From: an uncultured Sphingomonadaceae bacterium
Lineage (GTDB): Bacteria; Pseudomonadota; Alphaproteobacteria; Sphingomonadales; Sphingomonadaceae
Direction: 5' to 3'
DNA: 64,000 nucleotides
Assembly: GCA_947501325.1 (NCBI GenBank)
Contig: CANMVC010000001.1
Location: forward strand, 868,001 to 932,000
Every line of letters starts with the position of its first letter. Within the stretch, counting starts at the first letter, position 1. A program made the position numbers and the translations under genes. The notes under the pieces are model-generated. The model worked only from the letters and a program-made list of their open reading frames with translations, searched no databases and was not told the DNA's origin. This document shows positions 1 to 64,000 of the stretch, in pieces.

Positions 1-30
1 CCTTTATCCGTAGCGACACAAGCGGCTTGC

Positions 31-336
31 TTATAAAAGCGTTTCATCGCTGGCTTCTTTTTCAGTTTGTTCCAGGACCTGCTGCTTCACAAAGGACCGG
101 ACCATGACCAGCGGAATAACCCAGGTTTGGGCCAAACCGATAATGACGAGCACATAGCCCACGGCTGCCGGAATATTGGCAAGCCGGCCCAGCGATATCG
201 CGATCCCGAGCATAAGTATGGCAATTCCCAAAAGCCGGATGATGCTGACCATGAAATGCAAGCGTTTTGCCTGCTTTTCCTTTTCCGGATCAGCCATGTA
301 AATGGGGTCTTCGGTCTTCTCGGGCTGCTGGGTCAT
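31..336 (-). CDS. Small two-helix membrane protein, function unknown
   Basis: The 101-residue product has a charged N-terminus, two hydrophobic segments at about residues 28-50 and 57-82, and an acidic C-terminal tail. This suggests a small inner-membrane protein with both ends in the cytoplasm. I recognise no family. Its ATG overlaps the stop of the upstream HAD gene by 4 bases (ATGA), so it is probably translationally coupled and the last gene seen of the crcB-pseudouridine synthase-PaiB-HAD run. In related alphaproteobacteria this run is often followed by an ATP synthase assembly gene, which would lie outside the window. Reading frame confidence is good; function is unknown. Confidence 0.7.
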   Translation of the reverse strand: MTQQPEKTEDPIYMADPEKEKQAKRLHFMVSIIRLLGIAILMLGIAISLGRLANIPAAVGYVLVIIGLAQTWVIPLVMVRSFVKQQVLEQTEKEASDETLL

Positions 337-986
337 TGGTTCAGGCTCTCGTATAATTCGTCCATGGTCAAAGCCACTGTAAGCGCCCCAGCGGAAAGCA
401 ATTCCTTCCGATCATGATAGCCCCAATCCACCCCAATGGGTCGCACCCCAGCATTTACGCCCATTTCCATATCGAAGGTCGTGTCTCCGATCATGGCTGT
501 CGTTTCCGCAGCAGCGCCAGCTTCGGATATCGCCAGATCCACCATCGCAGGATGGGGCTTGGACGGGTGGCGGTCGGCGGTCTGCAAGGTCACAAATCGA
601 TTGGTCAACCCGTGGAGTTCGAGAACATGATTGAGTCCGCGATCGGACTTGCCGGTTGCAACACCCAGCACCCAGCCGTCGCTTTCGAGCCGGTCAATCA
701 GGCCCAGCAGACCATCGTAGAGCGGTTCGTGTATGACGCCCTGCCGTCGCATTTCAAAAAATCCGTCGCGGTAAGATTGGGTCACCGCGGCAACCAACGG
801 GTCTTCCTCATCGGGCAAAAGCTGGCGGACGGCTTCCTGAAGGCTCAGACCTACAATCCGCCGGGTCTGATGATGGTCCGGCGGGGTCAGCCCGTGCGCG
901 ATGAAGGCCTGATCCATAGAGGCACAGATATTCGCCTGGCTATCAACCATCGTGCCATCGCAATCGAACAGGGCTAGTTTGTTCAT
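333..986 (-). CDS. HAD-superfamily hydrolase, phosphoglycolate phosphatase-like
   Basis: The 217-residue protein begins with the HAD nucleophile motif FDCDGTMVDS (Asp8 and Asp10), has a motif II Thr in VATGKSD near residue 110, and a motif IV acidic cluster in IGDTTFDMEMG near residue 167. The helical cap lies between motifs I and II, which marks subclass IA with phosphoglycolate or nucleotide phosphatases. Such enzymes hydrolyse small phosphate esters in the cytoplasm with Mg2+. The exact substrate cannot be read from sequence. It overlaps its neighbours on both sides by 4 bases, consistent with one operon with the PaiB-like gene and the pseudouridine synthase. Confidence 0.85.
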   Translation of the reverse strand: MNKLALFDCDGTMVDSQANICASMDQAFIAHGLTPPDHHQTRRIVGLSLQEAVRQLLPDEEDPLVAAVTQSYRDGFFEMRRQGVIHEPLYDGLLGLIDRLESDGWVLGVATGKSDRGLNHVLELHGLTNRFVTLQTADRHPSKPHPAMVDLAISEAGAAAETTAMIGDTTFDMEMGVNAGVRPIGVDWGYHDRKELLSAGALTVALTMDELYESLNQ

Positions 987-1618
987 TTCGGTGCAAACTC
1001 CCGCATCAAGTGGGCCATTGCACGGCGCCCTATGGCGTCAAGCGCATCGGCGGCATTGTCTCGCGCAACCGCCGGCTTGTTCTGGCTGAATTTGGCGGTG
1101 GGCCGCCATGCCTTTATTTCCATCTCAAAGCCAACGATCGCATCGACCATCTTGTCGAATTTGCCGGTGTCCATTTTGCCACGATGCCATGGGGTCTTGG
1201 GAGCGAGCTTTGCTTCATTCTGCTCTGCCAAATCGTCCAGCAAAGCAATCAACCCTTCCCGCTCCATTTCACGGATCGAGCCTTCCAGTTCCAGGGTGAG
1301 ATAATTCCATGTCGGAACCTGATCATCCACACCGTACCAATCCGGGCTGATATAGGCTTCCGGGCCATTGATCACACAAAGCGCGGTCAGGTCGGCCAAA
1401 GACTTCGTTAGAGCATTGCCGCGTGAGAGATGGAATTGCAGCGCGCCATCACCCGTAGAAAAAACCGGAACATGGGCAACGCGTGGGCCATCTGATGTGG
1501 TTGCAAAAATCATGCCGAAGCCGATTTGCGCGATCAGCGCTTCGAGCGCAGCCCGTTCATCGGCATCATTATGGTCATTGCCCGACTTGGGCCATCGGAA
1601 CGCGGGATCGGGATGCAT
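983..1618 (-). CDS. PaiB-family FMN-binding protein
   Basis: The 211-residue protein matches the PaiB family: an N-terminal MHPDPAFRW start, a split-barrel flavin-reductase-like fold, the PEAYISPDWY segment near residue 85 and the PTWNYLTLELEG segment near residue 105. PaiB proteins are annotated as negative transcriptional regulators from Bacillus, but the fold is an FMN-binding barrel and a redox or detoxifying role is equally possible. It overlaps the HAD gene by 4 bases and meets the pseudouridine synthase at a 1-base overlap, so it belongs to that operon. Family assignment is confident; the role is not. Confidence 0.85.
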   Translation of the reverse strand: MHPDPAFRWPKSGNDHNDADERAALEALIAQIGFGMIFATTSDGPRVAHVPVFSTGDGALQFHLSRGNALTKSLADLTALCVINGPEAYISPDWYGVDDQVPTWNYLTLELEGSIREMEREGLIALLDDLAEQNEAKLAPKTPWHRGKMDTGKFDKMVDAIVGFEMEIKAWRPTAKFSQNKPAVARDNAADALDAIGRRAMAHLMREFAPK

Positions 1619-2901
1619 TAACGGCTCTTTTGTTTGACTTTGGCTTTATGCGGCATGTTTTTCTTATGCGTTGCTTTTCCGGCATTGGGGCGCTCGCGCT
1701 TGGTTGGCTTGCCGGCTTTCGTCGGCTTGCCTTCATTCTCACCGCGCCCGCGGCGTTCGCCGCGCTTGTCTTTGCGAATTTGTTTGGCGTGCGCGCGACC
1801 TTGCTGTTTACGCACCGCTTTGCCACCCGGCTTTTTCTCATCGAGCACAAGATCACCCAAGCTGAGATCAAGTCCCAGATTTTCGATAGTCTCAGCAAAA
1901 TGCTTGGGGAGCTCGGCCTTCACATCCAGATTATGACCATCAGGATGCTCAATTTTCAAACGGCGGGCATGCAAGTGCATTTTGCGGCTAATCGAACCCG
2001 TCAGAAAGGCTTCCTTGCCGCCATATTTGCCGTCGCCCAAAATCGGATGGCCTATGGCCGCCATATGGACACGCAGCTGATGGGTACGACCGGTAAAGGG
2101 CTGCAATTCCACCCAGCAGGCGCGATTGCCAGCGCGCTCGATAATCCGGTAACGCGACTTGGCCGACTGTCCATTTTCCTCGTCGACATGCATTTTTTCG
2201 CCGCCGGAGCCCGGTTGTTTGGACAGCGGCAAATCGATCATGCCGTCCGCAATTTCCGGCACACCCATCACAAGAGCCCAATAGACTTTACGCGCTGTCC
2301 GTCCCGAAAAACGCTTGGAAAAGAAAGAGGCCGCGCCCGCTGATCGTGCCAAAAGGATCACACCACTGGTATCTTTGTCCAGCCGGTGCACCAGCTTGGG
2401 CCTGCCCTTCGCATCATAGGTGAGCGCGTCGAGCAGCCCGTCCAAATGGGTGGTCGTTTTGCTGCCGCCTTGTGTCGCCAATCCCGGTGGTTTGTTGACT
2501 ATGATCGCTGACTTGTCTTTGTGAATGACCAGCTCTTGCGCAAAACTTATCTGATCTTGCGACAGATCGGAGCGGGGCTTGGCAACCCGGCCCGGTCGTT
2601 CAATCTCGGCGGGTGGTACGCGAATGACCTGCCCTTCTTTGATCCGATCCCCGGGACTGACCCGTTTGCCATCCAGCCGCAACTGACCGGTCCGCGACCA
2701 GCGCGACACAACATTAAACGGCACATCTTCCATGTGGCGCTTGAACCAGCGGTCCAGCCGGATATCATCATCGTCAGCCGACACGGTAAACTGACGCACA
2801 TCGAGTACTTTCAGCGCCTGCTTCTGATCTTTCAGCGTGCCCTGACCCTCCGGCTTTTCAGCCTCTGAGCCGCTTTCGGCAGTGGGATCGAATGTCGTCA
2901 T
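1618..2901 (-). CDS. RluA-family 23S rRNA pseudouridine synthase (RluC/RluD-like)
   Basis: The 427-residue product has an S4 RNA-binding domain at about residues 46-95 and an RluA-type catalytic domain with HRLDKDTSG at residues 172-180, where Asp175 is the expected nucleophile. It would isomerise uridines in 23S rRNA. The start is set at the ATG at 2901 because it forms an ATGA overlap with the crcB stop; the frame stays open 30 codons further, but that stretch lies inside crcB. The last 70 or so residues are an unusual Lys/Arg/Gly-rich tail beyond the catalytic domain, which may bind rRNA. RluC versus RluD cannot be settled from sequence alone. Confidence 0.92.
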   Translation of the reverse strand: MTTFDPTAESGSEAEKPEGQGTLKDQKQALKVLDVRQFTVSADDDDIRLDRWFKRHMEDVPFNVVSRWSRTGQLRLDGKRVSPGDRIKEGQVIRVPPAEIERPGRVAKPRSDLSQDQISFAQELVIHKDKSAIIVNKPPGLATQGGSKTTTHLDGLLDALTYDAKGRPKLVHRLDKDTSGVILLARSAGAASFFSKRFSGRTARKVYWALVMGVPEIADGMIDLPLSKQPGSGGEKMHVDEENGQSAKSRYRIIERAGNRACWVELQPFTGRTHQLRVHMAAIGHPILGDGKYGGKEAFLTGSISRKMHLHARRLKIEHPDGHNLDVKAELPKHFAETIENLGLDLSLGDLVLDEKKPGGKAVRKQQGRAHAKQIRKDKRGERRGRGENEGKPTKAGKPTKRERPNAGKATHKKNMPHKAKVKQKSR

Positions 2902-3275
2902 GCTATTGCCCTTATGGCCATCAAGCCCGCAAATAGCGCGAGCACCGAACCGACAACGGACAGCAATGCATAGCCGAGGGCAATGCCCCAATTTCCGCGT
3001 TCGATCATATTTAAAACTTCCAAACTAAAGGCCGAGAAGGTCGTAAATCCGCCCAGCAAGCCGACGCCGAGCAATAACCGCCACGGCTCATCGACAAAAT
3101 CACTGCGCGCCAGCACACCAGCGAGCACGCCCATTAACAACCCGCCCAGTAAATTGGCGATCAACGTTCCATAAGGAAGGCCTGTTCCGCCCCAATGAAA
3201 AACCAGCCGACCCAAATTATAGCGCGCGGCTGCACCAACCGCGCCGCCAGCCATGACAAGAAGGGTTGCGTTCAT
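2898..3275 (-). CDS. crcB: Fluoride ion channel CrcB/Fluc
   Basis: At 125 residues with four hydrophobic segments and the signature GGFTTFSAF (residues 75-83) this is a standard CrcB/Fluc protein. These work as dual-topology dimers in the inner membrane and export fluoride. The conserved Asn of the N-terminal region (GTLIANLLG, Asn41) is present. It is the first gene of the run that continues into the pseudouridine synthase, which starts within its stop codon. I saw no fluoride riboswitch in the 9 bases separating it from the preceding gene. Confidence 0.95.
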   Translation of the reverse strand: MNATLLVMAGGAVGAAARYNLGRLVFHWGGTGLPYGTLIANLLGGLLMGVLAGVLARSDFVDEPWRLLLGVGLLGGFTTFSAFSLEVLNMIERGNWGIALGYALLSVVGSVLALFAGLMAIRAIA

Positions 3276-3284
3276 GAGGCTGCC

Positions 3285-3548
3285 TTAGTCGGCTTGAGCG
3301 GAATTTCCAAGCAGATCATGCGTCAGCCACAGGCGGATTGCCGTCGCCAACCCCGGCGGTTCGTCGGCATTAAGCCGCTGAACATCAATTTGTGCCACCA
3401 GCGCATTAATTGGCAGCTCTTGTTTTTCCGCCGCTGCCCGAAGCAAATCCCAGAATAAAGGCTCTAGTGTGATCGACGTTTGATGCCCGGCAATTGTGAT
3501 GCTGCGCTTTACCGGTGTATGAAAAATATCGTCCGCGCTTAAATCCAT
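3285..3548 (-). CDS. Ribbon-helix-helix domain protein
   Basis: The 87-residue protein has a short beta strand (KRSITIAGHQTSITLE, residues 14-29) followed by two helices, the pattern of the RHH_4 family of small alphaproteobacterial ribbon-helix-helix proteins. A DNA-binding or protein-binding regulatory role is likely but the target is unknown. Its start lies 10 bases inside the end of hemH, so the two are probably co-translated. The tail is rich in Leu and ends in a short polar stretch. Confidence 0.78.
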   Translation of the reverse strand: MDLSADDIFHTPVKRSITIAGHQTSITLEPLFWDLLRAAAEKQELPINALVAQIDVQRLNADEPPGLATAIRLWLTHDLLGNSAQAD

Positions 3549-4549
3549 CCGGCCAATTCCCGGCGCATCAACCTATCAAGCAGATCGATACTGATGTCGC
3601 TGTCATTAAGGCTAGGGATATAGGCAAAGCGCTCGCCACCGGCTTCTTCAAAATCTTCTTTACCACGTATCGCCAACTCTTCGCAGGTTTCGAGACAATC
3701 GCTTGAGAAGCCTGGCGCGAAAATCGCTACCTTTTTCTTGCCGTTCCTGGCCAGCTCTTCCAGCGTCAAATCGGTCGCTGGCTCCAACCATTTTGCAGGG
3801 CCAAAGCGGGATTGAAATGCAATAGTAAGCTCACGCCCCATGGCTTCGGACAATAGCCTTGCTGTTTTCTGGCAATGGCAATGATAGGGATCACCCAGTT
3901 CCAATGTCCGTTTCGGCATACCGTGAAAACTGGCAATCACGGCATCGGGTTCAAAATCAAGTGCAGCGAGACCGGCTTCGACACTAGATTGCAGCGCCGC
4001 GATATAAGCAGAATCATCGTGATAAGCCGGCAACGTTCGGATTGCTGGATGCCAGCGCATAGCCTTCACCGCATCGAAAACAGCGTCATGTACACTGGCA
4101 GTTGTTGCCCCGCTATATTGCGGGTAAAGCGGCGCTACCAAGATACGGTCGCAACCGGCATCTTTCATTGCCTGCAGACGGCTCGCAATGCTGGGATTAC
4201 CATAGCGCATCGCCCAGTCAACGTGAACAGCATCGCCATATCTATCTGCCAAAGCCTCGGCCTGCCGCCGAGTGTAAACAGCCAATGGAGACCCTTCATC
4301 GGTCCATACTAGGCCATAGGCATGGGCCGACTTTGCGGGCCGGGTATTCAATATTATCCCACGCAATATCGGTTGCCACAAGATATCAGGTATTTCGACA
4401 ACCCGCTTATCCGACAGAAATTGCTTCAGATAGCGTTTCACCGATTTCTTATCCGGCGCATCCGGCGTCCCGAGGTTGACCAGCAACAGGCCAACCTTTC
4501 CGGTTTTTACCGGTGGATGCCCATCAGGCAAATGGTCAAGCGTCTGCAT
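3539..4549 (-). CDS. hemH: Ferrochelatase
   Basis: The 336-residue enzyme inserts Fe2+ into protoporphyrin IX, the last step of protoheme synthesis. The N-terminal GLLLVNLGTPD motif, the catalytic His in SFHGMPKR (His209) and the conserved acidic residue in CLETCEEL (Glu287) are all present. Length is normal for a bacterial HemH without a C-terminal membrane anchor. It follows the molybdenum hydroxylase gene by 2 bases and overlaps the ribbon-helix-helix gene, so it sits in the middle of a minus-strand operon. No iron-responsive operator was recognised upstream. Confidence 0.95.
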   Translation of the reverse strand: MQTLDHLPDGHPPVKTGKVGLLLVNLGTPDAPDKKSVKRYLKQFLSDKRVVEIPDILWQPILRGIILNTRPAKSAHAYGLVWTDEGSPLAVYTRRQAEALADRYGDAVHVDWAMRYGNPSIASRLQAMKDAGCDRILVAPLYPQYSGATTASVHDAVFDAVKAMRWHPAIRTLPAYHDDSAYIAALQSSVEAGLAALDFEPDAVIASFHGMPKRTLELGDPYHCHCQKTARLLSEAMGRELTIAFQSRFGPAKWLEPATDLTLEELARNGKKKVAIFAPGFSSDCLETCEELAIRGKEDFEEAGGERFAYIPSLNDSDISIDLLDRLMRRELAGWI

Positions 4550-4551
4550 AG

Positions 4552-6873
4552 TCAGGAAGCCCCGGCAAATAGAGGAAGTTGTCGGAATCGAAGGCCAGTT
4601 GCGGAAAACAGCGCGTTCGCTATCGCGGGCGCGACCGCGGGCACACCAATTTCCTCTACTCCGACCGGCTCCTCTTCACTACGAATAAATTCAATCTGGA
4701 TGGGCGGAATTTCCGCCAGTCGTGGTAAGGACAAGTCGCTCATTCGACGGGCAAGAGGAATGCCTCGATGAAAACGGGTTGCCGCACCCAAGGCCATTGA
4801 AAGGCCAAAGATGATGCCACCTTCAATCTGCTGCCTCGCGATGTCCGGATGAATGATCCGCCCGACATCGACCGTCGCGGAAATGCGCCGTACCCTTAGT
4901 CCGCTTTTTCCGCGATTGGCGCTCGCAATAACAGCGATGTGCCCCCCGCGCATCGAATGGCACGCAAGACCTTGGCCGCTACCGTCAAGGCCCCCATCCC
5001 ACCCTGCCATCGCAGCGACCCCCGTCAAACAGCGGGCCAGACGGGGTCGCCCTGACATCATTTGCATTCGGTAGGATAAAGGTTCGATCTTTGCTCTCGC
5101 AGCCAGTTCATCGATAAACGACTCGACGAAAAAGGCATTATAGCTATCGGCGTTGCTGCGCCAGTTGCCCGTTGGTGCACCCATATAGGCCGGATGGTGG
5201 TCCAGCGTGAAATTGGTAATATTATATTCGACATCCGCGCCGGCCACCGCCTTGATATCTGCCTCGCCTATTGATGCGCGCATAGCTTCAATCTCATCCA
5301 TCCCCTGCACCACACGCTTGCTCTGCTCTCTGGCCGCAGCAGGCGCGGCGACCTTGATTTGCAAAGCCTGTATCCTGCCAGCCTTGTCGATGGCCGCATC
5401 CAGCCGCGCTGCTGCTGGTGCCCGATAATGATCATGCATTATCTCTTCTGCTCGCGACCAGGTGAGTTGAACGGGTCGCGCCATTTTTTTTGCGATGAAA
5501 GCAACTTGAGCAGCAATCTTGCTATCCAGGTTGCGGCCGAAAGATCCCCCCGCCAACATTGGATACAGGGTTACACTATCCGCGCTAATACCTACAGCCT
5601 GCGCGGCGGCCTTGACTGCTGCAGCCGGTGCCTGCGTGGCAAGCCATAGCTCCAACCGTCCATCGCGATAATCGGCGGTCGCTGTTCGGGTTTCGATCGG
5701 CGCGTGCAGTGCCGCCTCAACCCGATAACGCACGCGGAAATTTTGGTGTTCATCAAAAGCGGGCTCCGTCTCGCCGCGACTGGCAAACCGGGTGCCTGGC
5801 CCTTCTTCCAAAGCCTTTTCGAGCGCCGCGTCAACGGTATCACTATCTGGCAGAAGACCTGTCGTTTCGAACATCGGGCTCATTTTATCGAGCGCCTGAT
5901 TGGCAGCCCACCAATTGGTCGCGACGGCAGCAACCCAACGATCATGCTCCACCACATCCACGAGACCGATAATCTTACTCGCGCCATCCCGGTTAAACGA
6001 TTTCAAGCGGGTCGCTCCAATGGGGCCTTGCCGGATCGAAGCATATACCAGATCCGGCAAACGAATATCGCCCGCGAAGTTAGCCGAACCATCTAGTTTC
6101 GCAGGAAGGTCAAGACGGGGAACATCCTGACCGACCAGATTATTGACCGGATCAGAACGCAGCGGAACAGGGTCGGGCAAATCCTGCTTCAGTGCATCAA
6201 CCACCAATTCGCCAAAACGTAGCTTTTTATCGCCATTTGAAACGAAGCCATTTTCGACGATGCACGATTCCCACGCGATATCCCATTTGGCCCCGGCAGC
6301 CTTGCTGAGCAACACCCGAGCCGCAGCGCCAGCTTCCCGAAAGCTATCCGAATAAGCCGGGACGGAAGCGGAGTCAGCAGTCACGATAAAATCATTTCGG
6401 GCCGCAACATTATTGGCCACCCAGGCCGCCATTTCTTCCTCCGTCAATTTTCCGGCACCTGGTGGTAGCAGTGTTGCTGCCCATTGCTGCGCGAGAAAAT
6501 TGTTGGCGTAGAGAGGATTGATGGGTGCTGACTCGACTGCAATAGTGCGCCAGTCGGCTCCCAGTTCATCAGCCAATATCTGTGGCAAGACTGTATAGAC
6601 GCCTTGTCCCATCTCGCTTTGAGGCACAACCACGGTGACCTGCCCCTCTTTTGATATTTTCAGATAGGCACCAAAAATTTCCTCGTTTTCGGTCGCGCTG
6701 ATATTCGGCTCATAGGCGCGTGGCCATATTGCCCAGGCCAAGATCAGCCCTGTAGCTGCGCCCCCGCTGATGAGGAAGTTGCGGCGCGTAAAAAGATTTG
6801 CGCCGGCTTTGTCCTGAGAAGGCCCAGCTTTGTCCGCATCAGAGCTAAATTTATCGACCGGTTCAGTGGGCAT
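4552..6873 (-). CDS. Tat-exported molybdopterin-binding subunit of a xanthine dehydrogenase-family oxidoreductase
   Basis: The 773-residue protein starts with a twin-arginine signal (TRRNFL, Arg30-Arg31, then a hydrophobic stretch to residue 50). It continues with the large-subunit architecture of IorB-type isoquinoline or aldehyde oxidoreductases: a short insertion-type N-terminal part and two molybdopterin-binding domains. The C-terminal VEEIGVPAVAPAIANA segment matches the conserved active-site region, whose Glu is the expected base. It should act in the periplasm on an aldehyde or N-heterocycle. The 2Fe-2S subunit that usually accompanies it is not adjacent. It overlaps the upstream CoA-binding gene by 11 bases. 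Confidence 0.88.
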   Translation of the reverse strand: MPTEPVDKFSSDADKAGPSQDKAGANLFTRRNFLISGGAATGLILAWAIWPRAYEPNISATENEEIFGAYLKISKEGQVTVVVPQSEMGQGVYTVLPQILADELGADWRTIAVESAPINPLYANNFLAQQWAATLLPPGAGKLTEEEMAAWVANNVAARNDFIVTADSASVPAYSDSFREAGAAARVLLSKAAGAKWDIAWESCIVENGFVSNGDKKLRFGELVVDALKQDLPDPVPLRSDPVNNLVGQDVPRLDLPAKLDGSANFAGDIRLPDLVYASIRQGPIGATRLKSFNRDGASKIIGLVDVVEHDRWVAAVATNWWAANQALDKMSPMFETTGLLPDSDTVDAALEKALEEGPGTRFASRGETEPAFDEHQNFRVRYRVEAALHAPIETRTATADYRDGRLELWLATQAPAAAVKAAAQAVGISADSVTLYPMLAGGSFGRNLDSKIAAQVAFIAKKMARPVQLTWSRAEEIMHDHYRAPAAARLDAAIDKAGRIQALQIKVAAPAAAREQSKRVVQGMDEIEAMRASIGEADIKAVAGADVEYNITNFTLDHHPAYMGAPTGNWRSNADSYNAFFVESFIDELAARAKIEPLSYRMQMMSGRPRLARCLTGVAAMAGWDGGLDGSGQGLACHSMRGGHIAVIASANRGKSGLRVRRISATVDVGRIIHPDIARQQIEGGIIFGLSMALGAATRFHRGIPLARRMSDLSLPRLAEIPPIQIEFIRSEEEPVGVEEIGVPAVAPAIANALFSATGLRFRQLPLFAGAS

Positions 6874-7300
6874 TATCGCTCTTCATCAGGCCCAGCCGCG
6901 GAATTTCAATTTTTGGGCAGCGATCCATGACAACGGCAAGTCCGGCGTGTTCAGCCCGATCAACCGCAGGGTTATTGATTACGCCAAGCTGCATCCATAT
7001 TGATTTCGCGCCGACAGCTATGGCTTCGTCAACCACATCACCGGCATCCGCAGAGTTACGAAAAATATCGACCATATCAATCGGTCCGTTGATCGAAGCC
7101 AGAGACGACACAACTTCTACACCGTGCAATTTTTGTCCAGCCAGCCCCGGATTGACCGGCACAACAGCATAGCCCTGATCAAGCAGAAATTTCAGAATCC
7201 GGTTACTGGCCCGCTCTGGCTTTGCAGATGCCCCGACCAGAGCGATGCGTTTTGTCTCGGTAAGAAGATGGGCAATATCCCGATCAGTTTCCAAAGGCAT
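6863..7300 (-). CDS. CoA-binding (YccU-type) Rossmann protein
   Basis: The 145-residue product is a single CoA_binding domain with the early IALVGASAKPERASNRI nucleotide-binding loop at about residues 18-34 and the later IWMQLGVINNPA segment near residue 107, typical of YccU. Members bind CoA or related nucleotides in the cytoplasm; their precise function is not established. It lies between mrp and the molybdenum hydroxylase on the same strand and overlaps the latter by 11 bases. Confidence 0.88.
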   Translation of the reverse strand: MPLETDRDIAHLLTETKRIALVGASAKPERASNRILKFLLDQGYAVVPVNPGLAGQKLHGVEVVSSLASINGPIDMVDIFRNSADAGDVVDEAIAVGAKSIWMQLGVINNPAVDRAEHAGLAVVMDRCPKIEIPRLGLMKSDNAH

Positions 7301-7329
7301 AGACGATCTTTCCCTTCCCCGCGCGCGAC

Positions 7330-8292
7330 TTATTGATCATCCAACCATGCCGAGAGCTTTTTGGCAATATCATGGAAAGCTTTTCCTTGCAGGCTGTCGG
7401 AATAGGCTGGCGGCGCACCACCATCGCTCGACTTGCGAATCTCGATATCCAGAGGAACGCGCCCGAGAAACGGCATGTTCATGGTCTTGGCGGCAGCTTC
7501 TGCGCCGCCAGCACCGAAGGGATCGCTTACTTCACCGCAATGGGGACATATATAGCCCGCCATGTTCTCGACCATGCCGATGAGCGGTATTTTCGCCTGT
7601 TCAAACAAGTCAACGGCCCGCACCGCATCCATCAAGGCGAGATCCTGCGGCGTAGAAATAATCAACGCGCCTATCGGCTTGTGATTTTGCATCATCGATA
7701 ATTGTACATCACCGGTGCCCGGCGGCAGATCCACGATCAGAAGTTCGGTATCTCCCCAATGCGCGTCAATCAATTGCTCCAATGCCTTCCCAGCCATCGG
7801 TCCGCGCCAAGCGATCGCCTGTCCCGGCTTGGCCAGATGCCCCATAGACAGGACCGGAATGTCATATTCATTGGGCACAGGGATAAGCTGCTTGCCCTCT
7901 GCCTCTGGACGACGACCTTCACAATTTAAAAGCCGCGGCTGCGATGGTCCGTAAATATCTGCGTCGACCATACCCACTTTGTGGCCCAGCGCTTTGAGCG
8001 CTATCGCAAGATTGGTAGACAAGGTCGATTTGCCAACACCGCCCTTGCCGCTGCCCACCGCGATCAGGCGGCGCTCAACTTTTTCGGCGGTCATAACGAT
8101 ATCAACTTTTTCGACACCATCCAACGACAGCAGCTTGCCTTTTACGGCAATCTCAATTTGGCCACGGTCACGAACATCAAGCCCGCTGACATTTAATACC
8201 AAGGAAACGCGTCCTTCGTCCCAACGCACAGCACTAAATCTTCCACTTGCGACTTCGTTCAGAGCCGCCTCAATCATAGAAATATCGGTCAT
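7330..8292 (-). CDS. mrp: Mrp/ApbC-family iron-sulfur cluster carrier ATPase
   Basis: The 320-residue protein has an N-terminal MIP18-like domain (about 1-70), a deviant Walker A GKGGVGKST at residues 82-90 and a CxxC pair (Cys249, Cys252 in YICPHC). These are the marks of the Mrp/NBP35 family, which carries Fe-S clusters to apoproteins in the cytoplasm. It heads the minus-strand group ending in ferrochelatase and is divergent from hflK, with 71 bases between the two starts. Placement before a molybdenum hydroxylase gene and hemH fits metal-cofactor assembly, although this linkage is inference. Confidence 0.93.
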   Translation of the reverse strand: MTDISMIEAALNEVASGRFSAVRWDEGRVSLVLNVSGLDVRDRGQIEIAVKGKLLSLDGVEKVDIVMTAEKVERRLIAVGSGKGGVGKSTLSTNLAIALKALGHKVGMVDADIYGPSQPRLLNCEGRRPEAEGKQLIPVPNEYDIPVLSMGHLAKPGQAIAWRGPMAGKALEQLIDAHWGDTELLIVDLPPGTGDVQLSMMQNHKPIGALIISTPQDLALMDAVRAVDLFEQAKIPLIGMVENMAGYICPHCGEVSDPFGAGGAEAAAKTMNMPFLGRVPLDIEIRKSSDGGAPPAYSDSLQGKAFHDIAKKLSAWLDDQ

Positions 8293-8363
8293 TTGGTTCG
8301 CATAGTTGCACTTTTATCGGATTGACACTGTTTTTCTGACCCCGCGCTTCCTATAAAGAAAAC

Positions 8364-9458
8364 ATGGATAAAAAAATTAGTGGGCAAGCGGCCCAAAAAT
8401 CGTTCTTGGGTTCTATACTGAACATGGCTAGCCCTTGGGGCAATGGTGGCGGAGATGACGGCAAAGGCGGCGGTCCACGCAACCCGTGGGGGTCGCCTTC
8501 TGCCGGGTCATCCGGCGGTGGTGGACGCAAAGGCGGTGCCACTTCGCTTGAAGAGCTTTTCAAGAAAGGAACCGGCGGCGGCTTTAAAGGCGGCATACCG
8601 ACACGGCCCGGCGGACGTCCGTGGTGGCCGATACTGCTTATCGGGTTTATCATCCTGTGGGTCTTGCTGACCTCCATCCATCGCGTCAGTCCTCAGGAAC
8701 GCGGCGTTGTTACTCTATTGGGTTCGTATTACAGCACATTGACACCAGGCCTCCATTTCACTGCACCTGCACCGATTATGTCCATGGCGCGCATTGATGT
8801 GGAAGAAATTCGTACCATCGATATTCCAACCGGTGATTCAGAAAAACTGATTTTGACCGGTGACCAGAATATCGTCGATCTCGCTTATTCCGTGCGTTGG
8901 AATATCAAGGCACCGGAATTATTCATGTTTCAGCTCGCTGAGCCGGAAGAGACAATCAAGGAAGTGGCAGAATCTTCGATGCGCGCTGCCGTGGCCAATT
9001 TCACGCTCGATGACACTATCGGTTCCGAGCGGACCGAAATCGAGCAGCAAGTTGAAGTTAATATGCAGGAAATTCTGGATACCTATAAGGCTGGCGTGGT
9101 CATTCGCGGTATCGCGATTAAAAAAGCCGATCCACCGGCTGCGGTAAATGATGCGTTTAAAGAAGTGTCCGCAGCCCAGCAGACCGCGCAAACATATCTT
9201 AACGAGGCCCGCGCTTATGCTCAGCAGCTGACGGCGCAAGCGCAAGGTGAATCAGCAGCTTTCGACAAGGTCTACGCGGAGTATCGTTTAGCCCCTCGCG
9301 TCACTCGCCAGCGTATGTATTACGAGACAATGGAGCGGGTTTTGTCGCAGGTGGATAAAACAATTATCGAGGCCGACGGCGTAACGCCATATCTACCACT
9401 ACCGGAAATCAGGAAACGAGCCCAGGCACCGGCTGCGCAAATTGTGGAGGCGAAATAA
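8364..9458 (+). CDS. hflK: FtsH protease modulator HflK
   Basis: The 364-residue SPFH-domain protein has a Gly-rich cytoplasmic N-terminus (residues 25-85), one membrane segment at about 87-103, and the SPFH region starting at VSPQERGVV, followed by a coiled coil with alternating Ala/Gln/Glu. With HflC it forms the cage around FtsH in the inner membrane and restrains degradation of membrane proteins. The TAATG junction gives a 1-base overlap with hflC, so the two are translated in sequence. The Gly-rich N-terminal region is typical for the family. Confidence 0.95.
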   Translation: MDKKISGQAAQKSFLGSILNMASPWGNGGGDDGKGGGPRNPWGSPSAGSSGGGGRKGGATSLEELFKKGTGGGFKGGIPTRPGGRPWWPILLIGFIILWVLLTSIHRVSPQERGVVTLLGSYYSTLTPGLHFTAPAPIMSMARIDVEEIRTIDIPTGDSEKLILTGDQNIVDLAYSVRWNIKAPELFMFQLAEPEETIKEVAESSMRAAVANFTLDDTIGSERTEIEQQVEVNMQEILDTYKAGVVIRGIAIKKADPPAAVNDAFKEVSAAQQTAQTYLNEARAYAQQLTAQAQGESAAFDKVYAEYRLAPRVTRQRMYYETMERVLSQVDKTIIEADGVTPYLPLPEIRKRAQAPAAQIVEAK

Positions 9459-10309
9459 TGGGTAACGTCATGAAAAATCCCGTCGCACTGGGCATAATCG
9501 CTTTCGGTTTGATCCTCGTATTGATCAACACATTGGTCATTGTACCAGAAACCCGTCAGGGCATCGTGGTCCGTTTTGGTGAGCCTGTGAGAATTTTAAA
9601 CCGCTACGAAGATGGCGAGCCATTTGGAGCGACGCTGACCAACCTTAACGCGAAAGCCCCTTTCCTTGAGCAGGTTGTCTGGATCGACAAGCGCATCCTG
9701 GATGTTGAAATGGAGCAACAGCAAGTGCTCTCGACCGATCAATTGCGATTGCAGGTCGATGCCTTTGCGCGTTTTCGCATCACCAATCCGCTCCGCATGT
9801 ATATCGCAGCCGGCAATGAAGCGCGCGTGGCCGACGAGCTGCGTCCTATCCTTGGTTCGGCTCTGCGGAACGAGCTTGGTAAACGGCCTTTTGCGGCGCT
9901 GCTGAGCCCGGAACGCGGCCAGGTGATGGATAATATCAAAACCGGTCTCAACCGGGTCGCACGCCAATATGGCGCCGAGATTGTCGATGTGCGGATCAAA
10001 CGTGCCGATCTTCCCGACGGTACACCGCTAGAAAGCGCCTATCAGCGCATGCGGACAGCGCGTGAGCAGGAAGCCCGTACAATCAAGGCGCAAGGTGCCA
10101 AGCAAGCTCAGATTATTCGCGCAGAAGCAGACGCGAGTGCGGCGAGAACCTATGCCGAAAGCTTCGGCAAAGACGCGGAGTTCTATGATTTTTACCGCGC
10201 TATGAAAAGCTATGAAACAACCTTCCGCAAAGGGCAGGAGGGCGATCCAAGCTCATCCTTCGTGCTGTCGCCAGACAATGAATATCTGCGCCAGTTCCGC
10301 GGCAGATAA
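9458..10309 (+). CDS. hflC: FtsH protease modulator HflC
   Basis: The 283-residue partner of HflK has a single N-terminal membrane segment at about residues 8-27 and an SPFH domain starting at VPETRQGIVVRFGEPV. The second half is a long helix with the QEARTIKAQGAKQAQIIRAE pattern typical of the family. It sits in the periplasmic cage of the HflKC-FtsH complex. It overlaps hflK by 1 base and is followed 6 bases later by the NTF2-fold gene and then the DegP-type protease, a common envelope-quality-control arrangement. Confidence 0.95.
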   Translation: MGNVMKNPVALGIIAFGLILVLINTLVIVPETRQGIVVRFGEPVRILNRYEDGEPFGATLTNLNAKAPFLEQVVWIDKRILDVEMEQQQVLSTDQLRLQVDAFARFRITNPLRMYIAAGNEARVADELRPILGSALRNELGKRPFAALLSPERGQVMDNIKTGLNRVARQYGAEIVDVRIKRADLPDGTPLESAYQRMRTAREQEARTIKAQGAKQAQIIRAEADASAARTYAESFGKDAEFYDFYRAMKSYETTFRKGQEGDPSSSFVLSPDNEYLRQFRGR

Positions 10310-10315
10310 TCGGTT

Positions 10316-10756
10316 TTGACGTCTAACCGGGCCATAGTAACCGCCTATTATGAGGCGCTTGCCCGGTTAGACGTCACCGCATTTGAAACGCTGCATCATG
10401 CGGATGTCGTTTACAACGTGTCAGGGAATACTATCATTTCAGGCCGTTATGATAGCTTTGCGGCTCTTAAAAGGGTCTTGCCACTGATCTTCGAAGCGTT
10501 GGATTTTGAACAATTTCAGTTCGCTAAAAATTGGAAAATCATGACTGAAGGCGACGATGGCATTACTGCTATTATGGAAGCACAAGGCATGGCAAAAAAC
10601 GGTCGGCGCTATGACCAGCGATACGCCCATATTTTTTCGTTTCGCGATGGCAAAATCGCTTCAGTCCATGAATTTTTTGATACGCAACTCGCTAATGAGT
10701 CGCTGGAATTCACAGGAAAAGCGCCCTGCCAGACAGATGGAGATTTCGCGCTGTAG
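10316..10756 (+). CDS. NTF2-like / SnoaL-type protein, TTG start
   Basis: The 146-residue product is a single NTF2-like domain (TAYYEALARLDVTAFETLHH near residue 10, RRYDQRYAHIFSFRDGKIASVHEFFD near residue 90). Such proteins range from ketosteroid isomerase-type enzymes to simple ligand-binding proteins; no catalytic residue set is clear enough to choose. The start is a TTG 6 bases after hflC, chosen because the domain begins immediately; no good ribosome-binding site is seen, so translational coupling to hflC is likely. The next gene is 300 bases away. Confidence 0.75.
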   Translation: MTSNRAIVTAYYEALARLDVTAFETLHHADVVYNVSGNTIISGRYDSFAALKRVLPLIFEALDFEQFQFAKNWKIMTEGDDGITAIMEAQGMAKNGRRYDQRYAHIFSFRDGKIASVHEFFDTQLANESLEFTGKAPCQTDGDFAL

Positions 10757-11056
10757 CAGCATAAAAATGCTGCGCATTTGGTTCAACCGCAGAACATCGA
10801 CTACATTTGTCGTTTTTTCTACCGGAGAGCTATTTTTTTCGACAAAATGGCTATTTTTGGGTTGCGAATGCCTTTTGTCACACCCAGATATTGGGGACGG
10901 GGACTAAAAACACCCATCTTATAGCTGATCTTAAAGATCGACTGTGGTAACATTCAAATTCGGTTCATAAATTCTGCGCCAATGATTTATGTAACTTGAA
11001 TGAGTTCGGCATCGAATTAACAATATCGATGCCGGTAAATTGAGAGGAATATTATT
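10757..11056. other. Intergenic region upstream of the DegP-type protease
   Basis: These 300 bases separate the NTF2-fold gene from the protease and contain no convincing gene. The right half is AT-rich and must carry the protease promoter. It contains a strong dyad (arms at 11007-11015 and 11026-11034) and a GAGAGGA ribosome-binding site at 11042-11048. I could not identify a heat-shock or ECF-type promoter with confidence. Confidence 0.6.
11007..11034 (+). promoter_or_regulatory. 9-bp inverted repeat upstream of the protease start
   Basis: CGGCATCGA at 11007-11015 and TCGATGCCG at 11026-11034 form perfect 9-bp arms around a 10-base AT-rich loop. The dyad ends 8 bases before the ribosome-binding site of the DegP-type gene. 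It could be an operator or a leader-RNA hairpin that affects translation. There is no following U-run, so it is not an intrinsic terminator. Confidence 0.5.
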
Positions 11057-12592
11057 GTGCGTTACGCTTATGGAATTTCAGCAGCTTTGCTTTTGGCAGG
11101 AGGCGCTGCGACGCTATCTGGCGTCGGTTCCGCTGGTGCTCAAGTCGCTGCTAATGACAGCCAAGTAATGAAAGCCGCTGCACCTCGTGCTGGTGCGCCA
11201 ATGAGCTTTGCCGATTTGACCGAACAATTGCAGCCTGCGGTTGTGAATATCTCTACAACGCAGAAAGTGCGTGTCAGTAACAACCCATTTGCCGGAACAC
11301 CGTTTGGCGGATTGTTCGGCAACCGCCGCGGCGGTGATAATGGTGGCGAGCAAACCCGTCAGGCGCAATCATTGGGTTCCGGTTTTATCATTTCTGCCGA
11401 TGGCTATGTTGTGACCAACAATCATGTTGTTGCTCCAGGCAATCGCAATGCGACGATTGAATCCATCACTGTAATCATGCCCGATCGTACCGAATATGAA
11501 GCGACATTGGTCGGTCGTGACGCTGCCTCTGATATTGCGGTTCTCAAGATCAACGCGGATAAGGACCTGCCGTTTGTCGAATTCGGCGATAGCGAAGGCG
11601 CCCGCGTTGGCGACTGGGTCATTGCAATTGGCAATCCCTTCGGCCTTGGCGGCACTGTGACAACCGGCATCTTGTCAGCCATCCACCGCAACACCGGACA
11701 GGGCGGCGCCTATGACCGCTTCCTGCAGACCGATGCATCCATCAACCGCGGTAATAGCGGCGGCCCCATGTTCGATCTCAATGGGAACGTGATTGGAATC
11801 AACAATGCGATCATTTCGCCCACAGGCGGAAATGTTGGTATTGGTTTTGCCATCCCTGCCGAAGTCGCCGTTCCGATTGTCAATACGCTGCGCAAAGGCG
11901 AAAAAATTGAACGCGGTTATCTGGGTGTACAGATCAGCCCCTTGACCGAAGATCTTGCAGACTCCCTGGGTCTGCCTAAAAATCGCGGTGAATTCATCCA
12001 AAGCGTGGTACCGGGTGAAGGCGCATCGAAAGCTGGCATTCAAGCGGGCGACGTGATCGTTAAGGTCAATGGCCGTGCGGTCACTCCTGATCAGACCCTC
12101 TCTTTCCTCGTGGCTAACCTGCCTGTTGGTACCAAGGTTCCGATTGAACTGCTCCGTGATGGCAAAACCGTGAAAGTGAACGCGACGCTCGGTGAACGCC
12201 CCTCGGAAGAAGAGTTGGCCGGTAGCTTTGATCCCGATGCTGAAGATCCGATGGGCACAGATGAAGATGGCGCAAGCGCCGAAGCCACCGCAAAGGCCCT
12301 TGGCTTGTCGGTGGTCGATCTGACCCCTGCTATCGCCCGTCAAATCCGTGTGCCTTCGAACCAGAAAGGCGTCGTGGTATCGACGGTTGATCGCAATAGC
12401 GATGCAGCCCGTAAGGGTATAACGCGGACGACAGTGATTATTAGCGTTAATCGCCGCCCAATAAATACGGCTGCAGATTTGGACAAGGCGATTAGCGCCG
12501 CCAAACGGTCAAATCGCGAAGCGGTCTTGCTACAAGTCAAACAAGGCGGCCGTGATGCACGATTTGTTCCTGTGCGCCTCAACGAAGGCTAA
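11057..12592 (+). CDS. degP: DegP/HtrA (Do-family) periplasmic serine protease
   Basis: The 511-residue protease has a signal peptide (about 1-29, ending GAQ), a trypsin-like domain with triad His123 (VTNNHVV), Asp159 (ASDIAVL) and Ser234 (GNSGGPMF), and two PDZ domains (about 275-370 and 410-505). It degrades or refolds damaged envelope proteins in the periplasm. The GTG at 11057 is chosen because GAGAGGA lies 8 bases upstream and the signal peptide starts there. It follows hflKC, a conserved alphaproteobacterial arrangement, and is terminated by the hairpin at 12621. DegP versus DegQ type cannot be separated reliably. Confidence 0.93.
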   Translation: MRYAYGISAALLLAGGAATLSGVGSAGAQVAANDSQVMKAAAPRAGAPMSFADLTEQLQPAVVNISTTQKVRVSNNPFAGTPFGGLFGNRRGGDNGGEQTRQAQSLGSGFIISADGYVVTNNHVVAPGNRNATIESITVIMPDRTEYEATLVGRDAASDIAVLKINADKDLPFVEFGDSEGARVGDWVIAIGNPFGLGGTVTTGILSAIHRNTGQGGAYDRFLQTDASINRGNSGGPMFDLNGNVIGINNAIISPTGGNVGIGFAIPAEVAVPIVNTLRKGEKIERGYLGVQISPLTEDLADSLGLPKNRGEFIQSVVPGEGASKAGIQAGDVIVKVNGRAVTPDQTLSFLVANLPVGTKVPIELLRDGKTVKVNATLGERPSEEELAGSFDPDAEDPMGTDEDGASAEATAKALGLSVVDLTPAIARQIRVPSNQKGVVVSTVDRNSDAARKGITRTTVIISVNRRPINTAADLDKAISAAKRSNREAVLLQVKQGGRDARFVPVRLNEG

Positions 12593-12620
12593 GACGGCAT
12601 AAAAGCTTGTAACATTACAC

Positions 12621-12649
12621 AAAGGCCAGCGCATCGCGCTGGCCTTTTT
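12621..12649 (+). terminator. Intrinsic terminator after the DegP-type gene
   Basis: AAAGGCCAGCGC and GCGCTGGCCTTT pair around a 3-base loop and are followed by a T-run. It lies 29 bases after the protease stop and closes the hflK-hflC-protease transcription unit before the HerA-like gene. Confidence 0.88.
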
Positions 12650-12698
12650 GCTTGGTCATGGATATCCTGAAAACTTAAACGATCAAGGGGATTCGGGA

Positions 12699-14279
12699 AT
12701 GGCTGCAGCAACAGAGATATTTTTGGGGCTGGGTGGTAATGAACGTCAGAGCCTGAACCTCAAACGCGCCAATCGCCATGGTCTTATCGCGGGCGCAACA
12801 GGCACCGGTAAAACCGTGACGCTGCAAGGCCTGGCTGAGAGCTTTTCAGCCAATGGCGTTCCCGTATTCGTAGCGGATGTCAAAGGCGATCTGGCCGGAA
12901 TTTCCATGGCGGGCTCTTCGACATTCAAACATGCCGAAAAGCTGGAAGAACGCGCAGAAGAACTGGGCATGAGTGACTATGCCTATTCGGACAATCCGGC
13001 GATATTCTGGGATCTTTATGGCAAGCAAGGCCATCCCATCCGCACGACGATCACCGAGATGGGACCGCTACTTCTAGCGCGGTTAATGGATCTGAATGAC
13101 ACGCAAGAAGGCGTGCTTAACATCGTCTTCCGCTTTGCCGATGAAGAAGGCCTGTTGCTGCTCAACCTCGACGATCTGCAATCAATGCTCGCCTATACTT
13201 CGGAAAACGCGAAAACCCTGTCCGCCAAATATGGCAATGTCAGCAAAACTAGTGTCGGCGCGATCCAGCGTCAGCTGCTGCAACTTGACAGCCAAGGCGC
13301 GGGCCAGTTTTTCGGTGAGCCGGCCCTCGAGATCGACGATTTTATCAAATGCGATGATCAGGGCCGTGGCTATATCAATGTGCTGGCAGCTGACCAGTTG
13401 ATGCGCAGTCCAAAGCTTTATGCGACGTTCCTCCTCTGGTTACTCGCCGAGCTTTTTGAAACGCTGCCCGAAGTCGGTGATCCGGAAAAACCGAAACTCG
13501 TTTTCTTCTTTGACGAAGCCCATTTGCTGTTCGATGACGCCCCCAAGGCATTGGAGGACAAGATCGAACAGGTGGTACGGCTGATCCGCTCCAAGGGCGT
13601 TGGTGTTTATTTCGTTACGCAAAATCCGGTCGATATTCCTGAAGAAGTCGCCGGACAGCTTGGCAACCGGGTACAGCACGCCCTGCGCGCCTTTACGCCG
13701 CGCGACAAAAAAGCCATCAAGGCCGCGGCCGATACATTCCGGATCAACCCCGACCTGGATGTCGAAGAGGCGATTACCGAACTGCGGGTTGGTGAAGCAC
13801 TGGTCTCCACTTTGATGGAAGACGGAGCCCCTTCGATTGTCCAACGCACTCTCATCAAACCTCCTCGCTCTCGACTAGGGCCTGTTACCGCTAAAGAACG
13901 GGCCATCATGCAGTCCATATCGCCCTATGATGGCAAATATGACGAGGAAATCGACCGGAACAGCGCCGAGGAAATATTGGCGCAAAAGGTGATTGACGCC
14001 ACTGAGACCGCCAAAGAGGTCGAAGAAAAAGGCGAAGAGGAGGTCCGCAAGCAACCGCGCAAGACCAAGAGCATGTGGGAGAAGGCCTTTAGTCGCGGAG
14101 CAAAGGTCGCGATGGGCTCTGCGGCAGGCATGGCCGCCTCAACTATGCTCGGAAAGAAATCACGGGCCAACCCGATGCGATCCGGCGTGACCTCAGCTGT
14201 CGGCTCCATCGCAACCGAACTTGCCGGCCCTGTTGCCGGACGCTTTGTCAGAAACCTAATCGGTGGATTGATGCGCTAA
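12699..14279 (+). CDS. HerA-like ATPase, DUF853 family
   Basis: The 526-residue protein has Walker A GATGTGKT at residues 32-39, a Walker [10 protein letters not shown] near residue 273, and the [21 protein letters not shown] segment of the DUF853 family (E. coli YjgR type). These are FtsK/HerA-class ATPases of unclear role, possibly in DNA processing. The start is the ATG at 12699 with AAGGGG 9 bases upstream; a start 51 bases earlier would lie in the terminator. The C-terminal 100 residues are Lys/Glu-rich and then Gly/Ala-rich, as in other members. It appears to be a single-gene unit. Confidence 0.88.
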
Positions 14280-14288
14280 ACGCTCAAT

Positions 14289-14690
14289 TCAATCTTTCGT
14301 ACCAAAGAAATTGGCGACTATATCCTTTGCGATTCGCATCGGGCGCAAGGTGTCTGCGTCAACGCAGCACCAGCTTGACTGCACTTCGGCTAGCACGTCT
14401 TCGCCGCGGCGAATGATCGTGCTGTAAAAGGCGCGCGCGCCATGGACTTTTTCTAGCAGCACTTCGGCAATGACATCATCGTCTAAAAAGGCGGGTTTCC
14501 TGTAGGTTATCTCATGTTTCAGCGCTACCCAGAGATGCGTCGCGACCGCTTCTGACGGCGCTATTTTCTCCCAATGAGCTACCACTGCATCCTGCACCCA
14601 GGTGAGATAGTTGGCGTTATTTACATGGCCCATAAAGTCGATATCGTCGGGCTCAATAGCAATATTGTGGTGATGGGGGATGCTGTTCAT
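14289..14690 (-). CDS. Acyl-CoA thioesterase, 4HBT/YbgC hot-dog family
   Basis: The 133-residue product has the hot-dog signature DIDFMGHVNNANYLTWVQDA at residues 16-35, with Asp18 as the expected catalytic residue and HVNN following. It would hydrolyse acyl-CoA thioesters in the cytoplasm. The ATG at 14690 is chosen because the domain starts there; the longer open frame adds 25 residues with no homology-like features. No Shine-Dalgarno is visible: instead an 18-base dyad occupies the bases just upstream. It converges with the HerA-like gene, leaving 9 bases between stops. Confidence 0.85.
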   Translation of the reverse strand: MNSIPHHHNIAIEPDDIDFMGHVNNANYLTWVQDAVVAHWEKIAPSEAVATHLWVALKHEITYRKPAFLDDDVIAEVLLEKVHGARAFYSTIIRRGEDVLAEVQSSWCCVDADTLRPMRIAKDIVANFFGTKD

Positions 14691-14693
14691 ATT

Positions 14694-14711
14694 GCTAACA
14701 ATAATGTTAGC
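14694..14711 (-). promoter_or_regulatory. 18-base dyad abutting the thioesterase start
   Basis: GCTAACA (14694-14700) and TGTTAGC (14705-14711) are perfect 7-bp arms around ATAA, ending 3 bases before the thioesterase ATG. The position would cover the ribosome-binding site or the transcription start of a leaderless message. It may be the operator of a local regulator or a translational hairpin; no regulator gene is adjacent. Confidence 0.45.
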
Positions 14712-14877
14712 GGTGCACGATTGATAGGGTAAAAGCAAAAAAGCGACATGCTGGTGCAATATCATGCCGGATGGACAGCGGATTTTGTACTATGCTACCA
14801 TTGAACCATAACGATGGGCAGCCATGTGATGCCTTGGGGTTTCCTGAGATTAGCCAATAACTGTCCACTTTGATGGA

Positions 14878-15966
14878 CTAGGCGAGCCTCAGTTTGAAAT
14901 TTTCGAAGACTAATGGCCGTTCGAGCGCAAAATCCTGAAAGGCTGTTGCACCGCTGATCGAAGACAAAAATCCATCTACAGCCACCTTATCTGCACTGTC
15001 CAATCCCCGATAATAGTCCAAAGCGCGCTGCGCCATCCACAAGCTAAACGGCGGCGCTATCCGTTGACCGGTTACGCCTTCTACAGTGAATTCCGCCATG
15101 CCCACAGCACGCGGCATCTGAGCATCCTCATTGGCCTCAGCCCAAGCCTTCAGCATGTTAGCTGTTGTCTGGAGAAACGGCATCTGCTCGGCCATCATCC
15201 GCGCTAGAACCGGAACCAGCGTCTCTGGCACTTCATCATCGGGCAAAAAATCACCGGATAGCGGCGCTTTGACGTCGACCATTCGCTCAACCCAGCCAGC
15301 CACGCGCGGCGCTAGTCGTTTCATGATCTCACCAGATGCCGGATCACGATAGAGATGGGCATAAAGTGGGCCGATCAGGCCATAATCGCCGATAGAAGGC
15401 CGCGAGCCTAATAGATAATCGTGGGCTGCAAAATGCGTGTCTAGATCGGCTAATAGAGCTTCGTAACTCGCTTCGATGGCCGGTATCGTGACAGGGTTAA
15501 TCCCCAAGATCGGGCAGAAGCCTTTGAAATTGGATCCGCGCTCTCTGCCAATAGCGAGCTGTTCCTCTTTGCTCGCATCGGGAGCTGCGGTTGCGCCAAA
15601 TTCTCCGTAAACCCATTCTTCATTGTAATTCCAGCGATAATGCATCGCCGGGATCACCAACCATTCGTCACCAAAAGTTTCCAGTAGTAAGGCCACCAAC
15701 CCCTGTTTCGGCGTATCAGGATAAACCGAAGGGCCACCAACAGTCTCTTCAAAATGATCAATAATGCAGGTCGTATCCTGAATGGTTTGACCATCATCAG
15801 TATCCAAAACCGGGATCACGGGACGGCCTACTTTGGGTACGATGATGTTTTTATAGACATCTCCCGACGAGAGGATCTCTTCGTAATCCACACCTTTCCA
15901 ATCCAGATAGGCGCGGGCTTTTCCAGAATAAAGGGACAGCGGTGCGGCGTATAATTTATGCGTCAT
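14878..15966 (-). CDS. Glutathione S-transferase family protein
   Basis: The 362-residue protein opens with a thioredoxin-like GST domain (KLYAAPLSLYSGKARAYLDW, then VPVLDTDDGQTIQDTTCII) and continues with a long helical C-terminal half. It is clearly longer than the usual 200-220 residues, with about 140 extra residues at the C-terminal side. The expected role is glutathione conjugation or a related thiol reaction, substrate unknown. The ATG at 15966 forms TGATG with the queF stop, so the pair is probably co-transcribed; the open frame extends 15 codons further but inside queF. Confidence 0.85.
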   Translation of the reverse strand: MTHKLYAAPLSLYSGKARAYLDWKGVDYEEILSSGDVYKNIIVPKVGRPVIPVLDTDDGQTIQDTTCIIDHFEETVGGPSVYPDTPKQGLVALLLETFGDEWLVIPAMHYRWNYNEEWVYGEFGATAAPDASKEEQLAIGRERGSNFKGFCPILGINPVTIPAIEASYEALLADLDTHFAAHDYLLGSRPSIGDYGLIGPLYAHLYRDPASGEIMKRLAPRVAGWVERMVDVKAPLSGDFLPDDEVPETLVPVLARMMAEQMPFLQTTANMLKAWAEANEDAQMPRAVGMAEFTVEGVTGQRIAPPFSLWMAQRALDYYRGLDSADKVAVDGFLSSISGATAFQDFALERPLVFENFKLRLA

Positions 15967-16445
15967 CAACCACGCCCCCGATAAGGAGCCACGCCCTGGT
16001 CGGGTATCCACAACCCTTTAGGCGGTTCGCCGGACTGCCAGAACACATCGATGGGGATTCCACCGCGCGGATACCAATAGCCGCCGATGCGAAGCCATTT
16101 GGGTTTCATCTCAGTAAACAGACGCTGTCCTATGCCCACCGTGCAGTCTTCATGAAAGGCGGCATGGTTACGGAATGACCCCAAAAATAGCTTGAGCGAT
16201 TTGGATTCCACGATGGTCTGATCCGGCGCATAATCGATAACCAGATGGGCAAAATCAGGTTGCGCCGTGACTGGGCAAAGCGACGTAAATTCCGGCACAG
16301 CAAAGCGTGTCAGATAAAGTTCTCCCACCCTCGGGTTGGGAACATAATCAAGGACTGCCTCTTCTGGCGTAGCTGGCAGGGCGCTGTCCTGACCGAGGAA
16401 GCGTGGGGCGGATTTTGTTGTGTCATTATCTGTCATGCAGGTCAT
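15966..16445 (-). CDS. queF: NADPH-dependent 7-cyano-7-deazaguanine reductase
   Basis: The 159-residue enzyme reduces preQ0 to preQ1 in queuosine synthesis. The nucleophile Cys57 ([11 protein letters not shown]), Asp64 and the substrate and NADPH-binding ESKSLKLF motif at residues 80-87 are all present. It is the short, single-domain (unimodular) QueF form. The start may instead be the second Met, at 16436, since neither has a clear ribosome-binding site. I looked for a preQ1 riboswitch in the 96 bases up to the divergent gene and saw none. The GST gene follows directly. Confidence 0.93.
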
Positions 16446-16541
16446 CTAATGCACAGGGCGGCTCATGTCATCCCTACGCGAATATTCATTGGTGGTTCAG
16501 CGAACAAGGCGGCAAAACATAGGCCAGGGTCGAAAAGGGCA

Positions 16542-17945
16542 ATGACGATATATCACAAAAAACGAATGACACGCGCAAGATCGCTGGCAATGATGATTGC
16601 CGGTACCCTTGGCCTGTCAATCGCCGCTCTACCCAACGCGCAGGGTCAGCCGGTGCCCCGGCCATTACCGCCCGAACCACCGCCAGAGCTGCCCTCGGTA
16701 AATGATTATTCCCTGCCACCCGGCGACAGTCAAACACCGGCCAGCAATCAGGCAGAAGGGCCGATTGAGGAAAATGCAGCTCCTCCGCAAGTGAGGACCT
16801 CGACAGGCGGAGTCGCTCCAAACCCACAGCCACCAGCCGCTCCGGTTCCCGTGCAAACTAGTCCGCAGGTCGGTGATGCTGGGACAAATGAGGCCCCAAC
16901 GCGCCCCGCACCTTCCGGCAATACGCGGCCAAACACTCCAGCAGCCGGCGCACAACGCCCAGCACCATCACCATCGCCTGCCCCGACAACAATTAGTCCC
17001 ACAACACGCGATAGCCCGTCCCAGCCGGGCTTCAGCACCGATTTGCCGCGCCAAACGACACCGTCAGCCCCTGAGGTTGCATCCGAACCGACACCTGCAT
17101 CGCCGACTCAGGAAATCGATTCTGACGGATCAATCCCATATTATGTTGTTGGCAGTATAATCTTACTCTTGCTTGGTGGATTGGGCGCTTATTTCTGGCG
17201 ACGCAGGAGATCCGCATCCTTGTTGGCAGAAGAAACAGCAGGCGAGCCTGAGCCATTACCAGCTGCAGATCCTGTTCCGGCACCAGCGCCCCGCAAGCCC
17301 GCACCAAAAATCTATTCCCCGCCCAATCCGGCAAAAGCCAAACCACTGGCCCCAACTTCGCCCGACGGATTTGTTACGTCCAAAATTGGCGTCATCCCTG
17401 AGCCTCCATCAAAGCCAGCTAAAATTCCACCCATAGCTCCCAAACAAGAACCGAAGCCAAGCAAGACAGATCACGTGCAGATTGAATTGACCGCCAATGG
17501 CGCGTCTTCCACTCTGCTCAATGCCGTACTGAATTACACCGTCAAGCTGACCAATCTATCCGATCAATTGTTGCGCGACATTCGGCTATCTGGCGCGATG
17601 ATGCAGGCCAACTCAGAAAATGCTAAAAATGGTGGCATACAGACAGGCGATCTACTGCACGAGATTGAAAACCTTTCCGCTGGGGAAACCATCTCCTTGG
17701 CCGGGGATATCCGTTTGCCACTCAATGCCATTCGTCCGATCACCTTCAAATCACAGGCCTTGTTCATTCCCCTCGCCCGTTTCTCGGTCGCATATACCGA
17801 CCATGAGGATACCGAATGTCAGCAGACCGCATCGTTTATTATCGGCAGGGAATATGAACCTCGGCGGCCGAAAATGGCACCGTTTCGGCTGGATCTTGGT
17901 CCCCGTAATTTTGATCCGGTGGGACAGCGGCCGCTAAACGCCTAA
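16542..17945 (+). CDS. Proline-rich single-pass membrane protein, function unknown
   Basis: The 467-residue product has an N-terminal signal-like segment (SLAMMIAGTLGLSIAALPNA, about 15-34), a Pro/Thr/Ser/Gln-rich low-complexity region (about 40-195), a membrane helix at about 199-219 followed by WRRRR, a second Pro/Ala-rich linker, and a folded C-terminal domain (about 310-467). That domain has a beta-rich pattern (VQIELTANGAS, LNYTVKLTNLSDQLLRDI) resembling an adhesion or DUF11-like Ig fold, but it would be cytoplasmic if the helix has positive-inside topology. The start at 16542 is supported by AAAAGGG 3 bases upstream. I recognise no family. Confidence 0.75.
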   Translation: MTIYHKKRMTRARSLAMMIAGTLGLSIAALPNAQGQPVPRPLPPEPPPELPSVNDYSLPPGDSQTPASNQAEGPIEENAAPPQVRTSTGGVAPNPQPPAAPVPVQTSPQVGDAGTNEAPTRPAPSGNTRPNTPAAGAQRPAPSPSPAPTTISPTTRDSPSQPGFSTDLPRQTTPSAPEVASEPTPASPTQEIDSDGSIPYYVVGSIILLLLGGLGAYFWRRRRSASLLAEETAGEPEPLPAADPVPAPAPRKPAPKIYSPPNPAKAKPLAPTSPDGFVTSKIGVIPEPPSKPAKIPPIAPKQEPKPSKTDHVQIELTANGASSTLLNAVLNYTVKLTNLSDQLLRDIRLSGAMMQANSENAKNGGIQTGDLLHEIENLSAGETISLAGDIRLPLNAIRPITFKSQALFIPLARFSVAYTDHEDTECQQTASFIIGREYEPRRPKMAPFRLDLGPRNFDPVGQRPLNA

Positions 17946-18009
17946 TAGCTATTTGCTAAAATGTACCAAAGCACAGACTGTATTTCACGTCAGATTCTGG
18001 CATTGAAGA

Positions 18010-19542
18010 ATGATGTCGAAGAAAACGCTCATTCCAATCCTTGGCGACCAGCTATCGCTGAATATCTCGTCCCTTACCGACCAGGACAAGAATCATGCGG
18101 TGTTGCTGATGATGGAAGTGGAGGCTGAGACCACATATGTAAAACATCATAAAGCCAAGATCGCCTATATATTTTCCGCCATGCGCCATCACGCCGAAGC
18201 CCTGCGCGAGCGCGGCTGGACAGTCGATTATATCACACTGGATGATCCTGATAATAGCGGCAGCTTTACTGGCGAAATCGCGCGGGCGCGGGAACGGCAT
18301 GATGTTGAAGCTATCCGCATCACCGAAGCGGGCGAGTGGCGAGTCATGGCGATGATCGAAAACTGGGAGGATCAATTTGATGTTCCCGTCATCCTCTGCC
18401 CGGATGACCGATTCATCGCCACACATGAGGAATTTGACGGCTGGGCGGAAGGCAAGAAACAGTTGCGAATGGAGTTTTTCTACCGCGAAATGCGTCGCAA
18501 AACCGGATTGCTACTTGACGAGGATGGCAAGCCAGAGGGCGGCAAATGGAATTACGATGCCGAGAATCGCAAACCGGCCCAAAGCGACCTGATGATGCCC
18601 AAGCCCATCCGCTTTCAGCCAGATCAGGTGACGCGAGATGTGCTGGAACTGGTCGCGAAGACATTTCCTGATCATCCCGGTTCTCTCGATCACTTCCATT
18701 TCGCTGTGACCCATGAAGAGGCATTGCGACAAAGACGCCAGTTTCTCGACCATGCGCTTGCGCAGTTTGGTGATTATCAGGACGCGATGCTGACCGGCGA
18801 GCCGTTTCTCTGGCATTCAATCTTGTCCCCTTATTTGAACAGCGGCCTGCTTGATCCGCTGGCTCTCTGTCAGGAAGTGGCTGATTTATATGCGGACGGC
18901 AAAGTCCCGCTCAATGCAGCCGAGGGCTTTATCCGTCAGATTATCGGTTGGCGCGAATATGTTCGCGGCATTTACTGGCGCGAGGGGCCCGATTATGCGC
19001 AGCGCAATTTTTTGGAGGCCAACCGTCCACTACCCGATTTTTACTATAGCGGCGAAACTGATATGCTTTGTTTATCCGAAGCCATCGGGCAAACATTGGA
19101 CCTGGCCTATGCCCATCATATTCAGCGGCTGATGATCACCGGCAATTTCGCGCTTATCGCAGGGATCGATCCCCATGCGGTGCATCAATGGTATCTCGAA
19201 GTTTATGCCGATGCCTATGAATGGGTCGAATTGCCGAACACATTGGGCATGAGCCAATTTGGCGATGGCGGAGTTATAGCCTCCAAGCCGTATGCCTCGT
19301 CCGGCAATTATATCAACAAAATGTCGGATCACTGCGCGTCCTGCCGCTATAATGTAAAACAGCGCACAGGCAAGGATGCTTGCCCCTTTAATGCTCTTTA
19401 CTGGGATTTCCTAGCTCGCAACGAAGATAAACTGGGTGACAATAACCGGTTGGCCATGCCTTATCGCACCTGGAGCAAGATGGATAGCGAGGTCCAAAAA
19501 GATCTCAGAGCCAGCGCAAATGCTTTTCTGGAACGGTTATAA
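18010..19542 (+). CDS. FeS-type cryptochrome/photolyase (PhrB class)
   Basis: The 510-residue protein starts with the Rossmann segment KTLIPILGDQLSLNIS and contains the helical FAD-binding domain (GFIRQIIGWREYVRG near 310, HIQRLMITGNFALIAGIDP near 375). Near residues 440-455 it has Cys-rich SDHCASCRYN plus KDACPFN, which with an upstream Cys ligates a 4Fe-4S cluster. This marks the bacterial FeS-BCP/PhrB class, which repairs (6-4) photoproducts or acts as photoreceptor. Either the ATG at 18010 or 18013 could start it. It stands alone on the plus strand. Confidence 0.92.
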   Translation: MMSKKTLIPILGDQLSLNISSLTDQDKNHAVLLMMEVEAETTYVKHHKAKIAYIFSAMRHHAEALRERGWTVDYITLDDPDNSGSFTGEIARARERHDVEAIRITEAGEWRVMAMIENWEDQFDVPVILCPDDRFIATHEEFDGWAEGKKQLRMEFFYREMRRKTGLLLDEDGKPEGGKWNYDAENRKPAQSDLMMPKPIRFQPDQVTRDVLELVAKTFPDHPGSLDHFHFAVTHEEALRQRRQFLDHALAQFGDYQDAMLTGEPFLWHSILSPYLNSGLLDPLALCQEVADLYADGKVPLNAAEGFIRQIIGWREYVRGIYWREGPDYAQRNFLEANRPLPDFYYSGETDMLCLSEAIGQTLDLAYAHHIQRLMITGNFALIAGIDPHAVHQWYLEVYADAYEWVELPNTLGMSQFGDGGVIASKPYASSGNYINKMSDHCASCRYNVKQRTGKDACPFNALYWDFLARNEDKLGDNNRLAMPYRTWSKMDSEVQKDLRASANAFLERL

Positions 19543-19685
19543 ATCAATCATTTGCCGAAAAACCACATAAGCTGTGGATTCCATCTTCAATGCGTTATAG
19601 CCTCGACGGCTGGAACACGAATCGATAAACATTGGCATATGGAAGCGGAGGCGATTTGACCGTCCGCTCGCACAAGGAGCATATA

Positions 19686-20522
19686 ATGGAATTGCTGGTA
19701 ACCACCGACTGGCTCGCGAATGAACTCGGCGCGTCGGATTTGCGCATAGTTGATGCGACCAAATTCATGCCCGATGCCGGGCGCGATCCAGCCGCTGAAT
19801 ATGAAGCAGGCCATATTCCCGGCGCTGTCTTCATGGATCTGAGTGAACTGACAGATACCGGCAATTCGGTTGAGAATATGCTTCCTCCTCCCGAAAAATT
19901 TGCCAGCCGCATGCAATCACTCGGCCTTGGCGATGGCAGCCGTATCGTGCTCTACGATGACAGCCCGCTCAAAAGCGCAGCGCGCGCCTGGTGGATGCTG
20001 ACCATATTTGGCGCACATGAAGTCGCTATATTAGACGGCGGCATTGCGAAGTGGAAAGCAGAAGGCCGCCCGCTGGAAACCGGCAAAGAAGCGCTACGCC
20101 ATCGCCACTTCACAGTCTGGAAAGATGACAAGGATGTACGCACAAAGGCCGACATGCTCGCAAACCTGCATAGCAAGGATGAGCAAGTTGTCGATGCGCG
20201 TCCAACAGGACGTTTCTCCGGGGCAGAAGAAGACCCCCGTCCCGGCATAGCTTCGGGCGCGATCCCTGGTTCCGTCAATATTCCGCATAGCGAGTTTTTC
20301 AACGCCGATGGCACCTGGAAGAGCGCCAGTGAGATAAAAGCACTATTTGATGCGGCTGATGTTGATCTTGATAAACCGATTGTCACAACTTGTGGCTCCG
20401 GCATGACTGCTGCGGTGGTATCCTTTGCGGCAGCCGTCGCGGGTGCTGAAAAGGTTGCACTCTATGACGGCAGCTGGGCCGAATGGGGTGCCGACACGGA
20501 CACACCAAAAGCAACAGCATAA
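19686..20522 (+). CDS. sseA: 3-mercaptopyruvate sulfurtransferase
   Basis: The 278-residue enzyme consists of two rhodanese domains, with the active-site loop CGSGMTA in the second (Cys236), the mercaptopyruvate sulfurtransferase form rather than the CRxGxR of thiosulfate sulfurtransferases. It transfers sulfur from 3-mercaptopyruvate to thiol acceptors. The start at 19686 has AAGGAG 7 bases upstream. It precedes the cystathionine beta-lyase gene on the same strand, separated by a palindromic element, which fits sulfur amino-acid metabolism. Confidence 0.93.
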   Translation: MELLVTTDWLANELGASDLRIVDATKFMPDAGRDPAAEYEAGHIPGAVFMDLSELTDTGNSVENMLPPPEKFASRMQSLGLGDGSRIVLYDDSPLKSAARAWWMLTIFGAHEVAILDGGIAKWKAEGRPLETGKEALRHRHFTVWKDDKDVRTKADMLANLHSKDEQVVDARPTGRFSGAEEDPRPGIASGAIPGSVNIPHSEFFNADGTWKSASEIKALFDAADVDLDKPIVTTCGSGMTAAVVSFAAAVAGAEKVALYDGSWAEWGADTDTPKATA

Positions 20523-20533
20523 CATTACCGTCA

Positions 20534-20592
20534 GCCCTGAGCCTGTCGAAGGGCGTCTTTAGACTTACAGCGGGCTTCGACAGGCTCAGCCC
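20534..20592. repeat. Palindromic intergenic element between sseA and metC
   Basis: CTGAGCCTGTCGAAG (20537-20551) and CTTCGACAGGCTCAG (20575-20589) are exact 15-bp inverted arms, with GCCC/GGGC flanks on both sides, separated by 23 bases. The core is a sequence I recognise as frequent between genes of sphingomonads, so this is probably a copy of a dispersed palindromic repeat. It ends 15 bases before the metC start and may form a hairpin in the message. Confidence 0.75.
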
Positions 20593-20606
20593 TAACGGAA
20601 CAGAAT

Positions 20607-21806
20607 TTGTCGAAGAATAACAGGTCCTCAGGCAACAGACCAGCTACCCAAGCCATTGTCGCTGGCAGGCGCAAGGAATGGACCGGCGCGGTAGTCAATC
20701 CGCCAGTGTGGCGCGGCAGCACGCATCTATATGAAAGCGTTGCGGACTTGAGATCGGGCGTGTCTTCCAATGAAGACGGCAAGTTTTTCTATGGCCGCCG
20801 GGGATCTCCCACGCAGTGGTCCCTGGCCGAAGCGCTGACCGCTATGGAGCCTGGCGCGGCTGGAACCATGCTCTACCCTTCGGGCGTCGCGGCCATTGCT
20901 TGCGCGATGTTAGCGGTTCTCAAACCCGGAGATGAAGTGCTGATGACTGACAGCAGCTATGACCCGAGCCGCAGCTATGCCGATGCCTTCCTCAAGCCTA
21001 TGGGCATTACGGCCCGCTATTATGATCCGTTGATCGGCGCGGATATCTCGGATATTTTCACGGAAAAGACGAAAGCGATATTGCTCGAGAGTCCAGGCAG
21101 CCTGACCTTTGAGGTACAGGATGTTCCGACCATCTGCCGAGCCGCGAAAGATGCTGGGATTGTAACGCTGCTGGACAATACTTGGGCTACTTCGCGATTT
21201 TTTCCAGCACTGGAAAAAGGTGTCGATATCTCCATTGTTGCCGCGACCAAATATATTGTTGGTCATAGCGATGTGATGATGGGGGCAGCCACCACCCACG
21301 CGAAATATTGGACGCGGCTCCGGCGTACAGCGCAACAGCTTGGTCAGGTGGTGTCCCCTGATGATGCCTATCTCGCCGCCCGCGGTCTGCGGACATTGGA
21401 GGTCCGGTTGAAGCAGCATGAGCAGTCGGCGCTGACTATTGCCCATTGGCTGAAAGATCGACCGGAAGTCGGCCTGGTGCTGCACCCTGCCCTACCGGAA
21501 TGTCCAGGGCATGATATCTGGAAGCGTGATTTCAAGGGATCATCTGGCCTGTTTTCTTTCCAGCTTGGCCAAGGCGATGAAAAGTCACGCGCGGCTTTCA
21601 TCGATGCGCTGACCCTGTTCGGCATCGGCTATAGCTGGGGCGGATTTGAAAGTTTGGCGCTGCCCGTTGATCCGGAAAAATATCGGACAGCGACGCAATG
21701 GACCATGGAAGGCGCACTGGTGCGACTTCATATCGGCCTGGAAGACCCGGACGATTTGATCGCTGATCTTGCCAAAGCCTTTGAACACTATAACAACGTC
21801 TCATGA
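20607..21806 (+). CDS. metC: Cystathionine beta-lyase
   Basis: The 399-residue PLP enzyme cleaves cystathionine to homocysteine, pyruvate and ammonia. The expected PLP lysine is Lys215 in VAATKYIVGHSDVMMG, and the conserved SSYDPSRSY and DNTWAT segments are present. The TTG at 20607 is chosen because the N-terminal segment (ATQAIVAGRRKEWTGAVVNP) is conserved in this family and no ATG lies upstream of it. The palindromic element occupies most of the leader. Its stop overlaps the MscS-type gene by 4 bases. Confidence 0.92.
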   Translation: MSKNNRSSGNRPATQAIVAGRRKEWTGAVVNPPVWRGSTHLYESVADLRSGVSSNEDGKFFYGRRGSPTQWSLAEALTAMEPGAAGTMLYPSGVAAIACAMLAVLKPGDEVLMTDSSYDPSRSYADAFLKPMGITARYYDPLIGADISDIFTEKTKAILLESPGSLTFEVQDVPTICRAAKDAGIVTLLDNTWATSRFFPALEKGVDISIVAATKYIVGHSDVMMGAATTHAKYWTRLRRTAQQLGQVVSPDDAYLAARGLRTLEVRLKQHEQSALTIAHWLKDRPEVGLVLHPALPECPGHDIWKRDFKGSSGLFSFQLGQGDEKSRAAFIDALTLFGIGYSWGGFESLALPVDPEKYRTATQWTMEGALVRLHIGLEDPDDLIADLAKAFEHYNNVS

Positions 21807-23098
21807 TGCAGAAAATTCTCGGATACATTGAATCCTTGGCGCCGGACACACCGCGCAATGTGCAATATATCGAAAGCGCGGTAGCAGCCGGGCTTGTGAC
21901 GCTGGCTCTGCTGGCTGGCTGGTCGCTCAGCAAATATATCGGGCCGAAACTCCGCCATATCTGGGAGACGCGAGCCGGTTACGAGAGTGATCTGGCAGGA
22001 CGCCGCATCCGCGATATGACGCGGCGGGCAACGACCTTCATATTATGTGGTTTGTTCCTGGCGATTTGGGACTGGCAGCTCATCCCGCAAGTCGTCTTTG
22101 CGCTTACTATAGCCATTACCATGGGCCTGTTTACCAATGACCTGATCCGCGGCGTCCGCATGCCGGATTCGCTCGGCACTGTGATGGGATTGACGGTTTT
22201 CATATCTGCAGCCCTAGGTCTTGTTGGCAATATTGATCGTATCACCATTGCGCTGGAGCGAGTGGGGATCGATGTCGGCACCCATCGCATTTCGCTGCTG
22301 GCAGTTGTCACAACAATCATGACGGCCGTTATCCTGCTGGCGGTTGCCCGCGTGCTGATGAAGCTTATCAGTCATGTAATCGCCAATAGCCAGCTTGATG
22401 GCGCACAAAAAGTGCTGGGGCAAAAGCTCGCAACTGTCGCTATTTTGGCGGCGGCTTTCATCCTGGGGCTCGATGTTCTTGGTATTGATCTGACTGCTCT
22501 TGCTGTCTTCTCCGGTGCCTTCGGTCTTGCGGTTGGTTTCGGAATGCAGAAGACGATTGGTAATCTGATCGCCGGAATCATCTTGCTAATGGACCGTTCC
22601 ATCAAGCCTGGCGATGTCATTGCCGTCGGCGACAGCTTTGGTTGGGTGAATAAAATTGGAGTGCGCGCCGTTTCGGTTCTTACCCGAGAGGGCAAGGAGC
22701 ATCTGATTCCCAACGAGAATTTGATGACGCAGGAAGTGGAAAACTGGTCCTATTCCAACAAAAACGTTCGGATCAGCATCCCGGTGGGTGTGTCCTATGA
22801 CAGCGATATGGATCAGGTCATCGACTTGATGAAGCAAGCCTGTGTCGATGTTCCCCGCGTCCTCAATCATCCCAAGCCCGTCGTCTGGATGCTCGAATTT
22901 GGCGACAACAGTGTGAATTTTGAAATCAGATGCTGGATAAAAGACCCTGAGTCAGGGGTGGGGAATTTCAAGGCTGCAGTCCTCAAACGGGTCTGGGATC
23001 TATTCAAAGAGCATGGCGTCGAAATTCCGTTCCCACAGCGTGACGTCCACATCAAATCGCTTCCCGCTAAAGAAGAGGTGCGTCTGTCCGCTGATTGA
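21803..23098 (+). CDS. MscS-family mechanosensitive channel
   Basis: The 431-residue protein has a short N-terminal segment, four to five membrane helices (first at about 29-47, then 77-98, 110-125, 155-180, 203-230) and the MscS pore helix and beta domain (LAVFSGAFGLAVGFGMQKTIGNLIAGIILLMD, then PGDVIAVGDSFGWVNKI). The C-terminal cytoplasmic domain ends in IPFPQRDVHIKS, typical of MscS-like proteins. It should open on membrane tension to release solutes. Its ATG overlaps the metC stop (ATGATG), so it is co-transcribed with metC. It converges with the 122-residue gene at 4 bases. Confidence 0.93.
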   Translation: MMQKILGYIESLAPDTPRNVQYIESAVAAGLVTLALLAGWSLSKYIGPKLRHIWETRAGYESDLAGRRIRDMTRRATTFILCGLFLAIWDWQLIPQVVFALTIAITMGLFTNDLIRGVRMPDSLGTVMGLTVFISAALGLVGNIDRITIALERVGIDVGTHRISLLAVVTTIMTAVILLAVARVLMKLISHVIANSQLDGAQKVLGQKLATVAILAAAFILGLDVLGIDLTALAVFSGAFGLAVGFGMQKTIGNLIAGIILLMDRSIKPGDVIAVGDSFGWVNKIGVRAVSVLTREGKEHLIPNENLMTQEVENWSYSNKNVRISIPVGVSYDSDMDQVIDLMKQACVDVPRVLNHPKPVVWMLEFGDNSVNFEIRCWIKDPESGVGNFKAAVLKRVWDLFKEHGVEIPFPQRDVHIKSLPAKEEVRLSAD

Positions 23099-23102
23099 GA
23101 TG

Positions 23103-23471
23103 CTATTTTTGTAGTAAGTCCAACGTCCGGCGACCCGACATTTGAATTTCGCGCATGAGTCGCTGGGCCGCAATATCCACCCGGCTCCGACCCGCCGAGT
23201 TCAGCTGCAACAAAGCCTTCGCTCCCGATTGAGCCATAATGGCCAGATCATCGCATCCCCGATCGAAACGCTTTTGGGTCATGGGAAAGCTTTGGCGATA
23301 AGCGGATTCCATCGCTTCCGGTTCAACCACTGCAAATGAAGGCGACTCTTCAGAACCGGCCATATTTGCGACCAAGCCAGCCACCGATTCGACCGCTTTC
23401 AATCGAGCGAAGCTCTCGGCAAAGGGATCAACTCCCCCATTTGCCTTTGATATGGAATCTATTTTCGACAT
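23103..23471 (-). CDS. Hypothetical protein, 122 residues
   Basis: I do not recognise this protein. It has no signal peptide or membrane segment, and the second half is helical with the RSRVDIAAQRLMREIQMSGR segment. No clear ribosome-binding site precedes the ATG. It is convergent with the MscS gene and divergent from the porin gene. The frame is supported by a biased amino-acid composition (Ala, Ser, Arg) and lack of a better frame in the interval; it remains a moderate call. Confidence 0.6.
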   Translation of the reverse strand: MSKIDSISKANGGVDPFAESFARLKAVESVAGLVANMAGSEESPSFAVVEPEAMESAYRQSFPMTQKRFDRGCDDLAIMAQSGAKALLQLNSAGRSRVDIAAQRLMREIQMSGRRTLDLLQK

Positions 23472-23577
23472 GGGTCAGCGATAGATACTCATAGTTAACA
23501 AGCCCTAAACAGGTGGGATTGCGGCGGATGGAACACATGATGCCGATTTACCACACTATCAAATTATGTCATCCTTG

Positions 23578-23595
23578 CTGTCATTTTTCTGTTGT
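23578..23595 (+). promoter_or_regulatory. Possible PhoB-type box upstream of the porin gene
   Basis: CTGTCAT (23578-23584), a 4-base spacer and CTGTTGT (23589-23595) match the 7-4-7 layout of a Pho box, the first unit exactly. A further GTCAT lies at 23568-23572 but one base out of register. A -10-like AATATG begins 10 bases downstream. It lies 134 bases before the porin ATG. A shorter interpretation, a partial dyad TTGTGCGGCGCAGCAA at 23592-23607, overlaps it. Confidence 0.4.
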
Positions 23596-23729
23596 GCGGC
23601 GCAGCAATATGATGCAGCTTTCCGGTGCATGTTTTGAGATTGTCTGTCGTTAGCGCTGCTGACGCAATAAAAAGACAACCGGGACAAATTCCAGGAGGGG
23701 CGATACGCATCAACCAGAAAGGGATTTTC

Positions 23730-24506
23730 ATGCGCACGTCCAAAAAAGTCACACTCGGCTCCAAAGCCAAATCGGGGATTATTGGTCTTTCAGCTATTTT
23801 GCTGGCCGGCACAACAGCACCAGCCCTCGCACAAGAAGTTGAAGGCAGCGGAATTACTATTTCCGGCAATGCTGCACTCACATCTGATTACCGCTTCCGC
23901 GGCCTATCTTTCTCAGACGGCGATATCGCGGTTCAGGGCGGTATTGATGTCGCGCATGAAAGCGGTTTCTACATCGGCACCTGGGCTTCTTCTATCGAAG
24001 ACAGCGCGACATTCGGCCACACCGAATTGGATATCTATGGTGGTTGGTCTGGCGATGTAACTGATGGCCTGACCCTTGATGTTGGTCTACTCTATTACAT
24101 TTACCCGAACGGTGAAGGCGGCGCTGCGGGTCCAAGCGATTATCTTGAACCCTATGCATCAGTTTCAACCACTCTTGGTCCTGTCGAACTGACCACAGGT
24201 ATTGCCTATGCTTGGTCACAAGCCAGCCTTGGCGACAATGACAATGTCTATATTTACACCGGCGTTTCCGGCGGCATTCCAAATACGCCAATTTCATTAA
24301 ACGCCAACATCGGCATCAATGACGGTTCTTTGGGTAATCCTGTCGGCGTTGTTGGCGATGATAATTACATCGACTGGACGCTTGGCGCCGATTGGGCGAT
24401 TACCGAAAATTTGACGGCCAGCGTTGCCTACACGGATACGGATGCGCCAGCGGTCAACAATTTCACCGATAGTGCAGTTGTATTTACTCTGGGCGTATCC
24501 TTCTAA
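23730..24506 (+). CDS. TorF-family outer-membrane porin
   Basis: The 258-residue product has a signal peptide (about 1-34, ending APALAQ) and a beta-barrel with the typical opening VSGN-like GNAALTSDYRFRGLSFSDGD and repeated aromatic strands, ending in a C-terminal Phe (FTLGVSF). This is the TIGR02001/TorF family of putative porins found widely in alphaproteobacteria. The start at 23730 is chosen because AGAAAGGGA lies just upstream and the signal peptide begins there; the frame is open 35 codons further. An intrinsic terminator follows. A Pho-box-like pair lies upstream. Confidence 0.9.
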   Translation: MRTSKKVTLGSKAKSGIIGLSAILLAGTTAPALAQEVEGSGITISGNAALTSDYRFRGLSFSDGDIAVQGGIDVAHESGFYIGTWASSIEDSATFGHTELDIYGGWSGDVTDGLTLDVGLLYYIYPNGEGGAAGPSDYLEPYASVSTTLGPVELTTGIAYAWSQASLGDNDNVYIYTGVSGGIPNTPISLNANIGINDGSLGNPVGVVGDDNYIDWTLGADWAITENLTASVAYTDTDAPAVNNFTDSAVVFTLGVSF

Positions 24507-24546
24507 TCCTTTGGGATTTTGAATTCACATATAGGTTCGTCACATA

Positions 24547-24583
24547 AAAGGAGGCCGCTCTTAGCGAAGAGCGGCCTTTCTTG
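24547..24583 (+). terminator. Intrinsic terminator after the porin gene
   Basis: GGCCGCTCTT (24553-24562) and AAGAGCGGCC (24567-24576) form a perfect 10-bp stem with an AGCG loop, followed by TTTCTTGTTT. A preceding A-run makes it usable from the opposite side for the ABC transporter operon ending at 24594. Confidence 0.85.
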
Positions 24584-24593
24584 TTTGGCTAAT

Positions 24594-26141
24594 CTAGCTG
24601 GCCGCAATCAGTCTCTTGGTGGTGTCGGCATTAGGGTTATCAATCACTGCCGCCATATCTCCCATTTCAACGATACGGCCTTCATCAAGCACGACAATCC
24701 GGTGACAAAGACGCCGGGCAGAGGCAATATCATGCGTGATAAAAAGGATGCTCAGTCGATTCGATTGTTGCAACTTGGCCAGCAAATTCAAGATCGATGA
24801 CCCCACCAACGGATCCAGCGCAGACGTCGCTTCGTCAAGGACCAGCAATTGCGGATTGGCGATGATCGCGCGGGCAATCGCCACACGCTGGGCCTGACCG
24901 CCAGATAAACTCGTCGGAAAGCGTTCGAGATACGCAGCGCTAAGCTCGACATCGTTGAGAGCATTCTCAACGATCCTATCACGGTCAGCTCGCAACAGGT
25001 CTGGTCTCAGGTTTTTCAAGGGCTCCGCAACAATATCGCAGACCTTCCACTGCGGATCGAGGCTCGCGACCGGATCCTGAAATACCGGCTGGATCAACCT
25101 TCGCATGGAAAGGCTCCGGGCGCGGCGTTCCGGCAAAATATCGCCCTGCCAGCTGATCGTTCCGGACGTCAGCGGACCTATGCCCGCTATCGCCCGACCC
25201 AAGGTCGATTTACCTGATCCAGAACCGCCAACAATGGCTACCGCCTCACCTTCGGCTACGTTCAGACTGGCATCCACAACCGCGTCTATCTTACCGCGCC
25301 GCCAACCCGGTCGGGGGAAAGTGACAGTAACCGCTTCCGTTTCCATCAGCCTTTCACCAACCAGTGGTAGAGCCGGTGCAGGTTCAGTCAGGCGTGGCGT
25401 AGCGGCCATCAGGCGCCTGGTATAGTCTTGCTGGGGATTGGAGATAATGTCGGCCGTGGAACCGCTCTCCACCACCCAACCTTGATCCATTACAATCAGA
25501 TCATCGGAATGCCCCTCTACCGACGCGAGATCATGGCTGACGAGCAGCATCGCCAATCCTTGCTCTGCGCGCAGTTCGTCAAGCAACGCCATAATCTCTC
25601 CACGCAAACTGGCATCCAAGGCGCTGGTCGGTTCATCCGCGACGAGCAGTTTTGGCCGATGCGCAATGGCCGCCGCAATCATCACCCGCTGCCGTTCTCC
25701 GCCGGATAGCCGATGGGGAAATTGATCCAGCCGTTCATCGGCGCGCAATAGACCTACACGCTCGAGCTTCTGGGCCAGCTCGTGCCGCGACAAGCGTGGC
25801 GGGCCGGCTTGTGCGGCAGCCTCCTGAAGCTGTGCGCCGATTGTCAAATGCGGTGTCAGTGCCGTCAGGGGCTGCTGAAAAACAAAACCGGTCAATTGGC
25901 TGCGCGCCTTGTGCATTTGATGGGCATCGGCACGGGTTAACTCAATGCCGTCAAGCTTGATAGAACCCAACGCCTCGCCGGGTGTCAGACCAAAGGGCGT
26001 CAAACAAGAGAGGCTCTTTCCCGACCCTGACGCGCCAATAATGGCGGTACATTTTCCCGCTTCTACGGTGATATTGACGCCTTCGACGAGCCGCTTGCCA
26101 TCAATTTCAATGGCCATGTCGCGGATTTCGTATAGGCTCAT
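24594..26141 (-). CDS. Dual-domain ABC transporter ATPase (peptide/opine type, YejF-like)
   Basis: The 515-residue protein joins two ATP-binding domains of the oligopeptide/nickel class. The first has Walker A GASGSGKS at about residues 36-43 and signature LSGGERQRV; the second has GGSGSGKS at about 299-306 and signature LSGGQAQRV. Fused ATPases of this kind (YejF type) energise peptide-family importers at the inner membrane. It overlaps the OppC-like permease by 4 bases. No substrate-binding protein is found in the vicinity, so the substrate cannot be inferred from the locus. Confidence 0.92.
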   Translation of the reverse strand: MSLYEIRDMAIEIDGKRLVEGVNITVEAGKCTAIIGASGSGKSLSCLTPFGLTPGEALGSIKLDGIELTRADAHQMHKARSQLTGFVFQQPLTALTPHLTIGAQLQEAAAQAGPPRLSRHELAQKLERVGLLRADERLDQFPHRLSGGERQRVMIAAAIAHRPKLLVADEPTSALDASLRGEIMALLDELRAEQGLAMLLVSHDLASVEGHSDDLIVMDQGWVVESGSTADIISNPQQDYTRRLMAATPRLTEPAPALPLVGERLMETEAVTVTFPRPGWRRGKIDAVVDASLNVAEGEAVAIVGGSGSGKSTLGRAIAGIGPLTSGTISWQGDILPERRARSLSMRRLIQPVFQDPVASLDPQWKVCDIVAEPLKNLRPDLLRADRDRIVENALNDVELSAAYLERFPTSLSGGQAQRVAIARAIIANPQLLVLDEATSALDPLVGSSILNLLAKLQQSNRLSILFITHDIASARRLCHRIVVLDEGRIVEMGDMAAVIDNPNADTTKRLIAAS

Positions 26142-26971
26142 GAGTAGATATCTCTCAGGCGCTCACCCTCGATCGTTAGACAAACCAGCAGCAAGACGAG
26201 TAGCCCGCCCGGCAACAAAAGTCCCAGTGGCGTCATGTCCATGTAATCGGCGCCTTCCTTGACCAATATGCCCAGCGATGTCAGCGGTTCCTGAACACCC
26301 AGCCCCAAGAAAGACAAGAAGCTCTCGACCATCACCACCTGCGGCACGGTCAGCATTAAATAAGCCAAGGCAACGCCAGCAATATTGGGCAAGACATGTT
26401 TCAGGATGATTGCAAGCGGCGGTGTCCCAGCCGCTTCGGCCGCCAATATAAAGGGCCGCTGCTTCAGTGCCATGACCTGCCCGCGTACCACGCGCGCCAT
26501 GGTTAGCCATTCGACCAATCCAATGCCCACGAAAACCAGCAATATCGAACGCCCAAAGATCACCATCAGCAGGATGACGATGAACATGAAAGGCAGTGCA
26601 TAAAGCGCATCGACAAAACGCATCATCGCTTCGTCAACCTTGCCGCCGACCCAGCCAGCGGTGGCACCCCAGGCGATGCCGACGACCAGTGAAACCAATG
26701 CGGCAGCTATCGCAACCATCACAGTGACCCGGGTTCCTGCAGCCAGTCGCGCCAGACGATCACGACCAATTTCGTCCGTACCAAGGATATGCGATCCGCT
26801 AAAGGCCGGTGCGCGCACCGCGTCCCAGTCAATCTGGTCATATGTCCATGGCAGGAGGGCCGGCAGTATCAACGCCAAGGCTATCAGGACCAGGACCACC
26901 CAAAGCGGCCAATGCTTGCGATAGCCCCGCCCCGCCCCGGACAGGGAAGGGTGATGTTTCTGCCCGCTCAC
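26138..26971 (-). CDS. OppC/DppC-type ABC transporter permease
   Basis: The 277-residue inner-membrane protein has about six helices (first at about 17-36), a periplasmic loop with AFSGSHILGTDEIGRDRLARL typical of the DppC/OppC N-terminal region, and the coupling EAA loop (AAEAAGTPPLAIILKHVLPN, about 180). It pairs with the OppB-like permease that it overlaps by 4 bases, and with the downstream fused ATPase. Together they form the core of a peptide-type importer. Confidence 0.92.
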   Translation of the reverse strand: MSGQKHHPSLSGAGRGYRKHWPLWVVLVLIALALILPALLPWTYDQIDWDAVRAPAFSGSHILGTDEIGRDRLARLAAGTRVTVMVAIAAALVSLVVGIAWGATAGWVGGKVDEAMMRFVDALYALPFMFIVILLMVIFGRSILLVFVGIGLVEWLTMARVVRGQVMALKQRPFILAAEAAGTPPLAIILKHVLPNIAGVALAYLMLTVPQVVMVESFLSFLGLGVQEPLTSLGILVKEGADYMDMTPLGLLLPGGLLVLLLVCLTIEGERLRDIYS

Positions 26972-27888
26972 CCTTCCCGCATCCGGGGATCAAGCCAACC
27001 ATAAATCAAATCAGCAAACAGATTGAACAGGATGATCAGTGCCGCATAAAGTGTTACGACGCCAAGCACTAAAGGATAGTCTCTATTCAGCGCCCCCTGG
27101 ACAAAATAGCGACCCAATCCGGGGAGTCCGAATACCGTTTCCACCACAACCGCACCGGTCAGCAGCCCAGCCGCTGCTGGGCCCAAATAACTGGCCACTG
27201 GCACTAACGCCGGACGCAAGCCATGTTTGAATAGTATTTTCGTTTCCGGCAATCCCCGCGCCCTGGCGGTGCGTATATGATCTTGTTTCAAGACCGTCGC
27301 CAAGCCAGCCCGGGTCAACTTTGCAATCGCGCCCGAAACCGGCAGCGCTAGCGCAACGACCGGCATGATCAACCAAGACCAGCCTTCACCCGTTCCCGAC
27401 ACCGGCAGCCAGCCAAGCCAAAGCCCCAGAAGCAGAGCCAAAGCAGGGCCGGTCACAAAAGTCGGCAGTGCCGTTGCTACGGTCGCCAGCATCATGATTG
27501 TCTTGTCCGCCGCTTGACCCGCTCTCACTGCAGCAAATAGTCCGGCGGAAATGCCGATCAGCAAAGCCAATATTATCGCCAGACCACCAAGGGTCAGCGA
27601 TATCGGCAATCCTTGCGCCACCAGTTCTGAAACGGTGAAATCACGATAGACGAGCGAAGGTCCGAAATCGCCTTGCACCAACCGCGAGATATAAAGCCAA
27701 GCCTGCTCCCAGAGCGGCTTATCCAACCCATAAGCTGTTTGCAGGGCCGCCTGCGTCTCCGGCGGCAGTGGGCGCTCCCCGTCAAAAGGCCCGCCGGGGG
27801 CAAGCCGCATCAGGAAAAACGACGCCAATATGATCACAAGCAGCGTGGGGATCGCCGTCATCAACCGCCTTGCGATCAGCGCTAACAT
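26968..27888 (-). CDS. OppB/DppB-type ABC transporter permease
   Basis: The 306-residue permease starts with MLALIARRLMTAIPTLLVII, the OppB/DppB N-terminal helix with its short cytoplasmic lead, and has the EAA-type loop (TARARGLPETKILFKHGLRP, about 212-231). It is the first gene of the transporter operon and follows the epoxide hydrolase by 6 bases, so the hydrolase may be part of the same transcript. In similar loci a periplasmic binding protein is encoded next to this gene; here it is not. Confidence 0.92.
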   Translation of the reverse strand: MLALIARRLMTAIPTLLVIILASFFLMRLAPGGPFDGERPLPPETQAALQTAYGLDKPLWEQAWLYISRLVQGDFGPSLVYRDFTVSELVAQGLPISLTLGGLAIILALLIGISAGLFAAVRAGQAADKTIMMLATVATALPTFVTGPALALLLGLWLGWLPVSGTGEGWSWLIMPVVALALPVSGAIAKLTRAGLATVLKQDHIRTARARGLPETKILFKHGLRPALVPVASYLGPAAAGLLTGAVVVETVFGLPGLGRYFVQGALNRDYPLVLGVVTLYAALIILFNLFADLIYGWLDPRMREG

Positions 27889-27894
27889 CTGGCG

Positions 27895-29040
27895 TTACAG
27901 GTCCATCTGGCCAAAACAACCGCGCACTTCACCAACAAAAAGTTCCGGCACTTCCATGGCAGCGAAATGACCGCCCTTGTCCGCTTCGCCCCAATATTGG
28001 AGGTTTTTGAACCGTTGCTCGGCCCAGCGACGAGATGGGGCCATAATCTCGTTGGGGAAGATGCTGCAGCCTGTCGCAAGATCAACGGGATCTACATTGG
28101 GATTGCCAAAACTTTCCCGGTACAGCCGGGCGGAAGATGCCCCGGCATTGTTCAACCAATAGAGCATGATGTTGTCGAGCAGGCGATCACGGTCAAAGCT
28201 GTCATCCGGCGTAGTTGCGCCATCGGACCAGCCCTGAAATTTCTCTAACACCCAAGCCATTTGCCCGACTGGAGAGTCAGCGAGGCCATAGCCTAGCGTC
28301 TGCGGCTTAGTGCGCTGGATTTCAGCATAGCCGCCGCCTTGGGTCTGATAGTCGGAGAACCGCGCCAGCGAGGCTTGCTCCTCCGGCGTCGGGTTTTTCA
28401 ACACCTCTTCGGGCGGCGTCCCGACGACCACGAGATTGATATGGATACCCGCACAATGACCGATATTCTGAACACCAATAGCCGAGGTCACGAGCGCGCC
28501 CCAGTCGCCGCCTTGCGCGAAATAGCGATCATAGCCCAGCCGTTTCATCAATACATCCCACGCCTGTGCGATCCGCTCCACGCCCCATCCGGTTTCGCTC
28601 GGCTTGCCAGAAAATCCATATCCCGGCAGCGATGGAATAACGAGATCATAAGCGTCCTTGGCATCACCGCCATGGGAGACTGGATCCGTCAATGGGCCAA
28701 TGACATCCATAAATTCGACGATCGACCCCGGCCATCCATGAGTCATGATCAACGGCCGTGCATTTGCTTCCGGAGAACGGATATGCATGAAATGAATATC
28801 AACCCCGTCAATTTCCGTCATATGATGCGGATATCGATTTAACGCCGCCTCGCAGCGCCGCCAGTCATATTCTTCGCGCCAATAGTCGGTAACCTGCTGA
28901 ACATATGCCAGCGGTATGCCCTGAGACCAATCATCCACCGGTTCCGGATCGGGCCAGCGGGTCATGGCCAATCGGGTCTGCAAATCGTCCAATGTCGACT
29001 GCGGGATATCAATCTGAAAGTCTCTGATCTCATCGCTCAT
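27895..29040 (-). CDS. Epoxide hydrolase family alpha/beta-hydrolase
   Basis: The 381-residue protein has the EHN N-terminal domain (FQIDIPQSTLDDLQTRLAMT) and an alpha/beta-hydrolase fold with THGWPGSIVEF (oxyanion His-Gly-Trp-Pro) and the nucleophile Asp in AQGGDWGALV near residue 178. The catalytic His is likely in GGHFAAMEVPE near residue 354. It would open epoxides in the cytoplasm; the natural substrate is not known. It lies 37 bases after the hydroxyacyl-CoA dehydrogenase and 6 bases before the ABC permease on the same strand. Confidence 0.9.
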   Translation of the reverse strand: MSDEIRDFQIDIPQSTLDDLQTRLAMTRWPDPEPVDDWSQGIPLAYVQQVTDYWREEYDWRRCEAALNRYPHHMTEIDGVDIHFMHIRSPEANARPLIMTHGWPGSIVEFMDVIGPLTDPVSHGGDAKDAYDLVIPSLPGYGFSGKPSETGWGVERIAQAWDVLMKRLGYDRYFAQGGDWGALVTSAIGVQNIGHCAGIHINLVVVGTPPEEVLKNPTPEEQASLARFSDYQTQGGGYAEIQRTKPQTLGYGLADSPVGQMAWVLEKFQGWSDGATTPDDSFDRDRLLDNIMLYWLNNAGASSARLYRESFGNPNVDPVDLATGCSIFPNEIMAPSRRWAEQRFKNLQYWGEADKGGHFAAMEVPELFVGEVRGCFGQMDL

Positions 29041-29077
29041 CGCATCGTCTCCATTTGATCCAGTTTACATCGCCAGT

Positions 29078-29947
29078 TTACATTGTAGGCGTCGGTGCTT
29101 CGCCGGAATAGTCATAAAAACCCTTACCGGTTTTGCGACCAAGCCAGCCGGCTTCGACATGTTTCAGCAATATCGGCGCCGGGCGATATTTTGGATCGCC
29201 AAAATCATTCTGCAGCACACGCAAAATTTCCAGTAGCGTATCCAGTCCGATCATATCTGCCAATGTGATGGGGCCCATCGGATGACCAAGGCCCAGCTGC
29301 ACGCCGCGATCAATATCTTCCATCGACGCCGTACCCTCGCCCAGCGCGAAAAACGCTTCGTTGAGCATGGGGAGTAGTATCCGATTGACCACAAAGCATG
29401 GTGAATCTTTAGCCAACACGGCTTGCTTGCCCAGCGCCTTCACATAATCGTTCGCCATCGCGACACTTTGGTCGCTGGTCGCAAGACCGCGAATGACCTC
29501 GACGAGGCCCATTAACGGCACCGGATTGAAGAAATGCACGCCAATGAAGCGCGACGGGTCTTTGACCGCCTGCGCCAAACGGGTAATCGATATGGAAGAT
29601 GTGTTGCTGGCAAGCAGCGCCTGATGGCCAAGAATTTCAGATGCCGCTCCGAAAATCTGGCGCTTGATGTCTTCCCGCTCGGTCGCGGCTTCGATGATAA
29701 TATCGGCGCTTGCCATTGGGTCCAGCGAACCGATCGTTTCGATCCGGTCCAAGGCAGTTTGCGCAGCCTGCTGCTCGATTTTTTCCTTTTCAACCAATCG
29801 CGATAATTGCTTGGCTATTCCGGCCTTACCTTTTTCGGCTATCTCCTGGTTCATATCGGACAAATAGACATGATATCCGGCTTGCGCAGAAACCTGCGCA
29901 ATTCCTGCGCCCATTTGTCCTGATCCAATGATACCGATTGATTTCAT
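29078..29947 (-). CDS. 3-hydroxyacyl-CoA (3-hydroxybutyryl-CoA) dehydrogenase
   Basis: The 289-residue single-function enzyme has the NAD-binding [14 protein letters not shown] loop at residues 5-18 and the catalytic His in [11 protein letters not shown] with the later conserved Glu and Asn ([10 protein letters not shown]). It oxidises 3-hydroxyacyl-CoA, as in short-chain fatty acid or butyryl-CoA metabolism (Hbd/PaaH type). It is the first gene of the minus-strand group with the epoxide hydrolase and ABC transporter and diverges from the DUF1176 gene. Confidence 0.93.
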
Positions 29948-30038
29948 TTGAAGTCCCTTTTCATTATCATGACCTAGCTGTTAATGCTGGTATAACATGG
30001 CACTAGCGATTGTCGTTCAAACTGGCTAGATTACAAAT

Positions 30039-31163
30039 ATGTCTCCTATTATTTCCTCTATCGCCTTTGTGGCACTTGCAGCGGTAACAACGACCGGCCC
30101 AGTACAACCGGTTGGCAGTCCGGGTGAAGTAAAGGTGTTTAAAGACTGGTCGGTAGGTTGCGATAATGTTGGCGATTGTCAGGCAGTATCCTTGGTCGAT
30201 GACGCAAACGGTGCGTTTGATGACTGGGGTGGTCCGATTTTCATTAGTCGAACTGCTGACAAAGATGACATTTTAAAAATACGCGTTCTGATACAGGATA
30301 CGGGCGTAAATCAGTACCAAATGATTATCGACGGTAGAGTCGTGAACAAAGGCCCGATAAGTCAGGGGGAGTATCCGATCGAGATTGTCGGTGAGGATGC
30401 CAGAAAAGTAACGCGAGCCATCGCTCGCGGCAGAAATCTCAATGTCACAGGGCCGGATGGTTCCAGCCTCACCAAAATTTCGCTAGCCGGGTCGATGTCA
30501 GCGCTGCGCTATATCGATCAGATGCAAAAGAGAGCCTATACGCGCACGGCCTTGGTCGCCAAGGGGCGCCGGACGTTCCGGCCTCTAGAAACCGAAGTCC
30601 CGCTCATTATTACAAATCAATGGGCTCCTGCAAAACGGATACCGGCGACCTCCGAGATAGTTGATCTGGTTGAAAATTCGGTCTGCAAGGATGAACGCTT
30701 TGGGGTGGTTGAGGATCAGATATATCCTCTTGGCAAAAAGGATGACCGATATCGCGCATTAATCCTGATATCCTGCGGATCCGGCGCCTATAATTTTTCC
30801 AGTACCGCCTATATCGGTGAAATTAAGGGTAGCGAGAAAGACGGAGCAAGCTGGGCTTTTCGTCCAGCGACTTACGACCTCCAACCCAGTTGGGGCGGCG
30901 AAGGTCGCCTTCCCTTGCTAGTCAACGCCCATTGGGAGGAAAATCGGCAAATATTGAGCAGCTTTGCCAAGGGCAGAGGCATTGGCGATTGTGGTAATGC
31001 AGAGAGCTTCATCTGGGATGGCGAAAATTTTCGGCTGATTGAGGCCAGCAGCATGCAGGAATGCCGCGGTGCTTATGAGTGGATCACCACTTGGCGTGCA
31101 AAATATCAAAAAGCTGAAGAGCTCGCGTCGCAAAACACTACATCTAAACCTGACAATCAATAG
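30039..31163 (+). CDS. DUF1176 family secreted protein
   Basis: The 374-residue product begins with a short hydrophobic signal-like segment (about 1-20) and carries the DUF1176 pattern: FKDWSVGCDNVGDCQAVSL near residue 34, DRYRALILISCGSGAYNFSS near residue 237 and a C-terminal CGNAESFIWDGENFRLIEAS with paired cysteines. Members are periplasmic proteins of unknown function. It is a single gene, divergent from the hydroxyacyl-CoA dehydrogenase and convergent with egtD, 22 bases from its end. Confidence 0.85.
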   Translation: MSPIISSIAFVALAAVTTTGPVQPVGSPGEVKVFKDWSVGCDNVGDCQAVSLVDDANGAFDDWGGPIFISRTADKDDILKIRVLIQDTGVNQYQMIIDGRVVNKGPISQGEYPIEIVGEDARKVTRAIARGRNLNVTGPDGSSLTKISLAGSMSALRYIDQMQKRAYTRTALVAKGRRTFRPLETEVPLIITNQWAPAKRIPATSEIVDLVENSVCKDERFGVVEDQIYPLGKKDDRYRALILISCGSGAYNFSSTAYIGEIKGSEKDGASWAFRPATYDLQPSWGGEGRLPLLVNAHWEENRQILSSFAKGRGIGDCGNAESFIWDGENFRLIEASSMQECRGAYEWITTWRAKYQKAEELASQNTTSKPDNQ

Positions 31164-31185
31164 CTGCGGTCAATTCGACGCCACT

Positions 31186-32145
31186 TCAGGGTGCGTTTTT
31201 AAGCGGATGCGCCTCGGCAAGGATCAGCGAAAAATAGTTCTTCTCGTCACTCCATTCGCTAACGGGTGACCAACCCCCGGCCCGCAGCATCAATCGCGCA
31301 TCACGCAAGCCGTATTTATGGCTATTCTCTATGTGGATTTTCTGCCCCTTGGTCACGCCATATTGCTGTCCATCAATCGAAAAACAAACATCCGATTGGG
31401 CTTCCAAATAAATTTCAATCCGAGCATACAGATCATTCCAAATAGCAATATGGCGGAATTGATCCACAGCGATATCGCCATCCATTTCCCGATTTATTCG
31501 ATGCAAAAGGTTGAGTGAAAATTCCGCCGTTATTCCGGCGCTATCATCATATGCAGCGACCAGTATATCGGGATCCTTGATCCGATCAAACCCGATTAAC
31601 AACTGTGATCCTGTACCCAATGTTTCCCGCATAAAGCGCAACAAATCAACCGACGTCCGGGCGATCATATTACCTATGGTCGAGCCGGGGAAAAAGCCCA
31701 GCTTCGGCATATTGGAAACTTCATCCGGTAAATTGATCCGCCGCATAAAATCGGCTTCCAACGGATAAATAGGAAGTTGCTGGAATTGTTCCTGCAGCTG
31801 CGCGGCGCTGGCAGCAAGAAACTCGCCGGAGATATCGATTGGAACATAGGCAGTAGGTTGTGTTGCGCGCAAAAGATGAGGTGTCTTGGTGGAACTGCCC
31901 GATCCAAATTCGATTACGGCGCGGCCTTTCGCCCCCATGTCGGCCACCTCACCGCAATATTTTTCAAGCAGTGCCGTTTCGGTGCGGGTAGGATAATATT
32001 CGGGGAGTTCCGTAATTTCTTCAAATAATTCAGAACCTCTCCGGTCATACAGCCACCGAGCAGGAATAGCATGACTTCCCTCTGCAAAACAGCGTCGAAC
32101 ATCGTCGCGAAACGCCGGATCAACCCGGCTGACTGTCATATCCAT
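31186..32145 (-). CDS. egtD: L-histidine N(alpha)-methyltransferase
   Basis: The 319-residue SAM-dependent enzyme trimethylates histidine to hercynine, the first step of ergothioneine synthesis. The family start IPARWLYDRRGSELFEEITELPEYYPTRTE and the SAM-binding VIEFGSGSSTKT are clear. Two starts are possible: the ATG at 32145, preceded by AAGGACGG, which I prefer, and a TTG at 32181 that overlaps the egtB stop by 4 bases. The latter would add 12 residues not typical for the family. It lies directly after egtB. Confidence 0.93.
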   Translation of the reverse strand: MDMTVSRVDPAFRDDVRRCFAEGSHAIPARWLYDRRGSELFEEITELPEYYPTRTETALLEKYCGEVADMGAKGRAVIEFGSGSSTKTPHLLRATQPTAYVPIDISGEFLAASAAQLQEQFQQLPIYPLEADFMRRINLPDEVSNMPKLGFFPGSTIGNMIARTSVDLLRFMRETLGTGSQLLIGFDRIKDPDILVAAYDDSAGITAEFSLNLLHRINREMDGDIAVDQFRHIAIWNDLYARIEIYLEAQSDVCFSIDGQQYGVTKGQKIHIENSHKYGLRDARLMLRAGGWSPVSEWSDEKNYFSLILAEAHPLKNAP

Positions 32146-32177
32146 GTGAAAACCGTCCTTGGCGGCTGGGTTAAAGA

Positions 32178-33374
32178 TCAAATATCTTTGGCAAGGCGCA
32201 GGCCGCTAAATTGCCAACGCTGATGCGGATAGAAGAAGTTGCGATAACTATTCCGGATATGACCGGGTGAAGTTGCAACACTGCCGCCTTTCAGGACAAA
32301 CTGTCCTGACATAAACTTGCCGTTATATTCACCGACTGCGCCCTCGGCCGTCTTAAATCCGGGATAGGGGCGATAAGCGCTACCTGTCCATTCCCAGATA
32401 CTGCCAGTACCAGGCAGACCATTTTGTGCTGATACTTCCCATTCGGCCTCGGTCGGGAGTCTCGCACCCGCCCAGCTGGCATAGGCATCCGCCTCATATA
32501 GACTGATGTGGCGGACGGGCGCACATAGAACAACCTCTCGCCAACCTTGCAAGGTAAACTCCTCCGTCACGCCATCGCGCACTCGCCAATGGAGCGGGGC
32601 ATCAATCTCCTGTTCTTGTACCCATGACCAACCATCGGACAACCAGTGGCTAGGATCTGTATAGCCACCGTCCTCGATGAATTTCTGCCATTCTCCATTG
32701 GTCACCGGCCGATCAGCAATAGCATGCGGATGCAGCATCACTTCATGCCGGGGCCCTTCGCAATCAAAGGCGAACCCTTTTCCGTCATGACCGATAGACT
32801 GAACGCCGCTCGCGCCCTCAATCCAAACGAGCGGTGCCTCTATAATCGCAGGCCGCGGCTTAGGTTCGAGCAAGGCAGGTCCAAGCGGATTACAGGAGAA
32901 TAAGTGCAATATGTCAGTGAGCAGCAGCTCCTGATGTTGCTGCTCATGGTGGAGACCAAGTTCAACAAGATCCAATTGGGCTACCGAAAAGCTGTCAATT
33001 GCGTCCGCCATCGCGGCATCCACATGTGCGCGGTAGTCCAGTATCTCTTGCAGGGATGGTCGTGTTAAAAGGCCGCGCTCGGGTCGAGCATGTCGGGCAC
33101 CTTCTGCTTCGTAATAGCTATTGAACAAATAGGCGTAAGCTTCGTCAAATGCTTGATATCCCGCAACGTTATCGCGCAGAAGAAAAGTTTCAAAAAACCA
33201 GGTTGTATGGGCCAGATGCCATTTTGCCGGAGAAGCATCATCCATGGATTGAGCCGTTGTATCGGCATCACTTAACCCTTTAATCAGCGATACACTATGC
33301 GACCGGACAGCTACAAATCTATCCGCCAAATCTTGCTGTAATGCGGCTTTTTGAACGCTAGTAGACGAGTTCAT
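32178..33374 (-). CDS. egtB: Ergothioneine synthase EgtB (iron-dependent sulfoxide synthase)
   Basis: The 398-residue enzyme joins hercynine to a thiol donor by oxygen-dependent sulfoxide formation. An N-terminal DinB-like domain supplies the iron ligands in KWHLAHTTWFFE (about residue 52) and LHHEQQHQE (about 140), and a formylglycine-generating-type domain follows (VTNGEWQKFIEDGGY, PTEAEWEV, NSYRNFFYP). It is followed by egtD in the same operon, giving the core of the pathway. The gamma-glutamylcysteine ligase-like and desulfurising enzymes are not here; using cysteine or gamma-glutamylcysteine cannot be decided. Confidence 0.93.
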   Translation of the reverse strand: MNSSTSVQKAALQQDLADRFVAVRSHSVSLIKGLSDADTTAQSMDDASPAKWHLAHTTWFFETFLLRDNVAGYQAFDEAYAYLFNSYYEAEGARHARPERGLLTRPSLQEILDYRAHVDAAMADAIDSFSVAQLDLVELGLHHEQQHQELLLTDILHLFSCNPLGPALLEPKPRPAIIEAPLVWIEGASGVQSIGHDGKGFAFDCEGPRHEVMLHPHAIADRPVTNGEWQKFIEDGGYTDPSHWLSDGWSWVQEQEIDAPLHWRVRDGVTEEFTLQGWREVVLCAPVRHISLYEADAYASWAGARLPTEAEWEVSAQNGLPGTGSIWEWTGSAYRPYPGFKTAEGAVGEYNGKFMSGQFVLKGGSVATSPGHIRNSYRNFFYPHQRWQFSGLRLAKDI

Positions 33375-33465
33375 TCTAGTTTCGGCTTGCCCAGCGATCA
33401 GTCCTACTCCGTCCGTTAATCGTTTCTATAGAACATAGAGCGAACGACATCGGGGTCAACCGCTT

Positions 33466-33492
33466 ATATTTGCGCCACCCGGGTGCAAATAT
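33466..33492. repeat. Inverted repeat between the adenosyltransferase and egtB genes
   Basis: ATATTTGC (33466-33473) and GCAAATAT (33485-33492) are exact 8-bp arms; the centre also contains the palindrome CACCCGGGTG (33476-33485). It lies 91 bases upstream of the egtB start and 36 bases past the end of the adenosyltransferase gene. It could be an operator for egtBD or a factor-dependent terminator; there is no U-run. Confidence 0.4.
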
Positions 33493-33528
33493 GCCGATTT
33501 CAATATGTTGAGGCGATAGTCTGCAATG

Positions 33529-34107
33529 TCAACGGGATGCGCCAGGTACCCATAGAATATCAGCTTTTCCGCCATCGTTGAGCATCCGACCCAGGACAAA
33601 AAGATAGTCCGACAGCCGGTTTATATATGCCAAAGCTTGCGGATTTATGGCCATCACCTGTGCAGCGCCCACGGCAGCCCGTTCAGCCCGCCGTGCTATA
33701 GCCCTGGCGACATGGATGGCGGCAGCAGATTTTTCGCCGCCTGGAAGGATGAAGCTGGTAAGAGGATCAAGATTGCCGTTGACCTTGTCAATTTCGTTTT
33801 CAAGTCTCTCAACCTGCAAATGCGTAATGCGCAGAACCATTTCTGACGGAGCAAAATCATCGCCTTCACCTGCTGGCGTCGCCAAATCTGCACCAAGATC
33901 AAATAAATCGTTCTGGATTACCCGAAGCGACTTTACCAACGCTGCGTCGGCGACGTCGCAAATTGCGACGCCCAGAGCGCTATTCAATTCGTCCACGTCG
34001 CCAATAGCCGCCATACGCTCATTGGTTTTCGAAATACGGGACCCGTCGACCAAACCAGTCGTGCCGTCATCACCAGTCTTTGTATAAATCTTGTTGAGCT
34101 TAACCAT
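33529..34107 (-). CDS. PduO-type cob(I)alamin adenosyltransferase
   Basis: The 192-residue enzyme transfers the adenosyl group of ATP to cob(I)alamin or its precursor. The N-terminal ATP-binding signature KIYTKTGDDGTTGL (residues 5-18) and the helical bundle with GGEKSAAAIHVARAIARRAERAA near residue 124 are characteristic of PduO/MMAB proteins. It follows the HIG1-type gene by 12 bases and GluQ before it, forming a three-gene minus-strand group. No cobalamin riboswitch is seen in the short leader. Confidence 0.94.
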   Translation of the reverse strand: MVKLNKIYTKTGDDGTTGLVDGSRISKTNERMAAIGDVDELNSALGVAICDVADAALVKSLRVIQNDLFDLGADLATPAGEGDDFAPSEMVLRITHLQVERLENEIDKVNGNLDPLTSFILPGGEKSAAAIHVARAIARRAERAAVGAAQVMAINPQALAYINRLSDYLFVLGRMLNDGGKADILWVPGASR

Positions 34108-34119
34108 CGTACTGCGGTT

Positions 34120-34350
34120 TTAGCTTTGCCCGCCAGCAAGCAACAGAAGCAAAGCAACCAAGACGACTGCAATCGCCTGATATTTCACCCGAGCAAACAT
34201 CATTTCATTCTGTTTCTTGTGCGAAGCGGTCACGCCATCAGCATCGACATCGTCGGGCTCCATATTGACGAATGCAATGAGTCCGCGGACTAACGCAAAA
34301 ATGACGGCACCGGCCGCTAAAACGATTAACAATATTAAAATATAGCTCAT
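34120..34350 (-). CDS. Twin-transmembrane HIG1-domain protein
   Basis: The 76-residue protein has two membrane helices (about 3-24 and 57-74) linked by a polar loop with QNEMMFARVKYQA, matching the conserved QxxxN-type HIG1 motif with an Arg nearby. In mitochondria HIG1 proteins associate with respiratory complexes; in alphaproteobacteria they are short, and an association with cytochrome oxidase is inferred from that. The ATG at 34350 is preferred over a TTG at 34359 next to the gluQ stop. The same neighbour order, before a PduO-type gene, is common in alphaproteobacteria. Confidence 0.85.
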   Translation of the reverse strand: MSYILILLIVLAAGAVIFALVRGLIAFVNMEPDDVDADGVTASHKKQNEMMFARVKYQAIAVVLVALLLLLAGGQS

Positions 34351-34359
34351 ATCTACCAA

Positions 34360-35250
34360 CTAGTCTTTCGTCAGAGTGATTCCAACCGGGAATATATTTT
34401 TTCGTAATTCATTGGCCAATATATGCCCATCCACACCCTCTTCGCGCAATACGGCTAAAGATGCAGAATCACGACTTTTTGAGAGTTTGAGACCTATTTC
34501 ATCCAAGAGTATGCCGTGATGGACATAACGCGGAACCGGAAGATCTAACAAAGCCTGCAACAGCCGATGGATATGGGTCGAAGCGAATAAATCTGCCCCC
34601 CGAACGACATGCGTAATCCCGTCGCGCGCATCATCTAGTGTCACCGCCAGATGATAGCTAACAGACGTATCTTTGGGGATTAATACGACATCACCTAATG
34701 CCGCCGGATCAGCTTGCTGGTCTCCATGTCGTTCGTCATGCCAGGATAAGTCGCCTGTCAGACGAACCGCTTTCCCCACGTCCAATCGCCAATTGTGCGG
34801 CTCCGTTTTGACCCGTGTTGCGACCTCATCAGAACCAAGGTTGCGGCAAGTTCCTGAATAAATTGGGCCGTCTGGCCCCTTAATCAGTCCCTCTTTCTTC
34901 TGCACGGATCGGATATCTGAACGGCTGCAGAAACAAGGATAAAGAAGCCCCTTTTGTTTCAAATTTTCTGCTGCCTCAGCATATTTTGCCAGCCGTTCCG
35001 ATTGGAAAATGACATCGCCATCCCAGTCCAAACCCAGCCAGCGCATGTCAGCCAGTATTGAATCGACGAATTCTGCTTTGCTGCGTCCGGCATCAATATC
35101 TTCTATTCTGAGCAACAATTTCCCGCCGCGCTCCCGCGCATAATCATACGCTACGCAAGCGGCATAAGCATGCCCCAAATGCAACAATCCGTTGGGGCTA
35201 GGAGCAAAACGCACCACTATATCTTGGCCGAGATACCCTCTTGACGTCAT
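34360..35250 (-). CDS. gluQ: Glutamyl-Q tRNA(Asp) synthetase
   Basis: The 296-residue truncated glutamyl-tRNA synthetase paralogue lacks the anticodon-binding domain. The HIGH-like motif is in SPNGLLHLGHA (His at residues 22 and 25) and the KMSKS equivalent is KLSKS near residue 253. A zinc-type Cys-rich segment (YPCFCSRSD) is present. It attaches glutamate to the queuosine of tRNA(Asp), which links functionally to queF in this window. It is followed immediately by the HIG1-type gene and diverges from the HNH gene. Confidence 0.93.
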   Translation of the reverse strand: MTSRGYLGQDIVVRFAPSPNGLLHLGHAYAACVAYDYARERGGKLLLRIEDIDAGRSKAEFVDSILADMRWLGLDWDGDVIFQSERLAKYAEAAENLKQKGLLYPCFCSRSDIRSVQKKEGLIKGPDGPIYSGTCRNLGSDEVATRVKTEPHNWRLDVGKAVRLTGDLSWHDERHGDQQADPAALGDVVLIPKDTSVSYHLAVTLDDARDGITHVVRGADLFASTHIHRLLQALLDLPVPRYVHHGILLDEIGLKLSKSRDSASLAVLREEGVDGHILANELRKNIFPVGITLTKD

Positions 35251-35347
35251 TGGACAGATAATGTTGTTTGCATGTCAGTTGTAATGATCATGTCATGTTC
35301 TTGCGGATAAAGGACCGGCAGTCAAAGACTAAGGGAGTAGTTAGACT

Positions 35348-35914
35348 ATGTATCATCCCGACCTGTTGCGGCATCCCGAAAGTTGCCCGTCACTGGTGCT
35401 GAACGCTGATTATACGCCGCTGTCCTATTATCCATTGAGCCTTTGGCCCTGGCAAACCGCAATCAAGGCGGTCTTCCTGGACAGGGTGAATATCGTCTCA
35501 AGCTATGAACGCGAAGTGCATAGTCCCAGCCTCGACATGAAAATTCCATCGGTTATTGCGCTCAAAAACTATGTAAAACCTTCGGAATACCCGGCCTTTA
35601 CCCGATTTAACCTGTTTCTGCGGGACAAGTTCATGTGCCAATATTGTGGCAGCCTCGACAATCTTACCTTCGACCATGTCATTCCGCGTCGCCAGAAGGG
35701 CCGCACGACTTGGGAAAATGTTGCTACTGCCTGCCTGCCCTGCAACCTGAAAAAAGGCGGCCGCACGCCCAAGGAAGCGCATATGCAGCTATCAAGCAGG
35801 CCGATCAAACCAACCAATTGGCAGTTGCAGGAACATGGCCGCGCCTTCCCGCCGAATTTCCTCCACGATACGTGGCATGACTGGCTCTATTGGGATATAG
35901 AACTGGAGGGTTAG
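35348..35914 (+). CDS. HNH endonuclease domain protein
   Basis: The 188-residue protein has an HNH domain with paired zinc cysteines (CQYCG near residue 96 and CLPCN near 129) around LTFDHVIPRRQKGRTTWENV, where His is in the catalytic position. The N-terminal 90 residues (LVLNADYTPLSYYPLSLWPW) are typical of a widespread single-copy alphaproteobacterial family. Such proteins are not restriction or homing enzymes by context; their physiological role is unclear. GGGAG precedes the ATG by 7 bases. Confidence 0.9.
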   Translation: MYHPDLLRHPESCPSLVLNADYTPLSYYPLSLWPWQTAIKAVFLDRVNIVSSYEREVHSPSLDMKIPSVIALKNYVKPSEYPAFTRFNLFLRDKFMCQYCGSLDNLTFDHVIPRRQKGRTTWENVATACLPCNLKKGGRTPKEAHMQLSSRPIKPTNWQLQEHGRAFPPNFLHDTWHDWLYWDIELEG

Positions 35915-36047
35915 GCGATCACGGGATCAGGCTGCTAGCGGCGCCTAATCACCATCAAACAGGCTCTAGAATAGCACAGATCGTTTCAACCGTTACGATC
36001 ACTAGGATTTTCTTGACCACCTTGTCACAGCCGTGCAGCAACGCGGC

Positions 36048-38765
36048 ATGACTGATATCCTCCCCAATGATTCCTCGGCAACACCCTCATTGGTTGTGCG
36101 CCAAAATCCTGACATCAAATATCTTGGCAAATTGCTGGGAGATGTGATCCGTAGCTATGGTGGTGAAGAACTCTATCGCCGCACCGAATATATTCGCTCG
36201 ACCAGCGTCGACCGGCATCGTGGCGTAGCCGATGCCGATGCCATTGATCCGGGTCTGGATGCGCTTTCGCTCGACGAAACAACCGCTTTTGTCCGAGGCT
36301 TCATGCTCTTTTCACTGCTGGCCAATCTAGCCGAAGATCGGCAAGGCGTGGCTGCTGAAGAAGGCGCCAGCGTGGCTGAGGCAATAACCAAACTGGCCAG
36401 TGAAGGGGTCGATAAAAAAGCCATATTGGCGTTGCTGGACGATGCTCTTATCGCACCAGTGCTAACCGCTCACCCCACCGAGGTGCGGCGCAAGAGCATG
36501 ATCGATCACAAGGCACGGATTGCCGAATTGCTGCTGATGAAAGATGCGGGAGCGGACAATACGCCCGAAGGCGACGTACTTGATGAAGCGATCATGCGAC
36601 AAATCGCGCTGCTGTGGCAGACCCGGCCGTTGCGCCGCGAGCGTCTGTTCGTAACCGACGAAGTGCAGATTTCGCAAAGTTATATGCGTGACGTTTTCTT
36701 GCCAGTTTTGCCAAAGCTCTACGGCAAATGGGAAAAGGTGCTTGGCGCTCGACTGCCCAATTTCCTCAAACTTGGCAGCTGGATCGGGGGAGACCGCGAC
36801 GGCAATCCCTTTGTCGATGCTGATGCGATGCGTGAGGCCCTGTCACGCGCGGCAGAGACGGTCATCGGCTATTATCTCGCCCGCATCCACGCGATGGGCG
36901 CTGAGCTGAGCATTTCCACCGAATTGGCGGCCGTACCAGATGAAGTGCTCGCTTTGGCCGAAGCCAGCGGCGATGATGCACCAAGTCGCAAAGATGAGCC
37001 CTATCGCCGTGCGCTTTCTGGCATCTATGCACGTCTGTCCGCCACGTATTTGAAATTATGCGGTCATGTCCCCGGACGGCCCTCGCCCATTATGGCCGAG
37101 CCTTATGATAATCCGCAGCAATTGCGCGAAGATCTTGTTACGCTTGCGCACGGGCTGCGTGCCGGTGGTAAAGGCGTGTTCGCTACCTCTGGAGCCCTCG
37201 GACGACTGATCCGCACGGTAGAACTTTTCGGCTTTCACCTCGCGACACTCGACATGCGCCAGAATAGCCGCATTCACGAACGGGTTGTTGCCGAATTGCT
37301 TGCCGAAGCCGGTGTCGAAACTGATTATCTGTCACTGGACGAAGAGACCCGCGTAAAAATCCTCCGGCAGGAATTGGCTAATAACCGTCCGCTGGTAAGC
37401 CCGTGGATCAACTATAGCGAAGAAACCGCCAAGGAGCTGTCCATCCTGCACGCGGCGACTGAGGCCCACGAGCAATATGGGCCGGACGTCATCGTCAATT
37501 ACAATATCAGCAATGGCGAGACCGTATCCGACATATTGGAAGTTTATGTCCTGCTTATGGAAGCGGGCCTGTACCGCGCATCGGCAGATGACAAGGCAGC
37601 CCCCACCTGCCCCATCATGGCGGTACCTCTGTTTGAAACCGTCGCCGATCTGGAAAACGCGCCGCAAGTCATGACCGACTTTTTTGCCCTGCCGGAAATG
37701 CACGCCCTCACCCGTACGCGCGGCGCGCAGGAAGTGATGATCGGTTACTCGGACAGCAACAAGGACGGCGGCTATCTGACCTCCACCTGGAGCCTGTTCA
37801 AAGCCAGTCAGGCGCTAACACCCGTTTTCGAACAGGCTGGCGTGAAGATGCAGCTTTTCCATGGCCGCGGCGGCGCTGTAGGCCGTGGTGGCGGATCGGC
37901 TTTTGGCGCGATCAAGGCACAGCCCAAGGGAACCGTCGACGGTCGCATCAGGATTACCGAACAGGGTGAAGTCATTGCTGCCAAATATGGCACAATGGCA
38001 GTCGCAGAAGCCAATCTTGAAGCCATGACCTCGGCGGTATTACTGCGTTCACTCGAACCCGATCCGTCCGACAAGAAGGTTCAGGCCAGCTTTGCCGATG
38101 CAATGGACGCGATTTCGCAGACAGCCTTCGCGGAATATCGCGATCTGGTTTATGGCAAGGACAGCTTCCGAACCTTCTTCCGCCAGATGACCCCGCTGAC
38201 CGAAATCGCCAAGCTGAAAATCGGGTCGCGTCCCGCCAGCCGGACAAAAAGCGACAAGATTGAAGATTTGCGCGCTATCCCTTGGGTATTCAGCTGGGCG
38301 CAGGCACGCGTGATGCTGCCGGGCTGGTATGGTGTCGGACAGGCGCTGACTGCCTTTGATGATACCCAGAAACTTAAAGATATGGCGCAAAGCTGGCCCT
38401 TCTTTCAGGCGAGCCTGTCCAACATGGAAATGGTGCTAGCCAAATCCGACATGGGCATTGCCGCGCGCTATGCGGAGCTGGTTGAGGACAGGGGCATGCG
38501 AGAGAGCTATTTCAATCGTATCCGCTCAAGCTGGGAGCAGACCCGCGATATCTTGCTGGAAATTACTGATCAGCCGCATCTGCTGGCGAAAAATCCATCG
38601 CTGTTCAACAGCATCGAATTGCGGCTGCCCTATATCGAGCCGCTCAATCACTTGCAGATTGAACTGATGAAGCGATTGCGTGCCGGAGAAGACGACCCCC
38701 GCATCGGAGAAGGCATACAATTGTCGCTCAATGCCATTGCCACAGCGCTGAGGAATAGCGGTTGA
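36048..38765 (+). CDS. ppc: Phosphoenolpyruvate carboxylase
   Basis: The 905-residue enzyme carboxylates phosphoenolpyruvate to oxaloacetate and refills the citric acid cycle. Visible motifs are the catalytic His in VLTAHPTEVRRKSM (about residue 143), GSWIGGDRDGNPFV (about 249), MIGYSDSNKDGGY (about 569), FHGRGGAVGRGGG (about 606) and the C-terminal LRNSG. Length is normal. The start is placed at the ATG at 36048; a GTG 15 bases upstream is possible and no strong ribosome-binding site helps. It appears to be a single gene. Confidence 0.95.
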   Translation: MTDILPNDSSATPSLVVRQNPDIKYLGKLLGDVIRSYGGEELYRRTEYIRSTSVDRHRGVADADAIDPGLDALSLDETTAFVRGFMLFSLLANLAEDRQGVAAEEGASVAEAITKLASEGVDKKAILALLDDALIAPVLTAHPTEVRRKSMIDHKARIAELLLMKDAGADNTPEGDVLDEAIMRQIALLWQTRPLRRERLFVTDEVQISQSYMRDVFLPVLPKLYGKWEKVLGARLPNFLKLGSWIGGDRDGNPFVDADAMREALSRAAETVIGYYLARIHAMGAELSISTELAAVPDEVLALAEASGDDAPSRKDEPYRRALSGIYARLSATYLKLCGHVPGRPSPIMAEPYDNPQQLREDLVTLAHGLRAGGKGVFATSGALGRLIRTVELFGFHLATLDMRQNSRIHERVVAELLAEAGVETDYLSLDEETRVKILRQELANNRPLVSPWINYSEETAKELSILHAATEAHEQYGPDVIVNYNISNGETVSDILEVYVLLMEAGLYRASADDKAAPTCPIMAVPLFETVADLENAPQVMTDFFALPEMHALTRTRGAQEVMIGYSDSNKDGGYLTSTWSLFKASQALTPVFEQAGVKMQLFHGRGGAVGRGGGSAFGAIKAQPKGTVDGRIRITEQGEVIAAKYGTMAVAEANLEAMTSAVLLRSLEPDPSDKKVQASFADAMDAISQTAFAEYRDLVYGKDSFRTFFRQMTPLTEIAKLKIGSRPASRTKSDKIEDLRAIPWVFSWAQARVMLPGWYGVGQALTAFDDTQKLKDMAQSWPFFQASLSNMEMVLAKSDMGIAARYAELVEDRGMRESYFNRIRSSWEQTRDILLEITDQPHLLAKNPSLFNSIELRLPYIEPLNHLQIELMKRLRAGEDDPRIGEGIQLSLNAIATALRNSG

Positions 38766-38805
38766 GGCAAATGACTCGCTAAGACCAATCCCGAAACATT
38801 GTCAT

Positions 38806-39537
38806 TCAGGCTTTGAGCCGCAAGATCGGATTGGCCCCGTCTTCAAATGCATAGGCAGGGTTTTCCGAGAGGAACTCCTCGACGGCTGTTCTGCAGCCAC
38901 CATAGTCGTGGAAATCGTCAATCACTATCACGCCACCAGGGCTTAACTTTGTCGCAACGGCACGGAGGCAATAGGCGACAGGTTCATACCAGTCGCAATC
39001 CACATGCACAAAAGCGAGCCGATCAACCGGTACCCGGGGCCAGCAGTCTTCGAATAATCCTTTGTAGAGGAAAACACCATTTTCGCCGACCGTCAGCCCA
39101 TGGCGGGCAAAACTGTCCTTCACGTCGGCGAACAGGTCGTCCCTATATCCATAATATTCCTGGCCGTTTATCCCCTGCGATGCGCCTGACTTGATGGTTT
39201 CATAACGCGACTTTGATTTATCGTCGTCTTTTTCCGACGCGGGCGCCGGGATCATGTCGAAAACATCGAACCCGTGAAATTGGCGGGAAAATTGATGCGA
39301 CTGGCATTGGTCAGCAATGAGAATCGCAGAACCGCCCAATGCAACACCAAATTCGGCAAAGTCCCCGTCAACATCATTGACCGATTGCAGGGCGCTCTCG
39401 ATCCTGAGAAGCTTGGCCGTCGAAAGATAGGTCAGCCCTTCGTTCATCACGTCACGGGAGAGCCTGGAAAGATCTTGGCTTACCAGGCGGTCACGCAAGC
39501 GCCGCGCCAAAGGCCGCAATCGGGTCGATAGAACCAT
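38806..39537 (-). CDS. TylF/MycF-family class I methyltransferase
   Basis: The 243-residue protein matches the TylF family: DGDFAEFGVALGGSAILIADQ near residue 57, HGFDVFDMIPAP near 87, and VHVDCDWYEPVAYCLRAV with VIVIDDFHDYGG in the C-terminal half, including the metal-binding Asp residues. Members are SAM-dependent O-methyltransferases, often acting on sugars or polysaccharide units. The substrate is unknown and no glycosyltransferase is adjacent. It converges with ppc at 40 bases. Confidence 0.87.
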   Translation of the reverse strand: MVLSTRLRPLARRLRDRLVSQDLSRLSRDVMNEGLTYLSTAKLLRIESALQSVNDVDGDFAEFGVALGGSAILIADQCQSHQFSRQFHGFDVFDMIPAPASEKDDDKSKSRYETIKSGASQGINGQEYYGYRDDLFADVKDSFARHGLTVGENGVFLYKGLFEDCWPRVPVDRLAFVHVDCDWYEPVAYCLRAVATKLSPGGVIVIDDFHDYGGCRTAVEEFLSENPAYAFEDGANPILRLKA

Positions 39538-39687
39538 GGATTGATAATAAGCGGAACCGGACGAAAGCCAATTCCGTTTCTATCCGGTCGAGTGCCTCAG
39601 AACGCGGAAAAAGCACGCTTTTGCGATGAAGCGACCAATGGTTGGGAAATCACTCGGTCTTTACGGACCATTGTTGCTTTGTGGGGA

Positions 39688-41082
39688 TCAGAGCGCCTCT
39701 AGCCGGACCGGCAAACCGTCTTTGGGTTGCGGAATGGGAAAGACCTGCCAATCCGGTTCATAATCCGGCCCGCCGCTGAGTACGACCCGGTTCTGCGTCA
39801 GCATCGCATGCATCAATATTTTGATCTGCATATAGGCGAAATGCAGCCCCAGACACATATGCGCGCCACCACCAAAGGGCACCCACGCATATTTGTGACG
39901 ACCAGCGCTATTTTCCGGTGTGAAGCGCAGCGGATCAAACTTGTCGGGGTTCGGCCAGTGCTTTTCCATCTTATGGACAAATTGCGGGCTGATACCGATA
40001 TTCGTACCTGCGGGAATGGTATAATTGCGGAAGGTAAATTCCTTGATCGCCCGGCGCGGGATGCTCGGCACCGGCGGGATCAGGCGCAAGGATTCCTTAA
40101 ATGCCATTTCGGTCAACTCGAGCTTGCCGAGATCCTCGTAGGAGAGCGGCTGACCAGCCGGCGCCACCGAAAGACATTCCTCGCGCAGCTTATCCTGCCA
40201 TTCGGGATGCTTGGCGAGCAAATAGGTCATGCTGGTCGCCGAAGACGTGATCGTGTCATGCGCCGCCATCATCAGGAAGTTCATGTGATCGACGACTTCA
40301 TCTTCGGTCAGCAGGCTGCCATCCTCGTGGGTCGCCAGACAAATCTGGGTAAATATGTCTTCGCCGCCTTTTTCGCGCCGTTCCTTAACCTGCGGGGTAA
40401 AATAGCTCAGCAGATATTCCCGCGCCTTCACGCCCCGCCACATCTTGGTGAAGGGGATTGGCGAGCGGGCAATACCGACAGATGCCTGGACTTCATCGAC
40501 AAACGCCTTGTTGATCTTGTCGGCTTCCGGGCCCCATGGAATGCCCAGAATCGCGCTGGCCGCCGTGTCGAGTGACAGGGACTTGATGGCAGGATAAAAT
40601 TCAAAGCTCGTCCCGCTCCACTCCGCCACGCGTTCATTAATGCCTTCATTCAACACTTTGCAGTGATGCTTCATCGGCCCGGGTTTGAATGCCACCGACA
40701 AAGCCTTGCGGTCAGCCCGATGGCGTTCAAAATCCATCAGCATCAAGCCGCGCGGGAAGAGATTGTTGAGTACCGGCCCCCAGCCCTGTTCACTGGAGAA
40801 AATCTTGTCCTTGTTGAACATGACCAGTTCTGTCGCGTCCGCGCCCAGCAGCATGACATTGTCCTTGCCAAAACTGTACGTCCGGTAGACCGAACCATAT
40901 TTCTCAAACATCTTCCGGCCAAAGCCAATCGGATCCTTGATGACTTGCAGGGTCGTCCCCAGCACGGGCATGCCTTCTTCGCCAGGAATATGCGCGAGCG
41001 CTTCTTTGCTCGGCGGCTTCACCCAATGCGGGTTGGCTGTCTCGGTATAGGGATATCCATGGGTTTGTGCTGCGCTAGCCAA
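39688..41082 (-). CDS. Cytochrome P450
   Basis: The 464-residue haem monooxygenase has the I-helix motif AAHDTITSS, the K-helix ExxR in KESLRL, and the haem loop FGGGAHMCLGLHFAYM with the axial Cys near residue 409. No signal or membrane anchor is evident, so it should be soluble and need separate ferredoxin partners, which are not adjacent. The length and the RRAIKEFTFRNYTIPAGTNI segment resemble CYP51/CYP120-like rather than P450cam-like enzymes, so a terpenoid, retinoid or fatty-acid-like substrate is possible. A palindrome AGTAGCTACT lies at 41119-41128 upstream. Confidence 0.92.
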   Translation of the reverse strand: MASAAQTHGYPYTETANPHWVKPPSKEALAHIPGEEGMPVLGTTLQVIKDPIGFGRKMFEKYGSVYRTYSFGKDNVMLLGADATELVMFNKDKIFSSEQGWGPVLNNLFPRGLMLMDFERHRADRKALSVAFKPGPMKHHCKVLNEGINERVAEWSGTSFEFYPAIKSLSLDTAASAILGIPWGPEADKINKAFVDEVQASVGIARSPIPFTKMWRGVKAREYLLSYFTPQVKERREKGGEDIFTQICLATHEDGSLLTEDEVVDHMNFLMMAAHDTITSSATSMTYLLAKHPEWQDKLREECLSVAPAGQPLSYEDLGKLELTEMAFKESLRLIPPVPSIPRRAIKEFTFRNYTIPAGTNIGISPQFVHKMEKHWPNPDKFDPLRFTPENSAGRHKYAWVPFGGGAHMCLGLHFAYMQIKILMHAMLTQNRVVLSGGPDYEPDWQVFPIPQPKDGLPVRLEAL

Positions 41083-41297
41083 TTGAAAGCTCCTGAAATA
41101 CGAGGGTTATGGGCTTATAGTAGCTACTTTCATTAATGTCAGCAAGCATCTGTGTTCATTTCCAATTCAATTCGTCAATGTTACAAAATAGGGCAACAGG
41201 AAGATTATTCGGACTCGCACCGCCCTGCCAGTCTAGAACGATATTTAGCCGATGAGCGGTGCCCAGCGCAGCGCAACCGGCCAACAGGGGATAAAAC

Positions 41298-42080
41298 ATG
41301 GCGCAGTCTTGGATCCAGCAACTCATCAAACCGGCCCTGCTCAGCGGAGCGATGTTGAGCCTGAGCGCCTGTGCCTATGGCGGCGGCGCTTATGGCGATG
41401 GCTATGTCAACGGTGCGGGCTATGCTTGTGATCCCTATGCGCCATTTGACGATTATTATGCCTGCGACAATGGTTATGGCTATGCGAATATCGGATTTGG
41501 CGGCGGCTGGTATGACAGATTTTATTATCCCGGCTATGGCATCTATATTTTTGATCGACGCGGATCGCGTTATGCGATGAAGAATAACCATCGCCGCTAT
41601 TGGGCCAGACAGCGCGCGGAATTTGGTTCGCGTCACGCTAGGCGCGGTAGTCGTGATGGCGTGCACAGAGGTGGCCGCAACCTGACACCAGAGCAACGTG
41701 CGGAACGCCGCGAACGCAGACGCGACCTGACCCCGGAACAGCGGGCAGACCGTCGTGAACGGCGCGCGGAGCGGCGCGCGGAACGCACCGGCGGCAATCG
41801 CGCCACCACCGGCAGAGCAGCACTGCGAGACGGCGCTATTCGCGGTCAACGCAATAGTGAAGCCAGACAGATGCGGCGCGGCAACCGCCAAGGCAATAGC
41901 GTCCGTGCCGAACGCGCTGCCCGGCCCGCGGCGACACAACCGCGCGGCCAGCAAGCCCGCCCGTCCGTCCGGCAATCAGCGCCAGCCGCGCGCAGCGCGC
42001 CGCGCCAGGCACCTCGCACGCGTCCCGCAAGGCGCTCTTCCCGCAGCGAGGTTTCGCGCCGGAATGTCAGTGACCAGTGA
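41298..42080 (+). CDS. Arginine-rich lipoprotein with repeated LTPEQRAxRRERR motif
   Basis: The 260-residue product has a lipoprotein signal with lipobox LSAC (Cys25), a Gly/Tyr-rich segment (about 26-90), and an extremely Arg-rich C-terminal half. That half includes two imperfect copies of LTPEQRAERRERR and many Arg-Ala-Pro-Gln clusters up to the end. The charge suggests binding to anionic surfaces such as lipopolysaccharide, nucleic acid or phosphate-containing polymers. I do not recognise a family. It diverges from the P450 gene, with 215 bases between starts. The frame is open to the last codon and the arginine codon bias is strong. Confidence 0.75.
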   Translation: MAQSWIQQLIKPALLSGAMLSLSACAYGGGAYGDGYVNGAGYACDPYAPFDDYYACDNGYGYANIGFGGGWYDRFYYPGYGIYIFDRRGSRYAMKNNHRRYWARQRAEFGSRHARRGSRDGVHRGGRNLTPEQRAERRERRRDLTPEQRADRRERRAERRAERTGGNRATTGRAALRDGAIRGQRNSEARQMRRGNRQGNSVRAERAARPAATQPRGQQARPSVRQSAPAARSAPRQAPRTRPARRSSRSEVSRRNVSDQ

Positions 42081-42601
42081 AGCAAGCTGACGGGTAGCAG
42101 GTGCGATAAGGGCGGCGATTCGTTCCGCTTTTCTGCCCCGAATATAAAGTTTCTACAGTTTCGACACAGAATCGATAAAAAATCGGGTGCATTTTCTGGT
42201 AAAAACAACGGATCGTTATAGATTCAAATGTCAAAGAGCCGAGCCTGATGTTGCACAAACGGCAGGATGTAGGAAAGCCTTTTATTGACTGTTTGGCGAC
42301 GTTCGCGCGGCTAATATCATTTTGCGAATCTTCATGGTCATTCTCCTTGTCGATATTTCGACCGCGGCAGACCAGGCGAAAGGCGCTTTCCCCTTTTTGA
42401 ACCTGTGATTTCCTCGGGCAAGCCGGTTCAATGATGCGGTAAAGCCACATCTGAGGCTGGACTACTGACATGATTCCAAAGGAATCTTTTCACCACAGCG
42501 GCCAATCGCCTCCATATCGGTTCGAATAATAGTTAAGAGAATTGTAATCTTTGCCCAAAACCGTTAATTTCATTAATGTTAATAGTATCAGGGGCAAGCG
42601 T
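42081..42601. other. 521-base intergenic region with a possible short peptide gene
   Basis: No full-length gene is convincing here. Features seen are a 17-codon reading frame on the minus strand (42282-42335) with a strong ribosome-binding site, a small dyad GATTCC-AAA-GGAATC followed by TTTT at 42472-42490, and an AT-rich stretch from 42520 that probably holds the desaturase promoter. Confidence 0.6.
42282..42335 (-). CDS. Possible 17-residue peptide or remnant of a small secreted protein
   Basis: The frame reads MKIRKMILAARTSPNSQ. AGGAG lies 7 bases upstream of the ATG, the best spacing, which is why it is noted; an ATG 6 bases earlier is in frame. MKIRKMILAA looks like the start of a signal peptide, but the stop comes before a hydrophobic core is complete. 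It may be a leader peptide or the start of a decayed gene. No downstream frame continues it convincingly. Confidence 0.25.
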   Translation of the reverse strand: MKIRKMILAARTSPNSQ

Positions 42602-43699
42602 ATGGCGACCGCATATCGTGACATTCAACCGGACAAATTTGAACCTTCAGAAGCACATCCGCAACATGGTGTGATTATTGGTGGTCCGGCAGCACGGGCC
42701 AAACGTATCGAATATGGCATCTTGTTATCCTCAATGGTTATCGGATCGCTCGGGGCGCTGTATTGGACGCTGACCCATGCAACGGGCTGGGTGGAATGGT
42801 CTGCCTTCCTGTTCGGTTATATCCTGATCAATATGGGCGTTGGTATTGGCTATCACCGTTTCTACACACATCGTGCTTTTGAAGCCGGACCAAAGATGCG
42901 TCTGGCTATCGGTATCATGGCGCAAATGGCGTGTCAGGCCTCGGTGCTGAAATGGGCGGCCGATCATCGTCGCCATCATGCCTTTTCAGACCGCGTCGGC
43001 GATCTGCATAGCCCTTATATTGACGGGCATGGCAAGAAAATGTCGAAGTGGAAGGGCCTGGGCATCGCCCATTTCGGCTGGCTGTTCGACAACACCACGT
43101 CAGATATGAACGTATATGGCAAAGGCCTGATTGATGACCCGCAGGTTCTTTGGTGTCATCGTCATCGCTGGTCCATTGCGATATTCTCCAGCGTCGTTTT
43201 CCCGGCTCTTTGGGCTCTCGCCTTCGGTGGGCCTGAACATATTATCGGCACCATTCTGATTGGCGGTTTTTTCCGCAATTTTTTCTTTTTGAACTTCGTG
43301 ATGGGTGTGAACAGCATCGGCCATGTTTTTGGTTCACAGCGATTCAAGACCAAAGACGGATCGCGCAACAACTGGTTCATGGCGTGGATGACCTTTGGCG
43401 ATGGCTGGCACAACAACCATCACCAGCACCCGCGCTCGGCCTATGCTGGCCTGATGTGGTGGGAAGTCGACGTAAACGGCTATATTATCTCTCTCTGGGA
43501 GAAAATGGGCTTGGTCTGGAACGTTCAGCGCGCGCCGAAATATGTCCGCGATAGCCAGGGCAATTGGGTCCAGCAAAAGAAGCTGGATGCCGCTGGTACA
43601 TCGCAAAGCCCGGAGGCTATGTCTGCCGATGATGGCGGCCTGATGTTCGCTGACAAAACAGAAAAGCGCGATACGAAGACAGCCGCTGACGCGATCTGA
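42602..43699 (+). CDS. Acyl-CoA desaturase (delta-9 type)
   Basis: The 365-residue membrane di-iron enzyme has the three histidine boxes: HRFYTHR (about residue 91), DHRRHH (about 128) and HNNHHQHP (about 272). Four membrane helices in two pairs separate the boxes. It inserts a cis double bond into fatty acyl chains, controlling membrane fluidity. The ATG at 42602 is chosen because AGGGG precedes it; a TTG 51 bases upstream is unlikely. It converges with gspM, leaving 4 bases. Confidence 0.93.
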   Translation: MATAYRDIQPDKFEPSEAHPQHGVIIGGPAARAKRIEYGILLSSMVIGSLGALYWTLTHATGWVEWSAFLFGYILINMGVGIGYHRFYTHRAFEAGPKMRLAIGIMAQMACQASVLKWAADHRRHHAFSDRVGDLHSPYIDGHGKKMSKWKGLGIAHFGWLFDNTTSDMNVYGKGLIDDPQVLWCHRHRWSIAIFSSVVFPALWALAFGGPEHIIGTILIGGFFRNFFFLNFVMGVNSIGHVFGSQRFKTKDGSRNNWFMAWMTFGDGWHNNHHQHPRSAYAGLMWWEVDVNGYIISLWEKMGLVWNVQRAPKYVRDSQGNWVQQKKLDAAGTSQSPEAMSADDGGLMFADKTEKRDTKTAADAI

Positions 43700-43703
43700 T
43701 CGT

Positions 43704-44186
43704 TTAATTCGGTTTTACGGACCGCAACAGCATTGTCGCTGTAACGGTATCATTGGCTCCGGGATTAACCGCGAGTTCTTCGACCGATATACCGCGACCT
43801 TCCAGTCTCGCTAACCAGCCGAATAGCGCCGTAGGTTTTGCTGAATCAATGACCAGCCTGACGGTGCCGTTTGTCTGTGGGTCGAGCCGTCCGACAGCAA
43901 ATCCGGCTTCTCCTGCATTTTGGCTGATGAAGACATCTAAAGGTCCGCTGACCGGTTGCACGCTTTTGTCCGCTGGCGCTTGTAACGCCGCAACCTTAGC
44001 CTCAATCCGCGCCTGACTTTCCACAGCATCGGCATAGTTTTTTTGCGCCGTCGAATAGGCGCTCATAAATGGCGAGAGAATAGCATAATATCCGATTATC
44101 AGGGCGACGAGAAAGCCCATAATCGCGATGAGTATCTTTTCCCGCTGACTGAGCGCGTGAAACCAGTCCCTTATCGCTGTCGTCAT
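43704..44186 (-). CDS. gspM: Type II secretion system protein GspM
   Basis: The 160-residue protein has a short cytoplasmic start (WFHALSQREK), one membrane helix at about residues 18-38 and a periplasmic ferredoxin-like domain, the usual GspM layout. It binds GspL in the inner-membrane platform. Its ATG overlaps the gspL stop by 4 bases. It is the last gene of the locus; no gspN or prepilin peptidase follows. Confidence 0.87.
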   Translation of the reverse strand: MTTAIRDWFHALSQREKILIAIMGFLVALIIGYYAILSPFMSAYSTAQKNYADAVESQARIEAKVAALQAPADKSVQPVSGPLDVFISQNAGEAGFAVGRLDPQTNGTVRLVIDSAKPTALFGWLARLEGRGISVEELAVNPGANDTVTATMLLRSVKPN

Positions 44187-45310
44187 GGCGCCCTCACCGT
44201 AATATCCGCCTTGGCCGAACCGGTCGCATCCTGGCGCGGTGTCGCGGTTATCACAAAACCGAATTTTTGAATGGTGATCAGCACCGGATTGATTTCTTCG
44301 TTTCTGACCGCCGATAATGTCGCTGAAACCGTGCCGTCCCGGCGATAGCTGATCCGGTCAGCCGATACCGTCTGGTTTTGCTGTAGCGCGGAAAATAGCG
44401 CCGAAGCGGGAACCGAGAAAGCAATATTGCCGCGATTTTCGCTGATCAGCCGGTCATTTAGCTTTTGGTCCGCTGCCTCGAGCGTATCGACCGGGCCAAT
44501 GACAGGTTCGGCGATGGCCATAGCCGCCGCTTCTGCCTCGTTGGTCGCCGCATAATATTTGAGCAGCTGCACAGCGGGAATAAGCAAGGAAAGAATGACA
44601 GCTGCCGCAGCCAACCAGACCAACGTCCGTTTCTGCCGCGCGGTCATCGATGTTTCGACCTTTTTAGCGAAGACCCCGCTACGCAAGTTCAACGCGCCGT
44701 TTTCAGCAGCATCGCCCAATAGCCGGTCCACGGATGCTTCCGGAAGTTTGGTAACCGGGCTATCACCGGTCAAATGGTTGCGCAGCGAAGGTTCGTCGGG
44801 GGCGATCAGCTGCTTCCCGCGCAAAACTGTCTCAAACCCGAAGTCTGCGGCGACAAATTCGTCCTCTTGGTGTGCCACCAACCAGCCCACCGGAATAATC
44901 GCATCAGGATCAATGCCCAGGGCCTTTAGCTGCAACAATCCACCAGCCATGACGTCCTTGCTGACCGAGACGGTTACGGCTTGCCCGGCATCATCCAGCA
45001 CGGCTGCTATATGCAGATTATCCCGATCAAGGCTGTTATCCTGAACCACCAGCCGCGCTGCCGCCAACGCCTGTTGCTCGGTGAGATCCTCCAGCGGCTC
45101 ATGCCAGCGCACAACGCTCAGCGCCGATGGCATTAACGCAACATGGGTGACCGGCTCATCCTCGACCGACGGCAATTTCAAACCCGCAGCGAGCAACGGA
45201 TCGGCATCGCAGCCCTTGGTTTCAAGCACGCCGTCTCGGAACAACCACCATTGCAGAGCTTGTGCCTCTGCCGTGGGGAAAACCGTGATAAGGAGCTGAT
45301 CTGCCGACAC
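44183..45310 (-). CDS. gspL: Type II secretion system protein GspL
   Basis: The 375-residue protein has an N-terminal actin-like cytoplasmic domain (about 1-230) that binds the GspE ATPase, one membrane helix at about 237-256 (VWLAAAAVILSLLIPAVQLL), and a periplasmic ferredoxin-like domain. The start is a GTG at 45310, where the family begins (MSADQLLITVFP); GGA lies just upstream. It follows gspG after only 154 bases. In a full locus gspH, I, J and K would lie in this gap. It is followed by gspM with a 4-base overlap. Confidence 0.88.
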   Translation of the reverse strand: MSADQLLITVFPTAEAQALQWWLFRDGVLETKGCDADPLLAAGLKLPSVEDEPVTHVALMPSALSVVRWHEPLEDLTEQQALAAARLVVQDNSLDRDNLHIAAVLDDAGQAVTVSVSKDVMAGGLLQLKALGIDPDAIIPVGWLVAHQEDEFVAADFGFETVLRGKQLIAPDEPSLRNHLTGDSPVTKLPEASVDRLLGDAAENGALNLRSGVFAKKVETSMTARQKRTLVWLAAAAVILSLLIPAVQLLKYYAATNEAEAAAMAIAEPVIGPVDTLEAADQKLNDRLISENRGNIAFSVPASALFSALQQNQTVSADRISYRRDGTVSATLSAVRNEEINPVLITIQKFGFVITATPRQDATGSAKADITVRAP

Positions 45311-45464
45311 TATTCCAACAAAACCCGGTCAAAAAGACGAACCGAAAGAGGCAGTAATGGATTTTGTCCCAACATGGCCTCCCCGACTCGGCTGAAAAAA
45401 TTTTATTGCGTCTCTAGCCGTTAGCTAGTCAATTTTACCGGCGCTGTCACCACCGGGAATGTGG
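45311..45464. other. gspG-gspL gap where gspHIJK would be expected
   Basis: These 154 bases contain no prepilin-like frame on either strand. A small hairpin (CTAGC-TAACG-GCTAG) and an AAATTTTTT run are present on the minus strand but too far apart for a typical terminator. A promoter for gspLM might lie here. Confidence 0.6.
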
Positions 45465-45950
45465 CTATTCCGCGTAGATATCAGCATTATCCTCTTCACC
45501 ACCCGGCGCGCCGTCTGCCCCCAGCGAGTAAAGATCGAAGCCCGGTCCGTTTCGTCCCGGATTATCATATTGGTAGGGACGGCCCCAGGGATCCTCCGGA
45601 AGCTTCTTGATATAACCCCCTTGCCGATACCGCGCCGATGGCGGCAGCGATGCCGGAGCGCTCGTCAGGGCGGCCAAACCATCGGATGAGGCCGGATAGG
45701 ATAGGTTATCCAGTCGATACATTTCCAGCGCCTGTCCCAGTGTCGCTATATCTGCGCGCGCTTTTTCCACCATCGCGCGGTCCTGGCTGGGCAATACGTT
45801 GATAACCACAACGGTGGTCAGCAAGCCCAGAATGAAAATAACAACCATCAGCTCGACAAGCGTGAAACCATTCGGTTCAGGCTTTTTCTGAGCATCGCTC
45901 GCACGCGTGCGGGCTATTTCCAAGATGCGATTTTTTAAAGTGCTGAGCAT
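45465..45950 (-). CDS. gspG: Type II secretion system major pseudopilin GspG
   Basis: The 161-residue protein has an unusually long leader of about 28 residues followed by the prepilin cleavage site and hydrophobic helix (G-FTLVELMVVIFILGLL). The C-terminal part carries the GspG hallmarks YPASSDGLAAL, the LPEDPWGRPYQY segment and YSLGADGAPGG with acidic calcium-binding residues. It forms the pseudopilus that pushes substrates through the secretin. The start at 45950 has AGGAAA upstream; a longer frame would extend into gspF. It overlaps no later gsp gene. Confidence 0.93.
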   Translation of the reverse strand: MLSTLKNRILEIARTRASDAQKKPEPNGFTLVELMVVIFILGLLTTVVVINVLPSQDRAMVEKARADIATLGQALEMYRLDNLSYPASSDGLAALTSAPASLPPSARYRQGGYIKKLPEDPWGRPYQYDNPGRNGPGFDLYSLGADGAPGGEEDNADIYAE

Positions 45951-45972
45951 ATAATTTCCTATCAGTCCGGCG

Positions 45973-47187
45973 TCACAGCCCGGCAAGATTTTGAAGCTGC
46001 AATATAGGTAGCAATATAGCTAAAATTACCACCGCGACAACACCGCCCAAGAGCACGATAATCAGCGGTTCGAGCAGGGATAACGCGGTGGAGGTAAAGT
46101 TATCAAATTCGCGCTCCAAATAATCGGCAGCACGCGCCAGCATGTCGTCCAGCTGCCCGGACGCCTCTCCGCTTGCGGTCAGATAGACCAGCATCGGCGG
46201 AAAAACGCCGGTATTCTTGAGCGCTTTGGACAGGCTTCCCCCGCCTCTAATCGCTTCCACCATATCTTCGGCCGCTTTACGCAAGACAGCATTGCCGATG
46301 GTATTGGTCGTCAACCGCAGTCCTTCGAGTATTGGCAGGCGGCTTGCCACCATCGTCGATAAGGTCCGCGCCAGCCGCGCGGCGTTTAAATCGCGCAGCA
46401 ACCGGCCCAGAAAAGGGAGACGCAGCAGAAAATCGTCAAAGCGATATCGCACCTTCCGCTCCTTCAAGGCTCGCCAGCCGGCGACAGCAAAGATGAATAA
46501 CAGGCCCAAAATGGCGCCCCACCAGTTTGCGAGAAAATCGGAAATCCCGATCACCAGTCGCGTCACAAAGGGAAGCTGTTGATTCACATCATCAAATTGC
46601 TCGACCACCTTGGGCACCACGGCAATCATCAACAAGGCCACCACCAGCATCGCAACCAGAGCCAAAACGATGGGATAAGCGAGCGCGCTGATCAGCTTGC
46701 CGCGCATTTCTGCCTGCCGTTCCAGCAGGTTGGCGAGACGCTCTGTGATATCCGGCAAGGTTCCCGAGCTTTCTCCGGCAGAAATCATCGCGCGATAAAG
46801 CGGCGGAAAACTCGCTGGCTCGCGGCGCATGGCTTCGGCCAGACGCTGCCCCTCAATAACACCGCTATGGACCGAGCCTATGCGATCCCGGACATGGGCT
46901 TTTTCATTCTGGTTACCAATAGTCCGCAACGCCTCTTCCAGCGGGCTCACCTGAACCAGCGAAGATAATTGCCGCGTAAACAGCGTCAGTTCTTTCGAAC
47001 CCAGTTTTTTGGGACCGAATAACGAACGCGCCGCCTTGGCCTCTGCCCCCTGCGCGGCTTCCATTTTCACGACATAGAAATTGCGTTCTTTCAGCTTCGC
47101 CCGCGCTGCATCATTGCTGTCGGCGGCCAGGCGACCGGTTTTTTCCTGACCTTTGGGATCGATCGCCGTGTAGGAATAATCAGGCAT
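45973..47187 (-). CDS. gspF: Type II secretion system inner-membrane protein GspF
   Basis: The 404-residue polytopic protein has two T2SSF domains and three membrane helices (about 167-190, 220-240 and 370-395). The family start PDYSYTAIDPKGQEKTG and the ISAGESSGTLPDITERLA and LTASGEASGQLDDMLARAA repeats are clear. It is the rotor-like platform protein that contacts GspE and GspL. The ATG at 47187 is preferred; one 12 bases upstream is possible. It overlaps the end of gspE by 8 bases. Confidence 0.93.
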   Translation of the reverse strand: MPDYSYTAIDPKGQEKTGRLAADSNDAARAKLKERNFYVVKMEAAQGAEAKAARSLFGPKKLGSKELTLFTRQLSSLVQVSPLEEALRTIGNQNEKAHVRDRIGSVHSGVIEGQRLAEAMRREPASFPPLYRAMISAGESSGTLPDITERLANLLERQAEMRGKLISALAYPIVLALVAMLVVALLMIAVVPKVVEQFDDVNQQLPFVTRLVIGISDFLANWWGAILGLLFIFAVAGWRALKERKVRYRFDDFLLRLPFLGRLLRDLNAARLARTLSTMVASRLPILEGLRLTTNTIGNAVLRKAAEDMVEAIRGGGSLSKALKNTGVFPPMLVYLTASGEASGQLDDMLARAADYLEREFDNFTSTALSLLEPLIIVLLGGVVAVVILAILLPILQLQNLAGL

Positions 47188-48748
47188 CAACCTGCTCATC
47201 CAGTGTTTCGCGGCGCGAGATCCGGATGCCTTCTTCGGCGGTGGTTAGCCCTTCGCGAACCAGCGAACGCGCCGCCGATCCCAGATTAGGCTTCTTGAGA
47301 AAGGCATGCGCGGCAATCCGCGCTTCATCGCCTCCGTCATTGATCAATTTGCGAATGGTTTCATCCACCCGGATCGCTTCGAATACACCAATCCGCCCCT
47401 GAAAACCGGTTTGATTACATTCTTCACACCCGACTTCCCGGTAAACGACCGTGCCATTGTCAAAGCCCAGCAAAGAAGCCAGACTGCCATCGGCCTGTAT
47501 CGGAACGCGGCAATGCGGACACAGCTTGCGCACGAGGCGCTGGGCGACCACGGCCCGCAATGTCGATGCCAGCAGAAAGGGCTCGACCTTCATGTCCCGC
47601 ATGCGGGTAATGGCTCCGACCGCATCATTGGTATGCACGGTCGAAAGCACCAGATGACCCGTCAGCGACGCCTGGACAGCGATCTCTGCTGTTTCCCGGT
47701 CGCGAATTTCACCCACCATCACGACGTCAGGATCTTGCCGCAAAATTGCGCGCAAGCCAGCGGCAAAGGTCAAACCGACCTTGGCATTAACTTGGGTCTG
47801 GCCAATACCGTCAATCGCATATTCCACCGGGTCTTCGACGGTCAGGATATTGCGGCTGCCGTCATTTAACTGTTTCAAACCGGCGTAGAGCGACGTGGTT
47901 TTACCCGATCCCGTCGGCCCGGTGACCAATATGATCCCGTTCGGTTCAGCGAGCGCCTCGGTCAAAATCTGGTGGGTGGTTTCCGACATGCCAAGCAGAT
48001 CCAGCGATATTGCGGCACTTTCCTTGTCGAGTATCCGCATCACCACGCGTTCATTGGCACGGTTGGGCAAGGTGGAAACCCGCACATCCAGAAGCTTTCC
48101 ACCGAGGGTCAGGCTGATCCGGCCATCTTGCGGAATCCGGCGCTCTGCAATATCGAGCCGTGCCATGACCTTGATCCGGTTGACGATGACCGATGCCACA
48201 TGCGGCGGCATGCGCAGTTTTTCCTCAAGTACGCCATCGACCCGCATCCGCACGACCAGACCCGTCTCATAGGGTTCGATGTGAATATCCGAAGCCCCCT
48301 GACGTGCCGCTTCAGCGATGATGCCATTAATCAGTCTTATGGTCGGTGCATCATCCGCACTGTCGAGCAAGTCTTCTGCGCTGGGAATATCGCCGGCAAT
48401 ATCATCAAGGGCATCGTTGCCGAGACTCATATCATCGGCCATCGCGGCTGCGCTGCCATCCATGGCATAATGTTCCGACAGGATTTTTTCAAATGCGTCT
48501 GGTGAAACCAGATCAACGTCAAATGGCATGGCCAGATACCGGCGGAGTTCCAACAACGCTTTCGGGTCCGCACCTTCCCGCATGGCGACGGACAAGCGGT
48601 CGCCATCTGTTCGCATGAGCAAAACGCCATGATCGCGGGCAAACGCATAGGGAATATTCAAAAGGGGACGAGACAGTTGCGGCTCTTCTCCAGCGGACTT
48701 TTTGGTATCGCCGGAACTGTCAGCATCTGTTCCCTTTGCGATTTTCAT
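47180..48748 (-). CDS. gspE: Type II secretion ATPase GspE
   Basis: The 522-residue cytoplasmic ATPase has an N-terminal N1E domain, Walker A GPTGSGKTTS near residue 278, Asp and His boxes (DIHIEP, LSTVHTNDAV), and a C-terminal zinc motif made of CPHC and CEECNQTGFQGR. It powers the pseudopilus. The start forms TGATG with the gspD stop. The N-terminal region has a short acidic insert (MSLGNDALDDIAGDIPSAED) before the catalytic domain. Confidence 0.95.
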   Translation of the reverse strand: MKIAKGTDADSSGDTKKSAGEEPQLSRPLLNIPYAFARDHGVLLMRTDGDRLSVAMREGADPKALLELRRYLAMPFDVDLVSPDAFEKILSEHYAMDGSAAAMADDMSLGNDALDDIAGDIPSAEDLLDSADDAPTIRLINGIIAEAARQGASDIHIEPYETGLVVRMRVDGVLEEKLRMPPHVASVIVNRIKVMARLDIAERRIPQDGRISLTLGGKLLDVRVSTLPNRANERVVMRILDKESAAISLDLLGMSETTHQILTEALAEPNGIILVTGPTGSGKTTSLYAGLKQLNDGSRNILTVEDPVEYAIDGIGQTQVNAKVGLTFAAGLRAILRQDPDVVMVGEIRDRETAEIAVQASLTGHLVLSTVHTNDAVGAITRMRDMKVEPFLLASTLRAVVAQRLVRKLCPHCRVPIQADGSLASLLGFDNGTVVYREVGCEECNQTGFQGRIGVFEAIRVDETIRKLINDGGDEARIAAHAFLKKPNLGSAARSLVREGLTTAEEGIRISRRETLDEQVDA

Positions 48749-50952
48749 CAGTCCTCTCTCTCCGCACCGGGGTTGCTGGGCGTAACCGGGACAGGCTGTA
48801 CCGTTCCGCTATTTTGCGGCGCGCCGACCGCCCCTGGCGCGTATATAATCTGGTCGCCAGGTAGCGTCGCCGTAGCTGGTGGAACGGCACCCATATAGTC
48901 CCGGACCAACACATCGAGAGAAGGCTCCAGCTCGGGGTCCCGGGCCAATTGGCGATTCCGGATATAGCCATAGCGGCGGGCGGAGAATGCCCGGGCATCG
49001 GCGCGATTGCGCAATATTTTGGGGCGGATAAACACCATCAAATTGGTTTTGACCCGCGACTTGCCCCGTGATTTGAACAATTCGCCAAGCAGCGGAATGT
49101 CTCCCAGAAACGGGATTTTCTCAATCGTACGGCGCTCATTGTCGTCAAGCAGCCCGCCGAGCGCGATAATTTCTCCGTCGCCGACGGTGACCGTCGTTTT
49201 GATTTCGCGCTTGTTGATGATCAGTTCATTGAAATCATCAGAAACCGGTCCGGCGATGGAGCTGACTTCCTGACGCAGATCGAGCCGCACTTCATCTCCC
49301 GCATTGATCTGAGGCGTCACTTCCAATTCGATCCCGACATTTTGCCGTTGAATCGTCCGAAATGCGTTGTCGAAATTATTGGACAAAGCCTCACCGGTTG
49401 ATACCGGGATTTCCTGACCAAAGAGGATGCTGCCTTTGAGATTATTATTCACGGTCAAAGACGGTGTGGACAGCAGGTTGGAATCGGAATCACGCTGCAC
49501 GGCGTTGATAATCGCGCCCAATATCGTGTCACCGCCCAGCGTCGTTGCAAAGCCGGTAAACGCGCCTCTGGCTCCCAGGATCGCATCGGCGGCATTTTCA
49601 AGCAGCTGATCACCCACCGCGCTATTTGTCGTTGTGGTCGTCGCTGTATCGGTTGTCGTTGTCGTCGTGGTATCAAACTGATCGGCCAGCAGACCACCCG
49701 CAAGATCGACAATATTTGGCGAAGCGTTCGAGAAATTCGTTACTGCAAAAGGCGTATCTTTGCCGCCGATCAGGAATTGCACACCCAATTCACGCGCCAG
49801 CGAATCCGAGATTTCAACGATAATCGCCTCAACCGAGACCTGCTCCTGGCGCGTATCAAGCTGCCGGATCAGTTCACCCACCATTCTTTGCACGTCCGGA
49901 TTGGCAGCGACAATAATCGCATTGGTGCCTTCGTAACGGGTGACCACTGCCGGGCCATGACGCGCGATACCGGTTCCGTTACCGGAACTGGAACTGCTCG
50001 ATATGGCCGCTGGCGTTGGCGCGCTACCATTGCTGCCGCTCGCAGATACGGGCGCTACGGATGTGGGAGTTGTACCACTGGAACCGGCGCTACCCTGTCC
50101 CATCAGCTGTTCAATCACGGGCAGTAATTGTTCGGCATTGGCGTAATCGAGCTGATGCACGCGAATTTCTGTGCCGGATTCCGCGCGTTGGTCGAGCTCG
50201 CGCGCCATTTGCACGAACTTGGCAACGGCGCCAGGATCCCCGCGCAAGGCGATGCTGTTGCTGCTATCAATTGCCACAACCGTCACCGGCGTGACATTGC
50301 CCTCTCCGCCCTGCTGCGCAAGGGTTTGCAAGGAGGTCGCAATTTCCCGAGCGCCAGCATTTTTGAGATTCACGATGGTCGATGCGGCGCTGTCTTTGTC
50401 AATCTGTTGAATCAATTGGCGAACCCGGCGAATATTGTCGGCATAGTCGACAATCACGAGGCTATTCGCGTTGCGGTTGGCCGTAATCGCCCCTTGTTTG
50501 CTGATCAGCGGACGCAATGTCTCCAGAGCAGCGGTCGCCTCGATCGACTTAAGCCGAACGACTTCGGTTACAAACTGGTTTGCCGGCGATTGGCGCGTAC
50601 CAATCCGGGTGGGCTGGGTCGCCGCACCGTCAGCGGGTTGAATCCGATATGCGCCGCCCGTTGTGGGAATGGCGACAAGATTATTGGCACGCAATGTCGA
50701 GAGGAAAATCTCGAAATATTCCGAACGGGACAGCGGTCGATCCGTCACGACAGAGACTTTGCCCTGCACCCGGCTATCGACCACGAAGGTTCGTCCGGTC
50801 ACGCGAGCCGCATCCTGAACAAAGGCTCGAATGTCGGCATCACGCACGTTCAGGCTATGCTGCGCGAACACCGGAACCGTCATGACCGGCCCTAATATGG
50901 CCATGGATAGTGTCAGTTTCAGCGCGATTTTCGGGAAAATACTCTTCATCAT
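48748..50952 (-). CDS. gspD: Type II secretion outer-membrane secretin GspD
   Basis: The 734-residue secretin has a signal peptide (about 1-30, ending VFAQ), N0 domain (LNVRDADIRAFVQDAARVTG), three N1-N3 domains, and the C-terminal secretin domain (PSLTVNNNLKGSILFGQEIPV, KREIKTTVTVGDGEIIALGG). Two low-complexity inserts are present: a Ser/Gly-rich linker near residues 300-330 and a Thr-rich run near residues 430-447 just before the secretin core. It forms the outer-membrane gate. It overlaps gspC by 4 bases and gspE by 1 base. Confidence 0.94.
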   Translation of the reverse strand: MMKSIFPKIALKLTLSMAILGPVMTVPVFAQHSLNVRDADIRAFVQDAARVTGRTFVVDSRVQGKVSVVTDRPLSRSEYFEIFLSTLRANNLVAIPTTGGAYRIQPADGAATQPTRIGTRQSPANQFVTEVVRLKSIEATAALETLRPLISKQGAITANRNANSLVIVDYADNIRRVRQLIQQIDKDSAASTIVNLKNAGAREIATSLQTLAQQGGEGNVTPVTVVAIDSSNSIALRGDPGAVAKFVQMARELDQRAESGTEIRVHQLDYANAEQLLPVIEQLMGQGSAGSSGTTPTSVAPVSASGSNGSAPTPAAISSSSSSGNGTGIARHGPAVVTRYEGTNAIIVAANPDVQRMVGELIRQLDTRQEQVSVEAIIVEISDSLARELGVQFLIGGKDTPFAVTNFSNASPNIVDLAGGLLADQFDTTTTTTTDTATTTTTNSAVGDQLLENAADAILGARGAFTGFATTLGGDTILGAIINAVQRDSDSNLLSTPSLTVNNNLKGSILFGQEIPVSTGEALSNNFDNAFRTIQRQNVGIELEVTPQINAGDEVRLDLRQEVSSIAGPVSDDFNELIINKREIKTTVTVGDGEIIALGGLLDDNERRTIEKIPFLGDIPLLGELFKSRGKSRVKTNLMVFIRPKILRNRADARAFSARRYGYIRNRQLARDPELEPSLDVLVRDYMGAVPPATATLPGDQIIYAPGAVGAPQNSGTVQPVPVTPSNPGAERED

Positions 50953-51785
50953 GGCGCTCCCATGTTCATTGCTATGGGAACCGTATCTGCTCCACGTTCA
51001 ACTTCGAGGGAGAGCCGCGCGCCGGGGATAATTTGCCTTTTGAGCGTTGCGATATCGCTGGTTGAGGAAACCGGCTGACCGTTTACCGAGACAATAATGT
51101 CACCGTCCTGAAAACCGGCAGCACGAAACAGGGCGCTTTCGCCGCGCGGACTGACGACAATTCCGGTTACCTTGCCATCCGCGTTGCGGGGCGAAAGGTC
51201 AAAGGCATTGGCGATCATCTCGGCTGTCGGCATATTGCCGGTCGAAGCAACCGCCGGGCCGTCGAATTGCCCGCTGCTGTCGCCTTCCGCGCCAACAGTT
51301 TTAGCGGGAATCGATTGGTCGAGATACAGGCTTTCCATGACGCCGCCGCGATCAATGATGACATGGTCAAAGAGCACCGTGTTCAATTTCACGCCGGACA
51401 TGATTTCATCCCCGACAGCATAGCTTTCCTGCACGCCATCTGGTCCTGCCAATATGGCGGAGCCCAGGCCGGACCCTTCGTTCATGCGAACGCCAAACAA
51501 GGTAAGCTGAAGCGATGTAACAACATTGGCGCTAGCGGCAGGGCCGGAGCGAAAAAAAGGATCAAAATTGCTGAACAAGGACAGTCGCGATTGCGGCGGC
51601 AAAATTTGGACGTCTCTGGTCTGCCATTCGCCCATCGGTCCCAGCGGTGTCACAACCAACCAGACCAGTCTAATCGCCTGAATCGCCAGCAATAGGACCA
51701 ATATGGCCAGCATAACCGGATAAAGTCCCCGAGAGCCCGACAAACGGCCCCCCATAAACATTGGCTTTGAAGATAGAATATTCAC
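50949..51785 (-). CDS. gspC: Type II secretion system protein GspC with PDZ domain
   Basis: The 278-residue protein has one N-terminal membrane helix (about 22-43), an HR domain (VTSLQLTLFGVRMNEGSGLGSAIL) that contacts the secretin N0 domain, and a C-terminal PDZ domain (about 195-275, with GFQDGDIIVSVNGQPVSS). It links platform and secretin and may select substrates. It is the first gene of the gspC-D-E-F-G run. An array of PhoB-like units lies 43-82 bases upstream of its start, with a TATAGC -10-like sequence between. Confidence 0.92.
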   Translation of the reverse strand: MNILSSKPMFMGGRLSGSRGLYPVMLAILVLLLAIQAIRLVWLVVTPLGPMGEWQTRDVQILPPQSRLSLFSNFDPFFRSGPAASANVVTSLQLTLFGVRMNEGSGLGSAILAGPDGVQESYAVGDEIMSGVKLNTVLFDHVIIDRGGVMESLYLDQSIPAKTVGAEGDSSGQFDGPAVASTGNMPTAEMIANAFDLSPRNADGKVTGIVVSPRGESALFRAAGFQDGDIIVSVNGQPVSSTSDIATLKRQIIPGARLSLEVERGADTVPIAMNMGAP

Positions 51786-51827
51786 GAATCCCCGATCCTG
51801 CTTCCCTGAAATCGCTATAACGGTTTG

Positions 51828-51867
51828 GTGACCAACCCGCGACTCATTGATGACAGAAAAATTACAG
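51828..51867 (-). promoter_or_regulatory. Four-unit PhoB-like array upstream of gspC
   Basis: Reading on the minus strand: CTGTAAT (51861-51867), CTGTCAT (51850-51856), GAGTCGC (51839-51845) and TGGTCAC (51828-51834), each 11 bases apart. The 7-bp unit with 4-bp spacer is the Pho box layout and one unit is an exact CTGTCAT. A TTATAG-type -10 follows about 10 bases later, facing gspC. The neighbouring hairpin at 51867-51883 touches it. Confidence 0.6.
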
Positions 51868-51883
51868 GGCGTGTGTCACACCC
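51867..51883 (-). terminator. Possible terminator after the TonB-dependent receptor gene
   Basis: On the minus strand GGGTGTG and CACGCCC pair (7 bp, one G-T) around ACA, 20 bases past the receptor stop. TGTAATTTTTC follows, so a T-run starts 5 bases after the stem. It abuts the PhoB-like array and would separate the receptor from gspC. Confidence 0.5.
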
Positions 51884-51903
51884 GATAGGACAGCATCGGT
51901 GCG

Positions 51904-54609
51904 TTAGAAATTGATACCGATGCTCATCGACAGGCGTGTGCCAATATCATAGCCATTGTTGATAATCTGTGTGTCGTTCAGGGTCTGTGATTCCCGGTAG
52001 TCGGTGCCCAGAAGATTGCGCGCTTCAAACTTCAGCTGAAATTCCTGACCGGCAATTTCCAGCGCTTCGCGCATGACGAAATCCAACTGCCAGCCGGTAC
52101 GTTCAATCAAATCCGGTTGATCCTGTGGCCCGCGCGCGGTGACCCGGGGGCTGTTATAGCTGACCAACAAAGTCTGCTGCGACAAGCCTTCTTCGGCTTC
52201 CATCCCGAATTGCAGGTTGGCAACATGGGTGGACTGACCGGTTAGACGATCGCCGTCATCGAACAAATTCAAGGCGCTGGTCGGCTGCAGGGTAACCGGG
52301 TTAATGGCCGTGTCGCCATCCGCCACATTTATCTCCGACTTTGTATATGTATAGTTAGCCGCAAGCATCAGGCGGCGGCTTTCGAAAAATTCGCCACCAA
52401 ATACATTATTGAGTGGGAAATATTTCACCAGCTCGACTTCCGCGCCGTAGAGCTTGGCACTCGGGGCATTGGCAAAACCGGTGAACAGGGTTCCGCCGCC
52501 CTGAACAAAGGCAACATTCTCAATTGGATTGTCGATATCTTTGTAAAAACCGGCCAGCGTAATCCGCTCGCCGCGACCGATATAATATTCGAACCGGCCT
52601 TCCAGATTGACCAACTCGCTATCTTGCAACAGCGGGTTACCGATAAAGGTACGATCCGTATCAAGATCGAGAAACTGCTGTGGAGCCAATTCACGAAACT
52701 GCGGCCGGGCTATGGTTTTGGACGCTGCCAGACGAAATTGCATATCATCGGCAAAATTCCAGGTCAGCGTGCCGGCGGGCAACCAGTAATCGTTATTCAG
52801 ACCTGTCGCCACCGAGGCCTGGCCGCCGGTTAACGCGATCGGCAGGACTTCCTGCTGCGCATCTTCATAACGGACACCGACATTGAGGCGCAGACCATCG
52901 GTCAGTTCCGCATCAATCTGGCCATAGCCGCCATGTATTTCCAGCTCCGCGGTATAGGCCGGCACAGATGTCTGGGCTGCGACTTCGCGCAGTTCGATTT
53001 CCTGGGTGAATATGTTGAAGTCCGACAGAAGGAAGTCGATCCGCTGCTGGTCAAACGGGCTCGCCAATCCGTTGACAGGCACGAAGCGGAAATCGCGGCG
53101 CTGCGCATCACGGTCATTCAGATAGTAGCTGTAACCGGCGGTCAGATTAATCGGTATACCGATATCGGTTTCATAGCCGAGATCAATTCCCGCGCCATAA
53201 ACATCATCGTTCAAATCGCTGAAACGGATACGCGCGGACTCGCCAGGCGAGGTCAGGTCGTTGACAAAATCATTCGCAAACTGGTCATCAAAGGCATAGC
53301 TATATGTCCGCTGATAGGGCGCATCGCGTTTGGAGTTGGCGTAGCTGCCCCGCAAATCGACCGAAATGGCGTCAAATTTCAACTCACCGACAAACTGGGT
53401 CGTGAATAGCTGGCGTTCGAACCAGCTCGTGCGACTTTGATTCAGCAGGGTTTCTTCATCAACATTAATCGCATCAATGCCCTGTTTGATCGAAGCATCT
53501 TTGACTGTGTCGTGAATATAGAGGTTCGTGAACCGGAATTTATGCTCCCCGATTTCCGCCGACAAAGCCAGCAGGCCATTCACAATGATGCGGTTTTCAG
53601 TCGTCAGAAAGTTGAAATTCTGATCGGGACGCAAGCCTTCTGTACCGTCAATATTGACAATGCCCTGCGATGTCTGTTGCAAACCGCCGCGCGTCCTCCA
53701 GCTATTCTCAAAGCCTGCTGTGGCGATGATCCCGACAAAGGCGTCACCCACATCGACCGTTGTACCGCCGGTTACTTCTGCAGAGAAATTCGCCGGAATA
53801 TCATTATTCCGCTGAATCAGCGCTGTTTCCGCATTGCTCAGGCTGGCCGCGAAATTTTGCAGATCAATACTGCTGAAATTGGTGCCCGCCGATATCGGGA
53901 CATTTTGTGCTATTGCCTGGCGCAAACCGCTTGGGATATTGCGCAAGCCACTGTCATAGCCGATGATATCGGTGCCAGACCCGTCATAGGTATAGCCCAG
54001 TTTTCCTGTCGTCTCGCTGTCACCACTGAGTCCGAAATTAAATTTTAGAAACGGCTCATCCGGGGTCGATTTGGTCGTCAGATTGATCACGCCGCCGCCA
54101 AATTCGCCAGGATAATTTACCGAATAGCTTTTCTGAACCACCGTCGAGGCAATTACGCTGGTGGGAAAAAGATCCAGCGGTACCACCCGGCGCAGCGGCT
54201 CGGGCGATGGCAATGGCAGGCCGTTGAGGAGAGCCAGCGAATATCGCTCACCCAAACCGCGCACAAATACGAAGCGACCACCGACAACGCTGAGACCGGT
54301 TACCCGTTGCAGCGATCCGGCAATATCTCCGTCGGCCGCACGCGCAATTTCTTCCTCTCCCAGAACGGAGACGACTTCTGATGTGGCCCGGATGGGGTTG
54401 GGGATAAATTTGCCGCGGACAATGATATCACCGCTAAAATCGCCGCCGGGGGCCGAGATATCGACATCTTCGTCAGGCGAGTCCTCGGTTGGCACTTCAT
54501 CGGTTTGGTCGGGTTGGGCCGCCGGATCGTTAGCTTGGGCCAAGGCAGCCGGAGAAAACAGCGCCGTACTCAAAAATAGGCTGGTGACCAAAGATGCCCG
54601 CTTCGTCAT
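51904..54609 (-). CDS. Large TonB-dependent outer-membrane receptor
   Basis: The 901-residue protein has a signal peptide (cleavage after ALA, residue 24), an acidic linker, a plug domain (about 65-190, with GLSVVGGRFVFVRGLGERYS, NGLPLPSPEP and YPGEFGGGVINLTTKS) and a beta-barrel ending in the C-terminal Phe of SMSIGINF. No separate TonB box could be picked out. The ligand is unknown. It follows the PT-linker lipoprotein after a hairpin terminator. AAGGAAA precedes the ATG. In Caulobacter crescentus a phosphate-starvation lipoprotein (ElpS) lies next to a type II secretion set, so the context suggests joint function. Confidence 0.9.
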   Translation of the reverse strand: MTKRASLVTSLFLSTALFSPAALAQANDPAAQPDQTDEVPTEDSPDEDVDISAPGGDFSGDIIVRGKFIPNPIRATSEVVSVLGEEEIARAADGDIAGSLQRVTGLSVVGGRFVFVRGLGERYSLALLNGLPLPSPEPLRRVVPLDLFPTSVIASTVVQKSYSVNYPGEFGGGVINLTTKSTPDEPFLKFNFGLSGDSETTGKLGYTYDGSGTDIIGYDSGLRNIPSGLRQAIAQNVPISAGTNFSSIDLQNFAASLSNAETALIQRNNDIPANFSAEVTGGTTVDVGDAFVGIIATAGFENSWRTRGGLQQTSQGIVNIDGTEGLRPDQNFNFLTTENRIIVNGLLALSAEIGEHKFRFTNLYIHDTVKDASIKQGIDAINVDEETLLNQSRTSWFERQLFTTQFVGELKFDAISVDLRGSYANSKRDAPYQRTYSYAFDDQFANDFVNDLTSPGESARIRFSDLNDDVYGAGIDLGYETDIGIPINLTAGYSYYLNDRDAQRRDFRFVPVNGLASPFDQQRIDFLLSDFNIFTQEIELREVAAQTSVPAYTAELEIHGGYGQIDAELTDGLRLNVGVRYEDAQQEVLPIALTGGQASVATGLNNDYWLPAGTLTWNFADDMQFRLAASKTIARPQFRELAPQQFLDLDTDRTFIGNPLLQDSELVNLEGRFEYYIGRGERITLAGFYKDIDNPIENVAFVQGGGTLFTGFANAPSAKLYGAEVELVKYFPLNNVFGGEFFESRRLMLAANYTYTKSEINVADGDTAINPVTLQPTSALNLFDDGDRLTGQSTHVANLQFGMEAEEGLSQQTLLVSYNSPRVTARGPQDQPDLIERTGWQLDFVMREALEIAGQEFQLKFEARNLLGTDYRESQTLNDTQIINNGYDIGTRLSMSIGINF

Positions 54610-54633
54610 CGGAAATTTCCTTTTTCATAACTC

Positions 54634-54669
54634 AAAAAAGGGGATGGCGACTGCGCGAGCCACCATCCC
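54634..54669 (-). terminator. Terminator or attenuator between lipoprotein and receptor genes
   Basis: On the minus strand GGGATGG...CCATCCC (54641-54669) forms a stem of about 12 bp with two G-T pairs, followed by C and TTTTTT. It lies 16 bases after the lipoprotein stop and 25 bases before the receptor ATG, leaving no room for a full receptor promoter. Partial read-through would give more lipoprotein than receptor. Confidence 0.75.
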
Positions 54670-54685
54670 ACCAAATTATTTTCGA

Positions 54686-56209
54686 TCAACCAATTGTTGG
54701 AGCCGTCGCACAATCATCGGCGTACAGACCACATGTCCAACCCTGGAACCGGGTGTCATTCGCGTCCTGAACGGCGCCAATATAAGTGACGTCTTCGAAG
54801 AAGGCGTCCACACCGCTCACCGCAAATGGCACCACCGCATTTTCATTGGCACCGTTGATGAACGGGAATGCTGCCGAGCCAGCGGCCAGCGTTGACGTGC
54901 CGGATGCCGTGTTGTTGCTGCCCGCGTTGAACAGCGTTTCGATCTGCGCCGCAGTGATATTGCCATCGTCGACAAATGGCGTTGCGCAGCTCATGAACGT
55001 CGATTCAAACACGGGTGGACCATTTTCATCCGCTGCTGCGCCTGCCGCCTGGATTGTGGTCGCACTGTCGATATCGATACAGGCGGCTGCACTGTTAAAT
55101 ACGCTGTTGTAGAAAGCGAAATCGCCACCGCCACGCAACAGGATGACGTGGTCCTCAGCGCTCGAGACGAACGTCACGTTGGCCAGCTTGTGATCTTGCC
55201 GTGGCTCAGCATCTTCGTCGCCATTCGAATCCGCTTCCATGACATGGTCACCGCCACCGGCGCGTTGCACGACCAGAACAAACTGGTTGTTGCCTTTATA
55301 GCCGGAGTCCGAGTCCACCGAGTCATCGTCAATGCCGGTCATCACCAGGTTTTTTCCGTTTACCCGGCCGCCAAACCATTCGACACCATCATCCGAGCTG
55401 TTGTGGACCTGAATATTCTGGAAGAATGTTCCGCTGCCGACGCCCGCCAGGGTGATGCCGTTAAGCTCGTTGCCCGGAGACACTTCGAAACCGGGATAGC
55501 GGACCTGTACATAGGACATGCGGCCGCTGGAATCGGCCGGCAAGGTGCCGCCGTAAACCGCGTTGGTCGGGCCTTCGACAATCGCTTCGCAATCGGTCCG
55601 CGTGCCACCCGGATTGGATGCACCGCCGGTTGCACAATCGGAAATGGGCGCACGGCCCAAAATCACCACACCGCCCCACTGGCCGATGCTGTTCACATTG
55701 GTCGAGCCTTCAATATTCTGGCGCGAAGTCATGATGATCGGTTCAGACGCCGTCCCTTCCGCGAAAATCTGGGAACCGCGATTGACCAGCAGGAAATCGC
55801 CGCCAGAAGAACCGAACATCACAACGCCGGATTCGATGGTAATGATCCCGGTTGCGCCGCCATCAACACCAATTTCAACCGCACCGTTAAGCGAATAGAT
55901 CGTACCGGCATTGTCCGGAACAACGAGATTTCCGGTAACAACGCCCGAAATCTGGCAGTTGCGCACTTCTTCGCCATTGCCGGTCGTGATCGTTCCGACA
56001 TTGGCTGTACCAGTGGGGCAGTCTGCCGCAGGGCCGGTTGGCGTCGGGGTCGGGGTCGGCGTTGGAGTTGGCGTTGGCGTAGGTGTGGGGGTTGGTGGAA
56101 TAATCACTACACCTTCACCCGGTGATGCCACATCATCAGCGCCACAGGCGGTTACCGCAATTGCTGCTACACCAGCAAAAAGGACAGAACGAATTTGCTT
56201 ATTCAACAT
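54686..56209 (-). CDS. Surface-type lipoprotein with Pro-Thr repeat linker, ElpS-like by context
   Basis: The 507-residue product has a lipoprotein signal (lipobox VTAC, Cys22; +2 Gly then Ala-Asp-Asp), a linker of ten Pro-Thr dipeptides (residues 39-58), and a long beta-rich domain with a repeating NG/GG pattern typical of a right-handed beta-helix. That domain includes GIITIESGVVMFGSSGGDFL, GQWGGVVILGRAPI, HNSSDDGVEWFGGRV and several Cys pairs. It would be held on the outer membrane by lipid with the domain projecting on the linker. It heads a pair with the receptor. A PhoB-like array is 110-171 bases upstream. The function is inferred only from context. Confidence 0.8.
   Translation of the reverse strand: MLNKQIRSVLFAGVAAIAVTACGADDVASPGEGVVIIPPTPTPTPTPTPTPTPTPTPTGPAADCPTGTANVGTITTGNGEEVRNCQISGVVTGNLVVPDNAGTIYSLNGAVEIGVDGGATGIITIESGVVMFGSSGGDFLLVNRGSQIFAEGTASEPIIMTSRQNIEGSTNVNSIGQWGGVVILGRAPISDCATGGASNPGGTRTDCEAIVEGPTNAVYGGTLPADSSGRMSYVQVRYPGFEVSPGNELNGITLAGVGSGTFFQNIQVHNSSDDGVEWFGGRVNGKNLVMTGIDDDSVDSDSGYKGNNQFVLVVQRAGGGDHVMEADSNGDEDAEPRQDHKLANVTFVSSAEDHVILLRGGGDFAFYNSVFNSAAACIDIDSATTIQAAGAAADENGPPVFESTFMSCATPFVDDGNITAAQIETLFNAGSNNTASGTSTLAAGSAAFPFINGANENAVVPFAVSGVDAFFEDVTYIGAVQDANDTRFQGWTCGLYADDCATAPTIG
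56036..56095 (-). repeat. Ten-unit degenerate hexamer encoding (Pro-Thr)10
   Basis: Ten successive 6-base units (CCN ACN) encode Pro-Thr ten times in the lipoprotein linker. Third positions vary, so this is not a pure slipping tract, but length change by whole units is plausible and would keep frame. Confidence 0.85.
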
Positions 56210-56318
56210 GGATCAAGTCTCCGCAGATTACTGATTTCAAAAATTTTCAGATCAGATGATGTGGAAACGAATCAAAAATGCCCCCATCGCCTTCGGACTT
56301 GGGCACTAGGCGCGGCAA

Positions 56319-56380
56319 ATGACCTGCCGATGCTGTTTGCATGACTCTTTGGAGACATAAATATTTCAGGATTGTTGCAG
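56319..56380 (-). promoter_or_regulatory. PhoB-like array upstream of the lipoprotein gene
   Basis: Units on the minus strand at 11-base spacing: CTGCAAC (56374-56380), CTGAAAT (56363-56369), ATGTCTC (56352-56358), GAGTCAT (56341-56347), ACAGCAT (56330-56336) and AGGTCAT (56319-56325). The first four follow the same order and are similar to those of the array at 56935-56974. Individual units are imperfect matches to CTGTCAT; the strict register is the main support. Confidence 0.55.
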
Positions 56381-56459
56381 CCCGTTCGGGAGTGGCTGAA
56401 GCACTTGGTTTTTGATGCTGCGGTGCAAAAAAGCATCAGTATAAATATTGTTGAAACAA

Positions 56460-56487
56460 AAAAGGCGGCCGCGTGAACGACCGCCTG
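56460..56487 (-). terminator. Intrinsic terminator after the TPR-like gene
   Basis: On the minus strand AGGCGG and CCGCCT pair, with an inner extension of about 4 bp including G-T pairs, and a run of six T follows. It lies 23 bases past the stop of the TPR-like gene. Confidence 0.8.
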
Positions 56488-56510
56488 ATCCTGTGGACGG
56501 GATTACCGGC

Positions 56511-56885
56511 TTAGCGTGAAGCCAGCCGTCCGTTGAGATCGTCGAGAGCGATTGCAGCCGCCTTGCGAGAATTGATCACCTGACCATCAGCCAGCACGAG
56601 ATCAAAGCTGCGGTTGCTGTTCATCGCCGCCGTGAACATTTTCGCTGCATCGCCCGTTCGTCCGGTGCGGGCATAAGCCTGACCCAGATTGATCATGACA
56701 GCAGGATCTTTCAGCTTGCTGCTTTCCAGCCTTGCAACGGCGGCCTGATTGTCGCCAGCCATCAAAGCATCATACGCCAAGGCACCCTTGGCATAGCCAA
56801 TTTCGCCTTCTTGCGCCTGCGCCAGTGCTGGCGAAGCGGCCATGGTCAGGCCCATAGCGAACGCAATTTTCTTTGCGTTTTTCAT
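56511..56885 (-). CDS. Small secreted TPR-like protein
   Basis: The 124-residue product has a signal peptide (about 1-23, ending PALAQ) and a tetratricopeptide-like pair of helices (YAKGALAYDALMAGDNQAAVARLE and PAVMINLGQAYARTGRTGDAAKMF). It ends with a short helical tail (RKAAAIALDDLNGRLASR). It should act in the periplasm as a small binding protein. The ATG at 56885 is chosen because AGGAG lies 7 bases upstream; a GTG 6 bases earlier is less likely. PhoB-like units lie in both orientations upstream, and a terminator follows, so it is probably a single-gene unit. Confidence 0.78.
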   Translation of the reverse strand: MKNAKKIAFAMGLTMAASPALAQAQEGEIGYAKGALAYDALMAGDNQAAVARLESSKLKDPAVMINLGQAYARTGRTGDAAKMFTAAMNSNRSFDLVLADGQVINSRKAAAIALDDLNGRLASR

Positions 56886-56913
56886 AGTCACTCTCCTGTT
56901 TCTTTAGTCCTTT

Positions 56914-56931
56914 GTTACACTTTTATGACCA
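56914..56931 (-). promoter_or_regulatory. PhoB-like pair facing the TPR-like gene
   Basis: On the minus strand TGGTCAT (56925-56931), AAAA and GTGTAAC (56914-56920) make a 7-4-7 pair, each matching the Pho box consensus at 5 of 7 positions. It lies 29 bases upstream of the ATG, between the start and the opposite-strand array. Confidence 0.35.
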
Positions 56932-56934
56932 TAG

Positions 56935-56974
56935 CTGCAACATAACTGTAATATTTTTGTCATGGAAGAGTCAT
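56935..56974 (+). promoter_or_regulatory. Four-unit PhoB-like array upstream of the TPR-like gene, opposite orientation
   Basis: CTGCAAC (56935-56941), CTGTAAT (56946-56952), TTGTCAT (56957-56963) and GAGTCAT (56968-56974) are spaced exactly 11 bases apart on the plus strand. Similarity to the array at 56319-56380 extends over about 40 bases, including the order of variant units. It points away from the TPR-like gene and no plus-strand gene follows, so the orientation is unexplained. Confidence 0.55.
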
Positions 56975-57071
56975 GAAAAACAGCCGGACAAACGCCCTTT
57001 CCACTGAAAACATCATGCTTTCAGTCTGTTAACTGGGGTAAGAAGCGATTATCTTGTGGCGAATGCGGCCG

Positions 57072-57719
57072 CTATCCGAACGGCATTTCCAACAGGTCGT
57101 GCAAGTCTTTGAGCGCTTGCTCCTCACCCGTCACCTTGATAGCCGCCATGCCCAGAGTGGCGGCGGGTTTGCAGTTAATACCGAGATCATCGAGATAGAT
57201 GCACTGCTCGGGCTGCACATCCAGCGCCTCGCACATCATTTGATAAATGCGCGGGTCGGGCTTTCTGATACCCGCCTTGCTGCTTTCAATAATATGATCG
57301 AACCGCGCCATGATCGCCGCGATGGCCGCTGCCTTCTCGTCATTCAAGGCCATGCCGGAGCCTTTGCCGGACGGCACATTATTGGTGATGCAGCCAATGG
57401 TGAAATCCCTGGCCTTGAGCGTATCGAGCATCTCCACCATCGCTGGGCGGATATCGCCCGCCAGACACGCAAGCACTTCGCTGCCATTCAGTTCAATACC
57501 AATGGCGCGCGCTTCCTCGGCAAAAAGCGCATCAAAACCCGCCGCATCAATTTCCGAGCGTTCAAACTTGGCCCAGGCATTGTCATGAGGATTGGTACTG
57601 TTGATCGTCCGCACACTGTGAATCGGCACGCCACGCGCAGCCTCGAGCCGGTTAAACGCATCAAAGGGCGAGCTGGTGATCACGCCGCCAAAGTCGAAAA
57701 TTACGGTGTCGAATTTCAT
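57072..57719 (-). CDS. HAD-IA family hydrolase
   Basis: The 215-residue protein starts with the HAD nucleophile region VIFDFGGVIT (Asp9; the second Asp is replaced by Gly, as in the epoxide hydrolase N-terminal or YihX-type subgroup). It has motif II in GCITNNVPSG near residue 131, and motif III/IV in KPDPRIYQM and YLDDLGINCKPA. Such proteins act on small phosphate esters; substrate unknown. Its ATG overlaps the stop of the SMP-30 gene by 4 bases, which places it in that operon. Confidence 0.87.
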   Translation of the reverse strand: MKFDTVIFDFGGVITSSPFDAFNRLEAARGVPIHSVRTINSTNPHDNAWAKFERSEIDAAGFDALFAEEARAIGIELNGSEVLACLAGDIRPAMVEMLDTLKARDFTIGCITNNVPSGKGSGMALNDEKAAAIAAIMARFDHIIESSKAGIRKPDPRIYQMMCEALDVQPEQCIYLDDLGINCKPAATLGMAAIKVTGEEQALKDLHDLLEMPFG

Positions 57720-58636
57720 TTATTCAAATACTCCAATTTCAACCCCGGTCGTTTCCAGCGGGTTTTGACCAGTTTTCCGGTTGCCGACAGACAGATATAG
57801 GCATCCATCATATCGTCGCCGCCAAAGCAGATATTGGTGGTAAAAATATCCGGAGTTGCAACAAATTCGACCAGCTCACCGGCGTGGGAAATCACGCTGA
57901 TCCCGCATTCACCGATAGTCGCAACGCAAATATTGCCGCTTTCCTCGACCGCAAGACTGTCGAAAAACTTATAGCCCGCTGGGCGATAGACCGGAATGCC
58001 GGGACCGCCGGGTCCAGCATCCGGGGCTACTTGTCCGGGAGCGGTAATGTTGAACTTCATCAACCGACAGGTATAGGTTTCCGCAGCATACAGCGTTTTG
58101 CCATCGGGAGACAGGCCGACACCGTTGGGATTTTGCGAGGGGAAGACCACCTCTTCCATATAACTGCCATCGGCCTTGGCATAGAATATCCCGACTATAT
58201 CATGGATGCGGTTTTCATAATCGGTCTTGCCATGATCGGTGAACCAGAAGCCGCCATGTTCATCAAAAACTATGTCATTGGGACCGCGCAAGACGCAATC
58301 AAAGTCGCCGCTTCTATACAGCACTTCCACCGCGCCGGTTTGCGGATCTATCCGCTCGATCCGGCCGCCTGCATAGTCTTTCGCTATGCCGGCAGGGGTC
58401 AGAAACCCGCCCGATTCCTGATATTCAAAACCGCCATTGTTGCAGACATAGATTTTGCCATCCGGCCCCAGAGCCGCGCCATTGGGACCACCGCCCGGTT
58501 TGGCTATAACGTCTTTCGTACCATCAGCAGCGATGCGGGTCAGTTGCCCCGCGGCAATCTCGACCAATATGACGCTGCCATCCGGCATCGCGATCGGACC
58601 CTCGGGAAAACGCAATCCATCGGTGACAAGTTCCAT
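57716..58636 (-). CDS. SMP-30/gluconolactonase-type protein
   Basis: The 306-residue product is a six-bladed beta-propeller of the SMP-30/gluconolaconase/LRE family (LRFPEGPIAMPDGSVILVEI near the start, GPNGAALGPDGKIYVCNN, GPNDIVFDEHGGFWFTDHG, NPNGVGLSPDGKTLYAAET). The metal-binding Glu (Glu12), Asn and Asp residues are in place. It would hydrolyse a sugar or other lactone. The ATG at 58636 has GAGAGGAA upstream. It is divergent from the aldehyde dehydrogenase gene, so both could share a regulator binding in the 84-base gap. Confidence 0.9.
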   Translation of the reverse strand: MELVTDGLRFPEGPIAMPDGSVILVEIAAGQLTRIAADGTKDVIAKPGGGPNGAALGPDGKIYVCNNGGFEYQESGGFLTPAGIAKDYAGGRIERIDPQTGAVEVLYRSGDFDCVLRGPNDIVFDEHGGFWFTDHGKTDYENRIHDIVGIFYAKADGSYMEEVVFPSQNPNGVGLSPDGKTLYAAETYTCRLMKFNITAPGQVAPDAGPGGPGIPVYRPAGYKFFDSLAVEESGNICVATIGECGISVISHAGELVEFVATPDIFTTNICFGGDDMMDAYICLSATGKLVKTRWKRPGLKLEYLNK

Positions 58637-58720
58637 ATTTTTCCTCTCCGTCTTTGTTACAGTCATTGCGGGAATGCAGCGACAAGTCTAGTGCTGTCTC
58701 AACCGGTTACAGGAGCAACT

Positions 58721-60157
58721 ATGTCCAACACTTACCCCCCCTCCCTGCAACTCCATATTGATGGCGAATGGATCGATGTGGAGGACCGCGACGTCCATCA
58801 TGTTGTCAATCCAGCAACGGGCAAGACGATTTCCGATCTGCCCAAAGCCAGCAAGGCCGATCTTGATCGCGCGCTGGATGCAGCGAATCGCGCCTTCCCT
58901 ATATGGCGCGATACGCCAGTAAATGAACGCGCCGCGATATTGCACAAAGCCGCCGACCTGATGCGCGAACGCGCGCCGGAAATTGGCCGGATGATGACGG
59001 CGGAACAAGGAAAGCCCGTGGGTCAGGCAACCGGCGAAGTCACCGCATCGGCGGCGATGTTTGATGTCATGGCCGAAGAGGCCAAGCGCTGTTATGGCCG
59101 CGTGCTGGTCCGCCCGACCGGACAGAATAGCTTCGTCAAATATCAGCCGGTCGGCCCCGTGGCCGCGTTTAGTCCATGGAATTTCCCGGTCTATACGCCC
59201 GCCCGCAAACTGGCCCCTGCTCTGGCCGCCGGTTGTTCGATCATCCTCAAGCCATCGGAAGAAACGCCGGCCAGCCCGATTGCAATGATCCGTTGTCTGC
59301 TCGATGCCGGCCTGCCCGCTGGCACCGCGCAAGTCGTGTTCGGTGATCCGTCCGAAGTGTCGTCCCACCTGATCGCCTCTGATATCATTCGCAAGATCAG
59401 CTTCACCGGGTCGGTTCCGGTCGGCAGGCATCTGATGAAACTGGCGACGGAAAATATGCAGCGCACAACCATGGAACTGGGCGGCCATGCGCCGGTTCTG
59501 GTGTTTGACGATTGCGATTTGGACAAGGCGCTCGACCTGCTCGCCATGCAAAAATATCGCAATGCAGGACAGGTCTGTGTGTCCCCCACCCGCTTCTATG
59601 TTCAATCCGGCATCTATGAAAAATTCGCGAGCGAATTCACCAAACGCGCTGAAAAGGTGCAGGTTGGCGATGGCTTTGGCGACAATATCGACATGGGCCC
59701 ACTGGCCAATCCGCGCCGCCCAGAGGCAATGGAAAAACTTATCAGCGATGCCAAAGCCAAAGGCGCAACCGTGCGTTTGGGCGGGGAAGCGATGGACAGC
59801 GATGGCTATTTTTACCGGCCGACCGTGCTGACCGAAGTCCCGCTGCAAGCCGATATCATGAGCAACGAGCCCTTTGGCCCCGTGGCCGCGATGCGCCCGT
59901 TTGATACATTGGACGAAGCGATTGAACAGGCTAATCGCTTGCCATTGGGTCTCGCCGCCTATGCCTTCACCAACAGCCTGCGCACCGCCAATATTGTCGG
60001 GGACATGGTCGAAGCGGGCATGGTCGCGATTAACAATCTCACCGTCAGCCCCGGCGATGCGCCCTTTGGCGGCGTGAAACAATCCGGCCATGGATCAGAG
60101 GATGGTCCCGATGGCCTGAAAGCCTATATGGTGACCAAAGCCATTCACCAGAGTTGA
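58721..60157 (+). CDS. NAD(P)-dependent aldehyde dehydrogenase, succinate-semialdehyde type
   Basis: The 478-residue enzyme has the catalytic Cys286 (NAGQVCVSPTRF), the base Glu252 (MELGGHAPV), the Asn in PWNFPVY and the GSVPVGRHL cofactor loop. The sequence resembles succinate-semialdehyde and alpha-ketoglutarate-semialdehyde dehydrogenases. The start at 58721 is fixed by AGGAG 6 bases upstream. It is divergent from the SMP-30-type lactonase and followed on the same strand by the thiamine-diphosphate enzyme, suggesting a small acid-degrading pathway. Confidence 0.93.
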   Translation: MSNTYPPSLQLHIDGEWIDVEDRDVHHVVNPATGKTISDLPKASKADLDRALDAANRAFPIWRDTPVNERAAILHKAADLMRERAPEIGRMMTAEQGKPVGQATGEVTASAAMFDVMAEEAKRCYGRVLVRPTGQNSFVKYQPVGPVAAFSPWNFPVYTPARKLAPALAAGCSIILKPSEETPASPIAMIRCLLDAGLPAGTAQVVFGDPSEVSSHLIASDIIRKISFTGSVPVGRHLMKLATENMQRTTMELGGHAPVLVFDDCDLDKALDLLAMQKYRNAGQVCVSPTRFYVQSGIYEKFASEFTKRAEKVQVGDGFGDNIDMGPLANPRRPEAMEKLISDAKAKGATVRLGGEAMDSDGYFYRPTVLTEVPLQADIMSNEPFGPVAAMRPFDTLDEAIEQANRLPLGLAAYAFTNSLRTANIVGDMVEAGMVAINNLTVSPGDAPFGGVKQSGHGSEDGPDGLKAYMVTKAIHQS

Positions 60158-60160
60158 TTT

Positions 60161-60316
60161 CCTCTCCCCCGGGGGAGAGGATGTGGAGACTTGCGAACAT
60201 GTTCGCTAGTCGTAGCTGGTGAGGGTGCACAATGCGCGAAGGCAGAGCACCCTCATCCAACGCCGCCTAACCAGCAAGCTGGCAAGGCTTTTATCCTTCT
60301 CCCTCAAGGGAGAAGG
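60161..60316. repeat. Intergenic element made of nested palindromes
   Basis: The interval contains five inverted repeats: CCTCTCCCCC/GGGGGAGAGG (60161-60180), GCGAACATGTTCGC (60193-60206), GAGGGTGC/GCACCCTC (60221-60228 with 60247-60254), CCAGC/GCTGG (60271-60282) and CCTTCTCCCT/AGGGAGAAGG (60295-60316). It looks like a dispersed mosaic repeat between two genes on the same strand and ends 18 bases before the next ATG. Confidence 0.75.
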
Positions 60317-60334
60317 AAGAGAAGGAAGAAGCAG

Positions 60335-61984
60335 ATGAAAAAACGTACCGGCGCGCAGGTTTTGGTCGATCAACTGGTGATCCAGGGCACCGATCGCATT
60401 TTCACCGTACCGGGTGAGAGCTTTCTGTCCGTTCTCGACGCGCTGCACGATTGCGGTTCGATCGAAACCGTTTCGACCCGTCAGGATGGCAGCGCGGCAT
60501 TTATGGCCGAAGCCGATGGAAAAATGACCGGCAATCCCGGCATCGCCTTTGTCACCCGCGGTCCCGGTGCGACCAATGCCAGCATCGGCGTCCACACGGC
60601 GATGCAGGACAGCACCCCGATGATCCTGTTCATCGGCGATGTCGCGCGCGACGACCGGGACCGCGAAGGCTTTCAGGAAGTGGATTTCACTGCCATGTTC
60701 ACTCCGCTCGCCAAATGGGCGGCACGGATCGACAATGCCGCGCGTATCCCCGAATATATTGCGCGCGCCTTTGATACCGCCAGTTCGGGGCGCCCCGGTC
60801 CGGTGGTGCTGAGCTTGCCCGAAGATATGCTGCGCGATGTTGTCGAAACGCTCGACCGCCCCAAAGTGGTCGCGCCGGTACAGCCCATGTGCCCCAATGC
60901 AATGACTACGCTCACCGATTTGCTGCGCGATGCCACTGATCCGATTGCGATTATTGGCGGCGCCGGATGGTGTGCCAGCGCGCGCGAATATTTCGCTACC
61001 TATGCCGAGCGGATTGGCCTTCCGGTCGCCTGCGCGTTCCGGCGGCAGGATAATTTTCCCAATACTAGTCCGGTTTACGCGGGCAATCTCGGCTATGGCC
61101 CCAATCCCAAACTGGTCGAGCGGGTCAAAGCCGCCGATCTGGTCATCGCGGTCGGGGCGCGCCTGGGCGAGGCCACCACCGATGGCTATACACTCATCAC
61201 GCCGGATCATCCGGACCAGATATTGGTCCATATCCATCCCGACCCGGACGAGCTCAACCATGTCTATCGCATCGACCTGCCGATTTGCGCAGAGATGCAC
61301 GAATTTGCCGAACAGGCCGCGTTATGGGATGACGACCTGCTGAGCTTTGATGCAGGTAAAGCGGCGCATGCCGATTATCAGCAATGGACAACGGTCAAAC
61401 CAACCGACGCGAAACTCGATCTCGGGCCCTGCGTCGCAGCGATGCAGGACATGCTGCCGGCCGATGCGATCATCTGCAATGGCGCCGGCAATTTTTCCGG
61501 CTGGTGGCATCGCTACTGGACCTATGGCCCGTTTCCCAGCCAGCTGGCGCCGACATCCGGCGCCATGGGCTATGGCGTGCCGGCTTCCGTGGCCGCTGCC
61601 TTGCGCTCTCCCGAGCGCGTCTCGGTGGTGATAGCAGGCGACGGCGACTTCATGATGAACGGTCAGGAGCTGGCAACGGCCGTGCAATATGACGCCAACC
61701 TGCTCGTGCTGGTTATCGACAATGGCAGCTTCGGCACCATCCGCCTGCATCAGGAGCGCGAATATCCCGCAAGGCTATCCGCCACCACGCTGCAGAACCC
61801 CGATTTCGCGATGCTCGCCAAAGCCTATGGCGGATGGAGCGCGACTGTGGAAAGCACTGATGAGTTTGCTCCGGCGCTGGAACAGGCCATGCAGCACAAG
61901 GGGCTGCGCCTGCTCCACCTGAAAACCGACGTCGAATATCTCACTGCTGCCGGTGCCACGGTCAGCGGGTTGCGGAGCAAATAA
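60335..61984 (+). CDS. Thiamine-diphosphate-dependent enzyme, acetolactate synthase-like
   Basis: The 549-residue protein has the three domains of the ThDP superfamily: an N-terminal domain with the cofactor-activating Glu28 (TVPGESF), a central domain, and a C-terminal domain with the ThDP motif GDGDFMMNGQELATAV...NLLVLVIDNGSFG. It decarboxylates or ligates 2-oxo acids. I see no accompanying regulatory subunit, so it is unlikely to be the biosynthetic acetolactate synthase. The start at 60335 has GAAGGAAGAAG upstream. It follows the aldehyde dehydrogenase after the palindromic element. Confidence 0.9.
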   Translation: MKKRTGAQVLVDQLVIQGTDRIFTVPGESFLSVLDALHDCGSIETVSTRQDGSAAFMAEADGKMTGNPGIAFVTRGPGATNASIGVHTAMQDSTPMILFIGDVARDDRDREGFQEVDFTAMFTPLAKWAARIDNAARIPEYIARAFDTASSGRPGPVVLSLPEDMLRDVVETLDRPKVVAPVQPMCPNAMTTLTDLLRDATDPIAIIGGAGWCASAREYFATYAERIGLPVACAFRRQDNFPNTSPVYAGNLGYGPNPKLVERVKAADLVIAVGARLGEATTDGYTLITPDHPDQILVHIHPDPDELNHVYRIDLPICAEMHEFAEQAALWDDDLLSFDAGKAAHADYQQWTTVKPTDAKLDLGPCVAAMQDMLPADAIICNGAGNFSGWWHRYWTYGPFPSQLAPTSGAMGYGVPASVAAALRSPERVSVVIAGDGDFMMNGQELATAVQYDANLLVLVIDNGSFGTIRLHQEREYPARLSATTLQNPDFAMLAKAYGGWSATVESTDEFAPALEQAMQHKGLRLLHLKTDVEYLTAAGATVSGLRSK

Positions 61985-62004
61985 GCGCAAAGGCTGTATG
62001 CTAC

Positions 62005-62029
62005 GTGCTCCGCATCAAGTGCGGAGCAC
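62005..62029 (+). promoter_or_regulatory. Strong hairpin downstream of the thiamine-diphosphate enzyme
   Basis: GTGCTCCGCA (62005-62014) and TGCGGAGCAC (62020-62029) are perfect 10-bp arms around a 5-base loop, 20 bases after the stop. No T-run follows, so it may stabilise the message end or work with Rho. Further on, 62195-62204 and 62205-62214 are a tandem copy of GTGTGACCCT; otherwise the 245 bases to the EVE gene hold no gene. Confidence 0.5.
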
Positions 62030-62229
62030 AAAGATCGATCCGCTGGCTCGGATCAAAGCGCTTTCCTACAGGCGCTGCTTTATGATATTTCCTGAAGCTC
62101 GCTCTTTCTTAGTCTTGAATATCTATTCGCATCGGTTTGCCATAAGCCGTTATTTTCTTTGGCAAACCACAAAAATCTTTTCGCGCTTTAGGGGGTGTGA
62201 CCCTGTGTGACCCTCTATCGAAAAGCGGG

Positions 62230-62637
62230 CTATGCGGCCATCGCCAAAATCTCTTCCCATTCGTCCGCGGTTACCGGGGCCACCGACAAACGGGTCTGAC
62301 GAATAATCGCCAGATTGGCGAGCTTCGGGTTTTTCTTCATTTCTTTAAGCGGCACCGCTTTGTTCAATTTGCGCACCGGCTTCACCTTTACCGCAATCCA
62401 GCGACCGGTATCGTCAAATGGATCAGGAAATTGCTCTTCGCTGACTTCCATGATCCCGACAATTTCCAGTCCCTGCCGCGAATGGTAGAAAAACACCTGG
62501 TCGCCGACCTTCATCTTTTTCATATTGTTACTGGCCTGCGCGTTTTTGACCCCGTCCCAGGTGCCTTCTTTTTCCGCGATCAGGTCATCCCAGCCATATT
62601 CATCGGGCTCTGATTTTATCAACCAATATTGCGCCAT
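62230..62637 (-). CDS. EVE-domain protein
   Basis: The 135-residue single-domain protein begins with AQYWLIKSEPDEYGWDDL and contains TWDGVKNAQASNNMKKM and GDQVFFYHSRQGLEIVGIMEV, the EVE (PUA-like) signature. EVE domains bind modified bases in RNA or DNA. This is the common stand-alone bacterial form. It lies upstream of a short gap on the minus strand, 49 bases past the terminator that ends the fasciclin gene. Confidence 0.92.
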   Translation of the reverse strand: MAQYWLIKSEPDEYGWDDLIAEKEGTWDGVKNAQASNNMKKMKVGDQVFFYHSRQGLEIVGIMEVSEEQFPDPFDDTGRWIAVKVKPVRKLNKAVPLKEMKKNPKLANLAIIRQTRLSVAPVTADEWEEILAMAA

Positions 62638-62692
62638 CGGGGGCTCCTTTCACAAAAACATCACCCGCCAATAGCTGCGCAACAGACATAAA

Positions 62693-62723
62693 AAAAGGCC
62701 CCGCCGGTTGGACGGGGCCTTTT
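62693..62723 (-). terminator. Intrinsic terminator after the fasciclin-domain gene
   Basis: AAAAGGCCCCG (62713-62723 on the minus strand) and CGGGGCCTTTT (62693-62703) form an 11-bp stem around a 9-base loop, with a T-run continuing. It lies 20 bases past the fasciclin gene stop. Confidence 0.88.
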
Positions 62724-62743
62724 AACAGAATTTCGGCTCAATT

Positions 62744-63331
62744 TTAACCGGGCATTACAACCGTATCGATTGCGTGAATAACGCCATTGGAAGCTTCTAC
62801 ATCAACCATGGTCACGGTAGACTTTCCGCCAGCCGCATCTTCCAACACAACATTTTCGCCGTCCATGGAGGCTTTCAGTTCGCCGCCCTGAACCGTGGTC
62901 AAGGTCGCGGTTCCGCCGCCATCCGTGATCGCCTTTGCGACGTCGGCTGCGGTCAGTTTACCGGCTACCACATGGTAGGTCAGCAAAGCCGCCAAATCGT
63001 CTTTCTTCTCCGGTGTCAGCAGCGCGCTGAGTGTTTCTGGGTCCACTTTGGAGAAAGCATCATTGGTTGGCGCGAAGACCGTGAATGGCCCCTCGCCCGA
63101 CAAGGTTTCACCCAAATCAGCGGTTGTTACGGCCGTTACCAATGTAGAGAAATTTTCGTTACCCTGCGCTACGCCAACAATTGTCGTTGCTTCGTCTGCA
63201 TCAGCTGCCATGGCATCGGCGGCACCTTCTTCAACAGTGCCTTCAGCGCTGGCATCGGTTGCTTCTTGAGCACAAGCTGCCAGGGAAACTGTCGCCGCAC
63301 TGGCGAGGAGGATTTTAGAATAAATACGCAT
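62744..63331 (-). CDS. Fasciclin-domain lipoprotein
   Basis: The 195-residue product has a lipoprotein signal (LAAC, Cys20), an acidic Ala/Glu/Asp-rich linker (about 24-50) and a single FAS1 domain (NFSTLVTAVTTADLGETLSG, GPFTVFAPTNDAFSKV, LTYHVVAGKLTAADV, DVEASNGVIHAIDTVVMPG). FAS1 domains mediate adhesion or surface interactions. The ATG at 63331 is chosen because AAGGAAT lies upstream and the signal peptide starts there. A terminator follows. Confidence 0.92.
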   Translation of the reverse strand: MRIYSKILLASAATVSLAACAQEATDASAEGTVEEGAADAMAADADEATTIVGVAQGNENFSTLVTAVTTADLGETLSGEGPFTVFAPTNDAFSKVDPETLSALLTPEKKDDLAALLTYHVVAGKLTAADVAKAITDGGGTATLTTVQGGELKASMDGENVVLEDAAGGKSTVTMVDVEASNGVIHAIDTVVMPG

Positions 63332-63454
63332 TATATTCCTTTCATAATAGTCAAAAGCTGGCCGATGATGCGGTCCACACCCTGACATCATGAAGTGGAT
63401 GGTACGCCGCGTGAAACAAGGATTTTATCGACGAACCGAGGTAAAATCTGCGAC

Positions 63455-64000
63455 CTACCGTTTTTCCATGAACATGAAGTCGCGATCAAAGCTTTTCATA
63501 TGGGCGCCGCCGTCCACAAACAGCGTCTGTCCGGTCACGCTTTCCGCCCCTGCCAGATAGCAAATAGCGGCGGCAATATCATCGGAGGAAGACAGTCGGC
63601 CCAGCGGCATGCGTTCGGTCAAACGGGTCATTTGGTCCGGATCATAATCTTCTGTCGGTATCGTGAGACCAGGCGCCACACCATTGACGCGCAACCTATC
63701 CGAGCAAGCTACTGCGAGTGTTCTGATCGACTCCGCAAGCGCTTGTTTGGACAAGGTATAGCTCAGTTGATCGCCATTCGGATTGCGGACGCGCTGATCG
63801 ACAATGTTGACCACCGCAGCGCGCTGACCTTCGGGAACCTGTTGGGCCAATATTGTCGTCAGCAGGGTCGGCACCATCATGTTGATCTTTAGATGTCGAT
63901 CGAGTGAGACTTCGCCCAGACTGTCGGCATCATCATAATCAAACAGCGATGCATTGTTGACGAGCAGATCCGGTGCCTGGCCAAAATGATGCATGACAGC
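63455..64000 (-). CDS. SDR-family oxidoreductase, partial (5' end beyond window)
   Basis: The visible 3' part encodes at least 181 residues of a short-chain dehydrogenase: NNAS of the NNAG motif near its start, the catalytic Tyr-Lys in SYTLSKQAL, and GQTLFVDGGAHMKS at the end. The N-terminal NAD(P)-binding Gly motif is outside the window. The NNAS variant and the C-terminal segment are like pteridine reductase/FolM-type or dihydromonapterin-type SDRs, but the substrate cannot be decided. Confidence 0.88.
   Translation of the reverse strand, partial: AVMHHFGQAPDLLVNNASLFDYDDADSLGEVSLDRHLKINMMVPTLLTTILAQQVPEGQRAAVVNIVDQRVRNPNGDQLSYTLSKQALAESIRTLAVACSDRLRVNGVAPGLTIPTEDYDPDQMTRLTERMPLGRLSSSDDIAAAICYLAGAESVTGQTLFVDGGAHMKSFDRDFMFMEKR

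What the first reader, a model, noticed from the sequence alone, without database searches (positions are those of the whole stretch)
51828..56974. Three in-register PhoB-like arrays across a type II secretion / receptor / lipoprotein locus
Three arrays of 7-bp units at exact 11-bp spacing lie upstream of gspC (51828-51867), upstream of the PT-linker lipoprotein gene (56319-56380) and upstream of the TPR-like gene (56935-56974). Units such as CTGTCAT, TTGTCAT, CTGTAAT and GAGTCAT match the CTGTCAT-N4-CTGTCAT layout of Pho boxes. Two arrays share unit order over about 40 bases. This suggests one phosphate-starvation regulon covering secretion and surface genes. In Caulobacter crescentus, ElpS, a phosphate-starvation lipoprotein, lies beside a type II secretion set.
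Basis: partly seen in the sequence, partly recalled or inferred. Interest (0 to 1): 0.82.

Follow-up and report, generated by a model that had tools for sequence, protein, structure and literature searches.

The report
Phosphate-starvation switch on secretion genes
A relative of the bacterium Sphingorhabdus carries three conserved clusters of a DNA site that matches the phosphate-hunger control site, in front of its protein-secretion genes, a surface lipoprotein gene and a small helper gene; this fits what is known in Caulobacter, with one cluster oddly facing backwards.

Summary
In detail: all three arrays are at the stated places with exact 11-bp spacing. A matrix trained on pstS promoters of 27 other genomes ranks these three first among 4-unit arrays in the 64-kb window (29.3, 24.1, 17.3; next separate site 10.0). 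With 2 or 3 units the lipoprotein array does not stand out. In the genus, arrays score 12 or more before gspC in 26 of 30 loci, before the lipoprotein gene in 23 of 30, reversed before the TPR gene in 20 of 30, forward there in 1, and nowhere else in 243 kb. pstS, gspC and lipoprotein promoters share one geometry: last unit, 7 bp, -10-like hexamer. In named relatives 0 of 79 receptor genes have an array. The lipoprotein-receptor-T2SS order is that of the Caulobacter elpS locus, whose T2SS is in the PhoB regulon (papers, passages): a new member of a known kind. Correction: the TPR array faces away from its gene, its first unit overlaps the putative -35, and a forward pair overlaps the putative -10, so activation cannot be assumed; a dual switch is possible. 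No binding or expression was tested.

The parts
51828..51867 (-). gspC Pho-type array, 4 units at 11-bp spacing
   Evidence: 4-unit score 24.1; 26 of 30 genus loci
51815..51820 (-). putative -10 (TTATAG) of the gspC promoter, 7 bp after the last unit
   Evidence: same distance as in pstS and lipoprotein promoters; function inferred
50949..51785 (-). gspC, first of the T2SS genes here
   Evidence: Pfam T2SSC E 3.7e-21 plus PDZ
45973..50952 (-). gspD (48748-50952), gspE (47180-48748), gspF (45973-47199) downstream of gspC
   Evidence: ORFs; Pfam Secretin and T2SSE, T2SSF
51904..54609 (-). TonB-dependent receptor, in the place of CC0171; no Pho array of its own found
   Evidence: Pfam Plug and barrel; 0 of 79 receptor genes in named relatives have an upstream array
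54686..56209 (-). ElpS-like lipoprotein gene with a PT linker; model mostly beta strands
   Evidence: no Pfam match; 30 of 32 genus genomes
56319..56380 (-). lipoprotein Pho-type array, 6 units at 11-bp spacing
   Evidence: 17.3 for the first four units; 23 of 30; 29 of 30 by anchor
56306..56311 (-). putative -10 (GCCTAG) of the lipoprotein promoter, 7 bp after the last unit
   Evidence: function inferred
56511..56885 (-). small TPR-like protein with a signal-peptide-like start
   Evidence: TPR matches below Pfam's curated cut-offs; conserved protein, found in 27 of 30 genus loci
56935..56974 (+). TPR-gene Pho-type array, 4 units, facing away from the gene; first unit overlaps the putative -35 TTGCAG
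   Evidence: score 29.3; reversed in 20 of 30 genus loci, forward in 1
56914..56931 (-). second, forward unit pair TGGTCAT-AAAA-GTGTAAC, overlapping the putative -10 of the TPR gene
   Evidence: majority consensus of 27 genus loci

Best explanation
The arrays are binding sites for the response regulator PhoB. When phosphate is scarce, PhoR phosphorylates PhoB, which lines up head-to-tail on 4 to 6 half-sites. At gspC and the lipoprotein gene the last half-site sits 7 bp from the -10, as at pstS, so PhoB stands in for the -35 contact and recruits RNA polymerase; the cell then makes more T2SS and more ElpS-like lipoprotein. The receptor gene has no site of its own and is either read through from the lipoprotein gene or constitutive. 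The TPR gene is also a PhoB target, through a reversed array over its -35 and a forward pair over its -10, so PhoB may activate it, repress it or do both in turn. Shown here: the arrays, their conservation, the common geometry, the match to pstS promoters, and the presence of PhoR-, Pst- and PhoB-type genes. Inferred: binding, response to phosphate, direction of regulation, the -10 and -35 assignments, and the work of the proteins.
For: pstS-trained matrix ranks exactly these three arrays first in the window with 4 units. Conserved in place in the genus with no other site of 12 or more in 243 kb of these loci. The gspC array stays where gsp lies far from the lipoprotein gene, about 188 kb in G006 and 87 kb in G011. 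In 80 named relatives forward arrays at p<=0.01 lie before 22 of 76 lipoprotein genes and 14 of 38 gspC hits, but 0 of 79 receptor and 0 of 37 gspD genes. Gene cluster of histidine kinase, phosphate-binding protein, two permeases, ATPase and OmpR/PhoB-type regulator. In C. crescentus elpS is induced by phosphate starvation (PMC2996285, passages) and T2SS is in the PhoB regulon found by transcriptomes (PMC11208175, passages).
Against: No binding or expression data. In C. crescentus gspE/gspL rose only 1.7-fold in poor medium, GspL protein was alike in rich and poor media, and the receptor gene was constitutive (PMC2996285, passages); the passages read of PMC11208175 do not say whether T2SS is a direct PhoB target. 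4 of 30 genus gspC loci lack the distal units. 54 of 76 lipoprotein genes and 24 of 38 gspC hits in named relatives have no forward array at p<=0.01, though the matrix is genus-trained and starts are estimated. The lipoprotein array is weak with 2 or 3 units. The TPR array faces the wrong way for standard activation.
Confidence: 0.85

Rival explanations
1. The arrays bind another OmpR/PhoB-family regulator with a taste for similar 11-bp direct repeats, and respond to a signal other than phosphate.
For: Other OmpR-family regulators use direct repeats of about this spacing (recalled). The units GAGTCGC, CTGCAAC and ATGTCTC depart from CTGTCAT.
Against: The matrix that finds them was trained on pstS promoters only; the distance from last unit to -10 equals that of pstS; the same gene set is PhoB-dependent in C. 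crescentus (PMC11208175, passages).
Confidence: 0.1
2. The TPR-gene array is a PhoB repression or dual-control site: PhoB on the reversed array and on the -10 pair blocks or pulses transcription, so this gene falls or peaks early while gspC and the lipoprotein gene rise. This can be true together with the best explanation.
For: Reversed array scoring in 20 of 30 genus loci and a forward pair over the -10 in the consensus of 27 loci. In E. coli a weak PhoB site on the antisense strand at the -10 of phoB represses it (PMC6194859, passages).
Against: The reversed array also covers the usual activation position over the -35. In G005 the forward units score instead (18.4). The forward pair is absent from the consensus of 13 divergent loci, so it is not general. 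No expression data.
Confidence: 0.35
3. The similarity is chance, or a local duplication of A+T-rich promoter DNA without function.
For: Two arrays share 31 of 40 bases; the lipoprotein array alone reaches its score in about 1% of simulated windows.
Against: 0 of 300 simulated windows had two arrays of 17.2 or more; unit cores are conserved column by column while the 5' flank is not; no arrays before receptor or gspD genes.
Confidence: 0.02

Closest known systems
C. crescentus elpS (CC0170) - TonB receptor (CC0171) - gspC-N locus
   Same: Same gene order: lipoprotein, TonB receptor, gspC onward. The paper names Sphingomonas alaskensis, Hyphomonas neptunium and Xanthomonas campestris as having a similar order (PMC2996285, passages). 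T2SS in the PhoB regulon (PMC11208175, passages).
   Different: Here Pho arrays are located and compared across genomes, and a TPR gene with a reversed array sits upstream. CC0170 itself was not fetched and aligned.
Pho box promoters (pstS type)
   Same: 7-bp units every 11 bp, TGTCA-like core, fixed distance from the last unit to a -10-like hexamer.
   Different: 4 to 6 units rather than the 2 of the textbook box (recalled); divergent units such as GAGTCGC and CTGCAAC; the TPR array is reversed.
E. coli phoB promoter with activation site plus antisense repression site at the -10
   Same: PhoB sites in two orientations, one over the -10 (PMC6194859, passages).
   Different: There the -10 site is antisense and its two tracts are 5 bp apart; at the TPR gene the -10 pair is sense, the upstream array antisense, and spacing is the normal 11 bp.
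Pseudomonas aeruginosa Hxc T2SS
   Same: A T2SS tied to phosphate limitation (recalled; only search listings were seen).
   Different: Different lineage; a second, dedicated T2SS (recalled).
Flavobacterium johnsoniae low-Pi lipoproteins FI/FII/FIII
   Same: Low-Pi-induced lipoproteins, FI and FII beside TonB-dependent transporters, 31-36% identical over 50-54% to the C. crescentus lipoprotein (PMC8115612, passages).
   Different: Bacteroidetes; no T2SS link in the passages read.

Membership tests
PhoB binding array (Pho box) | 7-bp units with TGTCA-like core repeated every 11 bp | tested here: met
PhoB binding array (Pho box) | Match to sites of an established PhoB target (pstS) in the same lineage | tested here: met
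   pstS-trained matrix from 27 other genomes, 4-unit scan; weaker for the lipoprotein array with 2 or 3 units
PhoB binding array (Pho box), gspC and lipoprotein gene | Placed upstream of and facing the -10, in place of the -35 | tested here: met
   Last unit + 7 bp + -10-like hexamer, as at pstS; -10 is a prediction
PhoB binding array (Pho box), TPR gene | Array faces the gene | tested here: not met
   Opposite strand in the window and in 20 of 30 genus loci; forward in 1 of 30
PhoB binding array (Pho box) | Binds phosphorylated PhoB; transcription responds to phosphate and phoB | not testable with these tools
   Needs bench work
PhoB/PhoR/Pst system in this genome | Sensor kinase, Pst transporter and OmpR/PhoB-type regulator in one cluster | tested here: met
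   Pfam HisKA/HATPase, PBP_like_2, two BPD_transp_1, ABC_tran, Response_reg + Trans_reg_C; the names PhoR, Pst, PhoB follow from order and sequence reading
ElpS-type lipoprotein locus | Lipoprotein gene followed by TonB receptor gene and gspC | tested here: met
ElpS-type lipoprotein | Direct sequence relationship to CC0170 | tested here: inconclusive
   CC0170 not fetched; relatives in Brevundimonas, Phenylobacterium and Asticcacaulis at 38-54% with a receptor neighbour
ElpS-type lipoprotein | Released to the medium in a T2SS-dependent way | not testable with these tools
   Needs bench work
T2SS | GspC, GspD, GspE and GspF families encoded in order | tested here: met

The most novel reading that the evidence does not exclude
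The TPR gene is controlled by a two-way PhoB switch for which I found no match in print: a reversed Pho array over its -35 and a forward pair over its -10, giving a pulse or inverse response while T2SS and lipoprotein rise, so that a small exported TPR protein acts as a timed helper or brake of phosphate-driven secretion in sphingomonads.
Probability: 0.25. Interest if true: 0.5.

Novelty: new member of a known kind. Interest (0 to 1): 0.38.

Why it matters
It gives site-level evidence that the T2SS and the ElpS-like lipoprotein of many sphingomonads are under phosphate control, and shows that the site stays with gspC in genomes where the secretion genes lie far from the lipoprotein gene. It also adds a small TPR protein with an unusual backward Pho array as a candidate new part of the phosphate response.

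Tried and rejected
Chance: rejected by simulations and conservation. A receptor-gene array: looked for, 0 of 79. A promoter driven by the TPR array in its own direction: by eye no -10 at the distance seen in the other promoters. A solved-structure relative of the lipoprotein by sequence: one hit, E 0.024, taken as chance. Fold: AlphaFold2 model pLDDT 86.6, pTM 0.85; Foldseek gave one match at E<=0.001 (a phage tailspike) and 285 weaker ones; in the 50 listed, TM-scores are below 0.4 and many are tailspikes, pectate lyases and alginate epimerases, which are beta-helix folds (recalled), so only the fold class is suggested. Class-wide search: 4 of 142 genomes matched, the own one, G043 and G094 over nearly the whole protein, G140 over residues 12-90 only. 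Family search: 114 of 149 matched at E<=0.001, but some matches cover only the N-terminal linker. PMC9123166 was read in passages; its phoB work is on a Rhizobium partner., listing 15 of 78 and 12 of 27 papers, showed none on T2SS Pho boxes in sphingomonads; only open-licence PubMed Central papers are held.

Weak points: genomes of one genus are not independent (effective number of training sites 7.9). The pstS register was set by a hand-written consensus, and 2 of 30 pstS loci without upstream DNA were dropped. The choice of 4 units followed the finding. The 29-of-30 count for the lipoprotein promoter comes from a pattern that demands GTCA, the spacing and CTA. In one search the -35 was picked by pattern, in the named loci so as to favour a CATAAT-like -10. 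In one search the null windows come from the same loci, starts are estimated, four lipoprotein genes lacked upstream DNA, and several Sphingomonas loci have an array further upstream that one search lists as 'other' (19 such sites in 1.0 Mb). One of the 38 gspC hits (L171, 26% identity) is probably not gspC. Three of 30 genus loci had no TPR gene.
Full report
What was checked. The three arrays are in the sequence as described, with exact 11-bp steps. gspC: minus strand, 51867 down to 51828, four units. Lipoprotein gene: minus strand, 56380 down to 56319, six units. TPR gene: plus strand, 56935 to 56974, four units. The genes concerned lie on the minus strand, so the first two arrays face their genes and the third faces away from its gene.

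Independent test. The genome is 3.58 Mb in 18 contigs. It holds, in one cluster, a histidine kinase, a phosphate-binding protein, two permeases, an ATPase, an OmpR/PhoB-type regulator and a phosphate-selective porin. Of 30 pstS loci from the genus, 28 had upstream DNA, and each of the 28 can be fitted with three TGTMA-like units at 11-bp steps and an AGGACA-like fourth. A unit matrix was built from 27 of them, the own genome left out, effective number 7.9. Scanned over the window on both strands for four units in a row, its three best separate sites are the three arrays: 29.3, 24.1 and 17.3; the next separate site scores 10.0. Of 300 simulated windows of like dinucleotide make-up, none had a site of 24.0 or more, 4 had a top site of 17.2 or more, and none had a second; in an earlier 30 the largest was 19.65. 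Against this: with three units the lipoprotein array scores 12.7, behind unrelated sites at 26219 (14.8) and 35268 (12.8), and with two units it is not in the best 14. In the whole genome TGTMAYN5TGTMAY occurs 10 times (backwards control 4); two are in this locus, at gspC and the TPR gene, and two overlap at pstS.

Conservation in the genus. The lipoprotein is found in 30 of 32 genomes; the two without it are 82% and 73% complete. gspC is found in 31 of 32. With a four-unit threshold of 12, 26 of 30 gspC loci, 23 of 30 lipoprotein loci and, reversed, 20 of 30 TPR places carry an array; one TPR place (G005) has it forward; no other place in the 242,632 bases of these loci reaches 12. Anchored on GTCA, the 7-bp gap and CTA, 29 of 30 lipoprotein loci share the layout. 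In several genomes gsp is not next to the lipoprotein gene, for instance about 188 kb away in G006 and 87 kb in G011; the gspC array is kept there. The four gspC loci below the threshold are G003, G007, G022 and G027; by eye they keep the two promoter-near units.

Common geometry. In pstS, gspC and the lipoprotein gene of this genome the last unit is followed by 7 bp and a -10-like hexamer: AGTACAC + 7 + TTTTAA, TGGTCAC + 7 + TTATAG, AGGTCAT + 7 + GCCTAG. Unit cores and the -10 region are the most conserved columns, and the 5' flank is not conserved (28 pstS, 24 gspC and 29 lipoprotein loci). This is the layout expected when PhoB takes the place of a -35.

The TPR gene. It is found in 27 of 30 lipoprotein loci. 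Its promoter reads, in gene direction, a row of reversed units, the last holding a putative -35 TTGCAR, then 17 bp, then a putative -10. The consensus of 27 loci shows the reversed pair (TTACAG in 20 of 27, related units in the others) and a forward pair GTCA-like/GTGTAA that runs into the -10. In 13 named loci with the gene divergent from the lipoprotein gene, mainly erythrobacter-type, the consensus keeps the reversed units and TTGCA but not the forward pair. In E. coli a weak PhoB site on the antisense strand over the -10 of phoB represses that promoter (PMC6194859, passages). So activation, repression or a pulse are all possible for this gene.

Wider relatives. A scan of named genomes gave 80 loci, the best of more. 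The genus is Sphingorhabdus as the records name it: L163 (Sphingorhabdus sp. EL138) has the contig length and place of G019. A receptor gene is in 79 of 80 loci, GspD in 37, TPR in 21. Against random windows of the same loci, a forward three-unit array at p<=0.01 lies before 22 of 76 lipoprotein genes, 14 of 38 gspC hits, 0 of 79 receptor genes and 0 of 37 gspD genes; before the TPR gene it is 0 of 21 forward and 4 of 21 reversed; before the lipoprotein gene 1 of 76 is reversed. With a fixed threshold of 16 the counts in either orientation were 12 of 76, 13 of 38, 0 of 79 and, for TPR, 3 of 21, with 19 sites elsewhere in 1.0 Mb. Those with arrays are mostly sphingomonads in the wide sense; Phenylobacterium, one Brevundimonas and Euryhalocaulis have sites at or near p 0.01. 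Xanthomonas, Luteimonas and Kordiimonas show no forward array at this level. The matrix is genus-trained, so a miss far away says little.

The proteins. GspC, D, E and F match their Pfam families, the receptor matches Plug and barrel, the lipoprotein matches nothing in Pfam or NCBIfam at E<=0.001, and the TPR matches stay below the curated cut-offs. The lipoprotein model (pLDDT 86.6, pTM 0.85) is mostly beta; its structural matches are weak.

What is known. In C. crescentus the lipoprotein ElpS (CC0170), the receptor CC0171 and gspC-N lie in the same order; ElpS is made under phosphate starvation and released in a T2SS-dependent way; the receptor gene was constitutive, gspE/gspL rose 1.7-fold in poor medium and GspL protein was alike in both media (PMC2996285, passages). 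The T2SS is in the 47-gene PhoB regulon found by transcriptomes there (PMC11208175, passages); the passages do not say whether directly. Related low-phosphate lipoproteins exist in Flavobacterium (PMC8115612, passages). The finding is thus a well-supported new member of a known kind, with one odd feature, the TPR promoter.

What remains inferred. PhoB binding, phosphate response, direction of control at the TPR gene, the -10 and -35 assignments and the work of the lipoprotein and the TPR protein are inferences. The calls show sequence, conservation and gene order only.

Noticed in passing
L241 (G000:C1:746566-746583): The only other exact CTGTNATN5TGTCAT site of the genome, CTGTCAT-GAAA-CTGTCAT, lies at the start of an ORF that by eye looks like a membrane protein; 3-unit score 23.6.
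   Followed up: partly
window 35279-35296: Two-unit site TTGTAAT-GATC-ATGTCAT between an ORF that by eye looks like a tRNA-synthetase relative and one like an HNH endonuclease.
   Followed up: partly
L130 9654-9693: A weak array (4-unit score 10.8) upstream of the phosphate-selective porin gene (Pfam Porin_O_P) that follows the PhoB-type gene.
   Followed up: partly
L174, L186, L191, L203 and similar loci; L179, L183, L185: The TPR gene lies divergently beside the lipoprotein gene in erythrobacter-type genomes, in the same direction in Sphingorhabdus, and downstream of the receptor gene in some Sphingobium: it moves but stays close.
   Followed up: partly
G003:C1:965077-966605: In one genus member the lipoprotein matches in two separate pieces.
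   Followed up: no
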